From: Manis javanica
Taxonomy: Eukaryota > Chordata > Mammalia > Pholidota > Manidae
Length of the DNA stretch: 64,000 nt
Assembly: GCF_040802235.1 (NCBI RefSeq)
Contig: NC_133156.1
Span: 186,260,351 to 186,324,350 of the forward strand
Direction of reading: 5' to 3'
Below, piece by piece: positions 1-64,000 of the stretch. The position numbers were made by a program, and so were the translations under genes. Below the pieces are notes generated by a model. It was not told where the DNA came from. It ran no database searches and worked only from the letters and a program-made list of their open reading frames with translations. Each line of letters starts with the position of its first letter. Within the stretch, counting starts at the first letter, position 1.

Positions 1-242
1 TTTATTTCATTGATCCTTTCTACTGTTTTTTTTTAAGTCTATAATTTATTTCTGCTCTGATCTTTATTATTTCCTTCCTTCTACTAACTTTGGGCTTTGT
101 TCTTAATTCCTTTAGGTGTAGGGTTAGATTGTTTATTTCTTGTTTCTTGAGGTGGGCTTATATAGCTCTAAACTTCCATTTAGAACTGCTTTTGCTGCAT
201 TCCATAGATTTTGGGCTGTTGTGTTTCCATTTTCATTTGTCT

Positions 243-578
243 CTAGGTATTTTCTTTATTGACCCATTGGTTGCTTAGTAACATGTTGTTTAGCCTCCAT
301 GTGTTTATTTTTTTCCCCAGTTTCTTTATTGTAAGTGATTTCTGGTTGTAGTTGGAAAAGATGCTTGCTATAATTTCAGTCTTTTTAAGTTTATTGAGAT
401 TTGTTTTCTGACCTAACATGTGATCTATCCTGGAAAATATCTCATGGGCATTTAAAAAGAATGTGTATTCTGCTGTTTTTGGATGGAATGTTCTGTATGT
501 ATTTACTAATTCTATCTGGTTTAATAAGTCATTTAAGACTGTTTCCTTATCAATTTTCTGTCTGAATTGTCTATGCAT
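243..578 (-). pseudogene. L1 ORF2 endonuclease-domain fragment
   Basis: A 111-codon open stretch within the antisense L1. It covers the C-terminal half of the apurinic-like endonuclease domain that in a live L1 nicks the genomic target at TT/AAAA. It contains the motif FSRIDHMLGQK and the following NTWRLNN segment that leads toward the linker to the reverse transcriptase. It lacks the upstream NVNGLN and GDFN catalytic segments in frame, and the catalytic SDH triplet reads SNY. It is a relic with no start of its own and is not expected to be expressed as protein. Confidence 0.8.
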
Positions 579-2569
579 TGATGTAAATGGGGAGTTAAAG
601 TCCCCTATTATTATTATATTACAATCACTTTCTCTTTATGTCTGTTAATATTTGCTTTGTATATTTAGGTGATCCTATGAGAGCATAGATATTTACAAGT
701 GTTATATCATCTTCTTAGATTGATCTCTTTATCATTGTATAATGCCCTTGTCTCTTTTTGCAATCTTTGTTATAAAGTGATATAAATATTGCTACCCCAG
801 CTTTCTTTTTATTATCATTTGCATGGAATGCAGTTTTCCAGCTCTTCACTTTCAGTCTGTGTGTGTAGATTTGAAGTGAATCTCTTATATGCAGCATATA
901 GATGGGTCTTCTTTTATTTTGTTTATTTTTTTTAAGTCCATTCAGCCACTCTACGTTTTTTGATTGGAATATTTAATCCATTTATACTTAAGGTAATTGT
1001 TGATTAACATTCACTTATTGGCATTTTGTTGATTGTTTTCTAGTTGTTTTGTAGTTCTTTTCTGTCCTTTTCTCCATCTCCTGCTCCCTTTCCATATGAT
1101 TTGGTAACTTACCTTGGTGTTCTGTTTGTATTCCTCTCTATTTTTTGTGTGTCTGTTATAGCTATTTGGTTTGTGGTTAACATAAAGTTCAGTTCACATA
1201 TAACATTTTATATGTATAGCAGTCTATTTTAAGTTGATGGTCACTTAAGTTCAATTATGTTCTTCAAGTGCTACAGTTTTACTCCCTCTCTCACTACATT
1301 TTATGTTTTTGATGTCTTCTTTTATACTTTACTATTCTGTGTATCACTTGACTAATTATTATAGGTTTAGATAATTTCACTGATTTTTTTTAACCAAGTA
1401 CTAACTATATAGGTGGTTGATCCAGTACCTTTGCTGTATGTTTACCTTTACCAATGAGATTTTTTCTTTCATAATTTTGTTATTTTGAGTTATAGCCCTT
1501 TTTTCCACTTAAGATAATCCCTTAACATTTCTTGTAAGGCTGGTTTGGTGTTGATGACCAACTTTAGCTTTTGTTTTTCTGTGAAACTACTTATCTCTTC
1601 TTCAATTCTGAATGATAACTTTGTCAGGTAAAGTATTCTTTGTTATAAATTTTTTCCTTTTAAGTCTTTGAATATATTTTACCACTGTCCTCTGGACTGT
1701 AAAGTTTCTACTGAAAAATCACCTGATAGTTTTATGGAGTTTCCCTTGTACATAACTAGTTCTTTTTCTCTTGCTGTTCTTAAGATTCTCCTTGCCTTTA
1801 ACTGATGCCAGTTTGAATATGAGTGTCATAGTGTGAGTCACTCTGGGTTCATCTTATTTGGAATTCTCTGTGCTTCTAGGAATTGGGTGTGCATCCTTGT
1901 CCAGATTATGGAGGTTTCAGGCCATTATTTTGTCAAATAAATTTTCCGTCCCTTTCTCTCTCTCATCTTCATTTGGGACTCCTATAATGTAAATGTTATT
2001 ATGGTTGCTGTTGGCACAAAAATCCCTTAAACTATCCCAATTTTTAAAAAATCCTTTTTTCTTTTTGTTCTTCCAGTTGGGTGATTTCCACTGCCCTATC
2101 TTCCAGATTGCTGATCTATTATTTTACATTATATCATCTGCTGTTGATTCTTCCAGTGTATTTTTCTTTACAGTTATTGTGTTCTTCAGCTCTATCTTTT
2201 TTTTTTTTTTTACATTTTCTCTCTTTTGTTGAAGTTCTCACTGTGTTCATCCATTCTTCTCATGAGCTCAGTGAATATATTTATGACCATTACTTTGAAC
2301 TGTTTATCAGGTAGATTTCCATTTCACTTAGTTCTTTTCCTGAGATTTTTGTCTTATTCTTTTATTTGGAACATATTCTTCTGTCTCCAAATTTCACCTA
2401 ACACTCTGTTTCTATGTATTAGGCATATCAGCTACATGTCCTGGTCTTGAAGGAGTGACTTTAGGCAGAAAGTTACCTGTGAGGCCCACTGAAGCAAAAC
2501 CCATGGTCACCTGAGCAGGTGCTCCAGGAGAGATCCCTGTGTGAACTGTGTGCACCATCCTGATGTGGC

Positions 2570-2886
2570 TGGGTTGTAACTGGTGCAGACTCACTGATGT
2601 GTGGAGCTGTTTCTAGAAGTGGGTGTCTACAAGGTCCAGCTGCATGTACTGTGGCATGTGGTGAGTGATGCAGGCCCCCAGTCCATCTGGCTGACATATC
2701 AACTGCAACTGTTGTGGGTGTGCTAATGTGCAGGGTTGAAACCCAGCATTATTGACTGTAAGGCCTGAATATAACTGTGGGCACACTGGTGTATGGGGCA
2801 GGCCTCCAGCATGGCTTGCTGCAAGGTCTGGCTATTACTGTTGTGGGTATTCTAGTATGCAGGCTTGGCCCTACAGGCAAGGCAGG
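2570..2886 (-). repeat. Degenerate ~63-bp tandem repeat in L1 5'UTR
   Basis: About five diverged copies of a unit averaging roughly 63 bp sit in the antisense L1 5'UTR. The recurring core resembles aactgttgtgggtgt followed by an atgcaggc-like segment. Core positions are near 2578, 2647, 2707, 2773 and 2836, giving spacings of 69, 60, 66 and 63 bp. Boundaries of the first copy are uncertain. Confidence 0.6.
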
Positions 2887-3812
2887 GATGCTTGGGAATG
2901 GCTCCAGTTTTGGCTGAGGGCATCTTTTGGGAGTAGTGGAGTCTCAAGGCACTCGGGAGGGGATCTGTCATCCACTGAAGGCACCCACCATGTGTGGCAG
3001 AATGGCAAGCCACTTGGGATCTAGCTTCATGCTGTCCAAGTGAACCCACTGGAAGTGCTCTGGCCGCAAGCCACTTCACAGGGGCCCTGGGCTATGTGGG
3101 CTGATTGGGTGGGGTTAGTCCCCAGAGGAATTCTAGGGTGGGGTGAGCAGTGTCAGCATAGTAGATGGATAGTGTCAAAAATAGTGCTTGACAGCATTGG
3201 TCCAGCAAGGTAAAAGGGAAATGACAAAAATAAATGGTACCCACCAGTGTTTCTGTGCCCAGAAAACATTCTAACAGAATCCTGGACATGTGGCACATGC
3301 CCTGAAATTAGTAAACATCTCATTCGTGTGTAACTCTGGCAATTTTCAAACTGCTGCCTCTCTGCTGGGACTTGGAGTGAGTGAGATTGTGTGCACTTCA
3401 AGAGCAGAGTCTCAGTTTCCACAGCCCTACAGCTTGCCTGGACATAAAGCCCCATTGGTTTACAAAGCCAAATGTTGTGGGGGCACATCTTCCCCATTCA
3501 GATCCCCTGGGCTGTGGAGCCCAATGTGGTGCTCAGACTCCTCATTCCTCAGAACAGGCCTCTATGGGTTGTAATATGCCTTCCACTGCTGGGTAGCCAT
3601 GCTAGGTGTGGGGTCCTGACTAGGCCATGTCTCCACCCCTCCTACCCATCTCAGTGGGCCTTTTTCTTTATATCTCTAGTTGGGTGTGATCTGTTGTGCT
3701 AGTCTTCCATTTGTTTTCAGAGACAGTTATTCTATGTGCAGTTGTAGATTTTGGTATGATTGTGTGAAGAGGTAAGCTCAGGATCTTCTTACTTTGCCAT
3801 ATTGATCCTTCT

Positions 3813-6290
3813 CCTCTTTTTAATTTCTTTTAATTAGTCTTAACTTGATATTTGTTAACTTTTGTAAATGTCTTCAAACGAATACTGTATGTTTTCTACT
3901 TTTTTTCTTTTATATTTATTATTTCCTTCCTTCTGTACTCTTTCGGTTTAATTTCATGACTTATGGAAATTGAGATTTAGATAATTAAATTTAGCCTTTA
4001 TTGTCCTTAGTATGTACATTGAAGGATGCAAAATTATCTTCAATTATTGTTTACTTTGAAAGTTATAAAACAGTATGTATTATTATTTATATCATTCAAA
4101 TTAAAAAATATTAAAAAATGTTTCAATGTGACTTGTTTTCAGATCCATGGTTTAGAATTATATGTCTTAATTTCCAAATAAATGAGAATTGCAAGTTGTC
4201 CTTTTAAATGTTGATTCCTTTCTTCATATCATATATGGTGTCAGTCCTCTGAAGTGTATTGATTTTTGCTTTATGTTCCAATTTATGGTCTGTTTTAGTA
4301 AATGTTTCATGTGTCCTTAAAAAGAATGATTTATTCCTCAGTTGTTAAAAGGAGAATTTTAAAATATAGCAATGCTTTTCAAGCTGTCTGTAGTGCAGGA
4401 CTAGATTATTTGCATAGAAGGACCAGACTTTAAAATTTCAAATCTATTACGAACCAATGATTGTGTGAAATACAATAAAAATGAATTTTTAGAAAAATGA
4501 AGTAGAAAAAATAACATAAAATATGAGCTCAGAATTTTTATTATTAGATTTAAAAAAACAAAATTTCTCTCATTAAATGTCTTTAAAGTGTTCTAAACAC
4601 TCTCTCTCAATTTCTGTACTTATCTTGTGTAGAAAATATACTTTGTAGACCTGCACCACTCTGATACACTGATCACTGTTCAAATAGCACTGTCCTACAT
4701 CTCATTTAGTCTAATGTAGTCATTGTATTGTTTATATCTACTATATTCTCATTGATATTTTGTCACAGACTGTCAATTCCTGAAAGAGGTGCTTAAAAAT
4801 CTACTCTGATTATAGGTGTGTCTTTATCTCCTTTCTGTTCTCTTTGTTGTGCATTATGTAAGTTCCAGCTGTTATTAGGTATGTAGATGTTTAGGACTGC
4901 TTATATTCCTTATGAATTGAAATAATGCTATTACTTTAAAATGTAGCCTTCCCATTTTTAATAGATCTATGCAAGTATTCTTTTACTGTCTTTTTATATA
5001 TTTATGTTTAGGCATATATATATATAATGTATTCATTTATATGTATTTTACTTATGTTTTAGAAATGATCTCTCTTAACTAGAACATATAATCCTTCCAT
5101 ATTTAATGTAATTATATTTGTATACATAGCATATATAAATGCATGTATATGTCTCTGTGTATATGTATCTTATGTTGCATTTTATATTTGTCCCATAGCC
5201 AATATTCCTTTTGTCTCCTTTATCACTACTTTTGGATTCATTTTTTTCTTTTCTCCTATTTGTTTTTGAGTTACATACTGTTTTACTATTCTTTTAGTAG
5301 TTATCCCAGAAATTACATTATGCATTATTATATTATACTTATTCTAGTGTAATATTAATTAATGATTTTAACTTTTTCCCAGACCAGGCAAGGAACTTAG
5401 AATAATTTAATTTGACACTTCTGCTAATTTGATTGTGCATTTTAATTAGCTGTCTCTACCTCTCAGTAGCTAGCTATGTATCTATATTTATGTCTATGTA
5501 CTTTAAAAGATTCTGTTTGGTAAAATCAAAATTTACTTAGGTCTGCAAATACATTTACCATTTTATTTTCTCTTCAGTTATTCCCATATTTATTATCTTT
5601 CCTCTAGCATTGTTTCCTTATATTTGAAGAACATCTTCTGGAATTTCCTTTATTGTAGGTCAGCAGTAGTTAACACATTCAATTATTTGTGGGTGTATGT
5701 GTGTGTATTTGATCTTCATTTTTTAAGAATATTACACGTATGTTTAGTTTTTGCCTTAGTACATTGAAGATGCTATTCTGTTGTCATCTGACTTCCTTTG
5801 CTGTTGTTAAATAGTCACTCATCAATATGATGGTGAACCTTTGTAGATATATTTTCTCCCCCTGGTTGAATGTCATATTTCCTTCTCCCTTTGGTGTTTT
5901 GCAATGGTTTTTATTTGTCCTGCTTGTGATTCATTGTGATTCTTGAACCTGTAGATTGATTTTTTTATCCATTTTGGAAAATTCTCAATTTAAATTTTTA
6001 AATAGTCTCCTGTTTCATTCTCTCTTGTCTTACGGGACTCCAATCACAAGAATATTTTATTTTTTCACTGTATTTTCTATACTTCTATCTACCATTCTGT
6101 ATTTTCCATTTATCTGTGTCTTGGCATTTCCTTCTTGATGTTTTCTTTTTGCTGATTTGATTCTATTGTTTATTAAATAGTTCCTAATCTGAATATATTT
6201 TTAGCTTTAAAATTTTAAATCCATTTTCAAATCTGCAATGTCATTAAATAAATGTATATCTTCTCAAATATCTCCTAATCTTTGAATTTG
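3813..6290 (-). mobile_element. Older antisense L1 fragment (ORF2 start, ORF1, 5'UTR)
   Basis: This strongly decayed, AT-rich segment parallels the preceding L1. At 3900-3935 it carries the same antisense ORF2 stretch (atttattatttccttccttct) that the younger L1 shows at 65-85. Antisense endonuclease-like sequence follows at 4120-4330 and 4740-5000, and ORF1/5'UTR-like sequence at 5560-6290. No reading frame survives. The younger L1's 5' end abuts this copy near 3812, suggesting the younger element inserted into it. The interval 4345-4730 does not read as L1 to me and may be a further insertion. Classification as an old L1M-type element is inference. Confidence 0.65.
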
Positions 6291-6970
6291 TGCTGGACAT
6301 TGTAAGAAAACTATATCTAGAAATAATCTGAGGACTAGTAAGATGTTAATATCTTCTGAAAATGATTTTCTACAATTTTTCTAGGTGCTTGAGAGCCCTC
6401 AGGAATCTAGAATCACTTTAATCCAAATTCAAGATTTGACCAACTAGGTAACTGAAAGCAGGGCTATAGTCTGTAGAAGGGCTGATTTATTTACAGTTCA
6501 TCTTTTCTACCGATCAGCACAATGTAGAGGAAAATGTAGCTGATTCCCAGTCATGACGGTGCCATTAATCTGACTTCTGTTTTAATAGGCTAATTATGTT
6601 AAGAATATAGCTCGGCTTCTTAGTGCTGTCTTCAGTACTGGAAAAATCAATAACTTCCAGACTCATCTCTCTAGATTTCCATCCTTTCCATGATCTCAGC
6701 TTGCTAATTTCTTGGTATCTTTGTAAACTTTTGATGTTTTTATGACAATGTTATTTTCTTTTCTCTTTTAGACTTGAAAAATATTTCACAAAGCATTTTT
6801 AGTTATCTTTTACATGAGGGCTGGCATAAATTGCCTAGTCTACCTTTCTCAGCATTAAAGGACCAAGAATGAAAATTTATGCACAAATATTTTGATTAAC
6901 TGTAATAATAACTACTTCTCCTTAGGGCTTGATATGTATATCAAGCCTTGTGCTAAAAAGTACTCACATA
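6291..6970. other. Unassigned AT-rich spacer
   Basis: Between the old L1 and the Tigger1 element. The first part may be the degraded 5' end of the old L1. I see no gene, RNA or clear repeat in the rest. Confidence 0.4.
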
Positions 6971-8690
6971 AAGGCATACCTCATTTTATTGTGCTTCATT
7001 TTATTATGATTCACAGATATTGAACTTTTTACAAATTGAAGGTTTATGGCAATCCTGTAGCAAGCAATTCTATTGGTATCATATTTCTGATAGTGTTTTG
7101 CTCCCTAATATCTCTGTCACATTTTGTAATTCTCACAATCTTTCAAACTTTTATTATGAGTGTATTGGCTCTGGTGATCTGTGATCAGTGATCTTTGATG
7201 TCATGCTTACAGTTGTTTTGGAGTGCCAGTAATCATGCCCATGTAAGATAGTGACCTTCATTGATACATGTTTTATGCATTTTGACTACTCCGCCAACAA
7301 GAAATTCCTCCATCCCTCTTCCTTTCCTCAGGCCTCTCTATTCCCTCTCTATTCCCAATATTGAAATTAGACCAGCTAATAACCCTATGATGGCCTCCAA
7401 GTGTTCAAGTGAAAGGAAGAATCTCATGTCTTTCACTTTAAATCAAAAGCAAGAAATGATTAAGGTTTGTAAGGAAGGCATGTTGAAAGCAGAGACGGGC
7501 CAAAAGCTAGGCCTCTTATGCCAAACAGCGAAGTTGTGAGTAGAAAGGAAAAGTTCTTGAAGGAAATTACAAGAGCTACTCCAGTAAACACAGACAAATG
7601 AGAAGAAAGTGAAACAGCTTTTTGCTGATATGGAGAAAGTTTTAGTGGCCTGGATAGAAGGTTACACTAGCCACAACACTCCTTTAAGCCAAAGCTCAAT
7701 ATTTTGAGCCCAATGTTGGGACTAACTGCTCAGAAAAAAAATATCCTTTCAAGATATTTATGCTCATTGGCCACACACCTGGTCACCCAAGAGCTCTGAT
7801 GAACATGTACAAGATTAATGTGGTTTTCATGCCTGCTAACATAACATAGATTTCATTCTTCAAATATTTCAGCATAGCTTCTGTTACAATATGGATTTCA
7901 AATATCAACAGTAGCAGGAGTTCGGAAGAAGTTGATTCCAACCCTAATAGGTGACTTTGGGGCTTCAGGACTTCAGTGGAGGAAGTAACTGCAGATGTGG
8001 TAAAAATAGCAAGAGAACTAGAATTATAAGTGGAGCCTGAAGATGTCACTTAATTGTTGCAATCTCACAATAAAACTATCAGATGAGCAATTGGTTCTTA
8101 TGGATGAGCAAAAAGACTATTTTCCTGAGATAGCAACTATTCCTGAGGAGGATGCTGTGAAGACTTGAAATGACAACAAAATATTTAGAATATTATATAA
8201 ACTTAGTTGATAAAGCAGTGGGAAGCTTTGAGAGTACTGAGTAAAATTTTAAAAGAAGTTCTACTGTGGGTAAAATGTTACCAAACAACATTACACGATA
8301 TAGAGAAATTGTTCATGAAAGAAGAGGCAACCTTATTGTTGTCTTATTTTAAGTAATTGCCACAGCCCAGCATTCAGCAACCATAACCCTGACTAGCCAT
8401 CAGCCATCAGCACTGGGGCAATATCCCCCACCAAAAAATGTGTGACTCACTGAAAGCTCAGAAGATGGTTAGCATTTTTTGCAATAAAATATTTTAATTA
8501 AGATACGTATGGGGTTTTTTTTGTACATTTTTTTTGGACTTAAGCTATTACACAATTAATAGACTAGAGTGTAAACATGACTTTTATATGTAGTAGGAAA
8601 CCAAAAAATTTCTTTGACTTACTTTATTGTGATAATGACTTTGTTGTGATTTTGTGGAACCAAACCTACAATATACCCAAGATATGCTTA
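6971..8690 (+). mobile_element. Tigger1 DNA transposon, internally deleted
   Basis: Both ends match the Tigger1 (pogo/Tc1-mariner superfamily) terminal inverted repeat: aaggcatacctcattttatt at the left and caagatatgctt at the right, flanked by TA and a decayed CA. Recognisable internal landmarks include the transposase N-terminus near 7388-7540, the segment encoding the second catalytic aspartate near 7745-7800, and the 3' part after 7880. The element is about 1.72 kb, against roughly 2.4 kb for the family consensus. The missing sequence lies mainly near 7700-7730, where the middle of the transposase gene is absent, with a second gap near 7870-7890. It cannot encode transposase. Confidence 0.92.
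7388..8060 (+). pseudogene. Tigger1 transposase remnant
   Basis: The natural start is at the ATG of ATGGCCTCCAAGTGTTC near 7388. The frame stays open for about 50 codons, giving MASKCSSERKNLMSFTLNQK and the beginning of the CENP-B/pogo-type helix-turn-helix DNA-binding domain. It then stops near 7539. Downstream, out-of-frame pieces correspond to the DDE/D catalytic core and C-terminus. A live enzyme would bind the inverted repeats and cut and paste the element at TA sites. Large deletions remove the first catalytic aspartate region, so this copy is dead. Confidence 0.8.
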
Positions 8691-8691
8691 C

Positions 8692-8850
8692 AAATGATTT
8701 TATTTAAACCTCAGTTCAGTGCCCTGTGAGGGATTTTGTCATATTAATTTTGTGATATTAAAACAGAGGCTCATAAAGGGGAAATGCTTTGGCCAAGATC
8801 ACATAGCTTCTTAAAAGGAGAGCCAGTATTAGAGCTCACACATGTCTAGC
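8692..8850 (-). repeat. MIR SINE fragment
   Basis: Antisense MIR-like sequence: a diverged form of the 'aaactgaggctca...aaggtcacatagct' segment is visible at 8763-8810, followed by a decayed tRNA-related part. It directly abuts the Tigger1 right end. Confidence 0.6.
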
Positions 8851-10256
8851 ATAAAAATATGGGCCTTTCCCTACATATTGTGATTCTTACTCTGAAGTAT
8901 AAGTCTGTTTTGATGTTATTTGTCCAAAGTTGTATGTATGTTTCTTTCACTCAATAAACACTTGTGAAGCAGTCAATTTTGATGCAGTATAATGTTAAAT
9001 TAAAATGTAGTGAGCCCTTGTATTAGCTCCATAATTTTATCTGATATTTTAAAACAATATAGTGGGTCTTAAGAGTTGTTAAGTGAATGTATCACATGAT
9101 ATTTTAATACTGTAGTGGCATATAAGTGATTAGCACATAATTATTTGTAAAATCTTGGATTCACAAGACCCCTTCATATTTCTTATTATCATACAACAAT
9201 GATGCATAGAACATTTTATATTTTGGAACACACCAGAAGCTCAAGAATTCAGTTATTAGTTGAAATCAGAATATAAGAATATCAAGGATAATTTGAAGTT
9301 TTGGGAGAGAGGAACATGATTTTCAACTACCTATCTCTAATGAAGGGAGAGTTAAAAGGAATAGACTGAATAATGAGAGTGCTTTGAAAGAGTATGAGTC
9401 TCTTAGTGTAAATGTGTTCTTTTCCAGAAGACCAACTCAACCATTCTCTACTGGCTCTGCAATTCAAAGGTTCTATTGTGGTTTTCCTTCAGTTATTTCT
9501 AACACACAGACTTCTGGTTAGACTGAGGCTAAAGTGTTGGCACTCGGCAGCTTCTTACTCTGGCTCTTTTCACTCTCTCTCTTTTAAAGTCTAAATTTTT
9601 TTCTTTACTTGATTGAAAGGTAAAATCTTGGCCACTTAGCAACAATAAGAACTAAGTCATTATTATCCACCCTTCCTCCTAGCTTAAACATTTGTGAGAA
9701 CATATGAATCCTATTTAAAAATATATCCCTTCTTTTCTCCTACTCTTCTTTCCTTCCTTCCTTCTTTCTTATTTGAAAGCCTATTAGGCAGGCCTGGGAG
9801 AGTTGGGAAGGCAGCATGAGGGCAGTCAGGGCCCACATAAGGAAGGCACTCGAGCAAGGAGGCCCTCAGTAGAACAGAAGTTTGCTACATACAGGGACTT
9901 GCACATAAATTATAATGAGGATACTAGGAGTCAGGGTCCTCACTGAGTTGAGAAATATTAATATGGAAAAGTAAAAACCTAGTAAACCTTGCAGTTTGGG
10001 ATTGGAAATGAAGAGTATAGTATAAACTCTCTATATAATATGTATCATTTCCTAGTGCTGTCCACCAAAGTGACTTGTAGTGAGATCCTATTAGGAATTG
10101 GCCTGCTTATCAGCCTGCTACCATTCTCCAATGGAGGAACTCCTTAGAAAAATGGGTGATTCCAGGACTTAGGTGGGGATAAACAAGATGGACTGAAAAA
10201 ACTTTTTGTATCAGAAAGTAAGGAAGTGCTTTTAAAAAAAATGATAAGGATAGAAG
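8851..10256. other. Unassigned sequence between MIR and full-length L1
   Basis: AT-rich sequence with a short CTTCC-rich tract around 9738-9770. No gene, RNA or repeat that I can name. The last ~20 bases are the likely left target duplication of the adjacent L1. Confidence 0.4.
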
Positions 10257-10892
10257 GGATTAAAGATGGCGGTGTGAGAGGAGAGACAGAGGCTTCCTCC
10301 TAAAACTGGATACAATTAGAAAATTTAATTGGTGTAACTAATCCTGAGAGAGCAACAGGAAATAGGATGGCATCAGACTGCATACATCTGAAGAAAAGAG
10401 CAGACCTCACTGAACAGGGTAACTTACAAGAGCTGTGGCTCCAAGGGACCTGAGCCACTCCCCCACTCCAGCTCACCGGAGGGAGGAAGACAAATTGAGC
10501 AGGGAGGGAGTGGAAGGCTTGGGACTGCTGAATACCTAGCTCCAGAGATCTGCTCTGGTAGCACAAACCTACATTTCATGTTGCTTTCATGAGACTCGCA
10601 TGACTACTGAGTTGGAAAGTTAATACAGGCAGAGTTCCTGGGGAGACTGGGATTCCCGCTGCTTGTGGAAAGCAGGGATCCATATCTGGCTGCTCTAGAA
10701 CAAAAACTTATACCTCTGTGACCGGCCCACTGGCTCAGGCAGTGGAGACAGGCACAGCAGCCAGGAGGTGGGGAACAGCTATTTCCTATGCCCAGGCACC
10801 AGTACCGCTCCCCTGTGACCCCCAACATTGCTTCAGGGGCTCAGCAGCTTCAAAATAGAGCTTCTGGACACTAGAGGGCGCCATATACAAAC
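10257..10892 (+). promoter_or_regulatory. L1 5'UTR / internal promoter region
   Basis: The 5' leader of the plus-strand L1. L1 5'UTRs carry an internal RNA polymerase II promoter; here the start region contains AAGATGGCGG (near 10263), a YY1-type motif that positions initiation in other L1s. The leader is richer in G and C than its surroundings. Whether this old copy still drives transcription cannot be told from sequence. Confidence 0.6.
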
Positions 10893-11747
10893 ATGAAATG
10901 CCAAAGGAACCTTGTCCAGAGTAAAATTGTTAATACAACTCCCAAGAAAGATTTAAATGATATGGACCTTGTGACTCTTCCTGAAAGGGAGTTCAAAATA
11001 AAAATCATCAACATCCTAATGGAGGTACGAAAAGACATCCAAGAACTCAGGAATGAATTCAGGTCAGAGATCCAATCGTTAAAGAACACGATGGAGGGTA
11101 TTAAAAGCAGGTTGGATACGGTGGAGGAGACAATAAATGAAATAGAAACTAGAGAAGAGGAATACAAAGAAGCTGAGGCACAGAGAGAAAAAAGGATCTC
11201 TAAAAATGAAAGAATATTGAGAGAAATGTGTGACCAATCCAAGCGGAACAATATTCGCATTATAGGGATACCAGAAGAAGAAGAAAGAGAAAGGGATAGA
11301 AAGTGTCTTTGAGGAGGTAGTTGCTGAAAACTTCCCCAATCTGGGGAAGGACATAGTCTGTCAGGCCATGGAGATCCACAGATCCCCCAACACAAGGGAC
11401 CCAAGGAAGACAACAGCAGACACATAGTAATTAAAATGGGAAAGATCAAGGATAAGGACAGACTGTTAAAAGCAGCCAGAGGCAGAAATAAAATCACATA
11501 CAAAGGAAAGCCCATCAGACTAACATCAGACTTCTCAGCAGAAACCGTACAAGCCTGTAAGGTTTGGAAGTGGCATGATGTATTAAGTGCCATGAAGCAG
11601 AAGGGCCTGGAACCAAGATTACTTTATCCAGCAAGATTATCATTTAAATTTGAAGGAGGGATTAAATAATTTCCAGATAAGCAAAAGCTGAGAGAGTTTA
11701 CCTACCAAAAACCATCTCTGCAGTCTATTTTGGAGGGACTGCTATAG
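10893..11747 (+). pseudogene. L1 ORF1 (RNA-binding nucleic-acid chaperone), frameshifted
   Basis: ORF1 protein of a live L1 forms coiled-coil trimers that coat L1 RNA. Here the first 139 codons are open: an N-terminal basic segment (MKCQRNLVQSK), a heptad-rich coiled coil at about residues 40-105, then the start of the RRM-like domain (RNNIRIIGIPEEEE). A one-base indel near 11285 shifts the frame; the expected FEEVVAENFPNLGK segment continues in another frame. A second indel near 11418 precedes another open stretch (MGKIKDKDRLLKAARG, C-terminal domain, 11436-11669). A nonsense change at about 11667 cuts before FPDKQKLREF. At least three disabling lesions. Confidence 0.92.
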
Positions 11748-12038
11748 ATGGAAGTGTTCTTATGGTTGGATAGCTGTCACCAGAGGTAGTAAAATCATGG
11801 TAGGGAGAGTGGAGCAGCTGATTGTGAGGCAAATGCAAAATTAAATTGACTATCCCCAAGTCAATTAAGGGATAGACAAAAAGTACAGAATTTGATACCT
11901 AATATATAAAGAATGAAGGAGGAAGAAAAAGGAGGAGAAATAGAAAAGAACCTTTAGATTGTGTTTCTGACAGCATACTAAGTGAGTTAAGTTAGACTCT
12001 TAGATAGTAAGGAAAGTAATCTGGAACCTTTGGTAACC

Positions 12039-15000
12039 ATGAATCTAAAGCCTGAAATGGCAATAAGTACATACCTATCGATAATCACCCTAAATGTAAA
12101 TGGACTGAATGCACCAATCAAAACACATAGTGTCACTGAATGGATAAAAAACAAGACCCATCTATATGCTGCTTACAAGAGACTTACCTCAAACCCAAAG
12201 ACATGCACAGACTAAAAGTCAAGGGATGGAAAAAGATATTTCATGCAAACAATAGGGAGAAAAAAGCAGGTGTTGCAGTACTAGTATCAGACAAAATAGA
12301 CTTCAAAACAAAGAAAGTAACAAGAGATAAAGAAGGACATTACATAATGATAAAGGGCTCAGTCCAACAAGAGGATATAACCATTATAAATATATATGCA
12401 TCCAACACAGGAGCACCAGCATACGTGAAACAAATACTAACAGAACTAAAGGAGGAAATAGACTGCAATGCATTCATTTTGGGAGACTTTAACACACCAC
12501 TCACCCCAAAGGACAGATCCACCAAACAGAAAATAAGTAAGGACATAGAGGCACTGAACAACACACTAGAACAGATCGACCTTATAGACATCTGTAGAAC
12601 TCTATACCCAAAAGCAACAGGATACACATTCTTCTCAAGTGCACATGGGACATTCTCCAGATTAGACCACATACTAAGCCACAAAAAGAGCCTCAGTAAA
12701 TTCAAAAAGATTGAAATCCTACCAACCAACTTTGCAGACGACAAAGGTATAAAACTAGAAATAAATTGTACCAAGAAAGCAAAAAGGCTCACAAACACAT
12801 GGAGGCTTAACAACACGCTCCTAAATAGTCAATGGATCAATGACCAAATTAAAATGGAGATCCAGCAATATATGGAAAGAAATGACAACAACACAAAGCC
12901 ACAACTTCTGTGGGATGCAGCAAAAGCAGTCTTAAGAGGAAAGTATATAGCAATCCAGGCATATTTAAAGAAGGAAGAACAAACCCAACTGAATAGTCTA
13001 ATATCACAGTTATCAAAAGTGGAAAAAGAAGAACAAATGAGGCCTAAAGATAGCAGAAGGAGGGACATAATAAAGATTAGAGAAGAAATAAACAAAATTG
13101 ACAAGAATAAAACACTAGAAAAAAATCAATGAAACCAAGAGCTGGTTCTTTGAGAAAATAAACAAAATAGATAAGTCTCTAGCCAGACTTATTAAGAGAA
13201 AAAGAGAATCAACACACATCAACAGAATCAGAAATGAGAAAGGAAACATCATGACAGACCCAACAGAAATACAAAGAATTATTAGAGACTACTATGAAAA
13301 CCTATATGCTAAGAAGCTGGAAAACCTAGAAAAAATGGACAACTTCCTAGAAAAATAGAACTTTCCAAGACTGACCAAGGAAGAAACACAAAATCTAAAC
13401 AAACCAATTACCAGCAAAGAAATTGAAGCGGTAATTAAAAAACTACCCAAGAAAAAACACCCGGGACAGATGGATTTACCTCAGAATTTTATCAGACATA
13501 CAGAGAAGATATAATACCCATTCTGCTTAAAGTTTTCCAAAAAATAGAAGAGGAGGGAATACTCCCAAACTCATTCTATGAAGCCAACATCACTCTAATA
13601 CCAAAACCAGGCAAAGACCACGCCAAAAAAGAAAACTACAGACCAATATCCCTGATGAACATAGATGCAAAAATACTCAATAAAATATTAGCAAACAGAA
13701 TTCAAAAATATATCAAAAGGATCATACACCACAACCAAGTAGGATTCATCCCAGGGACGCAAGGATGGTACAACATTCGAAAATCCATCAGCATCATCAA
13801 CCACATCAACAAAAAGAAAGACAAAAACCACATGATCATCTCCATAGATGCTGAAAAAGCATTTGACAAAATTCAACATCCATTCATGATAAAAACTATC
13901 AGCAAAATTGGTATAGAGGGCAAGTACCTCAACATAATAAAGGCCATATATGATAAACCCACAGCCAACATCATACTGAACAGCGAGAAGCTGAAAGCTT
14001 TTCCTCTGAGATCGGGAACAAGACAGGGATGCCCACTCTCCCCACTGTTATTTAACATAGTACTGGAGGTCCTAGCCATGGCAATTAGACAAAACAAAGA
14101 AATACAAGGAATCCATATTGGTAAAGAAGAAGTTAAACTATCACTATTTGTAGATGACATGATATTGTACATGAAAAACCCTAAAGACTCCACTCCAAAA
14201 CTACTAGAACTAACATCCCAATTCAGCAACGTTGCAGGATACAAAATTAACACACAGAAATCTGTGGCTTTCCTATACACTAACAATGAGCCAATAGACA
14301 GAGAAATCAGGAAAACGATTCCATTCACAATTGCATCAAAAAGAATAAAATACCTAGGAATAAACCAAAGAAGTGAAAGACCTATACCCTGAAAACTATA
14401 AGACACTCTTAAGAGAAATTGAAGAGGACACTAACATGGAAACTCATCCCATGCTCTTGGCTAGGAAGAATTAATATTGTCAAAATGGGCCATCCTGCTC
14501 AAAGCAATATACATATTTGATGCAATCCCAATCAAATTAACAACAACATTCTTCAACGAACTAGAACAAATAGTTCAAAAATTCATATGGAAACACCAAA
14601 GACCCAGAATAGCCAAAGCAATCCTGAGAAAGAAGAATAAAGTGGGAGGGATCTCACTCCCTAACTTCAAGCTCTACTACAAAGCCATAGTAATCAAGAC
14701 AATTTGATACTGGCACAAGAACAGAGCCACAGACCACTGGAACAGATTAGAGACTCCAGACATTAACCCAAACATATATGTTCAATTAATATTCAATAAA
14801 GGAGCCATGGACATACAATGGGGAAATGACAGTCTCTTCAACAGATGGTGCTGGCAAAACTGGACAGCTACATGTAAGAGAATGAAACTGGATCACTGTC
14901 TAACCCCATAAACAAAAGTAAATTCAAAATGGATCAAAGACCTGAATGTAAGTCATGAAACCATCAAACTCTTAGAAAAAAATATAGACAAAAACCTTTT

Positions 15001-15871
15001 AGATATAAACATGAGTGACCTCTTCTTGAACATATCTCCATGGGCAAGGAAAACAAAAACAAAAATGAACAAGTGGAACTATATCAAGCTGAAAAGCGTC
15101 TGTACAGCAAAGGACACCATCAATAGAACAAAAAGGTACCCTACAGTATGGGAGAATATATTCATAAATGACAGATCTGATAAAGGCTTGACATCCAAAA
15201 TATATAAAGAGCTCATGCACCTCAACAAACAAAAAGCAAATAATCCAATTAAAAAATGGGCAGAGGAGCTGAACAGACAGTTCTCCAAAGAAGAAATTCA
15301 GATGGCCAACAGACACATGAAAAGATGTTCCACATTGCTAGTTATTAGAGAAATGCAAAGTAAAACCACAATGAGATATCACCTCACACCAGTAAGGATG
15401 GCTACCATCCAAAAGACAAACAACAACAAATGTTGGCGAGGTAGTGGAGAAAGGGGAACCCTCCTACACTGCTGGTGGGAATGTAAATTAGTTCAGCCAT
15501 TGTGGAAAGCAATATGGAGGTTCCTCAAAATGCTCAAAATAATCTTACCATTTGACCCAGGAATTCCACTTCTAGAAATTTACCCTAAGGATGCAGCACT
15601 CCAGTTTGAAAAAGACAGATGCACCCCTATGTTTATCACAACACTATTTACAATAGCCAAGAAATGGAAGCAACCTAAGTGTCCATCAGTAGATGAATGG
15701 ATAAAGAAGATGTGGTACATATACAGAATGGAATATTATTCAGCCATAAGAAGAAAACAAATTCTACCATTTGCAACAACATGGATGGAGCTAGAGGGTA
15801 TTATGCTCAGTGAAATAAGCCAAGTGGAGAAAGACAAATACCAAATGATTTCACTCATCTGTGGAGTGTAA
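12039..15871 (+). pseudogene. L1 ORF2 (endonuclease / reverse transcriptase), multiply disrupted
   Basis: In a live L1, ORF2 protein nicks the target and reverse-transcribes L1 RNA there. Domains in order: endonuclease 12039-12800 (LNVNGLN, QETYLK, GDFNTPL, SRLDHILSHKKSL), linker, reverse transcriptase about 13440-14400 ([42 protein letters not shown]), and C-terminal region ending with the cysteine/histidine segment [10 protein letters not shown] and stop at 15871. Lesions include a frameshift near 12150, a frameshift near 13120, a stop near 13356, a frameshift near 13450, a frameshift near 14375, a stop near 14706 and a stop near 14911. The endonuclease SDH triplet reads ADD, losing the catalytic histidine. 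The RT box usually FADD reads FVDD; both aspartates remain. Confidence 0.94.
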
Positions 15872-16215
15872 GAACAAAAGAAAAACTGAAGGAACAAAAC
15901 AGCAGCAGAATCACAGAACCCAAGAATGGCCTAACATTTACCAAAGGGAAAGAAACTGGGGAGAATGGGAGGGTAAGGAGGGATAAGGGTGGGGAAGAAG
16001 AAAGGGGTATTATGATTAGCATGTATAATGTGGGGGGTGGCGGAATGGGGAGGGCTTTGCAACACAGAGAAGACAAGTAGTGATTCTACAACATCTTACT
16101 ATGCTGATGGACAGTGACTTTAATGAGGTTTGTTGGGGGGACTTGGGGTAGGGGAGAGCCTAGTAAACATAATGTTCTTCATGTAATTGTAGATTAATGA
16201 TAACAAAATAAAAAA
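15872..16215 (+). repeat. L1 3'UTR and A-rich tail
   Basis: Contains G-rich stretches (aatgtggggggtggcgg, near 16026) typical of L1 3'UTRs and ends in aaaataaaaaag, which supplies a polyadenylation-signal-like AATAAA near 16206. Confidence 0.8.
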
Positions 16216-18869
16216 GAGTGATAGGAACAAAAGAACACAGATGTCAAATAACACGAATGTTAGCTTGAAGGGGCTCTCACTAGCCAAATCTGGGACATTT
16301 TGAGCTTTAAAATGAATATTTATAATAGTAGATAATAACTATTAATATAGGAATCCAAAAGTTTACACTAATATAAATTAATAAATAGTTCCACCTTACA
16401 ATAAAATGTCGATTAGTAAATGAGGTCAATACAATTATTTCAATTAAGGAAACTGAAGTAAACTTTCTCATTGTTACAGAATTAGTAAATGTTATATTCA
16501 GGCCATAAACCAAATTTGTTTGACTCTAGAGTCCAAGTTCTTAACAAGTACATTTAGCTTTCCATTTCTGATCTTATGACTTTCAACCAGTGACCTCTTG
16601 GCCTGACTGCTGGCTTTCTGTGAAGGTCTGGCAAGCAGCCCAGTAGCTGTAATCACGTAATGGAACTGTGAGTCCAGGAGCTATCATTATAAACTAAACC
16701 CACCTTTCATCCTTCCTGAAACTTTCCTTAGCCTCCTAGTCTTTGTGCAACTTTCACAACTTCTGACACAAATACTGTGAGAAAACATTCATATCCATTA
16801 AATTTTCCTGGTTGGTTTTTGTTTTTAAGAGCTAGAGTTAATGTTGACATGATTCTTTTTTTGAAGAGCTCAGCTAAACAAAACTTTTTTTTTGTTTTGA
16901 GAGGACTCAGTTGGCAAGAGCAAATCCATGCCCTACCCTCTGTTGGCTCCAAGAGTAGAATCACCCAGCAACTCAGACAGACCATATTTTGCAACAGACC
17001 CTGAGCTAGCTTTGTGTAAGACAGCAGATGCCAGCCGAATGCAACCTCTCCTCATGTCCTATGGTAGAAGTTTCCTTTCTAACTACACTAAAAGGTTTGC
17101 AGGCATAGAAAAATTCGAAATAAAATCAGATTTGCTCAAAACAAGTTCACTCTTGAAACAGGGCAAATTAGATGTAGTCTGGGTTTTTGATTTAGCTCGC
17201 TGGCTGGCTAAGACGTGGCTCCCACACACAGCACAATAGCACTGGGATTTAAGGAAAGGTCTTTCTGTTATACCAAATGATCTTATAACCACCAGTTGAC
17301 ACACAGCCACATGCCCTTCTCCATGCCACAACTTGGCAGTCACCTGTAGTCTGTGCTCTGAAATACTGAAATATAAGCCAAATATATGACAGAATTAATC
17401 ATGGACTTTGTTTCTCTTTGATTTGATATACTGAAGGTAAATCTATGAATGTAAATAAACACAATTATGGGTTTGGTGCACAACACTAATGATGTAGTAT
17501 CATATGCCTAATTTCATAACAGTACAAGGTGGAGTTCTCAGCCTAAACTCACTAGGACTAGATAAAGATCCTGTGGGGTGCTGGGCACTTAGAAATTTAC
17601 CAACTTTCCCTTCCTCCATCCCTCTTTTAAGCTACATAATACATTATTCTCAAAAGAAGGAAATATTTATTATTCAGAGTAAAAAAAACCCCAAATAATT
17701 ACAATGTAAGCAAAGTATAAACCACACATCAGAAGTAATGCTTCCTCAGAAGGCCCAGTTTGAGCATAACTGATACATTAATTAGAATGCAAAGTTTCTT
17801 TATGGTTAAATAGAAACCTCTGACCTTTAATTTGAACCCGAATATTCCAAAGTAGCTGCCTTCAGTGAGTGTGACTTATAAATTAAGGTGATGTTCTTTC
17901 TTCAGACCTGATGAGACCTAGTTGATTTTTATCTCTTCTGCATATGTTTCTCTTTTGAGAGGATGTTTTCAAATTTCAAGTAGGAATCTTTACTGTGCAT
18001 GTGTTCCTTATCTGAACAGCAGCAGTACAGTACTCTTCCTTAATTAGGCTTTTTAGCCGTTTCTTTCATCTGGTGGCTGCCATCACCACCACTATCATCC
18101 TCATTCTCATCAATTAATATTGAACACTGATTGAATGACAAACACTAAATGAAACCAAATCATACCACATGCGAAGGGAAAGAGCTAAATGTCTCAGAAG
18201 ATCAGAGAACTATGGATTTTTAAAACCAAAAGAAAAAAATATTTTGTAAATCGTGTAGTCTAAATCTTTTTTGCTATAATTTGCTCATATCTTCATCTAA
18301 ACTTTCTGGGAAGTCTAACATAGCCCTTATATCTCTGAGGATTCTTGACAGAACATCTTATGTCTCCTAGTCTTCTCTGGCCCAGATTTCCTGCTTGCAC
18401 TGGGTGCTTGCTCATCACCCTACCTCTTCTCACTTCCTTCATTTACTGTCTCTTGTATTGTCACATCTCACCTTGGTAGACCCTGCATCAAGCTCAGTCT
18501 TTTACTTCCCCCAGGTACCTCAAGATCAAAACAGATGTTTGCTAACAGTAGAGGTTAGCTGTATGTTAATGTGAGCTTCTTGGCACATCAGAGCTGCAAC
18601 AAAACAACTTAACGTTAAGTATTATTAAGCTTACAAATTCTTAAGTCTCTCAACAATAATACCTTTCACTAGGAATGTCTTGCACACTCTCTCTTGTGAG
18701 ACTCTGGCCTCCTGCTATCTTCCCCCCTCTCTCATTTTCCTGGATTCTTACCATTCCCCCTAACTGCCTTTTCTGTGTCAGGTTGTTAATAGCTCAAAGT
18801 TTATATTTTATCATGGAGTGTAATTTACTTTTATGTTATTCTCTTATGTCTTCCAGGCTGTTTTTTGAC
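16216..18869. other. Unassigned sequence
   Basis: No recognisable gene, RNA or repeat. It includes a moderately GC-balanced stretch at 16990-17360 with a short open frame of 103 codons (16928-17239) that I do not recognise and that has no splice-site or codon-bias support. The interval 18100-18120 has simple ATC-rich sequence. Confidence 0.4.
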
Positions 18870-19015
18870 ATATTTTTCCAATTTTTTATATTGTAGTAAA
18901 ATCCACATAATGCAAAATTTACTATCTTAACCATTTTTAAGGGTACAATTCTGTACCCTTAAGAACATTCATATTGTTGTGCAGTCATCACCAGTATTTT
19001 TATAACCAAATGACC
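18870..19015 (-). mobile_element. Old L1 3'UTR fragment
   Basis: Antisense old-L1 3'UTR-like sequence: the characteristic 'cataatgcaaaatttactatcttaaccatttttaagggtacaattctgt' type segment at 18907-18955 and 'gttgtgcagtcatcacca' near 18976. No coding content. Confidence 0.65.
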
Positions 19016-19089
19016 AAAAGGTATGATTCTGTTAAGCAGCAAAAAATTGTTCACTCTTAGAATTTTAATTTGAGACTTCAAAATAGTTG

Positions 19090-19150
19090 TTATATATGTG
19101 TGTACATGAATGTAATGTGTATGTGGGTATGCACACACGCACACACAAAC
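19090..19150. repeat. Impure TG/CA-rich simple repeat
   Basis: Alternating TG/TA then CA-rich stretch (atgtgtgtacatgaatgtaatgtgtatgtg, then cacacacgcacacac). Impure and short. Confidence 0.7.
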
Positions 19151-19779
19151 TCCCCTAGACACAGACACATGCTTATTCCCCTTATATGTGCCACAGTTCC
19201 TCCATAGATTGGTCTGCCTGCCACTTAGAAACAACTGGTAAGTTTTACAGATGACTATATCCTCCCAAAATAAAGAATTCATTACGTAAATCATGACCAA
19301 TATTGTACATTTTAAATTAAATATAAGGTTTCATGAACAGATGGAAGGGGGAGTTTATATTGCACATTACATGCCATGCTTCTTCAGATTGCCCAAATAC
19401 TTTCTTCTTTTCCCAACATTTAATTCCTACAGCCACTACTACCCTCTTCAAGATCTTTCTTACTCATACTCTCTTCTCTCTGTCTTATTCTGAGGATCTC
19501 TCCCTTTCTTGCAGTCTTTATCAGTTCTTCTTTTCTTCCTTTACCTAGGATCTGATATTTTCCAGTTCTTCCTATCCTTTTTATGCTGATCAATTTTATG
19601 TACTCTGAGTTCCTTCAATTTGAGTTGCCACACATCACCATGCTCAGCATAACAAAGAACCTTTATTTTTTGAAGTTAGTGGTAAGGGATTATAAATTCT
19701 GGTAATACTTTATAGATTTATAAAATGAGAGTGCATCACAATTTCAAATGCCCATAACTTTTGTCCTACCCATTACCTT
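19151..19779. other. Unassigned sequence with pyrimidine-rich stretch
   Basis: Pyrimidine-rich on the plus strand at about 19375-19575. No gene or named repeat seen. Confidence 0.4.
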
Positions 19780-20060
19780 AAGATTTTATCCTTAAATATA
19801 CTTGCATATATGATGTATGTATGAAGTTATTTATTACAGCATTATTTTAATAGATAAATATGGGGAAACCATGACAGCCAATTCCAAAGGGACAGTTTAA
19901 TGATGTACATTTATATGCTGAAATACTATGCAGGTGTCATAAACATTAAGGAAAAAATTTGAAGAAAATAATTTATATTAAATGATATGATTTCCAAGGT
20001 ACGTTATTAAGTACAAAATTAACACACAGATGAGTTTACAGATCTATCATTTGAAAATGT
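19780..20060 (+). mobile_element. Old L1 fragment (ORF2 C-terminus / 3'UTR)
   Basis: Decayed plus-strand sequence resembling the end of L1 ORF2: a form of 'gttattcattacagcattattt...atagataaatatgg' at 19826-19863, then 'tgctgaaatactatgcaggtgt' at 19916-19937. All frames are broken. Confidence 0.6.
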
Positions 20061-20239
20061 ATATATACATCAATTCTTGCTTTTTCTTACACAAAAGAGT
20101 CTCTGGAGTAGTAAGCAAGAATTTAATAATAATGGGTTAGAGATGAAAGCTCACTGGACCATTTGGGGTGGATCAGAGGCATATGTATTAAATGTTATGC
20201 ACTAAAAAGAGAGAAAAACAATTTATTTTCCTTCAAAAG

Positions 20240-22150
20240 CCATGAAAAATGTAAGTAGGATAGCATTTAAGAATAATAAAGATGAATGCATCCAAACTTT
20301 TTATGAAGCCAGTATCATATCAAGCCTTAAAATGCATAAAAAAAGAACAGTGCAGATCAATCTCCCTTATGATTATCAAAGTAAATCCTAAGTAATATAT
20401 TATTAAAAAGAAGCTAACAATATATTAAAAGAATGCCTTCTCCTGACCAAGTGGGATTTATTCTAAGGGTGCAACCATACTGCTCCATATTAATAGATCA
20501 AAAGGGAAAAGTCAGATAAACATCTCTATAGGTGCTGACATTTGATAAAACTTTATATCAACTTGATTTTAAAAAGAACCTGAATTTAAAAAAGAAATAC
20601 ACAAATATTTTAAATAAAATAGGAGAGATTAATACGACAAGTATGTATTTCAATCATGCCCAATGGAAAAATATTAGTTGCATTACCAATAAAAAACAAC
20701 ACCACCAAGATGTCAAATATCACCACTATTATGTACCACTGTTCTAGTAGTAATTCAGAGCCATTGTAATGAAGAAGGAAAAAAGAGTTAAAAATCATTT
20801 AAATTGGAAAATAAAATTAAAATTATTTTTTTAATGTGATGATTGCACACATAGAAAATCCCAAGACTCAACTGAATGATGTAGTGCAAATAATCCGATA
20901 TACAAAACTAACACCCCAAATTCAGGAACTTCCTATATAGAAAGAGCAAAAATTACCAAATATAATGGGAGAAAAGATCCCAATTACAATAACAAAAATA
21001 GTAACAATAAAAAGCTAAGGGAATAAAACAAAATGAATAAAATCTGTAATCTTGTAATCTGTAAGAAGAAAAAATTTAACATTAACACTGAGGAACAAAA
21101 GGAAGACTTTAATAATTAGCAAAGATACATTTATTCAATAATGTATGCTAAGGCTACTGAAAACCATTTGAGGAAATTGGATCCCCACTTATCCTCCAAA
21201 AAATTTGAAATGAATCAAATATTTTATCATAAAAATATTAACATAAAGGTAATAAAAGGAAAGCATGGAAGATTTAAAAATATTTTTAAAAATATCTAAA
21301 ATATGTAGTATAGGCAATGTAATAATTCCTTATCAATATAAAGAGCTCCTATGATTCATAACAAAGAAAACAAGCCAACTGAAAACTAGGCAAGGAGCAT
21401 AAACAGTTCTCAACAAAAGAAAAAAACGAATGTCTTTTAAAACATAAAAACCTCACTTATAAGAAAAGAACATAACATTTAAACCATTAAATGACTTTTT
21501 TACCCACAAGTTTTACAAAAATCAGAATACTTGATTGTACACTGTATTAGTTTGGTGAAAGTGACATTCTCATATAGTGTTGGTGGATGTATGTATTTGT
21601 ACAACCTCTATAGAATAATCTGCCAATATCCATCAAAATTTAAAATGCCTTTTTGCTTCCACCCTGTAATTTGATTTCTAGGAATTAATCCTGCATATAT
21701 ATTCACATATATGCATAATGATGTATACATAAGGGTGATTGGTGCTATATTGCTATTAACAAAAATACAAAAACTAAAACTAAAAAGAAACAACCAAACT
21801 CTCCATTAATAATGGATTATTGGTTAAATAATCTCTGGCAAATTCAAATGATACAAAACTATTCAAGTATGAAAAGGAATGAGTCGATTATATGCACTGA
21901 AACTGAAGGATGTTCAAGATAAAGTATTAGGTGAAAAAAGGTGAAAAAATTGAATATATTTATCATTTGTGTACATAAAACATAATGTACAAAAGTGTAT
22001 GCATGTCTGTTGACAACATATATGAAAGATACATAAGAAACTGTGAAGGGTGTTTGTCACTGTGGAGGAAAGCCAGAAAACTCACTTTTCATTCTTGATT
22101 TTTGGAATTATGTACTGTCTATAAATAGTTCTAAAATATTTTGCTTGTTG
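20240..22150 (+). mobile_element. Old L1 fragment (ORF2 RT to 3'UTR)
   Basis: Heavily decayed plus-strand L1. Landmarks in order: 'tttatgaagccagtatcat' near 20300, 'gaccaagtgggatttattc' near 20446 (RT finger region), 'gataaacatctctataggtgctga' near 20514 preceding the first catalytic aspartate region, and C-terminal ORF2 remnants near 21310-21900 including 'tagtgttggtggatgtatgta'. It ends with an AT-rich 3'UTR. Many indels; no frame longer than about 70 codons. Confidence 0.75.
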
Positions 22151-22400
22151 GAAGACAGAACATTTAGTCAGTGTGGCATGGTTGTCATAGAAGAAGTCTG
22201 TTCATACCATTGTTACCTCAGTTGAGTTATTTTGTTCTGGGAACATTTAATTCTTCCTTTTATTTAATTCTTAAATATATTCAGAAATATTACACTATAA
22301 TCCAAGATTGAAAGGAAATATGATTACATTCACAAAACAAAAATAGACATACACTAGTTAAGACAATTGAAACCAGGAGAAATTGCCAAATTCTTTGAAA
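22151..22400. other. Short unassigned spacer
   Basis: AT-rich sequence between two L1 elements; nothing recognised. Confidence 0.4.
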
Positions 22401-22412
22401 TAGAACATAGGG
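22401..22412. repeat. Target-site duplication, left copy
   Basis: tagaacataggg here matches tagaacatagtg at 28686-28697 and brackets the antisense full-length L1. Confidence 0.85.
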
Positions 22413-22734
22413 TTTTTTTATGGTATCATTAATATACAGTCACATAAGCAATATTGTAGTTGCTAGATTTCCCCCATTTTCAAGTCCCCACCCCATTACA
22501 GTCACTGTCCATCAGCATAGTAAGATGCTATAGAGTCACTACTTGTCTTCTCTGTGCTACACTGCTTTCCCCATGCCCTCATCCCACTATATTATGTGTG
22601 CTGATCATAATGCCACTTAATCTGCTTATCTCTCCCTTTCCCCCACAACCTCCCCAGGCGTTTGGTAACTGTTAGTCCATTCTTGGTTTCTGTGAGTCTG
22701 CTGTGGTTTTGTTCCTACAGTTTTTGCTTTGTTG

Positions 22735-25700
22735 TTACACTCCACAGATAAGTGAGATCATTTGGTACTTGTCTATCTCTGCCTGGCTTATTTCACTGAG
22801 TATAATACACTCTAGTTTCATCCATGTTCTTGCAAATGGTAGGATTTGTTTTCTTCTTATGGCTGAATAATATTCCATTGTGTATATATACCACTTGTTC
22901 TTTATCCATTCATCTCTTGATGGGCCCTTAGGTTGCTTCCATTTCTTGGCTATTGTAAATAATGCTGCAATAAACAGGGATGCATATGTCTTTTTGAAAC
23001 TGGGCTCCTGCATTCTTAGGGTAAATTCCTAGGAGTGGAATTCCTGGGTCAAATGGCATTTCTATTTTGAGTTCTTTGAGGAACATCCATACTGTTTTCC
23101 ACAATGGTTGAACTAATTTACATTCCCACCAGCAGGGTAGGAGGGTTCTCCTTTCTCCACATCCTTGCCAACATTTGTTGTTGTTTGTCTTTTGGATGTT
23201 GGCCATCCTAACTGGTGTGAGGTGATATTTCATTGTGGTTTTAATTTGCATTTCTCTGATGATTAGCATTGTGGAGCATCTTTTCATGTGCCTGTTGGCC
23301 ATCTGAATTCCTTCTTTGGAGAAGTGTCTGTTCAGATCCTCTGCCCATTTTTTAATTGGATTATTTGCTTTTTGTTTATTGAGGTGCATGAGCTATTTAT
23401 ATATTTTGGATGTCAACCCCTTATCAGATATGTTATTTGTGAATATATTCTCCCATACTGTAGGATGCCTTTTTGTTCTACTGATGGTGTCCTTTGCTAT
23501 ACAGAAACTTTTCAGCTTGAGATAGTACCACTTGTTCATTTTGCTTTTGTTTCCCTTGCCCAGGGAGATATGTTCATGAAGAAGTTACTCATGTTTATAT
23601 TCAAGAGAGTTTTGCCTAAGATTTCTTCTAAGAGTTTAATGGCTTCATGACTTACATTCAGGTGTTTGATCCATTTCAAGTTTTCTTTTGTGTATGGAGT
23701 TAGATGCTAATCCAGTTTCATTCTCTTACATTGTAGCTGTCCAGTTTTCCCAAAACCAGCTGTGGAAGAGGCTGTCATTTCCCATGGCTCCTTTATCATA
23801 TATTATTTGACCATATGTGCTTGGGTTAATATCTGGACTCTATTCTGTTCCATTGGTCTATGGATCTGTTCTTGTGCCAGTACCAAATTGTCTTTATTAC
23901 TGTGGCTTTGTAGGAGAACTTAAAGTTGGAAAGCAAGATCCTCCCTGCTTTATTCTTCCTTCTCAGGATTGCTTTGTCTATTTGGGGTCTTTTGCAGTTC
24001 CATAAGAATTTTAGAACTATTTGTTCCAGTTTATTGAAGAATGCTGTTGATATTTTGATAGGGATTGCATTGAATCTGTAGATTGCTTTAGGTAGGATGG
24101 CCATTTTGACAATATTAATTCTTCCTACCCAAGAGCATGGGATGAATTTCCACTTATTAGTGTCCTCTTTAATTTCTCTTAAGAGTGTCTTGTAGTTTCC
24201 AGGGTATAGGTCTTTCACTTCCTCGGTTAGGTTTATTCCTAGGTATTTTATTCTTTTTGATGCAATTGTGAATGGAATTGTTTTCCTGATTTCTCTTTCT
24301 GTTAGTTCATCATTAGTGTATAGGAATGCAACAGATTTCTGTGTATTAATTTTGCATCCTGCAACTTTGCTGAATTCAGATATTAGATGTAGTTATAGAG
24401 TGGATTCTTTAGGATTTTTTATGTACAATATCATGTCATCTGAAAACATTGACAGTTTAACTTCTTCCTTACCAATCTGGATGCCTTTTATTTCTTTGTG
24501 TGGTCTGATTGCCATGGCTAGGACCTCCAGTACTGTGTTGAATAGAAGTGGGGAGAGTGGGCATCCTTGTCTTGTTCCTGATTTTGAAAGAAAAGCTTTG
24601 AGCTTTTCACTATTAAGTATGATGTTGGCTGTGAATTTGTTGCATATGGCATTTATTATGCTGAGGTACTTGCACTCTATACCCATTTTGTTGAGAGTTT
24701 TTATCATGAATGGATGTTGAATTTTGTCAAATGCTTTTTCAGCATCTATGCTGATCATGTTATTTTTGTCCTTTTTGTTGATGTGGTGGATGATGTTTAT
24801 GGATTTTCAAATGTTGTACCGTCCTTGCCTCACTGGGATGAATACCTCTTGATTATGATGTATGATCCCCTTGGTGTATTTTTGTAATTTGGTTTGTTGA
24901 GTATTTTTGTATCTATGTTCATCAGGGATATTGGTCTATAGTTTTCTTTTTTTTGGTGTCTTTGCCTTGTATTGGTATTAGAGTGATGCTGGCTTCATAG
25001 AATGAGTTGGAGAGTATTACCTCCTCTTCTATTTTTTTTGAAAACTTTAAGGATAATAGGTATTATGTCTTCTCTAAATTTCTGATAGAATTCAGCAGTG
25101 AATCCATCTGGACCAGGAGTTTTGTTCTTGGGTAGGTTTTTGATTACCAATTCAATTTCATTGCTGGTAATTGGTCGGTTCAGATTTTCTGTTTCTTCCT
25201 GGGTCAGTCTTGGAAGGTTGTATTTTTCTAGGAAGTTGTCCATTTCTTCTAGGTTATCCAGTTTGTTAGCATATAATTTTTCATAGTATTCTCTCATAAT
25301 TCTTTGTATTTCCATGGTGACTGTAGTGATTTCTCCTTTCTCATTTCTGATTCTCTTTATATGTTTAGATTCTCTTTTTTTCTTCGAAAGTCTGGCTAGG
25401 GGTTTATCTATTTTGTTTATTTTCTCGGAGAAACATCTCTTGATTTCATTCATTTTTTCTTTTGTTTTATTCTTCTCAATTTTATTTATTTCTTCTCTGA
25501 TCTGTATTATATCCCTCCTTCTACTGACTTTGGGCCTCATTTGTTCTTTTTCTAGTTTCAATAATTGTGAATTTTGACTATCCATTTGGAATTGTTCCTT
25601 CTCCAAATAGGCCTGGACTGTTATATACTTTCATCTTAGTACTGCCTTCACTGTGTCCCACAGAATTTGGGGAATTGTGCTGTTTTTTTATTTTTCTCCA

Positions 25701-26526
25701 TATATTGTTTGTTCTCAGTTTTAACTTGGTCATTGTTCCAGTGATTTTTTAGAAGCATGTTGTTAAGCCTCTTGTGATTGTGAGCCCTTTTTTTTTTTCT
25801 TTACAGTTTATTTCTCATTTCATATCCTTGTGATCTGAGAAGCTGGTTGGTACAATTTCAATCTTTTTGAATTTTGAGGCTCTTTTTGTGGTCTAGTATG
25901 TGATCTATTCCAGAAAGTGTTCCATGTGCACTTGAGAATAATGTGTATTCTGCTGCTTTTGGGTGGAATGTTCTGTAGATATTTGTTAGGTCTATCTGTT
26001 CTGATGTGTTGTTCAGTACCTCTGTCTCCTTATTTCCTGTCTGGTTGATCTGTCTTTTGGAGTGAGTGGTGTGTTGAAGTCTCCTAAAATGAATTGATTG
26101 CCTTCTATTTCCCCATTTAATTCTGTTAGTATTTGTTTCACATATGTAGGTGCTCCTGTGTTGGGTGCATAGATATTTATCATGGTTATATCCTCTTGTT
26201 GGACTGACCCCTTTATCATTATGTAATGTCCTGTTTGTCTCTTGTTACTTTCTTTGTTTTGAAGTCTATTTTGTCTCATAGAAGTACCGCAGCACCTGAT
26301 TTTTTCTCTCTATTGTTTGGATGAAATATCTTTGTCCATCCCTTCACTTTCAGTCTGTGTATATCTTTGGGTTTGAAGTGAGTCTCTTTTAGGCAGCATA
26401 TAGATGTGTCTTGCTTTTTATCCATTCTGTAACTCTGTGTCTTTTAATTGGCACATTCAGTCCATTTACATTTAGGGTGATTATCAATAGATATGTACTT
26501 ATTGCAATTGCAGGCTTTGAATTCAT
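22735..26526 (-). pseudogene. L1 ORF2 (endonuclease / reverse transcriptase), multiply disrupted
   Basis: The start ATG is the complement of 26524-26526, in the same context (ggtaaccatgaa) as the plus-strand copy, and the stop is at 22735. Visible pieces: an endonuclease segment with QEDITMINIYAPNTGAP and GDFNTPLTPKD (26013-26279), a linker (24995-25606, including [16 protein letters not shown]), an RT core with [13 protein letters not shown] and [13 protein letters not shown] (24393-24758), a thumb-like part (23826-24218), and the C-terminal cysteine/histidine region with [10 protein letters not shown] (22928-23389), where the usual histidine before CWWEC is proline. The RT box reads FSDD rather than FADD. 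The endonuclease SDH triplet is still encoded near 25845 but out of frame with the rest. Confidence 0.93.
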
Positions 26527-26814
26527 GGTTACCAAAGGTTCAAGAGCAGCTTCTTTACTATCTAGCAGTCAAATTTACTTCACTTATTATGCTATTGTAA
26601 ATAGCATCTGATGATTCTTTTTTCTCTCCCTTTTCCTTCCTCCTCCACTCTTTATATGTTAGGTGTCATATTCTGAACTCTTTGTGTATCCCTTGACTGA
26701 CTTTGTTGGTAGCTGATTTAATTTTGCATTTCCTTAGTATTTAGTTAGTCTACTTCCTTTGCTGTGGTTTTATTTTCTCTGGTGAAAGCTATTTAGCCTT
26801 AGGCATAATGCCAT

Positions 26815-27663
26815 CTAGAGCAGTCCCTTTAAAATACACTGTATAGATGGTTTGTGGAAGGTAAATTCCCTCAACTTTTGCTTATCTGGGAATTGTTTAA
26901 TCCCTCTTTCAAATTTAAATGATAATCTTGCTGGATAGAGTATTTTTGGTTCAAAGTCCTTCTGTTTCATTGCATTAAATGAATCATGCCACTCTCTTCT
27001 GACCTGTAAGGTTTCTGCTGAGAAGTCTGATGATAGCCTGATGGATTTTCCTTTGTAGGTGATCTTTTTTCTCTCGCTGGCTGCTTTTAATACTCTGTCC
27101 TTGTCTTTGATCTTTGCCATTTTAATTATTGTATGTCTTGGTGTTGTCCGCCTTGGGTCCCTTGTGTGGGACATCTGTGGACTTCCTTGGCCTGAGAGAC
27201 TATTTCCTTCCCCAGATTGGGGAATTTTTCAGCAATTATCTTCTCAAATACACTGTCCATCCCCTTTTCTCTCTTCTTCTTCTTCTGGTACCCCTATAAT
27301 GCAAATATTGTTCCATTGGGATTGGTCACACAGTTATCTTAATATTCTTTCATTCCTAGAGATCCTTTTTTCTCTCTCTGCCTCAGCCTCTCTGTATTCC
27401 TGTTCTCTGATTTCTATTCCATTAACAGTCTCCTCCACCTCATCTAATCTGCTTTAAAATTTCTCCCTTGTTTGTTTCATTTCTGTTATCTCCCTCCTGA
27501 ATTCATTCTTTAGCTCTTGAGTATTTTTCTGTAGCTCCATCAGCATGCTTATGACTTTTATTTTGAATTCTTTTTCATAAAGATTGGTCATTTCATTCTC
27601 ACTGAGCCCTCTTTCTGGTGTTTGAGGTATTTTGGATTGAACAAGGTTCTTCTGCCTTTTCAG
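26815..27663 (-). pseudogene. L1 ORF1, disrupted and start codon lost
   Basis: Homologous to ORF1 of the plus-strand copy. The expected start position is CTG instead of ATG (27663-27661), although an upstream in-frame ATG at 27747 keeps the frame open for 97 codons through the coiled coil. A stop at 27454-27456 ends that stretch (EMKQTREKF). The RRM-like middle is shattered. The C-terminal domain is open again at 26815-27174 (HTIIKMAKIKDKDRVLKAAS to LKGLL) with the natural stop. Both ends are recognisable, but the protein cannot be made whole. Confidence 0.9.
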
Positions 27664-28685
27664 GGTCCTGGAGCAATAGGAGTGGTCGCCGGTAAGTGGT
27701 GCAGGTGTCAGCTGGGAGGACAAATTCCCTTCCTCCTTGCCAGTCACTATGCCTGTCTCTGCTGTCTGTGCCAGTTACTGCGTGGAGGAAGCAGCCTCTT
27801 GGTCAACCCCCTAAGCCTCCATGGGTGGGGCGGGCCTTGGGATGGCTTGGGGCACTGGTGGGGCTTGCAGGCCAGTGCTCTGCCACAATAACAAAGCTCC
27901 TTTGTGGCTCCTGGTCTCAGCAATCATCTCCATTGTCTGCCGGTCAACTGCACACAGGGAGCAGCCTCTGAGTCTGGGCTGGTTAGCTGTTCACAGGGAG
28001 AAGCCTCTGTGTTAAGCTGTTCAGTTGCTGTAGGCAGGGCTGCCCTCCGGCCGGTCTGCAGCAATAACGGGGACAGCTGGGTTGCATGGTGGTGCTGACC
28101 CAGAGGAAGTAATGGCAGGCTTCTTATTGCAGTGAGGGGCCTCAGGGCTGCATTACTAACCAGCGGGATAGGGTGTGTGAAGCTTCTGAAAGTTCCCCAC
28201 CTTCTGGGCTGAGTGTGCCAGTATGATATTGTCCACCTATTAAACCTTTGCCTCTTTAAGACTTTTAAAGTGCCTGCTTTTCTTTTGTCCCAGGGCAGCT
28301 GGTTGTGGGAACCTATTCACAGTGTTAGTCTCAGACTTTTCAGCTTCTCTAATCTCCAGAGCACCATGCAATGTGTGTCTGCTCCCAGGGCAGATATCTA
28401 GGGTTGGGTATTTAGCAGTCCTGTGCTTCCACTCCCTCCCCACTCAGATTCTTTTCCTCCTGCTGGTGAGCTGGGGTGGAGTGAGTGCTCGAGTCCCACC
28501 AGGTTGTGGCTTTTTACTGTACCCTTTTTGGTGAGATGTTGACTTCTCCCAGATGTAGTCTGGCTAGTATACTGTTGCTTCTGGTCACTCTTTTAGGAAT
28601 AGTTGTATTTGCTGTATTTTCAAAATATATGTGGTTTGGGAGGAGATTTCCACCACACTACTCATGCCACCATCTTTTCCTCTCC
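27664..28685 (-). promoter_or_regulatory. L1 5'UTR / internal promoter region
   Basis: The leader of the antisense L1, rich in CTG/CAG-like and GC-containing segments between 27690 and 28130, in contrast to the AT-rich surroundings. L1 leaders contain an internal promoter and often an antisense promoter; activity of this copy is unknown. Confidence 0.55.
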
Positions 28686-28697
28686 TAGAACATAGTG
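28686..28697. repeat. Target-site duplication, right copy
   Basis: tagaacatagtg, matching 22401-22412 with one difference; marks the insertion site of the antisense L1. Confidence 0.85.
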
Positions 28698-30379
28698 TTT
28701 TTGAAGGTAGAGCATTTGGTTGACTGATACACGTTTCATGAAGGACAGTCATGTAAACTCAACAGTGCCTGAAAGGTGCTAAAGAAGTCAAGACTCCTGG
28801 CATGGAATATGAGGAGCAGACTGTCACCCAATGTATGTACAAACACTGGCTATTGAAAGTGATATTGAAGATTATGAAGAAAGTTTAGATACCAATTAAA
28901 ATCACACTACTGAAGAATCATATTCTTTGGAATATGTTTGCTACTGGGGAGAAAGTGCATATCTTGTGACCTTTCAGCCTACTGAGCACAGATCCCTGCA
29001 CTCTTGCACAGTCTCTGGTCCCCTGTACCTTTGAAGAAAACTGTGGTCTGGAATTCTCTTTAAGCAGACATTTGCCTTCTTAGGTCAAGTCTTCAGAAAA
29101 TGAGCACTCAGTATTCAACACTTTGAGTAAAATGAAAAGGTCATTGTGTTATGGATACAGTCAGTCAAGACAGGGCCAACAGGGAGCAAAAATAGACATG
29201 AAGAGGAAGAAATATTGTGAAATGCACACAAGAGCACACAGAGGAGGGCTTCATCTTAATCACATCTTCTTAGATGATAATTACTTACCACCCAAAATAA
29301 TCTACTATTGTTTATTATCTTCTGTTTTAACTCTCCCAGAAGGCCTTAAACCCATTCTTACTTCTAAACAGAATCCTCCAGGAGAAAGATGCGAACTTAA
29401 ATCAGCTTTCCTTTATCCTTACCACTTTTTGAATTTCTCCACTAAGTTTTACTACATCAATTAAGTTTAAGTGTTTCCAAAAAGTTTGTTACTGCTCTCA
29501 TTGATCCCAGAGGCTTTAAATTCCCTAAAAAGATGGTTTTCTTTATAGGAGCACTCTAGTGTCCTAGAATAGTAAATCCTTCTTTAAGTAAATAAGTTAA
29601 TGCAAGGGTGTCATGTTATTATAAATTAAGAATCGTCCTATATTATATAATATTTATTTACATTAACCTACCTACTGAGCATTTATTCCCTATTTATAAT
29701 GCCAAACATTGGAGAAAAAGCTTATTAGAGATATCCCAAGGCCTAGGGGTTTCCTAGTATCTCAATATTTGATATGATATAGAAAAAAAAACATTAAAAC
29801 ATTTTTCTGACACTTTCTATTTATAATTTTGACCCCATCTTTTTATGGAGGTTCTTAAAATGGTCCCTTGAAGGTAGATAGATGAACTAATAATCATTTC
29901 TGATATGGAGTGGCTAAATCAGCAAAACTGAAAACTAGAATCTCTCTCATGAATTTCAGACCTGTATGTCCACTGTCTTCTACAAGGTATTTTCACCTGG
30001 TTGCCCTAGGGGTTCTCACTCCACAGGTCTTCCTCAGGAACCAGCTTCCCTTGTTACATCGCACTCATGGACTAGCTTCCATCTTCTAGCTCAGGTCAGA
30101 AACTATGTTCTCATTTTTGACTCCTTCTTCTTCTTCCTGATAAATTCAGTAAATTATCAGTGTGAGAAAAATTGTAAAACAAACACACACACACCCTTCT
30201 GTCTTTTTCCAATGAGATATTTGTAGTCAGACAATCAGCTCTCAGCTTAATTAATGATTTAATTTCTCTGCCATATTCATCTTATTCCCTCCAAGTTTTT
30301 GTCTACACTTCAAACAGGGCTCTTCCTTGAGTAATACATGCTTGAAAAAAATAAAGCGGTGACTTTTCTGCATACAAAT
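28698..30379. other. Unassigned sequence
   Basis: No recognised gene or named repeat. The interval 28750-28930 is somewhat purine-rich, with a codon-like look but no frame I can identify. A short (CA)n lies at 30182-30195. Confidence 0.4.
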
Positions 30380-30920
30380 TTGATCATCTAACTGCCTCAC
30401 TTAGAATTTCTAATACTACACATTGGCTTCAAAAGCTCAGTGAAAATTCTGGCAGTGCTCAGGTTGTCCACAAACAGCTCCCTGCTTACATGTACAGCCT
30501 CTGAGTTCCACTCACATCAAACTATTTTAAGTTCCTTTCAATAGTTTGAACTCTCTCTTCTGCCTCCAAACCTTTGTATATACAGTTACTCCTGTTTAAC
30601 TGTCTGCTGCTCAACATTTGGGTCTCAGCTGGATTTCATATCTTCCAAAGGCTTTGCCAGACCCTCCCCAGCCCAATGCCTCTGTCGAGACTGGGTCAAT
30701 GGGTAAAGTGTCACCTATATGCTCCTATAACCACTTTTGTTTACCCATATCATATGAGGTATTACCTGTATTATAAATTTCCTCTGCCTTACTCTGAATC
30801 ACTCAGTATATAATGAACAATTTGAACATAGAGAATAGCCTGAGGCCAGCAGAATTCCTAGCACATAGTAGGCACTCAAGAATTATTTGTTGAGGAATTA
30901 TGTGAGTGGGTGAATGAATG
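30380..30920 (+). mobile_element. L2 LINE fragment (3' end)
   Basis: Ancient L2 3' part: 'ctccctgcttacatgtacagcctc' near 30478, 'cctccaaacctttgtatata' near 30562, then 'tagcacatagtaggcactcaagaattatttgttgaggaat', the L2 3' terminus, followed by GAAT repeats at 30914-30923. No open frame. Confidence 0.8.
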
Positions 30921-32559
30921 AATCTCAGTTCTGTCAAGTTGAAATCAATATCCCAAGATAAGCCCACACCCAACCAAAAGGCCTGAATTCCCTAGGCAGT
31001 CAGAAACACAGAGGAACAACAATCTTCTCACTGACAATAACAGTCTTGGTAGGCACCTTACTGAGGAAAATGATCTGTTTACTGATGCCAAATGTGTGTG
31101 GACAGTAAAACCCAATGACTCCTAAGCCCCATTCTGGAATCTTCCCCAAGAGCTGCAGCAAGTTCTTGTCTGTGTGCAAAGAATAGAAGGCAAGAAGTGG
31201 GTCTCCCTGTGAGAAGGACTATTTCCAGTAAAGACAAGGAAGGCTGAATGAATGAATAAGCATTTCTTTCCTTCCTTCATGGAGTTTGGGCTCAAGCATA
31301 CACACACACAAAGACACACTTAAAAATTACCATTTGCAGCCTCTGGTCAAAGAGGAACGGGGAAAGTGCACTAACATTCAGTGTTTCACAAGTATCTCAG
31401 GTGAGCTCTCAGTTGCATTGAATATTTTTTAACCATCATCTGTTCGTTGAATACTTAGGCATATTTAATCTTTTTAGTGTTATTTTCTGTCTGAATTAAA
31501 ATGACTGCCTAAGTCAAATAGAAAAAGGAGTTATAATGTAGATGCGTACAGGAGAGCATCCTGGAAGTCACTCTCCTCAACTCACGCTATTGACATAAGA
31601 TTAGGAAGGTGTTCCTGGGCATCTGTCTGTTTCATTTTGCACCAGAGAAAAGGAAAAGATATGGAAGGAAGAGCTGGTAATTGTGGTATAAATAATTTGG
31701 TGTTAAGGGCTGATTCACCCCCAAAGAGAAAAGACATTAGCCTCAGGCCAGTCTGACTAGGGAAATACCAAGTTTCTTGACACTTCTCATTGGAGAAAGC
31801 ACTGGGAAGGGCTTGAGAGGGTGTCTGCTCCTCATTTTCCTAGGACTGAGATAGCCTCTAAATGTGGCACTGATAATAAGATGATATACTTTCAGTCAAT
31901 GATGTGTGTGGTTTTCCTCTCCTCCCCCCAGCTATTAAAGCTGTATTCAGTGGGAGACACATAGTAATTTGTTGAAAATCACTATTTTCTAAGAAACTCT
32001 CACAAACCCCCAAGAGCCCATTATAGTAACAGAAGTGACAAGAAAATAAATGTTTTTGACAGGGAGTGCTCCTACCCAGGGTAGATGGCTGCAACATCAG
32101 TGATTATTCAGCAAATCAAACTTATTTAAACACACTGTCTCTGATACTTAATAAATGTTATAGTGTGGCTTTTTGTGGCTAATAAAACTTGGTTTACATT
32201 CCATTCCGTGTCTTCTATGATTTGCCTCCCTGGGCTCACTTAAAGTGCATTAAGAAGCAGCAAGCAAGATCAGGACGATTTGCTGCAAAACTTAAATAAT
32301 TCATTTTTGCACCACTGCTTTCAGACTGTGTTTTTACAAATGCTGTAATGAGACAAGCTGTGAAATGTTTTACATGGGGAAAAAGGCAAGGGAGTCACTG
32401 AAAGAAAACTCCCTTTCCATGCCTTATTTCTTTAAGGTTCAGGACAAAAATAAGAAAAGCATGTCTTACAAATACATTTGTGTTATTTACCTACTCCCCA
32501 TACATATGGCATCAACTAGATCCCATTTATAGTTTTCTGTTAACTAGAATTAAAGTCAT
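30921..32559. other. Unassigned sequence
   Basis: No gene or clear repeat. A short CA-rich stretch lies at 31300-31310. Confidence 0.4.
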
Positions 32560-33440
32560 GTCATATTGGGGAGAAGTTTCTGAATTAATTTATAAAATTG
32601 ACCTGTGTCTAATCAAATTGCCAAACAGATATTTGAGGAGAAAAGCTTCACAAAATTATTTTAAAGTTTATCTTAATAGGGTAACTGAGCAAAAACATAT
32701 AATAAATATTGCAAAATTTAATATGACATGCACTTGAGCTGTTAGATCATAAAGCATATTATAAAGCAGTCATATTTAAAAGAGTGTGGGTCTACAATAA
32801 CTAGGCAATCAATGAAGCCGTCTAAAAAGAACTAAGTTAAACAGGTGAAACAGTCTAGAAACAAGGGAAGAGCATATTCAATATATACTAAAAGCAACAC
32901 TGCAAACTAGTGAGAAAAGAACACATGTGTTTAAAGAAAAGATAAAAAAATATTTAGTTATATGAAAAAGACATTGTATTCAACAAACCAGTTCAATAGG
33001 ATTATTTAATTATGTAGGTTTCTTACATATCAAAGAGAACCAATTGTTTTTGAAGATGAGTAAAGGATATGATTAGACAAGAAGAAAATATGAGATATAT
33101 AAAATAACAAGACACATTTGTTTTGCTTGTGTTTGCTTGTCACAAGAGCAAGGATAAATGATTACTAACTCCTAGTGTTGATGAGGGTGTGGAAAAAAGT
33201 CAACCTCTTAAAAATATCTGATGAAAATATTAATTGGTTCAATATTTTCTTGTGAGAATATCCTCAAATGTGCTTCGAAACACTGTTTTTAAAACACATC
33301 TTTTGAACCAAAATATCTCTTCCGGGAATTTATATAAGAAAACAATCAGAAATTTACAAAGATATAGTAGAAAGTTTATTGCAAGGTTACTCATAATAGC
33401 AAAACTTCAGGAAATGAGTTTGCCTTTTTTGGTCTTGTTT
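32560..33440 (+). mobile_element. Old L1 fragment (late ORF2)
   Basis: Decayed late ORF2 in plus orientation: 'ttgatgagggtgtggaaaaaag' near 33178, 'gggaatttatataagaaaacaatcagaaatttacaaag' near 33325-33362, and 'ttgcaaggttactcataatagcaaaa' near 33379. These are the conserved C-terminal segments of old L1s. Frames are fully broken. Confidence 0.75.
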
Positions 33441-33479
33441 AGAAACCCTTCTTAATTCTAAGATCATAAGGATATTCTC

Positions 33480-34470
33480 CTGTATGTTTCCTTCAATAAT
33501 TAAATTTTTTTTTACTTTTTACTTTTAAATCCTCAATCTGCCTGAATTGTTTCTATATATTATGTGAATCACTGACCCTTCCTTGCATTCTCCATTCCTT
33601 TTCAATCTTAGCTCTGTCCTATGTCAAGTTGCCTTATAGTAATGAGACTGTTTCTTGCCTCTATATTCTTCTAAATAAATCTTGACATCTGGTAAATTAA
33701 CTTTTCCACTTCCTACACCACACCTTGTTTTTGTTTTATTCAGTGGTTTCTTGGCTGTTCTTTCCATTTTGCTGTAAAATTATCTTATCAAGTCAAATGC
33801 ATACACTACATACAAACATTGGAATTTTGGTAAAAGTTTCATCAAATCTCTAGATGAATTTGCAGAGAATTGATATATTTATAGTATTGACTATTCCTAA
33901 TTATGAATGTGGTATTTTCCAAATATATTTAGGCTTTCTTTATTGTCTTTCAAAAAAATTAATGATTTTCCTCATAAAGGTCTTGTACGTATTTAAAAAA
34001 AATTCCTAAATCCCTTCTTTGCTTATGATTACCTATGATATGCATTCTTTAATTTTTCTAAAAGTTTGTGGTCAGTATATTGAAATATAACTGAATTTTG
34101 TAATTTTTTACTTGGAAACCTTGATATATTCAGTTGTTAATTCTAATAATTTCCCTGTAGATTATTTTGGTCTGTCATATAAGCAGCCCTATTTTCTATA
34201 AATGATGAGAGTTTCCCTTCTTTGCAGTAATTATACTTTTGCCTTTTTCTTGTCTTATTATGCTGGCTAAGATTATAACTGTACTGGTGAACAAAAGTGA
34301 TGATAGTAGGCATTCTTGTCATGTTTCTGATATTTAAAAGATGTTTTTAATATCTTACCACTGAATGATGTTTGTTGTGGAATTTATAACTACCCATCAC
34401 TAGAATAGGAAAATTCCCCTCTATTACTAGTTTGTTTTTATTTTAAATCATGAATGAATGTTGGGTTTTT
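33480..34470 (-). mobile_element. Old L1 fragment (ORF2), antisense
   Basis: Antisense ORF2 thumb/palm sequence. Segments like 'gaatttgcagagaattgatatatttat' (33858-33884) and 'gatgatagtaggcattcttgtcatgtttctga' (34298-34330), the complement of the conserved CPLSP region, identify it. No frame survives. Its orientation is opposite to the neighbouring pieces. Confidence 0.75.
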
Positions 34471-34489
34471 TAAAATAATACCCCAAAAA

Positions 34490-34990
34490 GGCAAACACAA
34501 AAAACAAACCCAGTAACATTATTCATAATAACAGAAATTAAAAGTGACTCAAATGTCCAACAACAGTAAACTAGTCAAGGTCTGCTGTACTCATAGAAAA
34601 ACAAACCCTAAGCAGCAGTAAAGGGAATGAAGCCCAGCTACACAACACAACATGAAACTTCTCAAACTCACAACATTGAGCACACAAAGCAAGTCAAAAA
34701 AGAATACATGAGTGTTTTGTATCCAAAGAAAGATAAAGAATGGGCAAAATTAAACCATAGTGTTTGGGGACACGCATATATATGATAAAATATAAAAAAA
34801 TCAATGAATGATAAACACAAAATGTGTCATACTGGCTTCCTGGGGGTAGGAAGTTTGATGTGGTCAGGAAGGGACCAAACAGGAAAAACTCTAAGAAGCT
34901 GGGTAAATGTGTTTTTAAGTTGCAGAAACTCCTGAATACCTGATAAATTTCATAATTTTTTTTAATTGAGAAGAACTTCTGAGACATGAT
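34490..34990 (+). mobile_element. Old L1 fragment (ORF2 end and 3'UTR)
   Basis: Plus-strand remnant beginning with a form of 'attattcataataacagaaatt...caaatgtccaacaacagtaaac' (34518-34571) and ending in 3'UTR-like sequence with 'cttcctgggggtaggaagtttgatgtgg' (34836-34863). Confidence 0.65.
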
Positions 34991-36609
34991 ATAGTGCATT
35001 TATAGGTGATTTTAAAGATTTTTCTGCTTTATTTGCATTTTCTAATTTTGTCAACATTGAACATGACTTGTGTGGTAAATTTTAAAACATTTGTGGAATG
35101 AGACATAGTTTTAAAAATCTGCATTCGTGGACATGTTTAGCCAGCTCAGCAACTTTAAGACCCAGTTGATCTCACATCAAAGGATTATCCATGTGATGAC
35201 AATTTGCACATTCACAGGCCAAGGAATTCTGCAACAACTTTCTCTGCTAGTGAATAGGAATACAGAAATTTCAATGCTTACAAAATACTTATAAGTGGTA
35301 TTATTTGTATGTAAAGAGATAAATTTTACTGATATATCTAAGACCCATTTTAGGTGTCCAATACTTTTATAAAAGTAATGTAAGTTTAAAAGTTTTATAT
35401 CTATCATCTGTTTATGAAATCATATGGCCACAAAGAACATTTTTAAAACAGATAAAAGAAAAAATGCCACTCCAGATTTTGTCATCCTGTAAATAGCCAT
35501 AGCTATTGTTTAATTGTTTTCCCTTTCAATAATGTTTTCTTTAACATATATATTTTCTTCCTAAATTTTAATCCTAATGAAGACATGCCCTTATTCTGAT
35601 AGTTGAAGACTTAATATTATATGAAAGCTTTTGTTGATATTGCTAAAAAGCTCACAAAATCATATTAAAAGATGTATAATATTTCATTGAGTGAGCTTAC
35701 CATGATTTACTTAATAATATTCCTATCATACTTTTGCTTTGAGGCTTCCAGAGACGATCAGTAAAGCTAGTTTAATCTGAATTCTTTACAATAGCCTATG
35801 TTTCCATAAGCCCAAGTGCTAGAAATACTAGCTGGCCTAATACTTCCTCTGCCTCTGTTGTGTCCCAAGCAGCCACAGAGCTGTGGTACTACAGTCTCCA
35901 GAAGCTATTAACAGTGGGGCTCTTGATTCTGTTTCAACAGTGAGTTCCAGAAATCAAACCTGAGGGCTTACTCTCTAAGTGCTACTATTTCAGAACCAAC
36001 TGTCTTAATTTCGGATTTCCCCAAAGGCAGAATCTGAGACAAGGACTTGGCATGAGGATGTAAAAAGCATGATATAGGGATAGTAGCATTACCAATGGCA
36101 CATCTGTAGGCACTAAAAATGTAATTTGGCCCTGGACTTCTGAGAAGCATTTGGGATACCTCCAGAATTGTCCAGAATTGGAGGGGTGAGAGGAGGTTTG
36201 ATCACTTACCTGCTGGTGTCCATCTCCCATTGGTTGAGATTTTCCTCAGGGAGTATAATTTTTCCCCCAACTTTGGGCTATGCTGTGTCTTGGCCTAGAA
36301 TGGAGCTACAAAGAATACTGAGGCAGAAAGACAAGTGGTGCCTTCTGGGAAGGGATGTGCTGGTTCAAGTAAGTTGGCTCACACAGAGCCATCCACTGCA
36401 GCTACAGCTGAAATCAGAGTTGGGCTGAGGTAGTATGACGCTGGGCATCAAATGTGCTGGATATATTCATACTTAAGAATTTGAGCCTTTCTTTTAGTGG
36501 CAATGAAATTTATTGCAAAGTTTAATAAGTGAGGGTCTGCTTTGTATCACTGGGTATATACAGAAATATTTGGTAAGAAATAATTAAGGAAGACAAGATT
36601 GAAGGAAAT
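34991..36609. other. Unassigned sequence
   Basis: Mostly AT-rich. The interval 36010-36430 is less AT-rich and resembles an old medium-copy repeat (around 'cctgctggtgtccatctcccattgg'), but I cannot name a family. Confidence 0.35.
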
Positions 36610-37080
36610 AAATAAGGAGTTTAGTTTGGAGTATTGTGATTTGAGGTTTCTGTGAGCCATCATCTAACTGCAGATATTCATTTGGTAGTTGAAAGTACTA
36701 TTTGCAGCTCAGGGGTAAGGCATGGATAAAGAAAAATATCAGTGCCAGCTGAAGCCATGGGAGAAGATGAGATCATCTGAGGAAACATACTGAATGAAAA
36801 GAGAAGAGCTTCTTCCACAACTGAGCTCTCTAGAAAACCAAAGTTTAAAGAGTGAGCAGAGGAAGAAGAATAAACAGAGGAGATAGGCATAAAAAATAAG
36901 AAGGTAGGAAAATAATCAGGAAAAATGGACCCAAGACCTGGAAGTAGAGACTTTTATGAAAAGAGTAGTAAACTGCATCAAATACTGAAAGAGGCTGTGA
37001 TGATAAGGACAGAAGAGAATTCATTAGCCTTTGCATTTGAAGCATAATTGGCAACTTTGATAAAAATAACTTCAGGAGAC
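36610..37080 (+). repeat. Old medium-copy mammalian repeat, 3' portion
   Basis: Contains a diverged form of a widespread mammalian repeat segment (ccatgggagaagatgagatc at 36757, then 'agtaaactgcatcaaatactgaaagaggctgtgatgataaggac'). I recognise the consensus pattern but not its family name. It appears again at 51915-52680. Confidence 0.5.
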
Positions 37081-37184
37081 GGCTCGGGAAAGTCTGGGGT
37101 AGGAAAACTCTAGCTCTAGTGGCATTAAGGCTGGAAGATGAACCAGGCTGGGAGTCCAGGTGATAACTTAAGAAAATCTGCACT

Positions 37185-37560
37185 AACATGGTGGCAGTGA
37201 CAGTGGAGAGCATGAACTGTCAAAGTTTGAGGTATATATCTGAGGCAGGAACAAAAGAATTTGATATGTGACTAGATTATAGGTTGTGAGCATGGAGAGA
37301 GCCAAAGAAAGACAGATTGAAGGTGTCTTTGAAGTTCCTATCTAGCTTGGGAGACCAGGGACAGATGGGTCATTAAATAGTCTTGATTACATGAAGTGCA
37401 ACAGTTTTGGGGAAAATGTAATGAATACCATTTTGGGCATGGGGTGTATGAAATAGCTGATCTGTGATAGTCTATTAGAAATATCTAAATGGCACTTGAA
37501 TTTATGGATCCTGAATTTACAAGAGAGAAAGATAAAAATATAGATTTGTAATTTATCCAC
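37185..37560 (+). repeat. Same old medium-copy repeat, 5' portion
   Basis: Corresponds to the earlier part of the same repeat ('acatggtggcagtgacagtggagagcatg' through 'attttgggcatggggtgtatgaaatagctgatctgtgatag'). It lies downstream of the later part, so the two are either two insertions or a rearranged copy. Confidence 0.45.
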
Positions 37561-38194
37561 ATACAGGAAGATAAAGTTATTTGACTAACTTTATAAAGCA
37601 TATAAGCCTCTCTTCCCAGGAAAATCCTTAACAGAAGAGACTGCAAGAGAAAGAATCCAGGCAAGAAACAAGATGGTAAAGGAGCCAGGAAAAGATATAA
37701 TGCCGAAAATAAAGAACCCTCCTTATGATGCTTCTGGTCTTACAAAGATAAAGGCCTGAAAAGTTCTGTTTTCTTTCAAACCAGGATGGAAATATTTGCA
37801 AGGAAAATGGAAAAAAATCTGGCTTGATCTTCCTACAAATCCCAAATCCATAGCTATAAATGAACTACAAGATAGGGCCAGACTTGCATTTTGTAAACAA
37901 GAAACCAGTCTCCGACAAAAAACTTGCATTTGGCTCTTAAATTAAATTCATGTATTTTGATGAATCACATCTTTTTTATACTCCAGAATATCTAGCTCTC
38001 TCTACTTTTCTATGTTGCCTCTGACAAGAACATTACATAAATATCTTTTACACTGTTGCCTATGCTACCTCTCTTGAGCCCTTAAGTTATCTCTCCTCTG
38101 CTCTTCATAAAAGCAGATTGGAATCAAATTATCTGGTTCTACTCCTCTGATGGAGAAAACGCTCCTGGTTGAACCAGGCCCTGGATCCATTTTG
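37561..38194. other. Unassigned sequence
   Basis: No gene or named repeat recognised. Confidence 0.4.
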
Positions 38195-38600
38195 ATGGGG
38201 CTTATATTCTTTTGCTAAGGTTGCTTACACATCAGAAATGTATTTTCTCACAGTTCTGGAGGCTGGAAGCCTACAATCAAGGTTCAGGAAAGTTGTTTCC
38301 TGGTGAGAGCTCTCTTCAGGGCTTGCAGTCAGCTCTCTCCTAGCTGTGTCCCCACATGGCTTTCCTTCTGTGGTACATGGAGGGGGAGGAGGGGGAGAGG
38401 AAGATGGAGAGAATGAACTACACAGTATCTCTTCTTATAAGGACACTAATCCTATCAGATCAGGGCCCCACCATTATGATCTTATTTTACCTAATTATTT
38501 CCTAAAGGTCTTCTATCCAAATATATAATCACATTGGGGATTAGGGCTTCAACATATGAGTTGGGGTGAGGCTGGAGAAAAATTTCAATCCATAGCAGGG
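38195..38600 (-). mobile_element. Solo LTR of MaLR type (ERVL-MaLR relic)
   Basis: An isolated long terminal repeat of an ancient endogenous retrovirus-like (MaLR) element, antisense. It contains the hallmark 'tattttctcacagttctggaggctggaag', 'tgtccccacatggc', 'cttcttataaggacac' and 'cacattggggattagggcttcaacatatga' segments. No gag/pol sequence accompanies it. On the minus strand the LTR carries its own polyadenylation region. Exact subfamily (MLT1/MST group) is uncertain. Confidence 0.8.
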
Positions 38601-39985
38601 TTTATACTGCCGAGATAATTCAAGAGGAAGAATATTCCACAGCCAAGTGGTTATGGGTCTTGAGTATCTATTTAAACTGTTAAAAGAATTCTAGAGAATC
38701 TTATGAGAACAGAAGATTGTTGGTTGAGTTCGTTTGTTGATACCTAAGAGAGTTGGCTTTTGTAAACACTTTAAAATCAAAATACCTCTTTTTTTTTTAG
38801 TTAATGTGAATAAACATTTATTATTTACCAATATAGATAATTACTTTTTACTGTAAATTTATGTAGGGCTGAGCATCTCTCAATTGGGTGAACTCTAAAC
38901 AATAACATGAAACCATTAAAGGTAATATTTATGCAGAAAGGATGCAAGAGTAACAGTTGAAACTATAACATCACTTGAAAATTGGGTGTGTCAGGGTGTG
39001 GAGATTATCTGGGCAGGATCTCAGAGTTTATGGCTCATCCCCAGAAAACATCCCAGGAAACCATATAACTCCCTGAACACCCTGTCTTTGGGAAGGTAGA
39101 GGCCACTGGACTGTGGTGGGAGGTTCAAACTGGAGAGCTGATAATGGCCACAGCCATAACTTCGGCCTTGTCACATGAATCCTGTCCTAACCCCACCTTT
39201 GGCATTTATGATTAACTCCAAGAGGAGGAAGGACACAAAAAGCTGAAAGATAGAAATGATGAAAGACACATGCTTTTATACAAGAGGTTGTGAATACACA
39301 TCTCCCCTGTTTGTGTTTCAGCAATAAAGATTAAAGCACCAGTAGGAAGAGGCTTTTCTCTGCCTCCACGAAGCATTTGTAGGAGCAGACCCAATGTGAT
39401 TATGCCAGTGCTGTTGAAGTCGTAAGAGAGAAACAGGAATGTATCCATAGCCACCAGTGTCTTGGCAGTGGCAGAGGCCAGGAGCAATGAGGGGCAGCAG
39501 CTAAACGAGGCTAATAGGTGTCCTCATGAGTATTCAGGAGATCCCAGGAACTCTTAGAACTGAAGGGAAGATTGATATAGCTGAAGTCCTCACCATTTCT
39601 CCAGTGGGATATGCATCTTGATTATTGCTAACATGTTTTCAACTTTCTTCCTTAGGGTGGTGAGGGCAGGGACTAAGGTATGCAGTTGCTTGTGGATTTT
39701 TGTATATCTGATTACAATGTTAATGCTAGTCCTAGAGCATAAAGCTCAAGAAGGCAGGCTACCCAAGTATAACTGCCTATCGACAGTGCCTAAAATGTGC
39801 CCCACCTAGACACAGTGGGCATATTAGTGAAGATAACCCTTTGATGCCCTGAGCTAATAAATGGTAAGTAGGTGTGACTCTTGAAGGCCACATAAAAAGA
39901 GAAAGGTATGATTCAGTAGCTGAAGTGCAGAAGGTCTTGCTATTCATATGAATGCAATGGTCTTACACAAGTCACTCTCTCTGTG

Positions 39986-39988
<3 letters not shown>
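38601..39988. other. Unassigned sequence
   Basis: No confident feature. A 91-codon antisense open frame at 39212-39487 has no recognisable domain. Confidence 0.4.

Positions 39989-40019
<31 letters not shown>
39989..40019. repeat. (CA)n microsatellite
   Basis: Pure CA dinucleotide run of about 15 units, followed after ~55 bp by a second short CA run (40074-40085). Confidence 0.98.
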
Positions 40020-40020
<1 letters not shown>

Positions 40021-41904
40021 CTTTTTTCTTCCTCCCTTAGCTTTGTGGCCCACCTACCCACTCACCCCTGCCAAACACACACACAGATGTGGTTGTAAGT
40101 CATCTTTGATTTTTCAAAATAACTTTGATTTTCACTTTAACTTTATATCACTTGCAAACTCATGTTAGGGTAAGGAGAAATCCATGCATATATTGGAGTA
40201 GGGTCAAGGAAGGATGAAGTTGGGTCATAATATTATGTGCTTCAGTCCTAACATCTCACCTCCACCTTCCCTACTTTATAAAAGAATATAATTTCATGCA
40301 GATAAAACCTTGACTAAACCTTCCAAATCAGGATTCAATTTGGTTTTTCCAGTGTGGGAAAATGAGTTAATTCCTATGGGTTCTTCTTGATCATGAGAGG
40401 GAGAATACAACAGAAAATAAACATACAGACAACTCTCTGTGCACTAGTCTAAAAATGGTAATGATTGGAGCCCAGCCTGAAAGCTGCATCAGCTGCTTTA
40501 CCTCAACTTCTTGCCCTTTTCCCAACATGCACATATTTATAACCTGGGTTTCCCAAACAGATTACTCTGTATTTCCGCCATCTGGTTTATGGAATTTTTT
40601 TTTTAACATGCTACAGACTGCCAAACGGTAACACTAGCAAGATTCTTGTTCAAGGGAAAGCAACTCTGGCTGAGTTTTGTAAAAAGACAGCACATTAGCT
40701 CCTTGGAAGCGGTAGCACAGTTGACTTCAAGAACATGGGAAGACTTTGAGAAGCTTTAATTAGGATGCGACCAACCACATTATAAGTTTTGGCAGAAGAT
40801 TGAAATGTTCTCTTCCATGAGTATAGGGAGACTTTTACCAGACAGTAAAAGGTGAAATGTTGTTTTAAATTTGACTTCATTTTATAACTATGTCTGCACT
40901 GTAGAAAAATGGTATAGCTTCATTTATGCAGAGACCTAGCTATTGTGTTTTTGTTGCTTCCATTTCTATCATGAAAGAGAATCTAATGTTAAAGCCCCCC
41001 TTGTTCAGTGGAAGGTCCCGTAAAGTTCATGTCACAGCAACATTTTTGTTAAGTGAATCTTATTACACTGTTCAATTCCATTATAAATGTCAGAGATTCA
41101 GTCTACGGGAAAAGCAGCTGGCCCTGAATAGAATGAAATCACAGGTCAGAATGTGGAAAATGTCCTCAAAACACTTATTTAAGGGAACAAACCCTAGCTG
41201 TTGGAAAATAAATGTTGGCATTCAAGATATGCTTAAAAGTACTCTGCACTCAAATTACATAAAAAATAAAAACATGGGGGTGGGAAATTTTGGCAGCTTT
41301 CTCATCTGACTTACCTTGATTTACTTATTTCAGTTAGTGTTAAGAAAGCAATTCCTAATGATCAGAAAATTTGGCTAGGATGTTTTATTTTGTTTTAATC
41401 AGCTTCAGTGAACTTAAAATTTCTGGTTTGATATTCTAGGTAATTTGGGGGAGGGGGAAGAGGGGAATGAGGTGGCATGCACTTTTTCTAGACCTTTATG
41501 GTAATCTCTCCAAATATCTTTATCTGTATCCTTATACTTGGGGAACAGAAGGGATGCTATAAAATGCAATACCCAAAGTGTGCATGCCTTGCTTCACTGG
41601 GGAGTTCTTCTCTGGTGTTTGGAGAAACACACTTAGTAAGGGACTTTGTGACATTCATTGGGCAATGGTTATACATTTTGTGGCTGTTCTGGTCTTACCT
41701 TTATTTCAGTTAGCTGACTCTTTTTCTCAGTTGAGACTGGTAGTGTATCATATGGTGTTTTTTCAGTTTAGAAAAATTTTGAGCATAACTATATGGATTT
41801 ATTCATTCACTTATCCATTTACTCATTCATTCATTAATACAGAGGTCAACTACAAGGTTACTGCCCTAAGGATTTCCATAGTGCCAGGAAAAAATTTGAG
41901 TGTC
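40020..41904. other. Unassigned sequence
   Basis: Contains the longest non-repeat open frame here (127 codons, 40926-41309), which shows no known domain. A run of G tracts lies at 41446-41467. GAAT/ATTC-type repeats lie near 41802-41832. No named repeat recognised. Confidence 0.4.
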
Positions 41905-42112
41905 TCTAGAATGTTGAGCACAGTATGCACAATCTGTCATTTAATCAACACTCCTTAAAATACAGGCATTATCATCCCTTCTTTAGAAATGTGTAAAGTG
42001 AGGCTCAGAGGTGGTATGTAATTTGGTCATACTGGCACGAAGTGAAAGAGTCCAGATATAAACTCAGAGTTCTCTAATCTAAAATCCCATGCAGTTTCCC
42101 CTGCAAGACCAC
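41905..42112 (-). repeat. MIR SINE fragment
   Basis: Antisense MIR: 'tcatttaatcaacactcc', 'gaaatgtgtaaagtgaggctcagaggtggtatgtaatttggtca' and 'gatataaactcagagttct' align in order with MIR core and tRNA-related parts. Confidence 0.7.
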
Positions 42113-42917
42113 TTTGACTCTTAGCAGTTTAAGAATGAGGTAATCAAATTACAATGATAAAATGGATTCCTAAATTTTGTAATTTTAAAAGTATTCTGTT
42201 CCCAACATGAATATTGGTTTTTGTGAATATCATGAATTCTTCAGGTTTAGAAGTCTGGGAGGCAACTGTTCTGTAAAGGAGAGGAATACCTGTACTATTT
42301 AAAATAAATTTCCAGCAGTTAGCAACCGCTTGACAACATATTACTGACAACTGGAGATCTTGCTAACAACAGTTCTATGGGATGAAATCTCCCATTGTGG
42401 GATCCATCATGTTGCTGCCATCTGCACAAATCCAAAGAGGAAGTGGAAGATGGGAGAGGGGTGGCCAGCCAAAAATCTCTCCTGGTGACCATTGTCAGTG
42501 CAAGTGAGGTGAGAGATGAGAATGCAACTCTTGAAGGGTGTTTCTTCCTCCTCTCTTTTACTCTGGACCAGTTCTAGTCCCCATAGATTAGAGGAGAGAG
42601 AAGAGAAAATTCAGCAGGCAGAAAGTAAAGTGGTTGTAAATGAAAAACAGGAAAGGAAAACTTGTAGAAAATATTTCCAATACTCTCAGAAATAGTGGAA
42701 TGAGATAAAGCCCTCAAAATACCTAGAATACTATTGCATATTTCTTCAATGAATTCCAAAGCCCTGGATGGGGGAAATTTATGCCTGACATGAATAATGT
42801 AGGCACAAAAGTACATAAAGCAGGGAGGATTTCCAGTGAGTCAATGTGCTACATTCAGGGTGGTCTCTGAGATAATTGGAATCAATAGAGTTTTCAACCA
42901 TAGATTTCATATGTCCT
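42113..42917. other. Unassigned sequence
   Basis: No gene or repeat recognised; the last bases are the left target duplication of the next L1. Confidence 0.4.
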
Positions 42918-42933
42918 GATATCAACTCTTTAT
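42918..42933. repeat. L1 target-site duplication, left copy
   Basis: tgatatcaactcttta; the partner at 43405-43420 reads tgacatcaactctttt (two differences in 16). Confidence 0.75.
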
Positions 42934-42990
42934 ATATCTATGTATCTGTATCAGTATCTGTATCTCTCTGTATCATTTATATCTCTATGA
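42931..42990. repeat. TATC-like simple repeat
   Basis: Imperfect runs of tatctg/tatctc inside the L1 tail side. Confidence 0.7.
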
Positions 42991-43404
42991 TTTTTGTTTA
43001 AATATATTTGATATATAACATTGTATAAATTTAAGGTATACATGTTAATTTGATATGTTTATGTATTGTAGTATGATTGTCATTGTAGTGATAACTAACA
43101 TGCTATCGTGTTACATAATTAGTCTTTCTTTTTAGTGCTTTGAGTAATGAAGTTCTAGTCTCTTAGCAAGTTTGATGATTATGATACAATATGATTGTCT
43201 TTATTCACTATACTGTGCATTACAGCTCTAGAGCTTATTTATTGATGATTGATTATAAGTTTGTGCCCTTAAACAATATTTGTCCTACTCCCCCATGCCT
43301 CATTCCTTGGTAACCACCATTTTTAATCTCTGTTTATATGAATTTGGCTTTTTAGATTCCACATGTAAGTAATATCACTCAGTACTTGTCTTTCTCTGTC
43401 TGAC
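42934..43404 (-). mobile_element. 5'-truncated old L1 (3'UTR and tail)
   Basis: Antisense L1 3'UTR ('ttaaggtatacatgttaatttgatatg', 'ttggtaaccaccatttttaatctctg', 'ccacatgtaagtaatatcactcagtacttgtctttctctgtctga'). The tail side is a degenerate TATC/TCTG simple repeat (42931-42990), probably grown from the original A-rich tail. A 16-bp target-site duplication brackets the piece. Confidence 0.8.
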
Positions 43405-43420
43405 TGACATCAACTCTTTT

Positions 43421-44024
43421 AGCTTGAAAACTCTGAATTCTCAAGGGGCTCCTTTAGAGAGTACATTGGTTCTCTGGTTAAGCCAGTAGTCTGTAAAGTA
43501 CTTAAAGGGACCCAGGTAAATCACTCTACTTAGGAAATCCACCACACCTGACTCATCCTCAGACATGGAACCTAACTTGACCTCTGTCACACTGCGAAAA
43601 GGCAAACTGAGCTAAGCAGAGAATTGGTGAGACCTTTTGGAAGCAAACTTACTAAGAAAATTTCTAGAGAGTGAATTTCCAGAAATATTATTCCTGTGTC
43701 TCAATTATGAGGGTACTGCTGAAGGAGACTGTACCTCCCAGCTTGTTTTAGGCCAGGGATAAGGAGTATTCAAGGGTGTTCTACAGAGATAGCTATGAGG
43801 TTGGACAGGAGGCTAAGAGTGAAAGGCAGTGGCATGTAGTGGGGAGATGAGAAAACATAAGACCATTTTAATAATACTGCTGTAAATGATGGGTAATCAT
43901 CAAGAGATATTATTTTTCTGTTTCAGTTCAAGCAAAGTAGTAGTCTGTTTTGTCAATAGAGATTGGAGTTTATTTCTAGATATCCATGGAGAGAGAAGTC
44001 TGTCAGTTTCTTCTCTTCTTCTTA
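43421..44024. other. Unassigned sequence
   Basis: No gene, RNA or repeat recognised. Confidence 0.4.
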
Positions 44025-44340
44025 ATCTTTTTCCCTCAGTTTTATTGCAATATAGTTGATACATAGCACTGTAGAAGCTTAATATATGTAGCATAATGAT
44101 TTAACCTACATGTCATAAATGATTATCACAATAAGCTTAATTAATATCCATTTTCTCATATAGACATAAAAAAATGGAAAAAATAATTTTTTTTCCCCTG
44201 TGATGAGAACTCTCAGGATTTACTCTCTTGACAACTATACGTCATACAGTAGTGTCAACTATAGTCATTGTGTTGTACATTACATCCCTACTACTTATTT
44301 ACCTTATAACTGGAAGTTTGTACCTTATGGCAGCCTTCTT
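44025..44340 (-). mobile_element. Old L1 3'UTR fragment, antisense
   Basis: 'ttttattgcaatatagttgatacatagcactgtag' and 'gtgttgtacattacatccctactacttatttaccttataactggaagtttgtacct' are typical antisense old-L1 3'UTR segments. No coding part. Confidence 0.8.
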
Positions 44341-45934
44341 CTGAATCTTAACTTTGGGCTAAAATGAATACCAAATACAGATAAGCACTAGGTCGTAACT
44401 GGGGGATACTGAGAAGCAAGATGTGGAATGACTTTTGTAGAGCAAGGAGCTCAACCAGTTAGACAGAGATGGCTGCAGTTCACCAAAATGCCCATTCTTC
44501 TCTTCCTTCTAAGCACACAGCCACAGCCATGCTTGCCAGCCTCCCTTATAGTCAGGGTCACTGTGGGACATAGTCCTCAGTACTTTGTGAGTGAAAGTGA
44601 TAGTCACCTCTTTCAGACATAGTCTGTGGAAATCTTCCACACATTTTCTCCAAGCTCTTCTGGATGAATAGGACAGAAAAGACTCCAGAGTCTTTGGAGA
44701 ACTTGCGTTAAAAATGACAGCCTCAGTCAGTCTGAATTACTGAGCTACCTGTCTTGTCTGTTATGCGAGCAAAAAAGAACCTTCTAGTGAATTTCTGTCA
44801 TTCTACATTTCAGGTTCCATTTGTTTCAACAAGCTGTTTCCCTACTAATCACTAAAGACAATCACCTGGGCGAACATATATGTAATATGTAGCTACATCT
44901 TATAATTTAAAAACAAACAAATAACTGCGAGAAGCCTCTTCTCTGCAGGCCTCTAACATCCTTTGCTGTGTCTGGACTTGAGAGGAAGCCTTGCAAAGGA
45001 TAGGAGGGATGAGTGCACACACTTTCCTAGGTTCCCATAATGCCACAGTTGCATAATCCCATGACAGTTGGGGCCATAGCATGAATTGTTAAGATTTTTA
45101 AAATGGATCTGGAAATTTATGCCTTTCCTGTGGGGAAAATTCTTTTGATTTATGATCACCATGTTTATATATATTAAACCATAATGAAGTATATAAAATA
45201 TTTTGGTTTTTAATTTTGGCTGAGCAGGGTGCTGGGCACCCAAATTAATGACTATTCATGCATGGCATAAATTCTGAGAGGCATTTTCAGTGGGTGTGCC
45301 TTCCTGGAATGGCCAAGGCAGATTGATGGTCTCCGTATCCCACAGGAGTATCAGGCAGTCCAGCGACTGCTCAGTGCACTCGGTCTATGACCATAAACTT
45401 GAGTTGTTGTGATTGTTGCTAATAGTTGTACCTTAAGCCATGAAGAAGAGTTATTTTAAATTGATGATCCATGTTGTTCCCTAATCACTATTTTTAAAGG
45501 CCTTGATGCTTCTACAATGTCACTGTTAGAGCCAATGCATGCCCACATAACTGATGGAAGTGCTTTGATGACACATTAATATCTATCTGCATAACCATCA
45601 GAGTAAATTCATTTATTATTTGAATATCTTTGCTGTCATCTAGTTAAAAACAACTGTTGACTTTTATTTTTGCAAAATATTATTACAAGGTTGTCTCTGT
45701 ATTGTTTTCATGTAAGTGAGAGCCCTTCCAGAGTTATTTATCAATTAAAATACTCTTAATCAATTAACAGATTGACTTTTCTCTCAGGAAAATATTAGGT
45801 ACCAGAATATATGGAGAAAAGAGATGAGATATGTGACATGGATTCTACACTCTTAGGAGAGACACATGTAGCATGGTAAGAAATATTACCAGACAAAGGT
45901 AGAATTTCATATTTCCTCAAATTTTAGAGTTGCT
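44341..45934. other. Unassigned sequence
   Basis: No gene, RNA or named repeat recognised. Confidence 0.4.
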
Positions 45935-46060
45935 TAGGAGAACCTAGATTTGAATAATGTCCCTGGTCCTTTCTAGCTGTGTAATGCTGAATAAGTCACT
46001 TGACCCATGGAGGCTTAGTTCCCCATCTACCAAATAATATTGGTACTACCCATCTCCCAG
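45935..46060 (+). repeat. MIR SINE fragment
   Basis: Sense MIR: 'tttctagctgtgtaatgctgaataagtcacttgacccatggaggcttagttccccatct' aligns with the MIR tRNA-related/core junction. Confidence 0.75.
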
Positions 46061-46449
46061 CACTATATGTCAGATTCAGGATTAGAGCCACCTTGTATGG
46101 TCCTAACACCAGTACTAGCAAAACAAGACAATAGTTCATGGTTATAAGCCAGTTGAGCCAGCAGTAGGTGAGGGATCCTCACAGGCAAGGGAAAGCTTAA
46201 AAAGCAGCAAATTATCAAGGATAAATCCTAAGACTCAAGACATAAGGGCTCTAAACCTCCAACCATAGGTGAGGGTCAAACAGGTCTAGGTCAGTAGTAT
46301 TCAGCAACTGGAAGCTTGGCTATTCAAACATGATTCTGTAGTATATTCTGTGTCAGAGGCATCTTACAGGAGAACACTCAGGAATTTGCCACTGATCACA
46401 GTTTCTGTGAATTGAGTTACACTTTTAAGATCGCTGGATTTGACAAAGC
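46061..46449. other. Unassigned sequence
   Basis: Nothing recognised. Confidence 0.4.
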
Positions 46450-46640
46450 ACTGATTATCACTTGGTTTACTTATTTGTTTATTGTACATCATCTCCCCCA
46501 CTGGGATGTAAGCTCCATGAGAACCAGAACATACTGTTTTTCCACTGACAAATTTCTTTCACTGATAAATCCCTAGTGCTGACAACTGAAAATGTATAGG
46601 CACTCAACATACGTTCTGAATAAATTAATACATTAAATAA
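46450..46640 (+). mobile_element. L2 LINE 3' fragment
   Basis: 'gggatgtaagctccatgagaaccagaacat' followed by 'ataggcactcaacatacgttctgaataaat' is the L2 3' end in sense orientation. Confidence 0.8.
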
Positions 46641-47324
46641 ATAATTGGGTATCCACTGTGGGCAAATCATAGAATTTGGGCCTGAGGCACCTGCAAAAGA
46701 TAATTAAGATAGGTCCCTGCCATCAAGAAATGGATTCTTTTGTGTTTAAGCCAATTATGTGATATTTTTTGTTCACAACTGACAGAGAGATGGGCTGAAT
46801 TAAGGCAAGATTGGCCAGTAAAATGAATCAGTCTTCCAGATGCTTTTGAGAAAGACAATTTTGGACTCTTAAGGGAATCCAACCTTTCCCTCCCTCTCTC
46901 TCTCTTTTTCTCTCCTCTCCCCTCCACCGCTCCTCCACATCTCAGCCCTTGGTGCCCACAGTCTCCTTGAGACCACAGCAGTGCAGGGAGCAAAGCAGAG
47001 CTGAGAGGGGGAGAGATACGAACATGTAACACACCTTCCTTGATTCCCAACCCATTTTCTGACTATCAGTTCTGTGAATCCTTGTGAGTTCTTGTTGTTT
47101 AAGCCACTGAGAGCTGGTTTTTGTGACTTCAGCCAAAGCATCACACTTTATATCACCTGTTACAGTTCTTTCCAGAGAGCTGGAGAAAAAAAATATTTAT
47201 GCTCATCAAGAACCTGCCAAGTATTCTTTCACGATATTTCAAAATACTCTACACCAAGAGGCACTGTCCAGTGCTTCCCCAGATGATGGGAGACAGTAAC
47301 AAAGCCTAGATTGATTAAATTGAG
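46641..47324. other. Unassigned sequence with CT-rich tract
   Basis: A polypyrimidine stretch (TC-rich) at about 46880-46925. Several overlapping short open frames on the minus strand here (46667-47144) are low-complexity artefacts of that tract. No gene recognised. Confidence 0.4.
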
Positions 47325-47336
47325 AATAGAACCTAA
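47325..47336. repeat. Target-site duplication, left copy (chimeric retrocopy)
   Basis: aatagaacctaa, repeated exactly at 48192-48203. It lies four bases upstream of the U2 copy. Confidence 0.85.
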
Positions 47337-47340
47337 CCTA

Positions 47341-47535
47341 ATCTCTTCTCGGCCTTTTGGCTAAGATCAAGTGTAGTATCTGTTCTTATCAGTTTAGTAT
47401 CTGATACGCGCTCTATCCGAGGACAATATATTTAGTGGATTTTTGTGGCAAAGAGATGGAATAGGAGCTTGCTCCGTCCACTCCACACATCACGCATCCA
47501 TCTAGTATTGCAGTACCTCCAGGAACAGTGCGCCC
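47341..47535 (+). pseudogene. RNU2: U2 snRNA retro-pseudogene (5' moiety of chimera)
   Basis: Matches U2 spliceosomal RNA from its first base: 'cttctcggccttttggctaa' (stem-loop I), the branch-point recognition core 'gtgtagtatctg', stem-loop II, the Sm-site region, and the 3' half with 'ggaataggagcttgctccgtcc' and 'gtattgcagtacctccagg'. Differences: base changes in stem IIa/b (gcgctctatcc), an altered Sm/downstream segment (gatttttgtggcaaag), and a 7-base local duplication (acacatc/acgcatc) at about 47487-47500 that lengthens it to ~195 nt against ~188-191. The upstream DNA shows no DSE/PSE-type snRNA promoter, so it is a copy rather than a gene. Confidence 0.95.
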
Positions 47536-47690
47536 CCTCAAGGGGAAATAAACGTCTGTTGAAGATCAGTTGGAAGGTGCGGTTGCATGGCCTGGGGTTA
47601 GCTCAGACTTAGCTCTGATGTCAGGCTGTGAGCTCGAGCTTTAGTTTTTAGTTCTTACTTTCCTTGATGGGGACGCGGGCATCAAGCTCT
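47536..47690 (+). other. Chimera segment of unassigned origin between U2 and LRRC37-like part
   Basis: About 150 bp between the U2 3' end and the first recognisable LRRC37 codons. Its composition is GC-richer than the flanks. It may be 5'UTR or an alternative exon of the same mRNA; I cannot match it. Confidence 0.5.
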
Positions 47691-48055
47691 CACTTACTCG
47701 TAAATCTGAGTCATAATCCTCTGACAACTATTGAAGATTCATATCTTTTTAAATTGCCAGGGTTAAAAAATTTATTTATTCCCATAGAGGAGCAGCTCAA
47801 GATAAAGAAGGAAGCTCAAGGGGCTCCTTTCGATTTCTGCTGTATAGGAGATCCTCAGTTTAGTATCTGAGAGTGAGAGTCAGGAGAGCTTTTTCTGGAG
47901 AAGGCGGCCACTTTGGCTCAGGGACATGTATAGACCCCTCAATGCCACACCACAAAAAATGTGGCGACAAAGATTCTGATGAGGATGAGATTTTCAGCAA
48001 AGGTGCAGGGGAGCTCAGCGAAGTCCTAGTAGGGAAGCTTCTGACTTCAGCGTGA
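47664..48055 (+). pseudogene. LRRC37: LRRC37-family processed pseudogene (3' moiety of chimera)
   Basis: Two regions encode LRRC37-like protein. At 47691-47771 a leucine-rich-repeat segment reads NLSHNPLTTIEDSYLFKLPG. At 47872-47949, in a different frame, the cytoplasmic-tail segment reads ESFFWRRRPLWLRDMYRPLN, followed after another frameshift by DKDSDEDEIF (47966-47995). In LRRC37 proteins a long region separates the repeats from the tail; here they are only ~100 bp apart with no intron, so the source was a spliced, possibly exon-skipped transcript, or the copy has an internal deletion. At least two frameshifts and a stop at 47868 make it non-coding. LRRC37 genes are testis-expressed, which fits germline retrocopying. 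Family identification is from remembered motifs. Confidence 0.8.
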
Positions 48056-48158
48056 GCTGCTCAAGAGTTCGGGGAGGAGAGTGAAGCACAATACCCCACC
48101 GCAGAGTGAGCCCAGCCTGCCCCAGCCCACCTACAACGTTTCTAATATTGGTTTATCA

Positions 48159-48190
48159 ATAAAATACATAATTTTCTCTCAAGAAAAAAA
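48159..48190 (+). terminator. Polyadenylation signal and A tail of the retrocopied mRNA
   Basis: AATAAA at 48159-48164, about 20 bp before the A-rich stretch at 48181-48190 that precedes the target-site duplication. Confidence 0.8.
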
Positions 48191-48191
48191 T

Positions 48192-48203
48192 AATAGAACC
48201 TAA
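48192..48203. repeat. Target-site duplication, right copy (chimeric retrocopy)
   Basis: aatagaacctaa, identical to 47325-47336. Confidence 0.85.
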
Positions 48204-48609
48204 GTCTTGCTACTTTTGCCAAGAAGCTAAGAGGAAAACCCAAAATCAAAACTATTGTACATAGAAGAGAGTAAGAGCATCCTGTATCCTTTGAGACTCA
48301 TGGTAACTAATGTGCATGTGGTGGCACCTTACCCAGTCACCGACTTTGTTTTTAAGAGGTGCCATGATGGGTAGTGCAACAGGTCAATCTGATCATTCAA
48401 CAGTGTGATCTTGGTTTCCCTGGCCTGTTTGCCGTTCTGCAGTTGTGTCCATGTGTAGGTAGAAAAAGGCTCAGCAAAGAGTGAGATTCAAACAGATTTT
48501 CCCCAGTCCTAGTCATTATCATGGCTGGAAGGTGTGAGGGAGAAGTTTAAAGCTGTTGGCTACCAGAAAGTATTTAAAATTTAAATAATATATACACCTC
48601 TTCCATCTC
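48204..48609. other. Unassigned sequence
   Basis: Nothing recognised. Confidence 0.4.
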
Positions 48610-48870
48610 CCAAACTCACAGCAGCTCTCTCCTACCCTTCCCTGCTTATTTTCTCCATAGCATTTATTGTCTTGACAAACTATATATGGTAGTTACTTGG
48701 TCATTAGACTATATCTAGCCCACCCCCAACTAAACTGTAGACCCCACAAGGGCAGGGATTGTTTGTTATCTAGTTTACTGCTAACTGCTAGCACATTGAA
48801 GAGTGTCTGATCCATAATAGTTAAATAATCAATATTTGTTGAAAGAATGAATGAATGGATTTTTCATTTG
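48610..48870 (+). mobile_element. L2 LINE 3' fragment
   Basis: 'aaactgtagaccccacaagggcagggattgtttgttatctag' followed by 'ataatcaatatttgttgaaagaatgaatgaat' is the L2 3' end in sense orientation. Confidence 0.85.
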
Positions 48871-51800
48871 TAACAGCAGAAAACATTTGAGACATTTTAT
48901 AAACTTGGTTTGAAATTACAAATCCAAGCTTGAAAAAGCTTTTAGCTAATAAACAACTTTTAAACATGAAGTTACTTCTTTTAAAACTTGGATCTACTCA
49001 GAACATATTTGACTCAGGGAAGATTCTATTAAGGAAAGTGTAGATTCACTCAATCAGGGAGCAAGGAGAGACTTCAGGGATTTTGGGAGTACTGACTTCA
49101 CATATCTTAAAGTGATAAAGATGCACTGTGTTCATGTACACTGTTAACTGTCGAACCTTCATATATCGAAACTAAGATCAGATATATATTAATTGAAAAG
49201 TGCTACAATTAAAAAAGAATGGTCAATGCTTTCAGACTCTTCCCTGAAATAAATGAGAGGCAGAAATAGTCCAACTTTTAGTTTAAAGCATGGTGGACTG
49301 AAAACTTGCACTCATTTTTGTTCTGTTTCTCCAGATGGTTCTTTCTTTGCCTGGGAAGATTGCATTCCCTACTCTAGGCTGCAGCCAATTCCTGGTTCCT
49401 CGTGCCTCCTAATTCCTCTTGCCACTTCTGTCTCCTTCCCCCATTATTTGAGAAGATGTTGTGGCCCAGTGATCTGCAGAAAGTTAACAAGTGCTAAACA
49501 TGTGTGGAATCCATATGATCCCTCAGGCCATTAGTTCTCCTCTGTATCTAGTTTCTTTCAATAAGTGCCATTCTGCCCCTTGTTCCAGAAGATGCTTGTG
49601 AGTAAAACTCATTACTGCATGGCTCACAAAGGGGGATTGCCAAATAGGTCACCAGAGAGTTTCCCAGCTTTTGGTGGCTGGAGTGCCGTATTTCCTCAAC
49701 AGCAGCAAGTAGTCAACCAGGGTGTTTATTCACTGAAGGTCAGGCTTTTGTATTATGAAACTTCTAGCAGATGTGATAAGCAGTAAATTGCAGATCTATC
49801 ACTTTTTTTCACCCCAGAAAGTACGTGTGTATGAAATCAGCAGAAGACTGCCTCTCTGTGATTTATGGCCCACTTTTGACCACCTCTTATCAGGTTCCCA
49901 CAAGCCCTTTTCTGATGCAGCCCATGTCTGAATGACAATAGACACACCAGTGCCATTATGCACCAAAATCTCTCTACATTCTAGACACCGAGATTACATC
50001 TAGGGTATTGATTTATTGCTGCCTTCCTCCCTACAGGGACCAGTTTGTTCAGCCTGAACAAGATCCACTATTATTAAATGGAGCCAACAATTCTTTGTGA
50101 ACTTGGTAAAGAAATAATCATTTGCTCCCACCTTTCTAACAATGTGGGCATATAAGGAAATGCTTGCATTTAAATATTTAAACTGTTTATTTGTCTCTGC
50201 TTGTCTCATCTTTAAGTATGCAAAATAAGGTAAAAAAGATCTTTGGGAGAACAGAACCTTTGTAGTTTCTCAGATGTTGAAACACAATGTGCTTCTTTTT
50301 ATGAACCACACTGAAATGATTACAAATCTCTGCTTTGGTGTGTATTTCTGAAACACCTATTGTATCTGTAGCAATGAGGTTTTGTGACAGCTTTAACAGT
50401 TTCTGCAAAATTTATATGTTCTACCAGTAGATCATTTTGGGGAGCAATATAAATTTTACAGCACATCAGAGTTTTATATCACCTACAAACGCCTGATGTA
50501 GGATTCACATTAAGCAGGCCCCACATCCACCCACGGTTTTCTATTCTTCAGGGTATTTATGTTTGCCAGGCAAAAGGGCCCTTCAACACTTTTCTTTTTA
50601 CAAATGATCATTCCTCCTCCCTTGTTATCTTTCAGTTTAACATCATTCAGCCTGACTATTTGTCTATGGGAGATTGACTCCGCTCTCATCAATTTACATA
50701 GTAGGCAATCTCTATACTCTCTCTGCTCTCTAACTCCTACGTAGGGGGACGGTGGTGTTTCTGAGTTTCTGGAACCCCTAAAGACCTGACTGAGCCAAGT
50801 GAGAACCAAAGAAGGGAACCCTCTTAAAGAGGGCTCTTATTTTCTGAAATCCCAGTTGATTCCTATGATCTGACATAGGCTAGTGAACTTAGAAGTTTTA
50901 AGTTAATAACCATAATTACTTTAGGAAATCTGGGTTGTTTCTAAGTCTATGAGAAAATTCTGGGACCAATATCCCAAAGATTTAGATACACCGAAATTAG
51001 GGAAGAATAAAATCAAATTCAGAATCAGAGGTATAGCTGGTACTCTTGTTGAGGTTCTTATCAGAATTCTATTTTTAGAAAAATTTCTGCCATCTCTTTC
51101 ACTGGCTCAGGAACCTCTGTTTTTAACATTTCTCTTTCATGTAAGCTCTATTCTTGGTCCCTGAATACATGAAAATTTGGTATGTAGATTTTAATCATAA
51201 TGGATAAAAGAAAGTTTATGTGTTGAGAGGCATAGTGGGCATGTATGGTCTGTCTCTTTCACTGGGAAACCGTCCTTACCTCCTGCTTCCCACCTCCACA
51301 CCCACTCCCAAACCCCCCAAAAAAATCCTGCTCAATCCATTTGGTTTGAGTAGGATTGGGTCTAGAACTTTGACCCTGGGGGTCATATTTGTGTGACTCT
51401 GGTTTCACCAATCAGAAAGATTCTTTTTGTGTTTGTGGAATCATAATCTACACACATGCTGTAGGCTCAGGACTGCTCAGAGCCGAATCAGTGCTACATG
51501 GAAACGACCTGATCTGAGGCTGAAATGAAACAGTGCAGACAGAGCCCAGAGATGGAGACAAATTTCTAAGACCTCTTAATACAGTTCTACCTAAAGCCCA
51601 ATCCACTTCTGGACTATTCATTTGGGGAAGCCAGTAAAATCCCTCTTTTGACTTAATGTAAGGGGAAAAGTAGACACCAACATATGGGGAGTGAATTCAG
51701 ATAAACTATGTTGTATTTTGGGCATCTCATGGTCTGTGTTTTTTACACCAAAAACATGGTCATTTGTCTCTTTATGTCCTGTGCTATGGTCATTATGACA

Positions 51801-51914
51801 TTGTGGAGCAAGAAATTAAAAAGCATAAAGTCCTACTAAACCAAAGGTTGTTCCATGTTCAGGTCAATTTATATTTCCACCGGCCTAAGAAACCAGTTTG
51901 GATAAGGAGGATAA
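48871..51914. other. Unassigned sequence, about 3 kb
   Basis: The longest stretch without a feature I can name. Open frames of up to 99 codons exist (for example 49253-49534 + and 50510-50809 -), but none shows a known domain, splice context or codon pattern that supports coding. It could hold unrecognised old repeats or conserved non-coding elements. Confidence 0.4.
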
Positions 51915-52680
51915 GACCAGAGGCATGTGGGTTTAATCACCAAGCAATAGGGAGCCAAGATACGTGTTTGAGAAAAGGAGTAACAATTACAGATTTGCTC
52001 TCTAAGAAGCTAAGACTGGCAACTGTGTGAGGAAGGACTAGCAGTGGGGAGAAATTTGTGGGAGAGCTTTTCAACCAATGGAGTCGGCCTCAGCTGGGGC
52101 CATGGTAGCAAAAAGGAAAAGGAGAATTGGTTTGGGGAAAGTTTCTGAGGTTGAATTGACAGGACTCAGTGATTGAGCACATGGATGTGGGAATGGAAAT
52201 GTCAGAAGTCCAGTAAAGAAACAGATAAATAGTGACTATATTATTGGTCCTAAGAAGGAAAAGGAGCATGTACTGAGCAGGTGGAAGAAAGAAGGTATCC
52301 CATGGTCATTTCACCTTTGGTTGTAGTTTTGTTGCCTTCTGTGTGATCTGGTGAGTTTGGAAATATAGAGCAGTATTAAGGCTGGAAACACTAATGGTAG
52401 GAGACTTCCACGTATAACTGGTAGTGGAGTCACAGGGATGAATGCATTCATTTATGGAAAACATACATGTTGAACCAAGGGAGACAGAAAAGCAGACCCA
52501 CAGGGACCACTGACGTTCAAGGGGTGGAGTCAGTCTGAGGAACCAAAGGAGACTGATCAGAGGCAGCCAGAGGTGAGGCAGGAGAACAAGGAGAGAACAG
52601 ATCTGTAGGGCTTAAGGACTACAAAGGAGGGAGTGGCCCACAGCTGCTTCCTTTACAAATGTGAGGATGGCACTGAACTT
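51915..52680 (+). repeat. Old medium-copy mammalian repeat
   Basis: Same family as 36610-37560, here in collinear order: 'gagaaaaggagtaacaattacagatttgctctctaagaagctaagactgg' (51970-52019), 'gaggttgaattgacaggactcagtgattg' (52147-52175), then 'tgaggaaccaaaggagactgatcagaggcagccagagg' (52536-52573). No coding capacity seen; family name not recalled. Confidence 0.55.
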
Positions 52681-53063
52681 ACCAATTTATTGAAAAGTGA
52701 GGTGACATAACACTTATTGGAGAGCTCAGATGGGAAATGACTTTGCCACAACAGTGGCTTTTCCTTTTTAGGTGAAAATTCCCTGTCAAGTGATAACAAT
52801 ACATCTAGGGTTTATTCAGTATGAGCATTAGCCAATTAGCTCATGTAATTCCAGTTTTAGCATGTTTTTTTTCCTGCCCTCCAAATGTGATCAACCTCAC
52901 TGACCTTCTTTCTTCCACCTGCTCAGTGTTCTATTTCTGATCATCTAATACCTATTCTTTTACTCATACTCATACTCATGTCTTCCCTGTATCATTAACA
53001 CCACTGGCATATCAATGCTGACATTCATTATATGCCAAGCACTGATCCCAACATATTCATATA
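52681..53063. other. Unassigned sequence
   Basis: Spacer up to the Tigger1 TA target at 53062-53063. Short CATACT tandem near 52960-52978. Confidence 0.4.
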
Positions 53064-55419
53064 CAGGCATAATCCTTTAATATTCCAGACACCATGACAA
53101 AGTGAACATCACAATAAGGCAAGTCTAATGACGTTTTTGGTTCCCAAGTGTATATAAAAGATATCTTTATATTATACTGTCATCTATTAAATGTGCAATA
53201 GCATTATGTCTGAGAAAACAATGTGTATACCTTAACTTAAAAATACGTTATTGCTGACTTTCACCTTAACTTCCAGAGAGTCCTAGTCTTTTTGCTGGTG
53301 GAGGTTCTTGCCTCAAGGTTGACGCCTGCTGACTGATCAGGATAGTGGCTGCTGAAGGTTGGGGTGGCTGTGACGATTACTTAAAACAAGATAATAATGA
53401 AGTTTGCTGCATCCGTTGACTCTTCCTATCACTAGCAGTTTCTCTCTAGCATGGGTTGCCGTTTGACAGCATTTTAGCTACAGTAGAACTTCTTTAGAAA
53501 TTGGAGTCAAGTCCTCTCAAACCCTGCCACTGCTTTATCAACTGCATTTATGTAACATTCTAAATCCTTTTCTCCCATTTCAATAATCTTCACAGCAGCT
53601 TCACTAAGAGAAGATTCCACCACAAGAAACCACTTTCTTTGCTCATCCATAAACAGCAACTCTTCATTCATTAAAGTTTTGTCATGAGATTATAACAATT
53701 CAGTCACCCCTTCAGGATCTACTTCTAACTCTCATTCTCTTTCTCTTTCTACCACATATGCCATTACTTCCTCCACCAAAGTCTTGAATCCCTCAAAGTT
53801 ATTCATGAGGTTGGAATCAACTTCTTCTAAACTCCTGTTAAAGGTTGACATTTTCACGTCTTTCCAGGAATCGTGAATGTGCTTAATGACATCTAATGGA
53901 GAATCCATTACAGAAGGTTTTTAATTAACTTGCCCAGATCAATCAGAGGAATCACTATCTATGGCAGCTATAGCCTTATGAAATATATTTCTTAAATAAT
54001 AGGACCTGAAAGTCAAAATTACTCTTTGATCTATGAGCCTCAGAATGGATGCTGTGTTACCACGCATGAAAACATTAACCTCATTGCACATCTCCATCAG
54101 AGCTATTGTGTAACCAGGTGCATTATCAATGAACAGTAGTATTTTGAAAGGAATCTTTTTTTCTGAGCAATAGGTCTCAATAATGGGCTTAAAACATTCA
54201 GTAAGCAAGCTGTAAACAAATGTTCTGTCATCCAGGCTTTGTTATTACATTTATAGAGCACAGGCAAAGTAGATATGGCACAATTCTTAGGAGCCCTAGG
54301 ATTTTCAGAATGGTAAAATAAGCATTGGCTTCATCTTATGGTCACCAGTTGCATTCCCCCAACAAGAGAGTCAGCCTGTCCTTTGAAGCTTTGAACCCAG
54401 GCATTAACTTCTCCTTTCTAGCTAGAAAAAGTCCTAGACGGCATCATCCTCCATTATAGGGCTGTTTCATCTATATTGGAAATCTATTGTTTAGGGCAGC
54501 CATGTTCATTAATCCTCTGAGATAGATCTTCTGGATAATTTGCTACAGCTTCTACATCAGCACTTACTACTTCACCTTACACTTCTATTTTGGAGATGGC
54601 TTCTTTCCTTAAACCTCATAAACCAACCTCTGTTAGCTTCGAACTTTTCTTCTGCAGCTCCCTCACCTCTCTCAGCATTCATAAAATTGAAGAGTTAGGG
54701 CCTTACTCTGGATTAGACTTTGTCTTAAGGGAGTGCTGTAGCTGGTTTGATCTTCTATCCAGACCACTAAAACTTTCTCTCCATACCAGCAACAAGGCTG
54801 TTTTACTTTCTTATCATTGTGTATTCACTGGAGTAACATTCTTAATTTCCTGTAAGGAAGTTTCCTTTGCATTCACAACTTAGCTAACTGGTACAAGAGG
54901 CTTACTTTTCAGCTCATCTCTGCTTTTGACATACCTTCCTCACTAAGCTTAATCATTTCTAGCTTTTGATTTAAAGTGAAAGAGATGCAGCTCTTCCATT
55001 CACTTAAATACTTGAAGGCCATAGTAGAGTTATTAATTGGCCTAGTTTCAATATTGTTGTTTCTCAGGAAATAGAGAGGCCTTAGGAGAGGTAGAATGAT
55101 GGAGGAAAGGCTGTTCAGTGGAGCAGTCAGAAAACACATATAATTCATGAAGTTCACCCTCTTATATGGGTGGGGTTTGTGGCACTCCAAAACAATTACA
55201 ATAGTAACATCAAAGATCACTGATCACAGGCCACCATAGCAAATTTAATAATAATGAAAAAGTTTGAAATATTGTGAGAATTACCAAAATGTGACAGAGA
55301 CACAAAGTGAGCAAATACTGTTGGAAAAATGGTGCCAATAGACTGGCTCGATTTTTGAAAAGTGTTATATCTGCAAAATGCAATAAAAGGGAAGAGTAAG
55401 AAAACAAGGTATATGCTTG
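53064..55419 (-). mobile_element. Tigger1 DNA transposon, near full length
   Basis: Antisense Tigger1 of 2.36 kb, close to the ~2.4-kb family length. The left end (caggcataatc) follows TA at 53062-53063. The right end (aacaaggtatatgcttg) is followed by CA, a decayed TA. The sub-terminal repeat 'ctgcaaaatgcaataaaagg' is visible near 55372, and about 25 bp are missing just inside the right inverted repeat. The transposase gene runs from about 55022 leftward to about 53330. The element is eutherian-wide and tens of millions of years old by family knowledge. Confidence 0.93.
53330..55022 (-). pseudogene. Tigger1 transposase, disrupted
   Basis: Pogo-family transposase: an N-terminal CENP-B/psq-type helix-turn-helix, a central DNA-binding part, then a DDD catalytic core. 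The start ATG is the complement of 55020-55022, and SFTLNQKLEMIKLSEEG marks the helix-turn-helix. A stop follows within about 40 codons (54909). Downstream, the first catalytic aspartate context (IDETA) is preserved near 54460. The second (FIDNAPG) and third ([10 protein letters not shown]) sit in an open stretch of 89 codons at 53939-54208, ending [12 protein letters not shown]. The C-terminus continues leftward out of frame. The catalytic aspartates are still encoded but in broken frames, so it is inactive. Confidence 0.88.
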
Positions 55420-55434
55420 CATATTAATTTATTT

Positions 55435-55585
55435 AATCCTCCCCAAACTCTGTGATATAGATACTATATACTTCCATTTTATACCTAAGGGTATTGAGAT
55501 ACCAAGATGCTAAGTAATTTTTTCAAGTTCATATGACTTGTAAATGCCAGAGCTAGGATTTGAACCTGGGCTATTTGTCTTTTCT
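55435..55585 (-). repeat. MIR SINE fragment
   Basis: Antisense MIR ('tttaatcctccccaaactctgtga', 'taaatgccagagctaggatttgaacctggg' at 55540-55569) beginning just beyond the Tigger1 end. Confidence 0.75.
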
Positions 55586-55613
55586 TATACATCAGTCGCA
55601 CATCTGTATTCTG

Positions 55614-55616
<3 letters not shown>

Positions 55617-55645
<29 letters not shown>
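55617..55645. repeat. (TG)n microsatellite
   Basis: About 14 uninterrupted TG units followed by ATGCACGCACATGCATGCACATGC, an alternating purine-pyrimidine tract. Confidence 0.98.
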
Positions 55646-55648
<3 letters not shown>

Positions 55649-55767
55649 CACGCACATGCATGCACATGCTCTTCTGCACTGTTTAGTGACTTACCAAATA
55701 GCTTACAAACCTTTTGGTCGCAGTGCCAAGATCTTGTACTTATCTGAATTCTTATTTGAATTGAGTA

Positions 55768-56010
55768 ATAATAGCTAATGCTTATCATATACTCACTAGG
55801 TTTCCAGCCCTGTGCTAAGTACATGTATTTCATTTATTCAGTCAACTCCAGTGACATGAATAAAGTTATTTATTATTAGTTAGCTTTTATAAATGGGAAA
55901 TTTGAAGCTTGAGAAGATTAAATAACTTGCTTAAGTTCACACAGTTAGGTGGAACAGTTAGGATTTAAACTCACATGAGCACTAACCTCTATACTATATT
56001 CCTTCACATC
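55768..56010 (-). repeat. MIR SINE, nearly complete
   Basis: Antisense MIR from 'taatagctaatgcttatcatat' through 'gtgctaagtacatgtatttcat' and 'acttgcttaagttcacacagttaggtgg' to 'aggatttaaactcacatg'. Confidence 0.85.
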
Positions 56011-56200
56011 TAGTTGCTCATGTGAGTAAGCTCAATAAATGGAGACTTACTGACTGACTGTAATCATGCATGAGACTGCAGGGGTGGAAACTCATTCTCC
56101 TAATTCAGTCCTGCTTGCTGGCCATGTCCCATTTCCCATCTATTTTCCATTTGATGGGGAACCTCTGAGCAAGCCTACCATCAAGTGTTAGATTCAAAAC
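56011..56200. other. Short unassigned spacer
   Basis: Nothing recognised; a possible TGAC tandem (gactgactg) near 56052. Confidence 0.4.
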
Positions 56201-56202
56201 TA

Positions 56203-56426
56203 CATTGGAAGCTCAATTATCCGAACAAATCAGAGCTCAAACATGTTCAGGCATATGGTTAGCTTGACTAATACAGTTTAAAGATAAAAAAAAAAAAGGA
56301 ACAATGAGAGAAATTTTCAATTTTAGTATGTCAGAGCATAAAAGGTAAAGGAAATTGGCTTTAGGGAGTCATTTGAATAATGGGACAGTTCAAATAAACG
56401 ATGTTCAGATTACTGAGTTTGCACTG
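56203..56426. mobile_element. Short TIR element with TA duplications (Tc1/mariner-like MITE)
   Basis: The left end (56203-56226) and the reverse complement of the right end (56403-56426) align over 24 bp with about 18 identities, sharing ctca, att/aat-type and gaac blocks around 'ttatccgaac'. TA dinucleotides flank both sides (56201-56202 and 56427-56428). The interior is AT-rich, non-coding, with an A12 run near 56287-56298. The TIR is unlike that of Tigger1. The layout fits a non-autonomous pogo/Tigger-like or other Tc1/mariner element. Confidence 0.6.
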
Positions 56427-56428
56427 TA

Positions 56429-58344
56429 TTTAATCTACCATAGACAGAGCTGCACTCCAGGGCATTTGCTTCGGTACCAGGCACCCTCTTTCAAAATTCA
56501 GCTCAGCCATGCTCCCCTCTGCAGCTTACTATAGCTCATCTTCAATGTTTAGAAAGTCTAAGATATTTTCTTTTATCACTTTTCAGGTAATGGAATCCCT
56601 TGAGTTGTTTTTTTCTTTGTAACATGTTAGGTTATACAACAGCCAAAAATAAAATCTCTCCCAGCTGATGGCCTTCTCCAGGTTGGGACTACATTTTCAC
56701 CTTCTTTCAATGGAAACCTTAGGAATAGTAACAGCAAGAATAATCGTTGGCTTGCCACCGAAGTACCCACTCAGAGCCTTAGTATCCCATTGAATGATTG
56801 AATCATATACATGGAGAACAGTCTAGACACTTGGCCTTATTCAGGTCTATCAATGAATGATGGAGGAGAGTGGGCAAAGAGCTACCCTGGCTTTCCTGAT
56901 GCCGAAATCTAGGATTTGGTTTGTCCTTGCCAACTGGTGCTCCACTTCCTGGACATGGCATATACCACACTTAAAGTGACAGAAGAGAAAATTTGATCAG
57001 ACCTCAGTCAGAGAACCATGTAGACTATGTAGATGCTCTTCCAGCACAAAATCATCGGTCAGGATGAAATGTCTGATTGTCTTATCAATGCTCCAGCTTC
57101 AGGATCTGAATTATCCTCCTGCTCATCCATCCATGGATGCAATGGAATGACTGCAACCTAGGAGAACAGACCTTAGAAAAGAAAAAAGAAAAAAGCTCTT
57201 CAGAGGAGCTGAGGAGCCAGGGGATGGCTTGTGAGCAGGTAAAGCCAAAGGAAATGGGGTTGCTCTTGACCCCTGCAGTACTGGCTACAGGGTGCTTCCT
57301 GGAGAACTCAGGTCACAGAAACTGCACACATACCTTGAGGAGCAGGAGGGGCCAGTTGAAGAGAAGCATTTTCATTTCTTCACCTCTACCCTGCTTCCTG
57401 TAGATGGCTTCCTATAGCTTAGAAGACATGAGAAAGGAAAAAGAAGCACAGAAAAGGGAAGAGAAGAGAAATCTGACCTTGGAGTTGGCTCTCCACAAGG
57501 ATAAAACACATCGTCTACTGCCCCTTCCATTTATTCAAAATTCATCTAAGATACAAAAAATCCTTAGAGAAAAAAATGTAATTCCTATTAAAGGTTGGAT
57601 TTTGAGCACAGTCTACTCTTTTGTTTAGGGAAGCATATTAATAGTCCTTTTACTTATGAAGGACTGTGCATGGCAGGTGAATGGGAATTAGAGGATTCTC
57701 TTTGAAGAGCACAGGAGAAGTTGGGTGGAGCCCTTTGGTCTTGAAGAAGTGTGAAGAGATGGAAAAGAAAGGTGAACAGCCTCACTTTTGCAATTTGTCA
57801 GCCAGCTGCTCCCTAAGAGAAATGGCCAGCCATGGAAAATAGTCCAGTAACTTCAAGAATAGCCATGTCTGCTGTTGTTCCATTTGCCAAGACATAAGCT
57901 CACTTTGTTATCTATCCCCAGTTCCTGACTGGAAATTTGTTTCTCATAAAAGCCAAAGTTAGTGACACTGGGGGAAGTTAAGGGGTGTTAAGTGCTCACT
58001 GTTGCTATAGGACAACGAAGGGAATTATGACTTTCACACATCTCGCTTGCTTTGAGGCTAGCACGGTGCCAGCAAAAGCGCTGAGGGAAAGCAGCAGTCC
58101 TGCAGTTCCGGGGGTGGGGGAGGGGGGTGAGCAGCCGTCAAATTCCCTGAAACCCAAGGCAACCAGGGACCTCTGGGAGGCAGTGAGAGACGAGCAGCAG
58201 GTCACATATGAACGGATTCCACAAGGTGATGCAAGAGAAACTCCCCTTTCCCTAAATCTGAAGGCAGATGGGATGATGGAATCGGGGAGCAGTAGGCTAC
58301 ATCCTGCTAATATATGGCTTTGGACAAACCAGATGGCAGATAAT
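56429..58344. other. Unassigned sequence
   Basis: No named repeat or gene. It includes a 120-codon open frame (57985-58347) without a recognisable domain, and a G-run (58110-58127). Local GC is higher at 58060-58210. Confidence 0.4.
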
Positions 58345-58500
58345 TGAGTTATAATTCATCCAATAAGTGTTTATTGAGCACCTGTTACATGGCAGGCACT
58401 GTGCCAGGTGTTAGGGACATAAAATCCAATTACACAGATAGTACCCTCAAGAAGTGTACATCTAGAGAAGATATGCACGTGGATCAACAATTACGCAACA
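58345..58500 (+). repeat. Ancient interspersed repeat segment
   Basis: 'agtgtttattgagcacctgttacatggcaggcactgtgccaggtg' followed by 'taccctcaagaagtgtacatctag' is a widespread mammalian repeat pattern; family not assigned. Confidence 0.6.
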
Positions 58501-58524
58501 CTGAGGTGAATAGGATGATGACTG

Positions 58525-58745
58525 TAACAATGAGAATAGCTACCACTTACCTGATGTTTACTCTGAGCTTGACATTGATCTGAGTGCCTCTCATGTGCTA
58601 CAACATTTACCCTTCCCCATGACTCAGTATGAAAAATCTTTTTAGTCACCCGGAAAATCTTTTTAGTCGCCCCATCTTACAGATGAGGAAATAGAGACTT
58701 AGAGAATCTAACTTGTTTTGGTCCAAGTTCATCATGTGTCCATCT
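58525..58745 (-). repeat. MIR SINE with internal 21-bp tandem duplication
   Basis: Antisense MIR ('gagaatagctaccacttacct', 'catcttacagatgaggaaatagagacttagag'). The segment gaaaaatctttttagtcaccc (58631-58651) is repeated next to itself (58652-58672) with two differences. Confidence 0.75.
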
Positions 58746-59084
58746 CTCCTAATTAGGGTGTGAAACTTCATGGTCTACTCCCAGAACTTGTCCTCTTCAC
58801 CCGGGGCAAAGGAAGCTTGGGGGATGAGCAGAGACATCAGCCAGCCGTGAAGCCTTGAAAGCTGCAGAGAGATAATATTGCATTTGATATTAAAATGTGA
58901 GAAAGAGCTTCAGGAAGGATGTTGGGGGTGGGAATGGAGAAGGATGTGTATGAGAGCTGCAGGCAGAGGGAGTGGCTGGCGGCCCTGGGGAGCCGTGAAG
59001 CAGCGCGCTCTGCCTGTGGTCAGAGGGTCCAAGGAAGTGGGTGTGGGGTGGGAGGGGCAAGGGACCCATGGCACATGAGCCTCG
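58746..59084. other. Unassigned sequence, purine-rich
   Basis: GGGTGGG/GGATG-type sequence with locally high GC (58960-59060) but too few CpGs for an island. Confidence 0.4.
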
Positions 59085-59290
59085 AGAGGTAAGTGCATTC
59101 TCATCATGGAGGGCATGGTGGGCCGCGTCAAGGAGTCTGAAATGTATTGTGAAGGTTTAAAATCCATGGAAACCTCTTAGGGAATAGGATGATCTCAAGA
59201 CACTGTGCTGGCAAAGGTCACTGCAACAGCGCTGAGAGGGATACAAGTGGGTGAAGATGAAAGAGTGAGGGAGTCTGGTTAGGAATGTGA
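59085..59290 (+). repeat. Old medium-copy repeat fragment
   Basis: Resembles the early part of the family at 36610-37560 and 51915-52680 ('ggtttaaaatccatggaaacctcttagggaataggatgatctcaagac'). Weak. Confidence 0.35.
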
Positions 59291-59604
59291 TGCTGTCATT
59301 GGTTTGACCCACTTGGTCACCCGCAAAAAATGAGACAGAAGGCACTATAAGAGAAAGTAAGAACATAGGCCAAGACAGCAGTTACAGAAAATTACGCACA
59401 GAGAGCCACCCATCCCAGTCCACACACGCCTTCTTGCCCTTCCTTTACCACCCCCAGGACCAGATCAGCAAGGTCCTACTAGGTGATAAAGTCAGGGATG
59501 GTCCTTGAAGCACACTGTGGAACCTGGCTTACCTCCTAGCATATCTCCTCTCTGTCCAACAGACCTAATCTGGAGGCCAGGAAAATAAAATGAAAGCAGG
59601 CAGC
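59291..59604. other. Unassigned sequence
   Basis: Nothing recognised. Confidence 0.4.
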
Positions 59605-59822
59605 TGCAGTACAGAGGTTAAATGCTCATGCTTTGGGGTCCAACTTCCTGCGTCGAAATCCTGTCCTTGCTGCTCACTATCTGCGTGCTCCTGGACAGTT
59701 TTTTAACCTCCCTGTGCTTCAGTTTTCTTATGTATAAAACAGACTTTTAACAACAATAAGACTAATAATAGCACCCACTGCATAAGAGAGGGGAGGATTT
59801 CATGACGTAATAAATATGAAGC
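59605..59822 (+). repeat. MIR SINE, nearly complete
   Basis: Sense MIR: 'tttggggtccaacttcctgcgtcgaaatcctg', 'gctgctcactatctgcgtgctcctggacagttttttaacctccctgtgcttcagttttctta', then 'aataatagcacccactgcat'. Confidence 0.88.
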
Positions 59823-62189
59823 ACACAGACTACTGGTGGATGGAAAAAGTTAGCAATTATTTTCCAGATAACCACATGCCTGATTTCTGGGGGTTCTTCT
59901 CTCCTGCCAAGCAGGAAAGTAGCTGTCTAAGTTCGAAGCCAAGGCCTTTTGGCTTGAGGAAACATTTTCCGAGAGTGCTTCAGGCTCTCCAGCTCTCTTG
60001 CAGAGGCCCCTGCACTTCTCCTGTAGAAGAACAGGAAGCTGCCCCTTGGCCTTAGTGAACTCACTAGTCAGGATGACTTCTCACCACTGATGGATCCCAG
60101 GCTCCTGGACAAACTTCACAGAAACTCATTTTTTTTTCTATGACGCTTAACAGTCAGGCTAAATACAAGAAATTCCGATTTTTTTAAAAAGGGGAAGACA
60201 GATGGAAGCCCATATTCTAGATATGTCTTTGGCAACAGGAAGTTGTTGTTTGGGCCATTAAACTCCCTGCTACCTTCCTTTGGCTAATAAAACCATGGAG
60301 GACCTCATCGGAAGCATCCATCCTATTTTGTGACTTCCTAATTTATTCAACAGCTCAGGGCTTTCTCTCATCCATCATTCAGGAAATCCTGGATTGAATG
60401 GGTCAAACAAAGAGATGAGTTTGAAACCTTGAGGGGGGATTTGAGGATCTTGTGTGGTTGCAGAATCTTCAGGAATAGAAGGACCAGAAATTCCTCAGTA
60501 TGCTTAAAGCTATCCAGGTTTATGTGGAGTCTATCAGGACTGTTTCTCCACATAAATTACTAATCTTCTTGGGAGCATGTCCAATCTGAAGCTATGGCTG
60601 GAGCATCTTCATCCTTGAAGGTTCACGTCTCACACCTCCTCCAACTGAATTACACCCTTGAGATTTCTAACACTACCAGGGGCCATTATTTCGCTAGAGG
60701 ATTTTGACAGGAACAGTCAGCTCTGTACCTACTTCCTCAAGAACCAGATTCTATCAGAAATCATTGGCATTATTTGTCATTTACAAATAGTTAATATAGC
60801 TTCAGTTGACAAAAATGAGGCTTAGAATCACTGCTTCACAGACATCAACTCACCTGAGAAGATAAGCCTCACTTGCAGCCGGGAGTAGCTGAGCTGAATT
60901 AGAAGTTAAGCTCACAGTAGGTGGGTGAGAATGCATTTGAACTGTTATCACTTCTACTCTTTCTATTTCTACATTAGTTGTACTTTCAGCAGCAGAACAG
61001 TGGGATGAAGCCTTGACACAGGATGGCCGAGGGCATCCCACCTGAGAAATCTTCTGTGCCAAAAACTTTGACATCAACACACAATAGGGGGAGCTAACTA
61101 AGCCAAAATTAAATGAGCAGTGGACAGATGTCTGTTTTCAGCACTGTCTAAGTTCCAGAACCCTCAACAAATTCATTTTACTAAAGTCTCTTTGCTCCAG
61201 AGGAGATGCCTGCAGTTCTTTGTAAGTCTCCCCAGCTGCCCACTGTAATCCATTCAGATCTTAATGTATTCTTCAGGATCTTCATGTGCCCTGAATTTAT
61301 CTATTCACCTTTAATACCTGCTTCCAGAACAATAATCAGCCTGGAAGTCATGAAGATCACTGCTTATAACTAGCTAGCACTTCTATGGCCATCACCATTA
61401 CATGGACATGTTCCCTTCAATAAGTGGGTCATAATCCCATTTATGTGGGAATGGACATTGGTGCTTCATCTTATTCCTGGAATTGGTTATTGCAATTCTT
61501 TCATTGCCATCTCTCTGCTTATTAACAAATTTTTTCATCTCTAAGGCTCTCCAGCACCTAACTTCTGACTCCAGCCCATGTCACATTCCAGCTCTAAAAG
61601 TACTTTCAAATTCTGCACCCATCTTGTTCACCTTTGTATTGCTTATCATGTGCAGGAGAAATGCTCCAGGAATCAGCCTATCGACAAGTCCTAAAGGAGA
61701 AGTTCCATCTGTGAATACCCTTCAGCCAGAACTTGTCCATCCATATGGTCACTGTGGACTTACTATACAGATTACTATGATCTGTTCAAAGCACTCTGCT
61801 TCACAGCCATCCTCCATATTCTGAAATATACTCCATTTCTCTGAAATCTCAAGTCCATTGCCACCCAGCAAGTGTACCATAACTAGGGAAGCCGTAAGCC
61901 TCTCAAGAAGACATACGTGATAGTCGTCAGTGGGCAAGAGAAGAGCATAAATATACAACAGCAAGCCTGGAATACTTGGAAATGACTTCCAAGTAAGTAC
62001 ATGTTTGTGCCACCAGTCTTTACTGAGACCTGGAGTATAGGCCAAAAAATAAACAAACCAACTAAAGAGCAAAAATTCATCCATAGTTGGCAGTCTACAG
62101 CCTCCAATCTAAACCAACTGTGTCATTTTGCAGATTAGCATAAAAATTTATGGAACTTTCCTAAAGTATTCTAGATGATAATTAGTACA
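59823..62189. other. Unassigned sequence, about 2.4 kb
   Basis: No gene or RNA recognised. The interval 60060-60300 and the stretch near 60780-60840 may hold decayed MIR-like sequence; 61470-61660 has a vaguely L2-like look. Neither is strong enough to call. Confidence 0.35.
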
Positions 62190-62850
62190 TTGAATTTTTT
62201 CCAGCTTTATATTGAGGTATATTAACAAATAAAAACTGTATATATTTAAGGTTCACAATGTGATGTTTGCTATATACATACATTGTGACATGATTACCAT
62301 AATCATGCTAATTAACCTCACAGAATCATCATATTTTTAGTGAGACTGTTAGGATCTACTCACTTAGGAATTTCAAGTATAAAATACAGTATTACTGTCA
62401 TTGCAATGCTGTAAATTAGCTCTTCAGAACTTCATTCTGCATAATTGAACTGTTCTCTTTGAACATCACCTCCCCATTCTCTCTACCCTAAAGGGCCTGA
62501 TAACCACCATTCTACTCTCTGCTCCTATGAATTCAGTATTTTTAGATTACATATAAAAGTGAGATCATGCAATATTTGTCTTTCTGTGTGGCATTTCACT
62601 TAGCATAATGTCCTCCAGATTCATCCATGTAATTGCAAATGACAGGATTTCCTACCTTTTTCAAGGCTAAATAATATTCCATTTATCTATTCATCTGTTT
62701 TCTTTTTCTATTCATCTGTTGATGGACACTTGGATTGTTACCAATCTTGGCAATTGTGAATAATGCTGCAATGCACATGGACATGTAGATGACTCTTCAA
62801 GATACTGATTTCATTTCCTTGTATATATACCCAGAAATGGTGAGCACATT
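62190..62850 (-). mobile_element. Old L1, 3' end (ORF2 C-terminus and 3'UTR), antisense
   Basis: 3'UTR part 'tatattgaggtatattaacaaataaaaactgtatatatttaaggttcacaatgtgatg' (62209-62266), then ORF2 C-terminal complement: 'catttcacttagcataatgtcctccagattcatccatgt' and 'ggctaaataatattccat' (62665-62682), the same ORF2 end seen at 15700-15850 (+) and 22760-22890 (-). It carries a small duplication of 'ctattcatctgtt' around 62687-62720. 5'-truncated. Confidence 0.88.
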
Positions 62851-63259
62851 GACTTTTAAACTTATTTAAAAGCAGCTTATAAAATCTGTGGACATATACA
62901 ACTTAAAAATGACTATAGTAACTTTTCTTCTTTTTTATTGTTATTGTCATGGTAGTTATTTTTTCAACAAATATTCATTGAGGACCCAGGTTCTGGTGCA
63001 GAAGGATGTCTCCATTCATCTTGAGAAACTCAATGGCCTAACTGGAAGGACACAATATAGCAAACTCTCCACAGTCCACTGTGATATGAGCTTAATAAGA
63101 ATACAGATGAAGCTGTGAAAAACAAAAAAATTCTGCACTCACACAGGGGAGTCAGGGAGAATCATATGATCTGTACCTACAAGTGTAAGCAGATGGTCAC
63201 TAGATAGTTAAAGGGAAGGGAGAACCAGCAGAAACAAAGATGCCAGAGAGAGGAGGGAG
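62851..63259. other. Unassigned sequence with possible old repeat
   Basis: 62955-63090 contains 'caacaaatattcattgaggaccc...gagaaactcaatggcctaactgg', like the widespread pattern at 58345. No gene. Confidence 0.4.
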
Positions 63260-63680
63260 ACCGGAAAGAGGAAGGTATGTATTAGTTAGGGTATAAAGCT
63301 AAGCCTTTGTAATAAAGAGACTGATATATAGAGTGACTCAAACAAGATAGCAGTGTATTTATTTCTCTGTCCAGATGTAGGCGGGCAGTCTGGAGCCAGT
63401 AGACAGCTCTGCTCCATGAGGTCAGCCTGGTTTCAGATTCCTTCTTTCTTTGTTTGCCTTTGCCAGCAATCAGCAGCACTAGCCTATGGGAAAAGAAGAA
63501 GAGAAATGGAACATAAGCAATGTCCTCTTGACACAACATGACCTAGAAGTTGCATACATAACTTCCACTCATGACCCTGTTACTGAACTTAACAACATCA
63601 AGTTTCAAAGAAGCCTGGGAAATGTAGTTTCTAACAGGATCACCACAGCCTGCTAATACTCTAGGGATTTTATTATGGAA
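63260..63680. repeat. Widespread mammalian repeat, family unassigned
   Basis: 'gtattagttagggtataaagct', 'tcaaacaagatagcagtgtatttatttctctgtc', 'gcgggcagtctggagccagtagacagctctgctccatgaggtca' and 'agaagcctgggaaatgtagtttct' are segments I recognise from a common mammalian repeat, but I cannot name the family or strand with certainty. Confidence 0.5.
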
Positions 63681-64000
63681 GGAAGGTGAAAACATGTATA
63701 GGGAGGGACAATTGCTGGCATTTACTGCACTGTTTGAGGAATCCTATGTAACTCTTGCCTGATGTATGGAGGAATAGCAGGAAATGAAGATCCTGGGATG
63801 TGTGCTATTAGATAAGGAAAACACAGTCTATAATCCAAGCAGAATATGTGAAAAGATAGAGGTGTGCAATTTGAAAGTGGATACAACAGCCTATCGGTAT
63901 GGCTAGGTCAGTGTCGTATAAACCTCTGACGGCAGTGGCTTTGTGGCGTCTAAGCAATCTTCACACTGGGGATCAAACCTGGGTTAAATACAACTGGCAT
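63681..64000. other. Unassigned sequence at window end
   Basis: Nothing clear. The last 45 bases (ggggatcaaacctgggtt) resemble the B-box complement of tRNA-derived SINEs, but the match is too short. Confidence 0.35.

Follow-up and report, generated by a model that had tools for sequence, protein, structure and literature searches.

Chimeric retrocopies that join a small nuclear RNA (snRNA) to LINE-1 (L1) sequence or to a processed pseudogene are a published class (U/L1 and U/pseudogene chimeras; PMC4476161, PMC13174262), and the available text of PMC4476161 cites Buzdin (2002, 2003) and Garcia-Perez (2007) for U6/L1 and U6/processed-pseudogene chimeras. The same text describes a survey of young copies in which snRNA template switching mostly involved U6/U6atac. 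In the census of Law and Burns (2026), as far as the accessible part of PMC13174262 describes it, the known partners named are U1, U2, U4, U5, U6, U3, and 5S, and 70.9% of the 253 chimeras involve U6. Template switching and RNA ligation have both been proposed for U6 chimeras (PMC13174262, excerpted text). For U2, the excerpt of PMC4476161 reports one U2/L1 chimera (Doucet et al. 2015), and tripartite chimeras with more than one template jump per insertion are described for Magnaporthe, human, and mouse in the accessible part of PMC2104539.

In a 64-kb window (the whole stretch of DNA analyzed), we read positions 47325 to 48203 as a dead U2/LRRC37 chimeric retrocopy that would have been produced by a single LINE-1-type target-primed event in the mammalian germline, with a probability of about 80%. 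No sign of present function was seen in the retrocopy. The two parts are co-oriented on the plus strand, with the snRNA on the 5' side and a spliced, polyadenylated mRNA partner, marked by exon joins, an AATAAA signal, and an A-rich end, on the 3' side. This is the arrangement of the U6 chimeras, which likewise have a full-length snRNA at the 5' end, a co-oriented and 5'-incomplete polyadenylated partner, and one target-site duplication. In contrast to those chimeras, the snRNA here is U2, a Pol II RNA with no U tail, the partner is a spliced LRRC37 mRNA, and 161 nucleotides (nt) lie between the two. The U2/L1 chimera of Doucet et al. also combines U2 with another RNA inside one duplication, but its U2 is 3' truncated and inverted by twin priming, according to the excerpt of PMC4476161, whereas the U2 here is full length and in sense orientation.

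The U2 part occupies 47341 to 47538 on the plus strand (Rfam RF00004, 135 bits, E value = 2.8e-28) and is the sole Rfam match at the gathering score in the 64-kb window. A sequence-only reading of the locus had placed the start at the exact 5' base of U2, which is borne out by RF00004 model position 1 at 47341, and the end at 47535, which falls short of the actual end at 47538. Because the alignment spans model positions 1 to 192 of 192, the copy is complete at both ends and begins and finishes at the mature ends or next to them. Aligned pairwise with human U2, the copy has 15 mismatches in 191 paired bases and carries 7 additional nt at 47484 to 47490. The human U2 sequence used is supported by P0020, an antisense U2 reading frame that is identical over 62 residues to one antisense frame of it. 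The 7-nt insertion, CACACAT ahead of CACGCATC, resembles a local tandem duplication.

One base of the U2 copy matters for what follows. The 16-nt stretch TCAGTTTAGTATCTGA at 47389 to 47404 (plus strand), which recurs as a direct repeat within the LRRC37 part, carries a G where U2 normally has A. Among the 120 antisense U2 open reading frames (ORFs) readable at this site, which are those listed among 1,169 matches, 118 have the residue of the normal base, one (P0018) has the G state, and one has another. P0018 also has a second change in common with the U2 of the window, and its ranking is due in part to these common changes, so that it offers weak evidence that the U2 RNA itself carried the G. 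P0018 and P0019 are antisense U2 frames with related flanks, and one further change seen in the U2 of the window is present in each of them; the two may come from a U2 gene variant in the host clade.

The LRRC37 part begins, in terms of demonstrable protein-level homology, at about 47691 to 47700 and extends rightward from there, so the earlier placement of its start at 47536 does not hold. It comprises a leucine-rich-repeat (LRR) exon, VNLSHNPLTTIEDSYLFKLPGLKNL, at 47700 to 47773, with a provisional left border (plus strand; tblastn, 76% identity to P0137 over 47700 to 47774, E value = 2.5e-9), followed without introns at 47774 to 48190 by the C-terminal exons beginning IYSHR, RGSF, ESFFW, and GAGEL (plus strand, tblastn frames 2 and 3) and by a 3' untranslated region. 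With the AATAAA at 48158 to 48163 and the A-rich end at 48181 to 48191, the earlier description of a spliced LRRC37-like 3' mRNA with a poly(A) signal and an A tail stands. A stitched translation (within 47691 to 48052) matched LRRC37 proteins of hyena (Hyaena LRRC37A2-like, P0001, E value = 1.6e-21), dog, whale, and slow loris, with 16 proteins at an E value of at most 10 among 34 candidates. When full-length proteins were admitted in a second search, 77 proteins reached this threshold among 185 candidates, the best being an LRRC37A2-like protein of Trichechus manatus (P0137, E value = 1.0e-28). A tblastn search with all 77 proteins gave no match elsewhere in the window at an E value of 1e-3.

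Predicted isoforms of other mammals (P0002, P0003, P0005, P0007, P0009, and P0010) have unlike sequences spliced to the segments beginning IYSHR, RGFF, and EGFFW, and these joins probably mark LRRC37 exon borders. Since the exons are contiguous in the window, the source RNA had been spliced. The central LRRC37 exons are absent, and the reading frame shifts at 47773/47774, which is the border of the IYSHR exon; we infer an exon-skipping source transcript in which exons of unlike phase were joined. Identity is highest with Trichechus (83 of 114 residues) and then Sorex fumeus (80 of 112), and in a tree built from 33 chosen of the 77 proteins, 2 of which were dropped for a missing motif, the window copy takes no supported placement and has a long end branch. 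Pfam searches of hand-made LRRC37 frames gave no domains or weak LRR matches only. In minke whale, two proteins (P0003 and P0004, the latter named RAD52 motif-containing 1-like) have unlike exons spliced onto LRRC37 C-terminal exons, and LRRC37 3' exons may thus be promiscuous splice acceptors.

Both parts lie within one target-site duplication. The 12-bp sequence AATAGAACCTAA at 47325 to 47336 (plus strand) is repeated exactly at 48192 to 48203 (plus strand), after the A-rich end, and has no further occurrence on either strand of the window. The sequence-only reading had the duplication flanking the whole unit; the exact 12-mer is present on both sides, and four extra bases, CCTA, at 47337 to 47340 (plus strand) separate it from U2 in the sequence and alignment. 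These bases represent either non-templated addition or a 5-nt slippage of CCTAA, and non-templated addition by ORF2p yields extra nucleotides at 5' ends (PMC10830420, excerpt). At the internal junction (47525 to 47570), no direct repeat of at least 7 nt with the 5' or 3' flank was found in the stretches compared, as had been stated before, and none was found between the start of the LRR exon (47680 to 47720) and the 5' flank in the compared stretches. The earlier claim that U2 joins LRRC37 without a tail survives in that the only candidate nearby is the short A-rich string AAATAAA at 47546 to 47552, which starts 7 nt past the U2 end and is in our view too short and too distant to be a U2 tail; it is less secure in that 161 nt separate the U2 end from demonstrable LRRC37 homology.

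These observations bear directly on whether the U2 and LRRC37 retrocopies could have been inserted separately, side by side. Two 6-mers, CTCAAG and AAATAA, are common to the junction and the 3' flank, and the AAATAAA string and the shared AAATAA point weakly to such a history. On the other hand, a single duplication surrounds both parts, and the lack between them of an inner duplication of at least 7 nt and of a real A tail disfavors separate events, which we regard as highly improbable.

The 161 nt at 47539 to 47699 (plus strand) have no demonstrable LRRC37 coding homology. Aligned alone, they scored 22 to 29 against six LRRC37 proteins, compared with means of 24.1 to 26.4 for 30 plain shuffles each, and LRRC37 coding sequence was accordingly rejected as their identity. 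Unrestricted frameshift-aware alignments anchored in the LRR exon ran left to 47624 for five of the six proteins and to 47609 for the other, by way of frameshifts and a stop, and tblastn of the stretch with the 77 proteins returned 55 rows up to an E value of 1, the best (E value = 0.038) on the opposite strand. Pfam and NCBIfam searches of its three sense frames found nothing, and an Rfam search of 47500 to 48230 up to an E value of 5 gave a single subthreshold match outside the 161 nt, at 47832 to 47920. RNA folding of 47539 to 47860 showed nothing notable (z = -1.08), and the promoter/terminator scan, which used bacterial consensus sequences, is uninformative here. The ratio of observed to expected CpG in the stretch (0.54) falls between those of U2 (0.69) and the LRRC37 part (0.34), far exceeds those of the two flanks (0.12 and 0.08), and suits inserted RNA-derived sequence. 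The stretch may consist of one or more noncoding 5' LRRC37 exons or may derive from a third RNA.

If it derives from a third RNA, the locus would be a tripartite chimera of U2, 47539 to 47699, and LRRC37 made by two template jumps. Such chimeras with duplications are published (PMC2104539, accessible part) and resemble this locus in requiring more than one jump, but they contain large segments of three RNAs, whereas this locus has an 8-nt patch (described below) and a 161-nt segment. The stretch matches no LRRC37 protein beyond chance and has a CpG content unlike that of the flanks, which speaks for a third RNA. A noncoding LRRC37 exon, however, would look the same in protein comparisons, and the Rfam, Pfam, and NCBIfam searches gave no family that would identify a third RNA. 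Moreover, the 67-residue protein P0011 covers the final ~33 nt of the stretch and continues directly into the LRR exon, so that at least the right end of the 161 nt is joined in the same way in the source of P0011. We consider a third RNA unlikely. The earlier interpretation as a single L1-type insertion fits the anatomy, while its term "bipartite" is not secure because of the 161 nt between the parts.

The same stretch would find a natural place, as U2 3' flank or as an intervening exon, if the two parts had formed a single RNA before reverse transcription, either by ligation or by splicing of a U2 read-through transcript into LRRC37 exons. Mature U2, however, is not known to carry the 2',3'-cyclic phosphate used by the ligase route on U6, and by eye the sequence past U2 is unlike the 3' flanks implied by the antisense ORFs P0018 to P0020. 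Ligation is accepted for U6/L1 chimeras and trans-splicing has been proposed for mRNA/L1 chimeras (PMC13174262, excerpt). We consider a pre-joined RNA a doubtful alternative for this locus. Joining of the parts by template switching is likely.

According to the preferred reading, a single event with template switching, reverse transcription would have started on a spliced LRRC37 mRNA, at its A tail, the template being an exon-skipping isoform in which the LRR exon is joined out of frame to a C-terminal exon. The enzyme, presumably that of L1, would have copied leftward to about 47539, jumped onto the 3' end of mature U2 snRNA, and copied to U2 base 1, after which the 5' end would have been joined with a few extra bases. 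In vitro, ORF2p gives template-jump products and adds non-templated bases (PMC10830420, excerpt). Several observations weigh against this account: the published survey of young copies, with its mostly U6/U6atac partners and its 3'-truncated, inverted U2/L1 case; the 161 nt that separate U2 from LRRC37 homology; the endonuclease site; and the failure to find a junction-crossing ORF among the matches listed (see below). The L1 endonuclease site consensus is TT/AAAA, and the putative site here, read by eye on the bottom strand as TATT/CT against TTTT/AA, is a poor match. The window also contains two long elements, at 10982 to 16214 and 22413 to 27583, which are oriented oppositely to each other and retain long ORF stretches; from their ORFs we take them to be LINE-1, and they may be related to the L1 whose enzyme was used. 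Elsewhere, 7069 to 8331 and 53415 to 55348 match other parts of the window, and similar short strings at 7942 (minus strand) and 53810 (plus strand) point to a single interspersed repeat present in diverged copies. No lineage-specific SINE was recognized among the repeats of the window.

Part of the retrocopy has counterparts in two proteins. P0011 and P0016 (67 residues each) are nearly identical to parts of it, matching the stitched query at 97% over 25% of its length and at 100% over 22%, respectively; compared by eye with the frames of the window, P0011 has a single difference in its 67 residues and P0016 has three, and at two of those three a W stands in place of a stop in the window. P0011 follows a path that runs out of frame across the exon join and then across the 8-nt insert, and this part is therefore present in another sequenced copy, which may belong to a related genome or to a second site of the same one. 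A search of public proteins for an ORF that spans the U2/LRRC37 junction gave 1,169 matches, and none of the 120 listed shared a 4-residue word with the first 24 residues of the query. The junction had 0 matches in viral contigs, and the insert had 0 matches in bacterial and archaeal genome contigs.

The 8-nt insert GTTTAGTA at 47858 to 47865 (plus strand) within an LRRC37 exon was recognized from a direct repeat and from protein spacing. Together with its flanks (47855 to 47870) it equals TCAGTTTAGTATCTGA, and is thus identical over 16 nt to U2 positions 47389 to 47404, including, in both copies, the G that is unusual for U2. The U2 stretch lies 466 bp upstream (start to start). The spacing from RG to GFF is almost constant in LRRC37 proteins: the pattern fits 40 of 93 proteins inspected, being 23 residues in 31, 22 in 7, 24 in 1, and 35, apparently misparsed, in 1; in the window it is 23 residues plus 8 nt, and the surplus can be placed as GTTTAGTA within the 16-mer. 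Because the match was spotted after the fact at a single locus, it could be a coincidence, the insert having arisen by an unrelated mutation. Against this, in 5,000 dinucleotide shuffles of the 3' part none reached a U2 match of 16 nt (one reached 15 and one 14), the insert inferred from spacing sits within the match, and the base unusual for U2 is present in both copies. Likewise, when the rest of the window was cut into 380 overlapping pieces of 650 nt and both strands were compared, the longest U2 match was 12 nt. We regard coincidence as quite improbable, and copying from U2 sequence is the most likely origin of the insert.

How it was copied is a matter of judgment rather than computation: the insert would reflect either one more short template jump during reverse transcription or later DNA-level copying. 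We lean slightly toward later copying at the DNA level from the upstream U2 part, which accounts for the common G at least as well as a hop during reverse transcription does. Origin during reverse transcription is a more tentative proposal, and some other route seems very improbable. By that tentative proposal, the insert would be a fossil of an L1 enzyme that, while copying the LRRC37 mRNA, hopped onto the U2 RNA and returned, all within one reaction and ahead of its final end-to-end jump onto U2, with the hop out made through a 5-nt pairing (TCTGA) and the return through up to 3 nt (TCA). A hop on 5 nt is possible, since ORF2p extends primers of 5 to 10 nt in vitro, those of 5 nt less efficiently (PMC10830420, excerpt).

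The U2 snRNA/LRRC37 pairing was not found in print in the open-licence literature searched, where co-mentions of RNU2 and LRRC37 are, by their listing, expression or biomarker studies. In the accessible part of PMC5322556, which deals with U2 retropseudogenes, chimeras are not mentioned. The Law and Burns census is human referenced and starts from L1 3' parts (PMC13174262, excerpt), whereas the 3' part here is an mRNA, and therefore, by the stated method, a locus ending in mRNA would not be scored. The suggestion that the chimera may be undescribed applies at most to the U2/LRRC37 pair, the class itself being published (PMC4476161, PMC13174262, excerpts). The partner pair is an uncommon one within a known class, and the patch deserves the most attention.

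Overall, the locus presents a full-length, sense U2 partnered with an mRNA, in contrast to the truncated, inverted U2/L1 case (PMC4476161, excerpt). If the patch arose later at the DNA level, the locus would be a chimera of the usual kind that went on to acquire a local templated mutation. If the hop is true, one insert would record that the enzyme changed three times between U2 and the LRRC37 mRNA, which would argue that U2 was kept near the reverse transcription complex and that the joining proceeded through switching and not through ligation. Template switching and ligation predict the same end product, whereas an internal snRNA patch in the mRNA part is predicted by switching alone, and such patches could therefore be sought across known chimeras.
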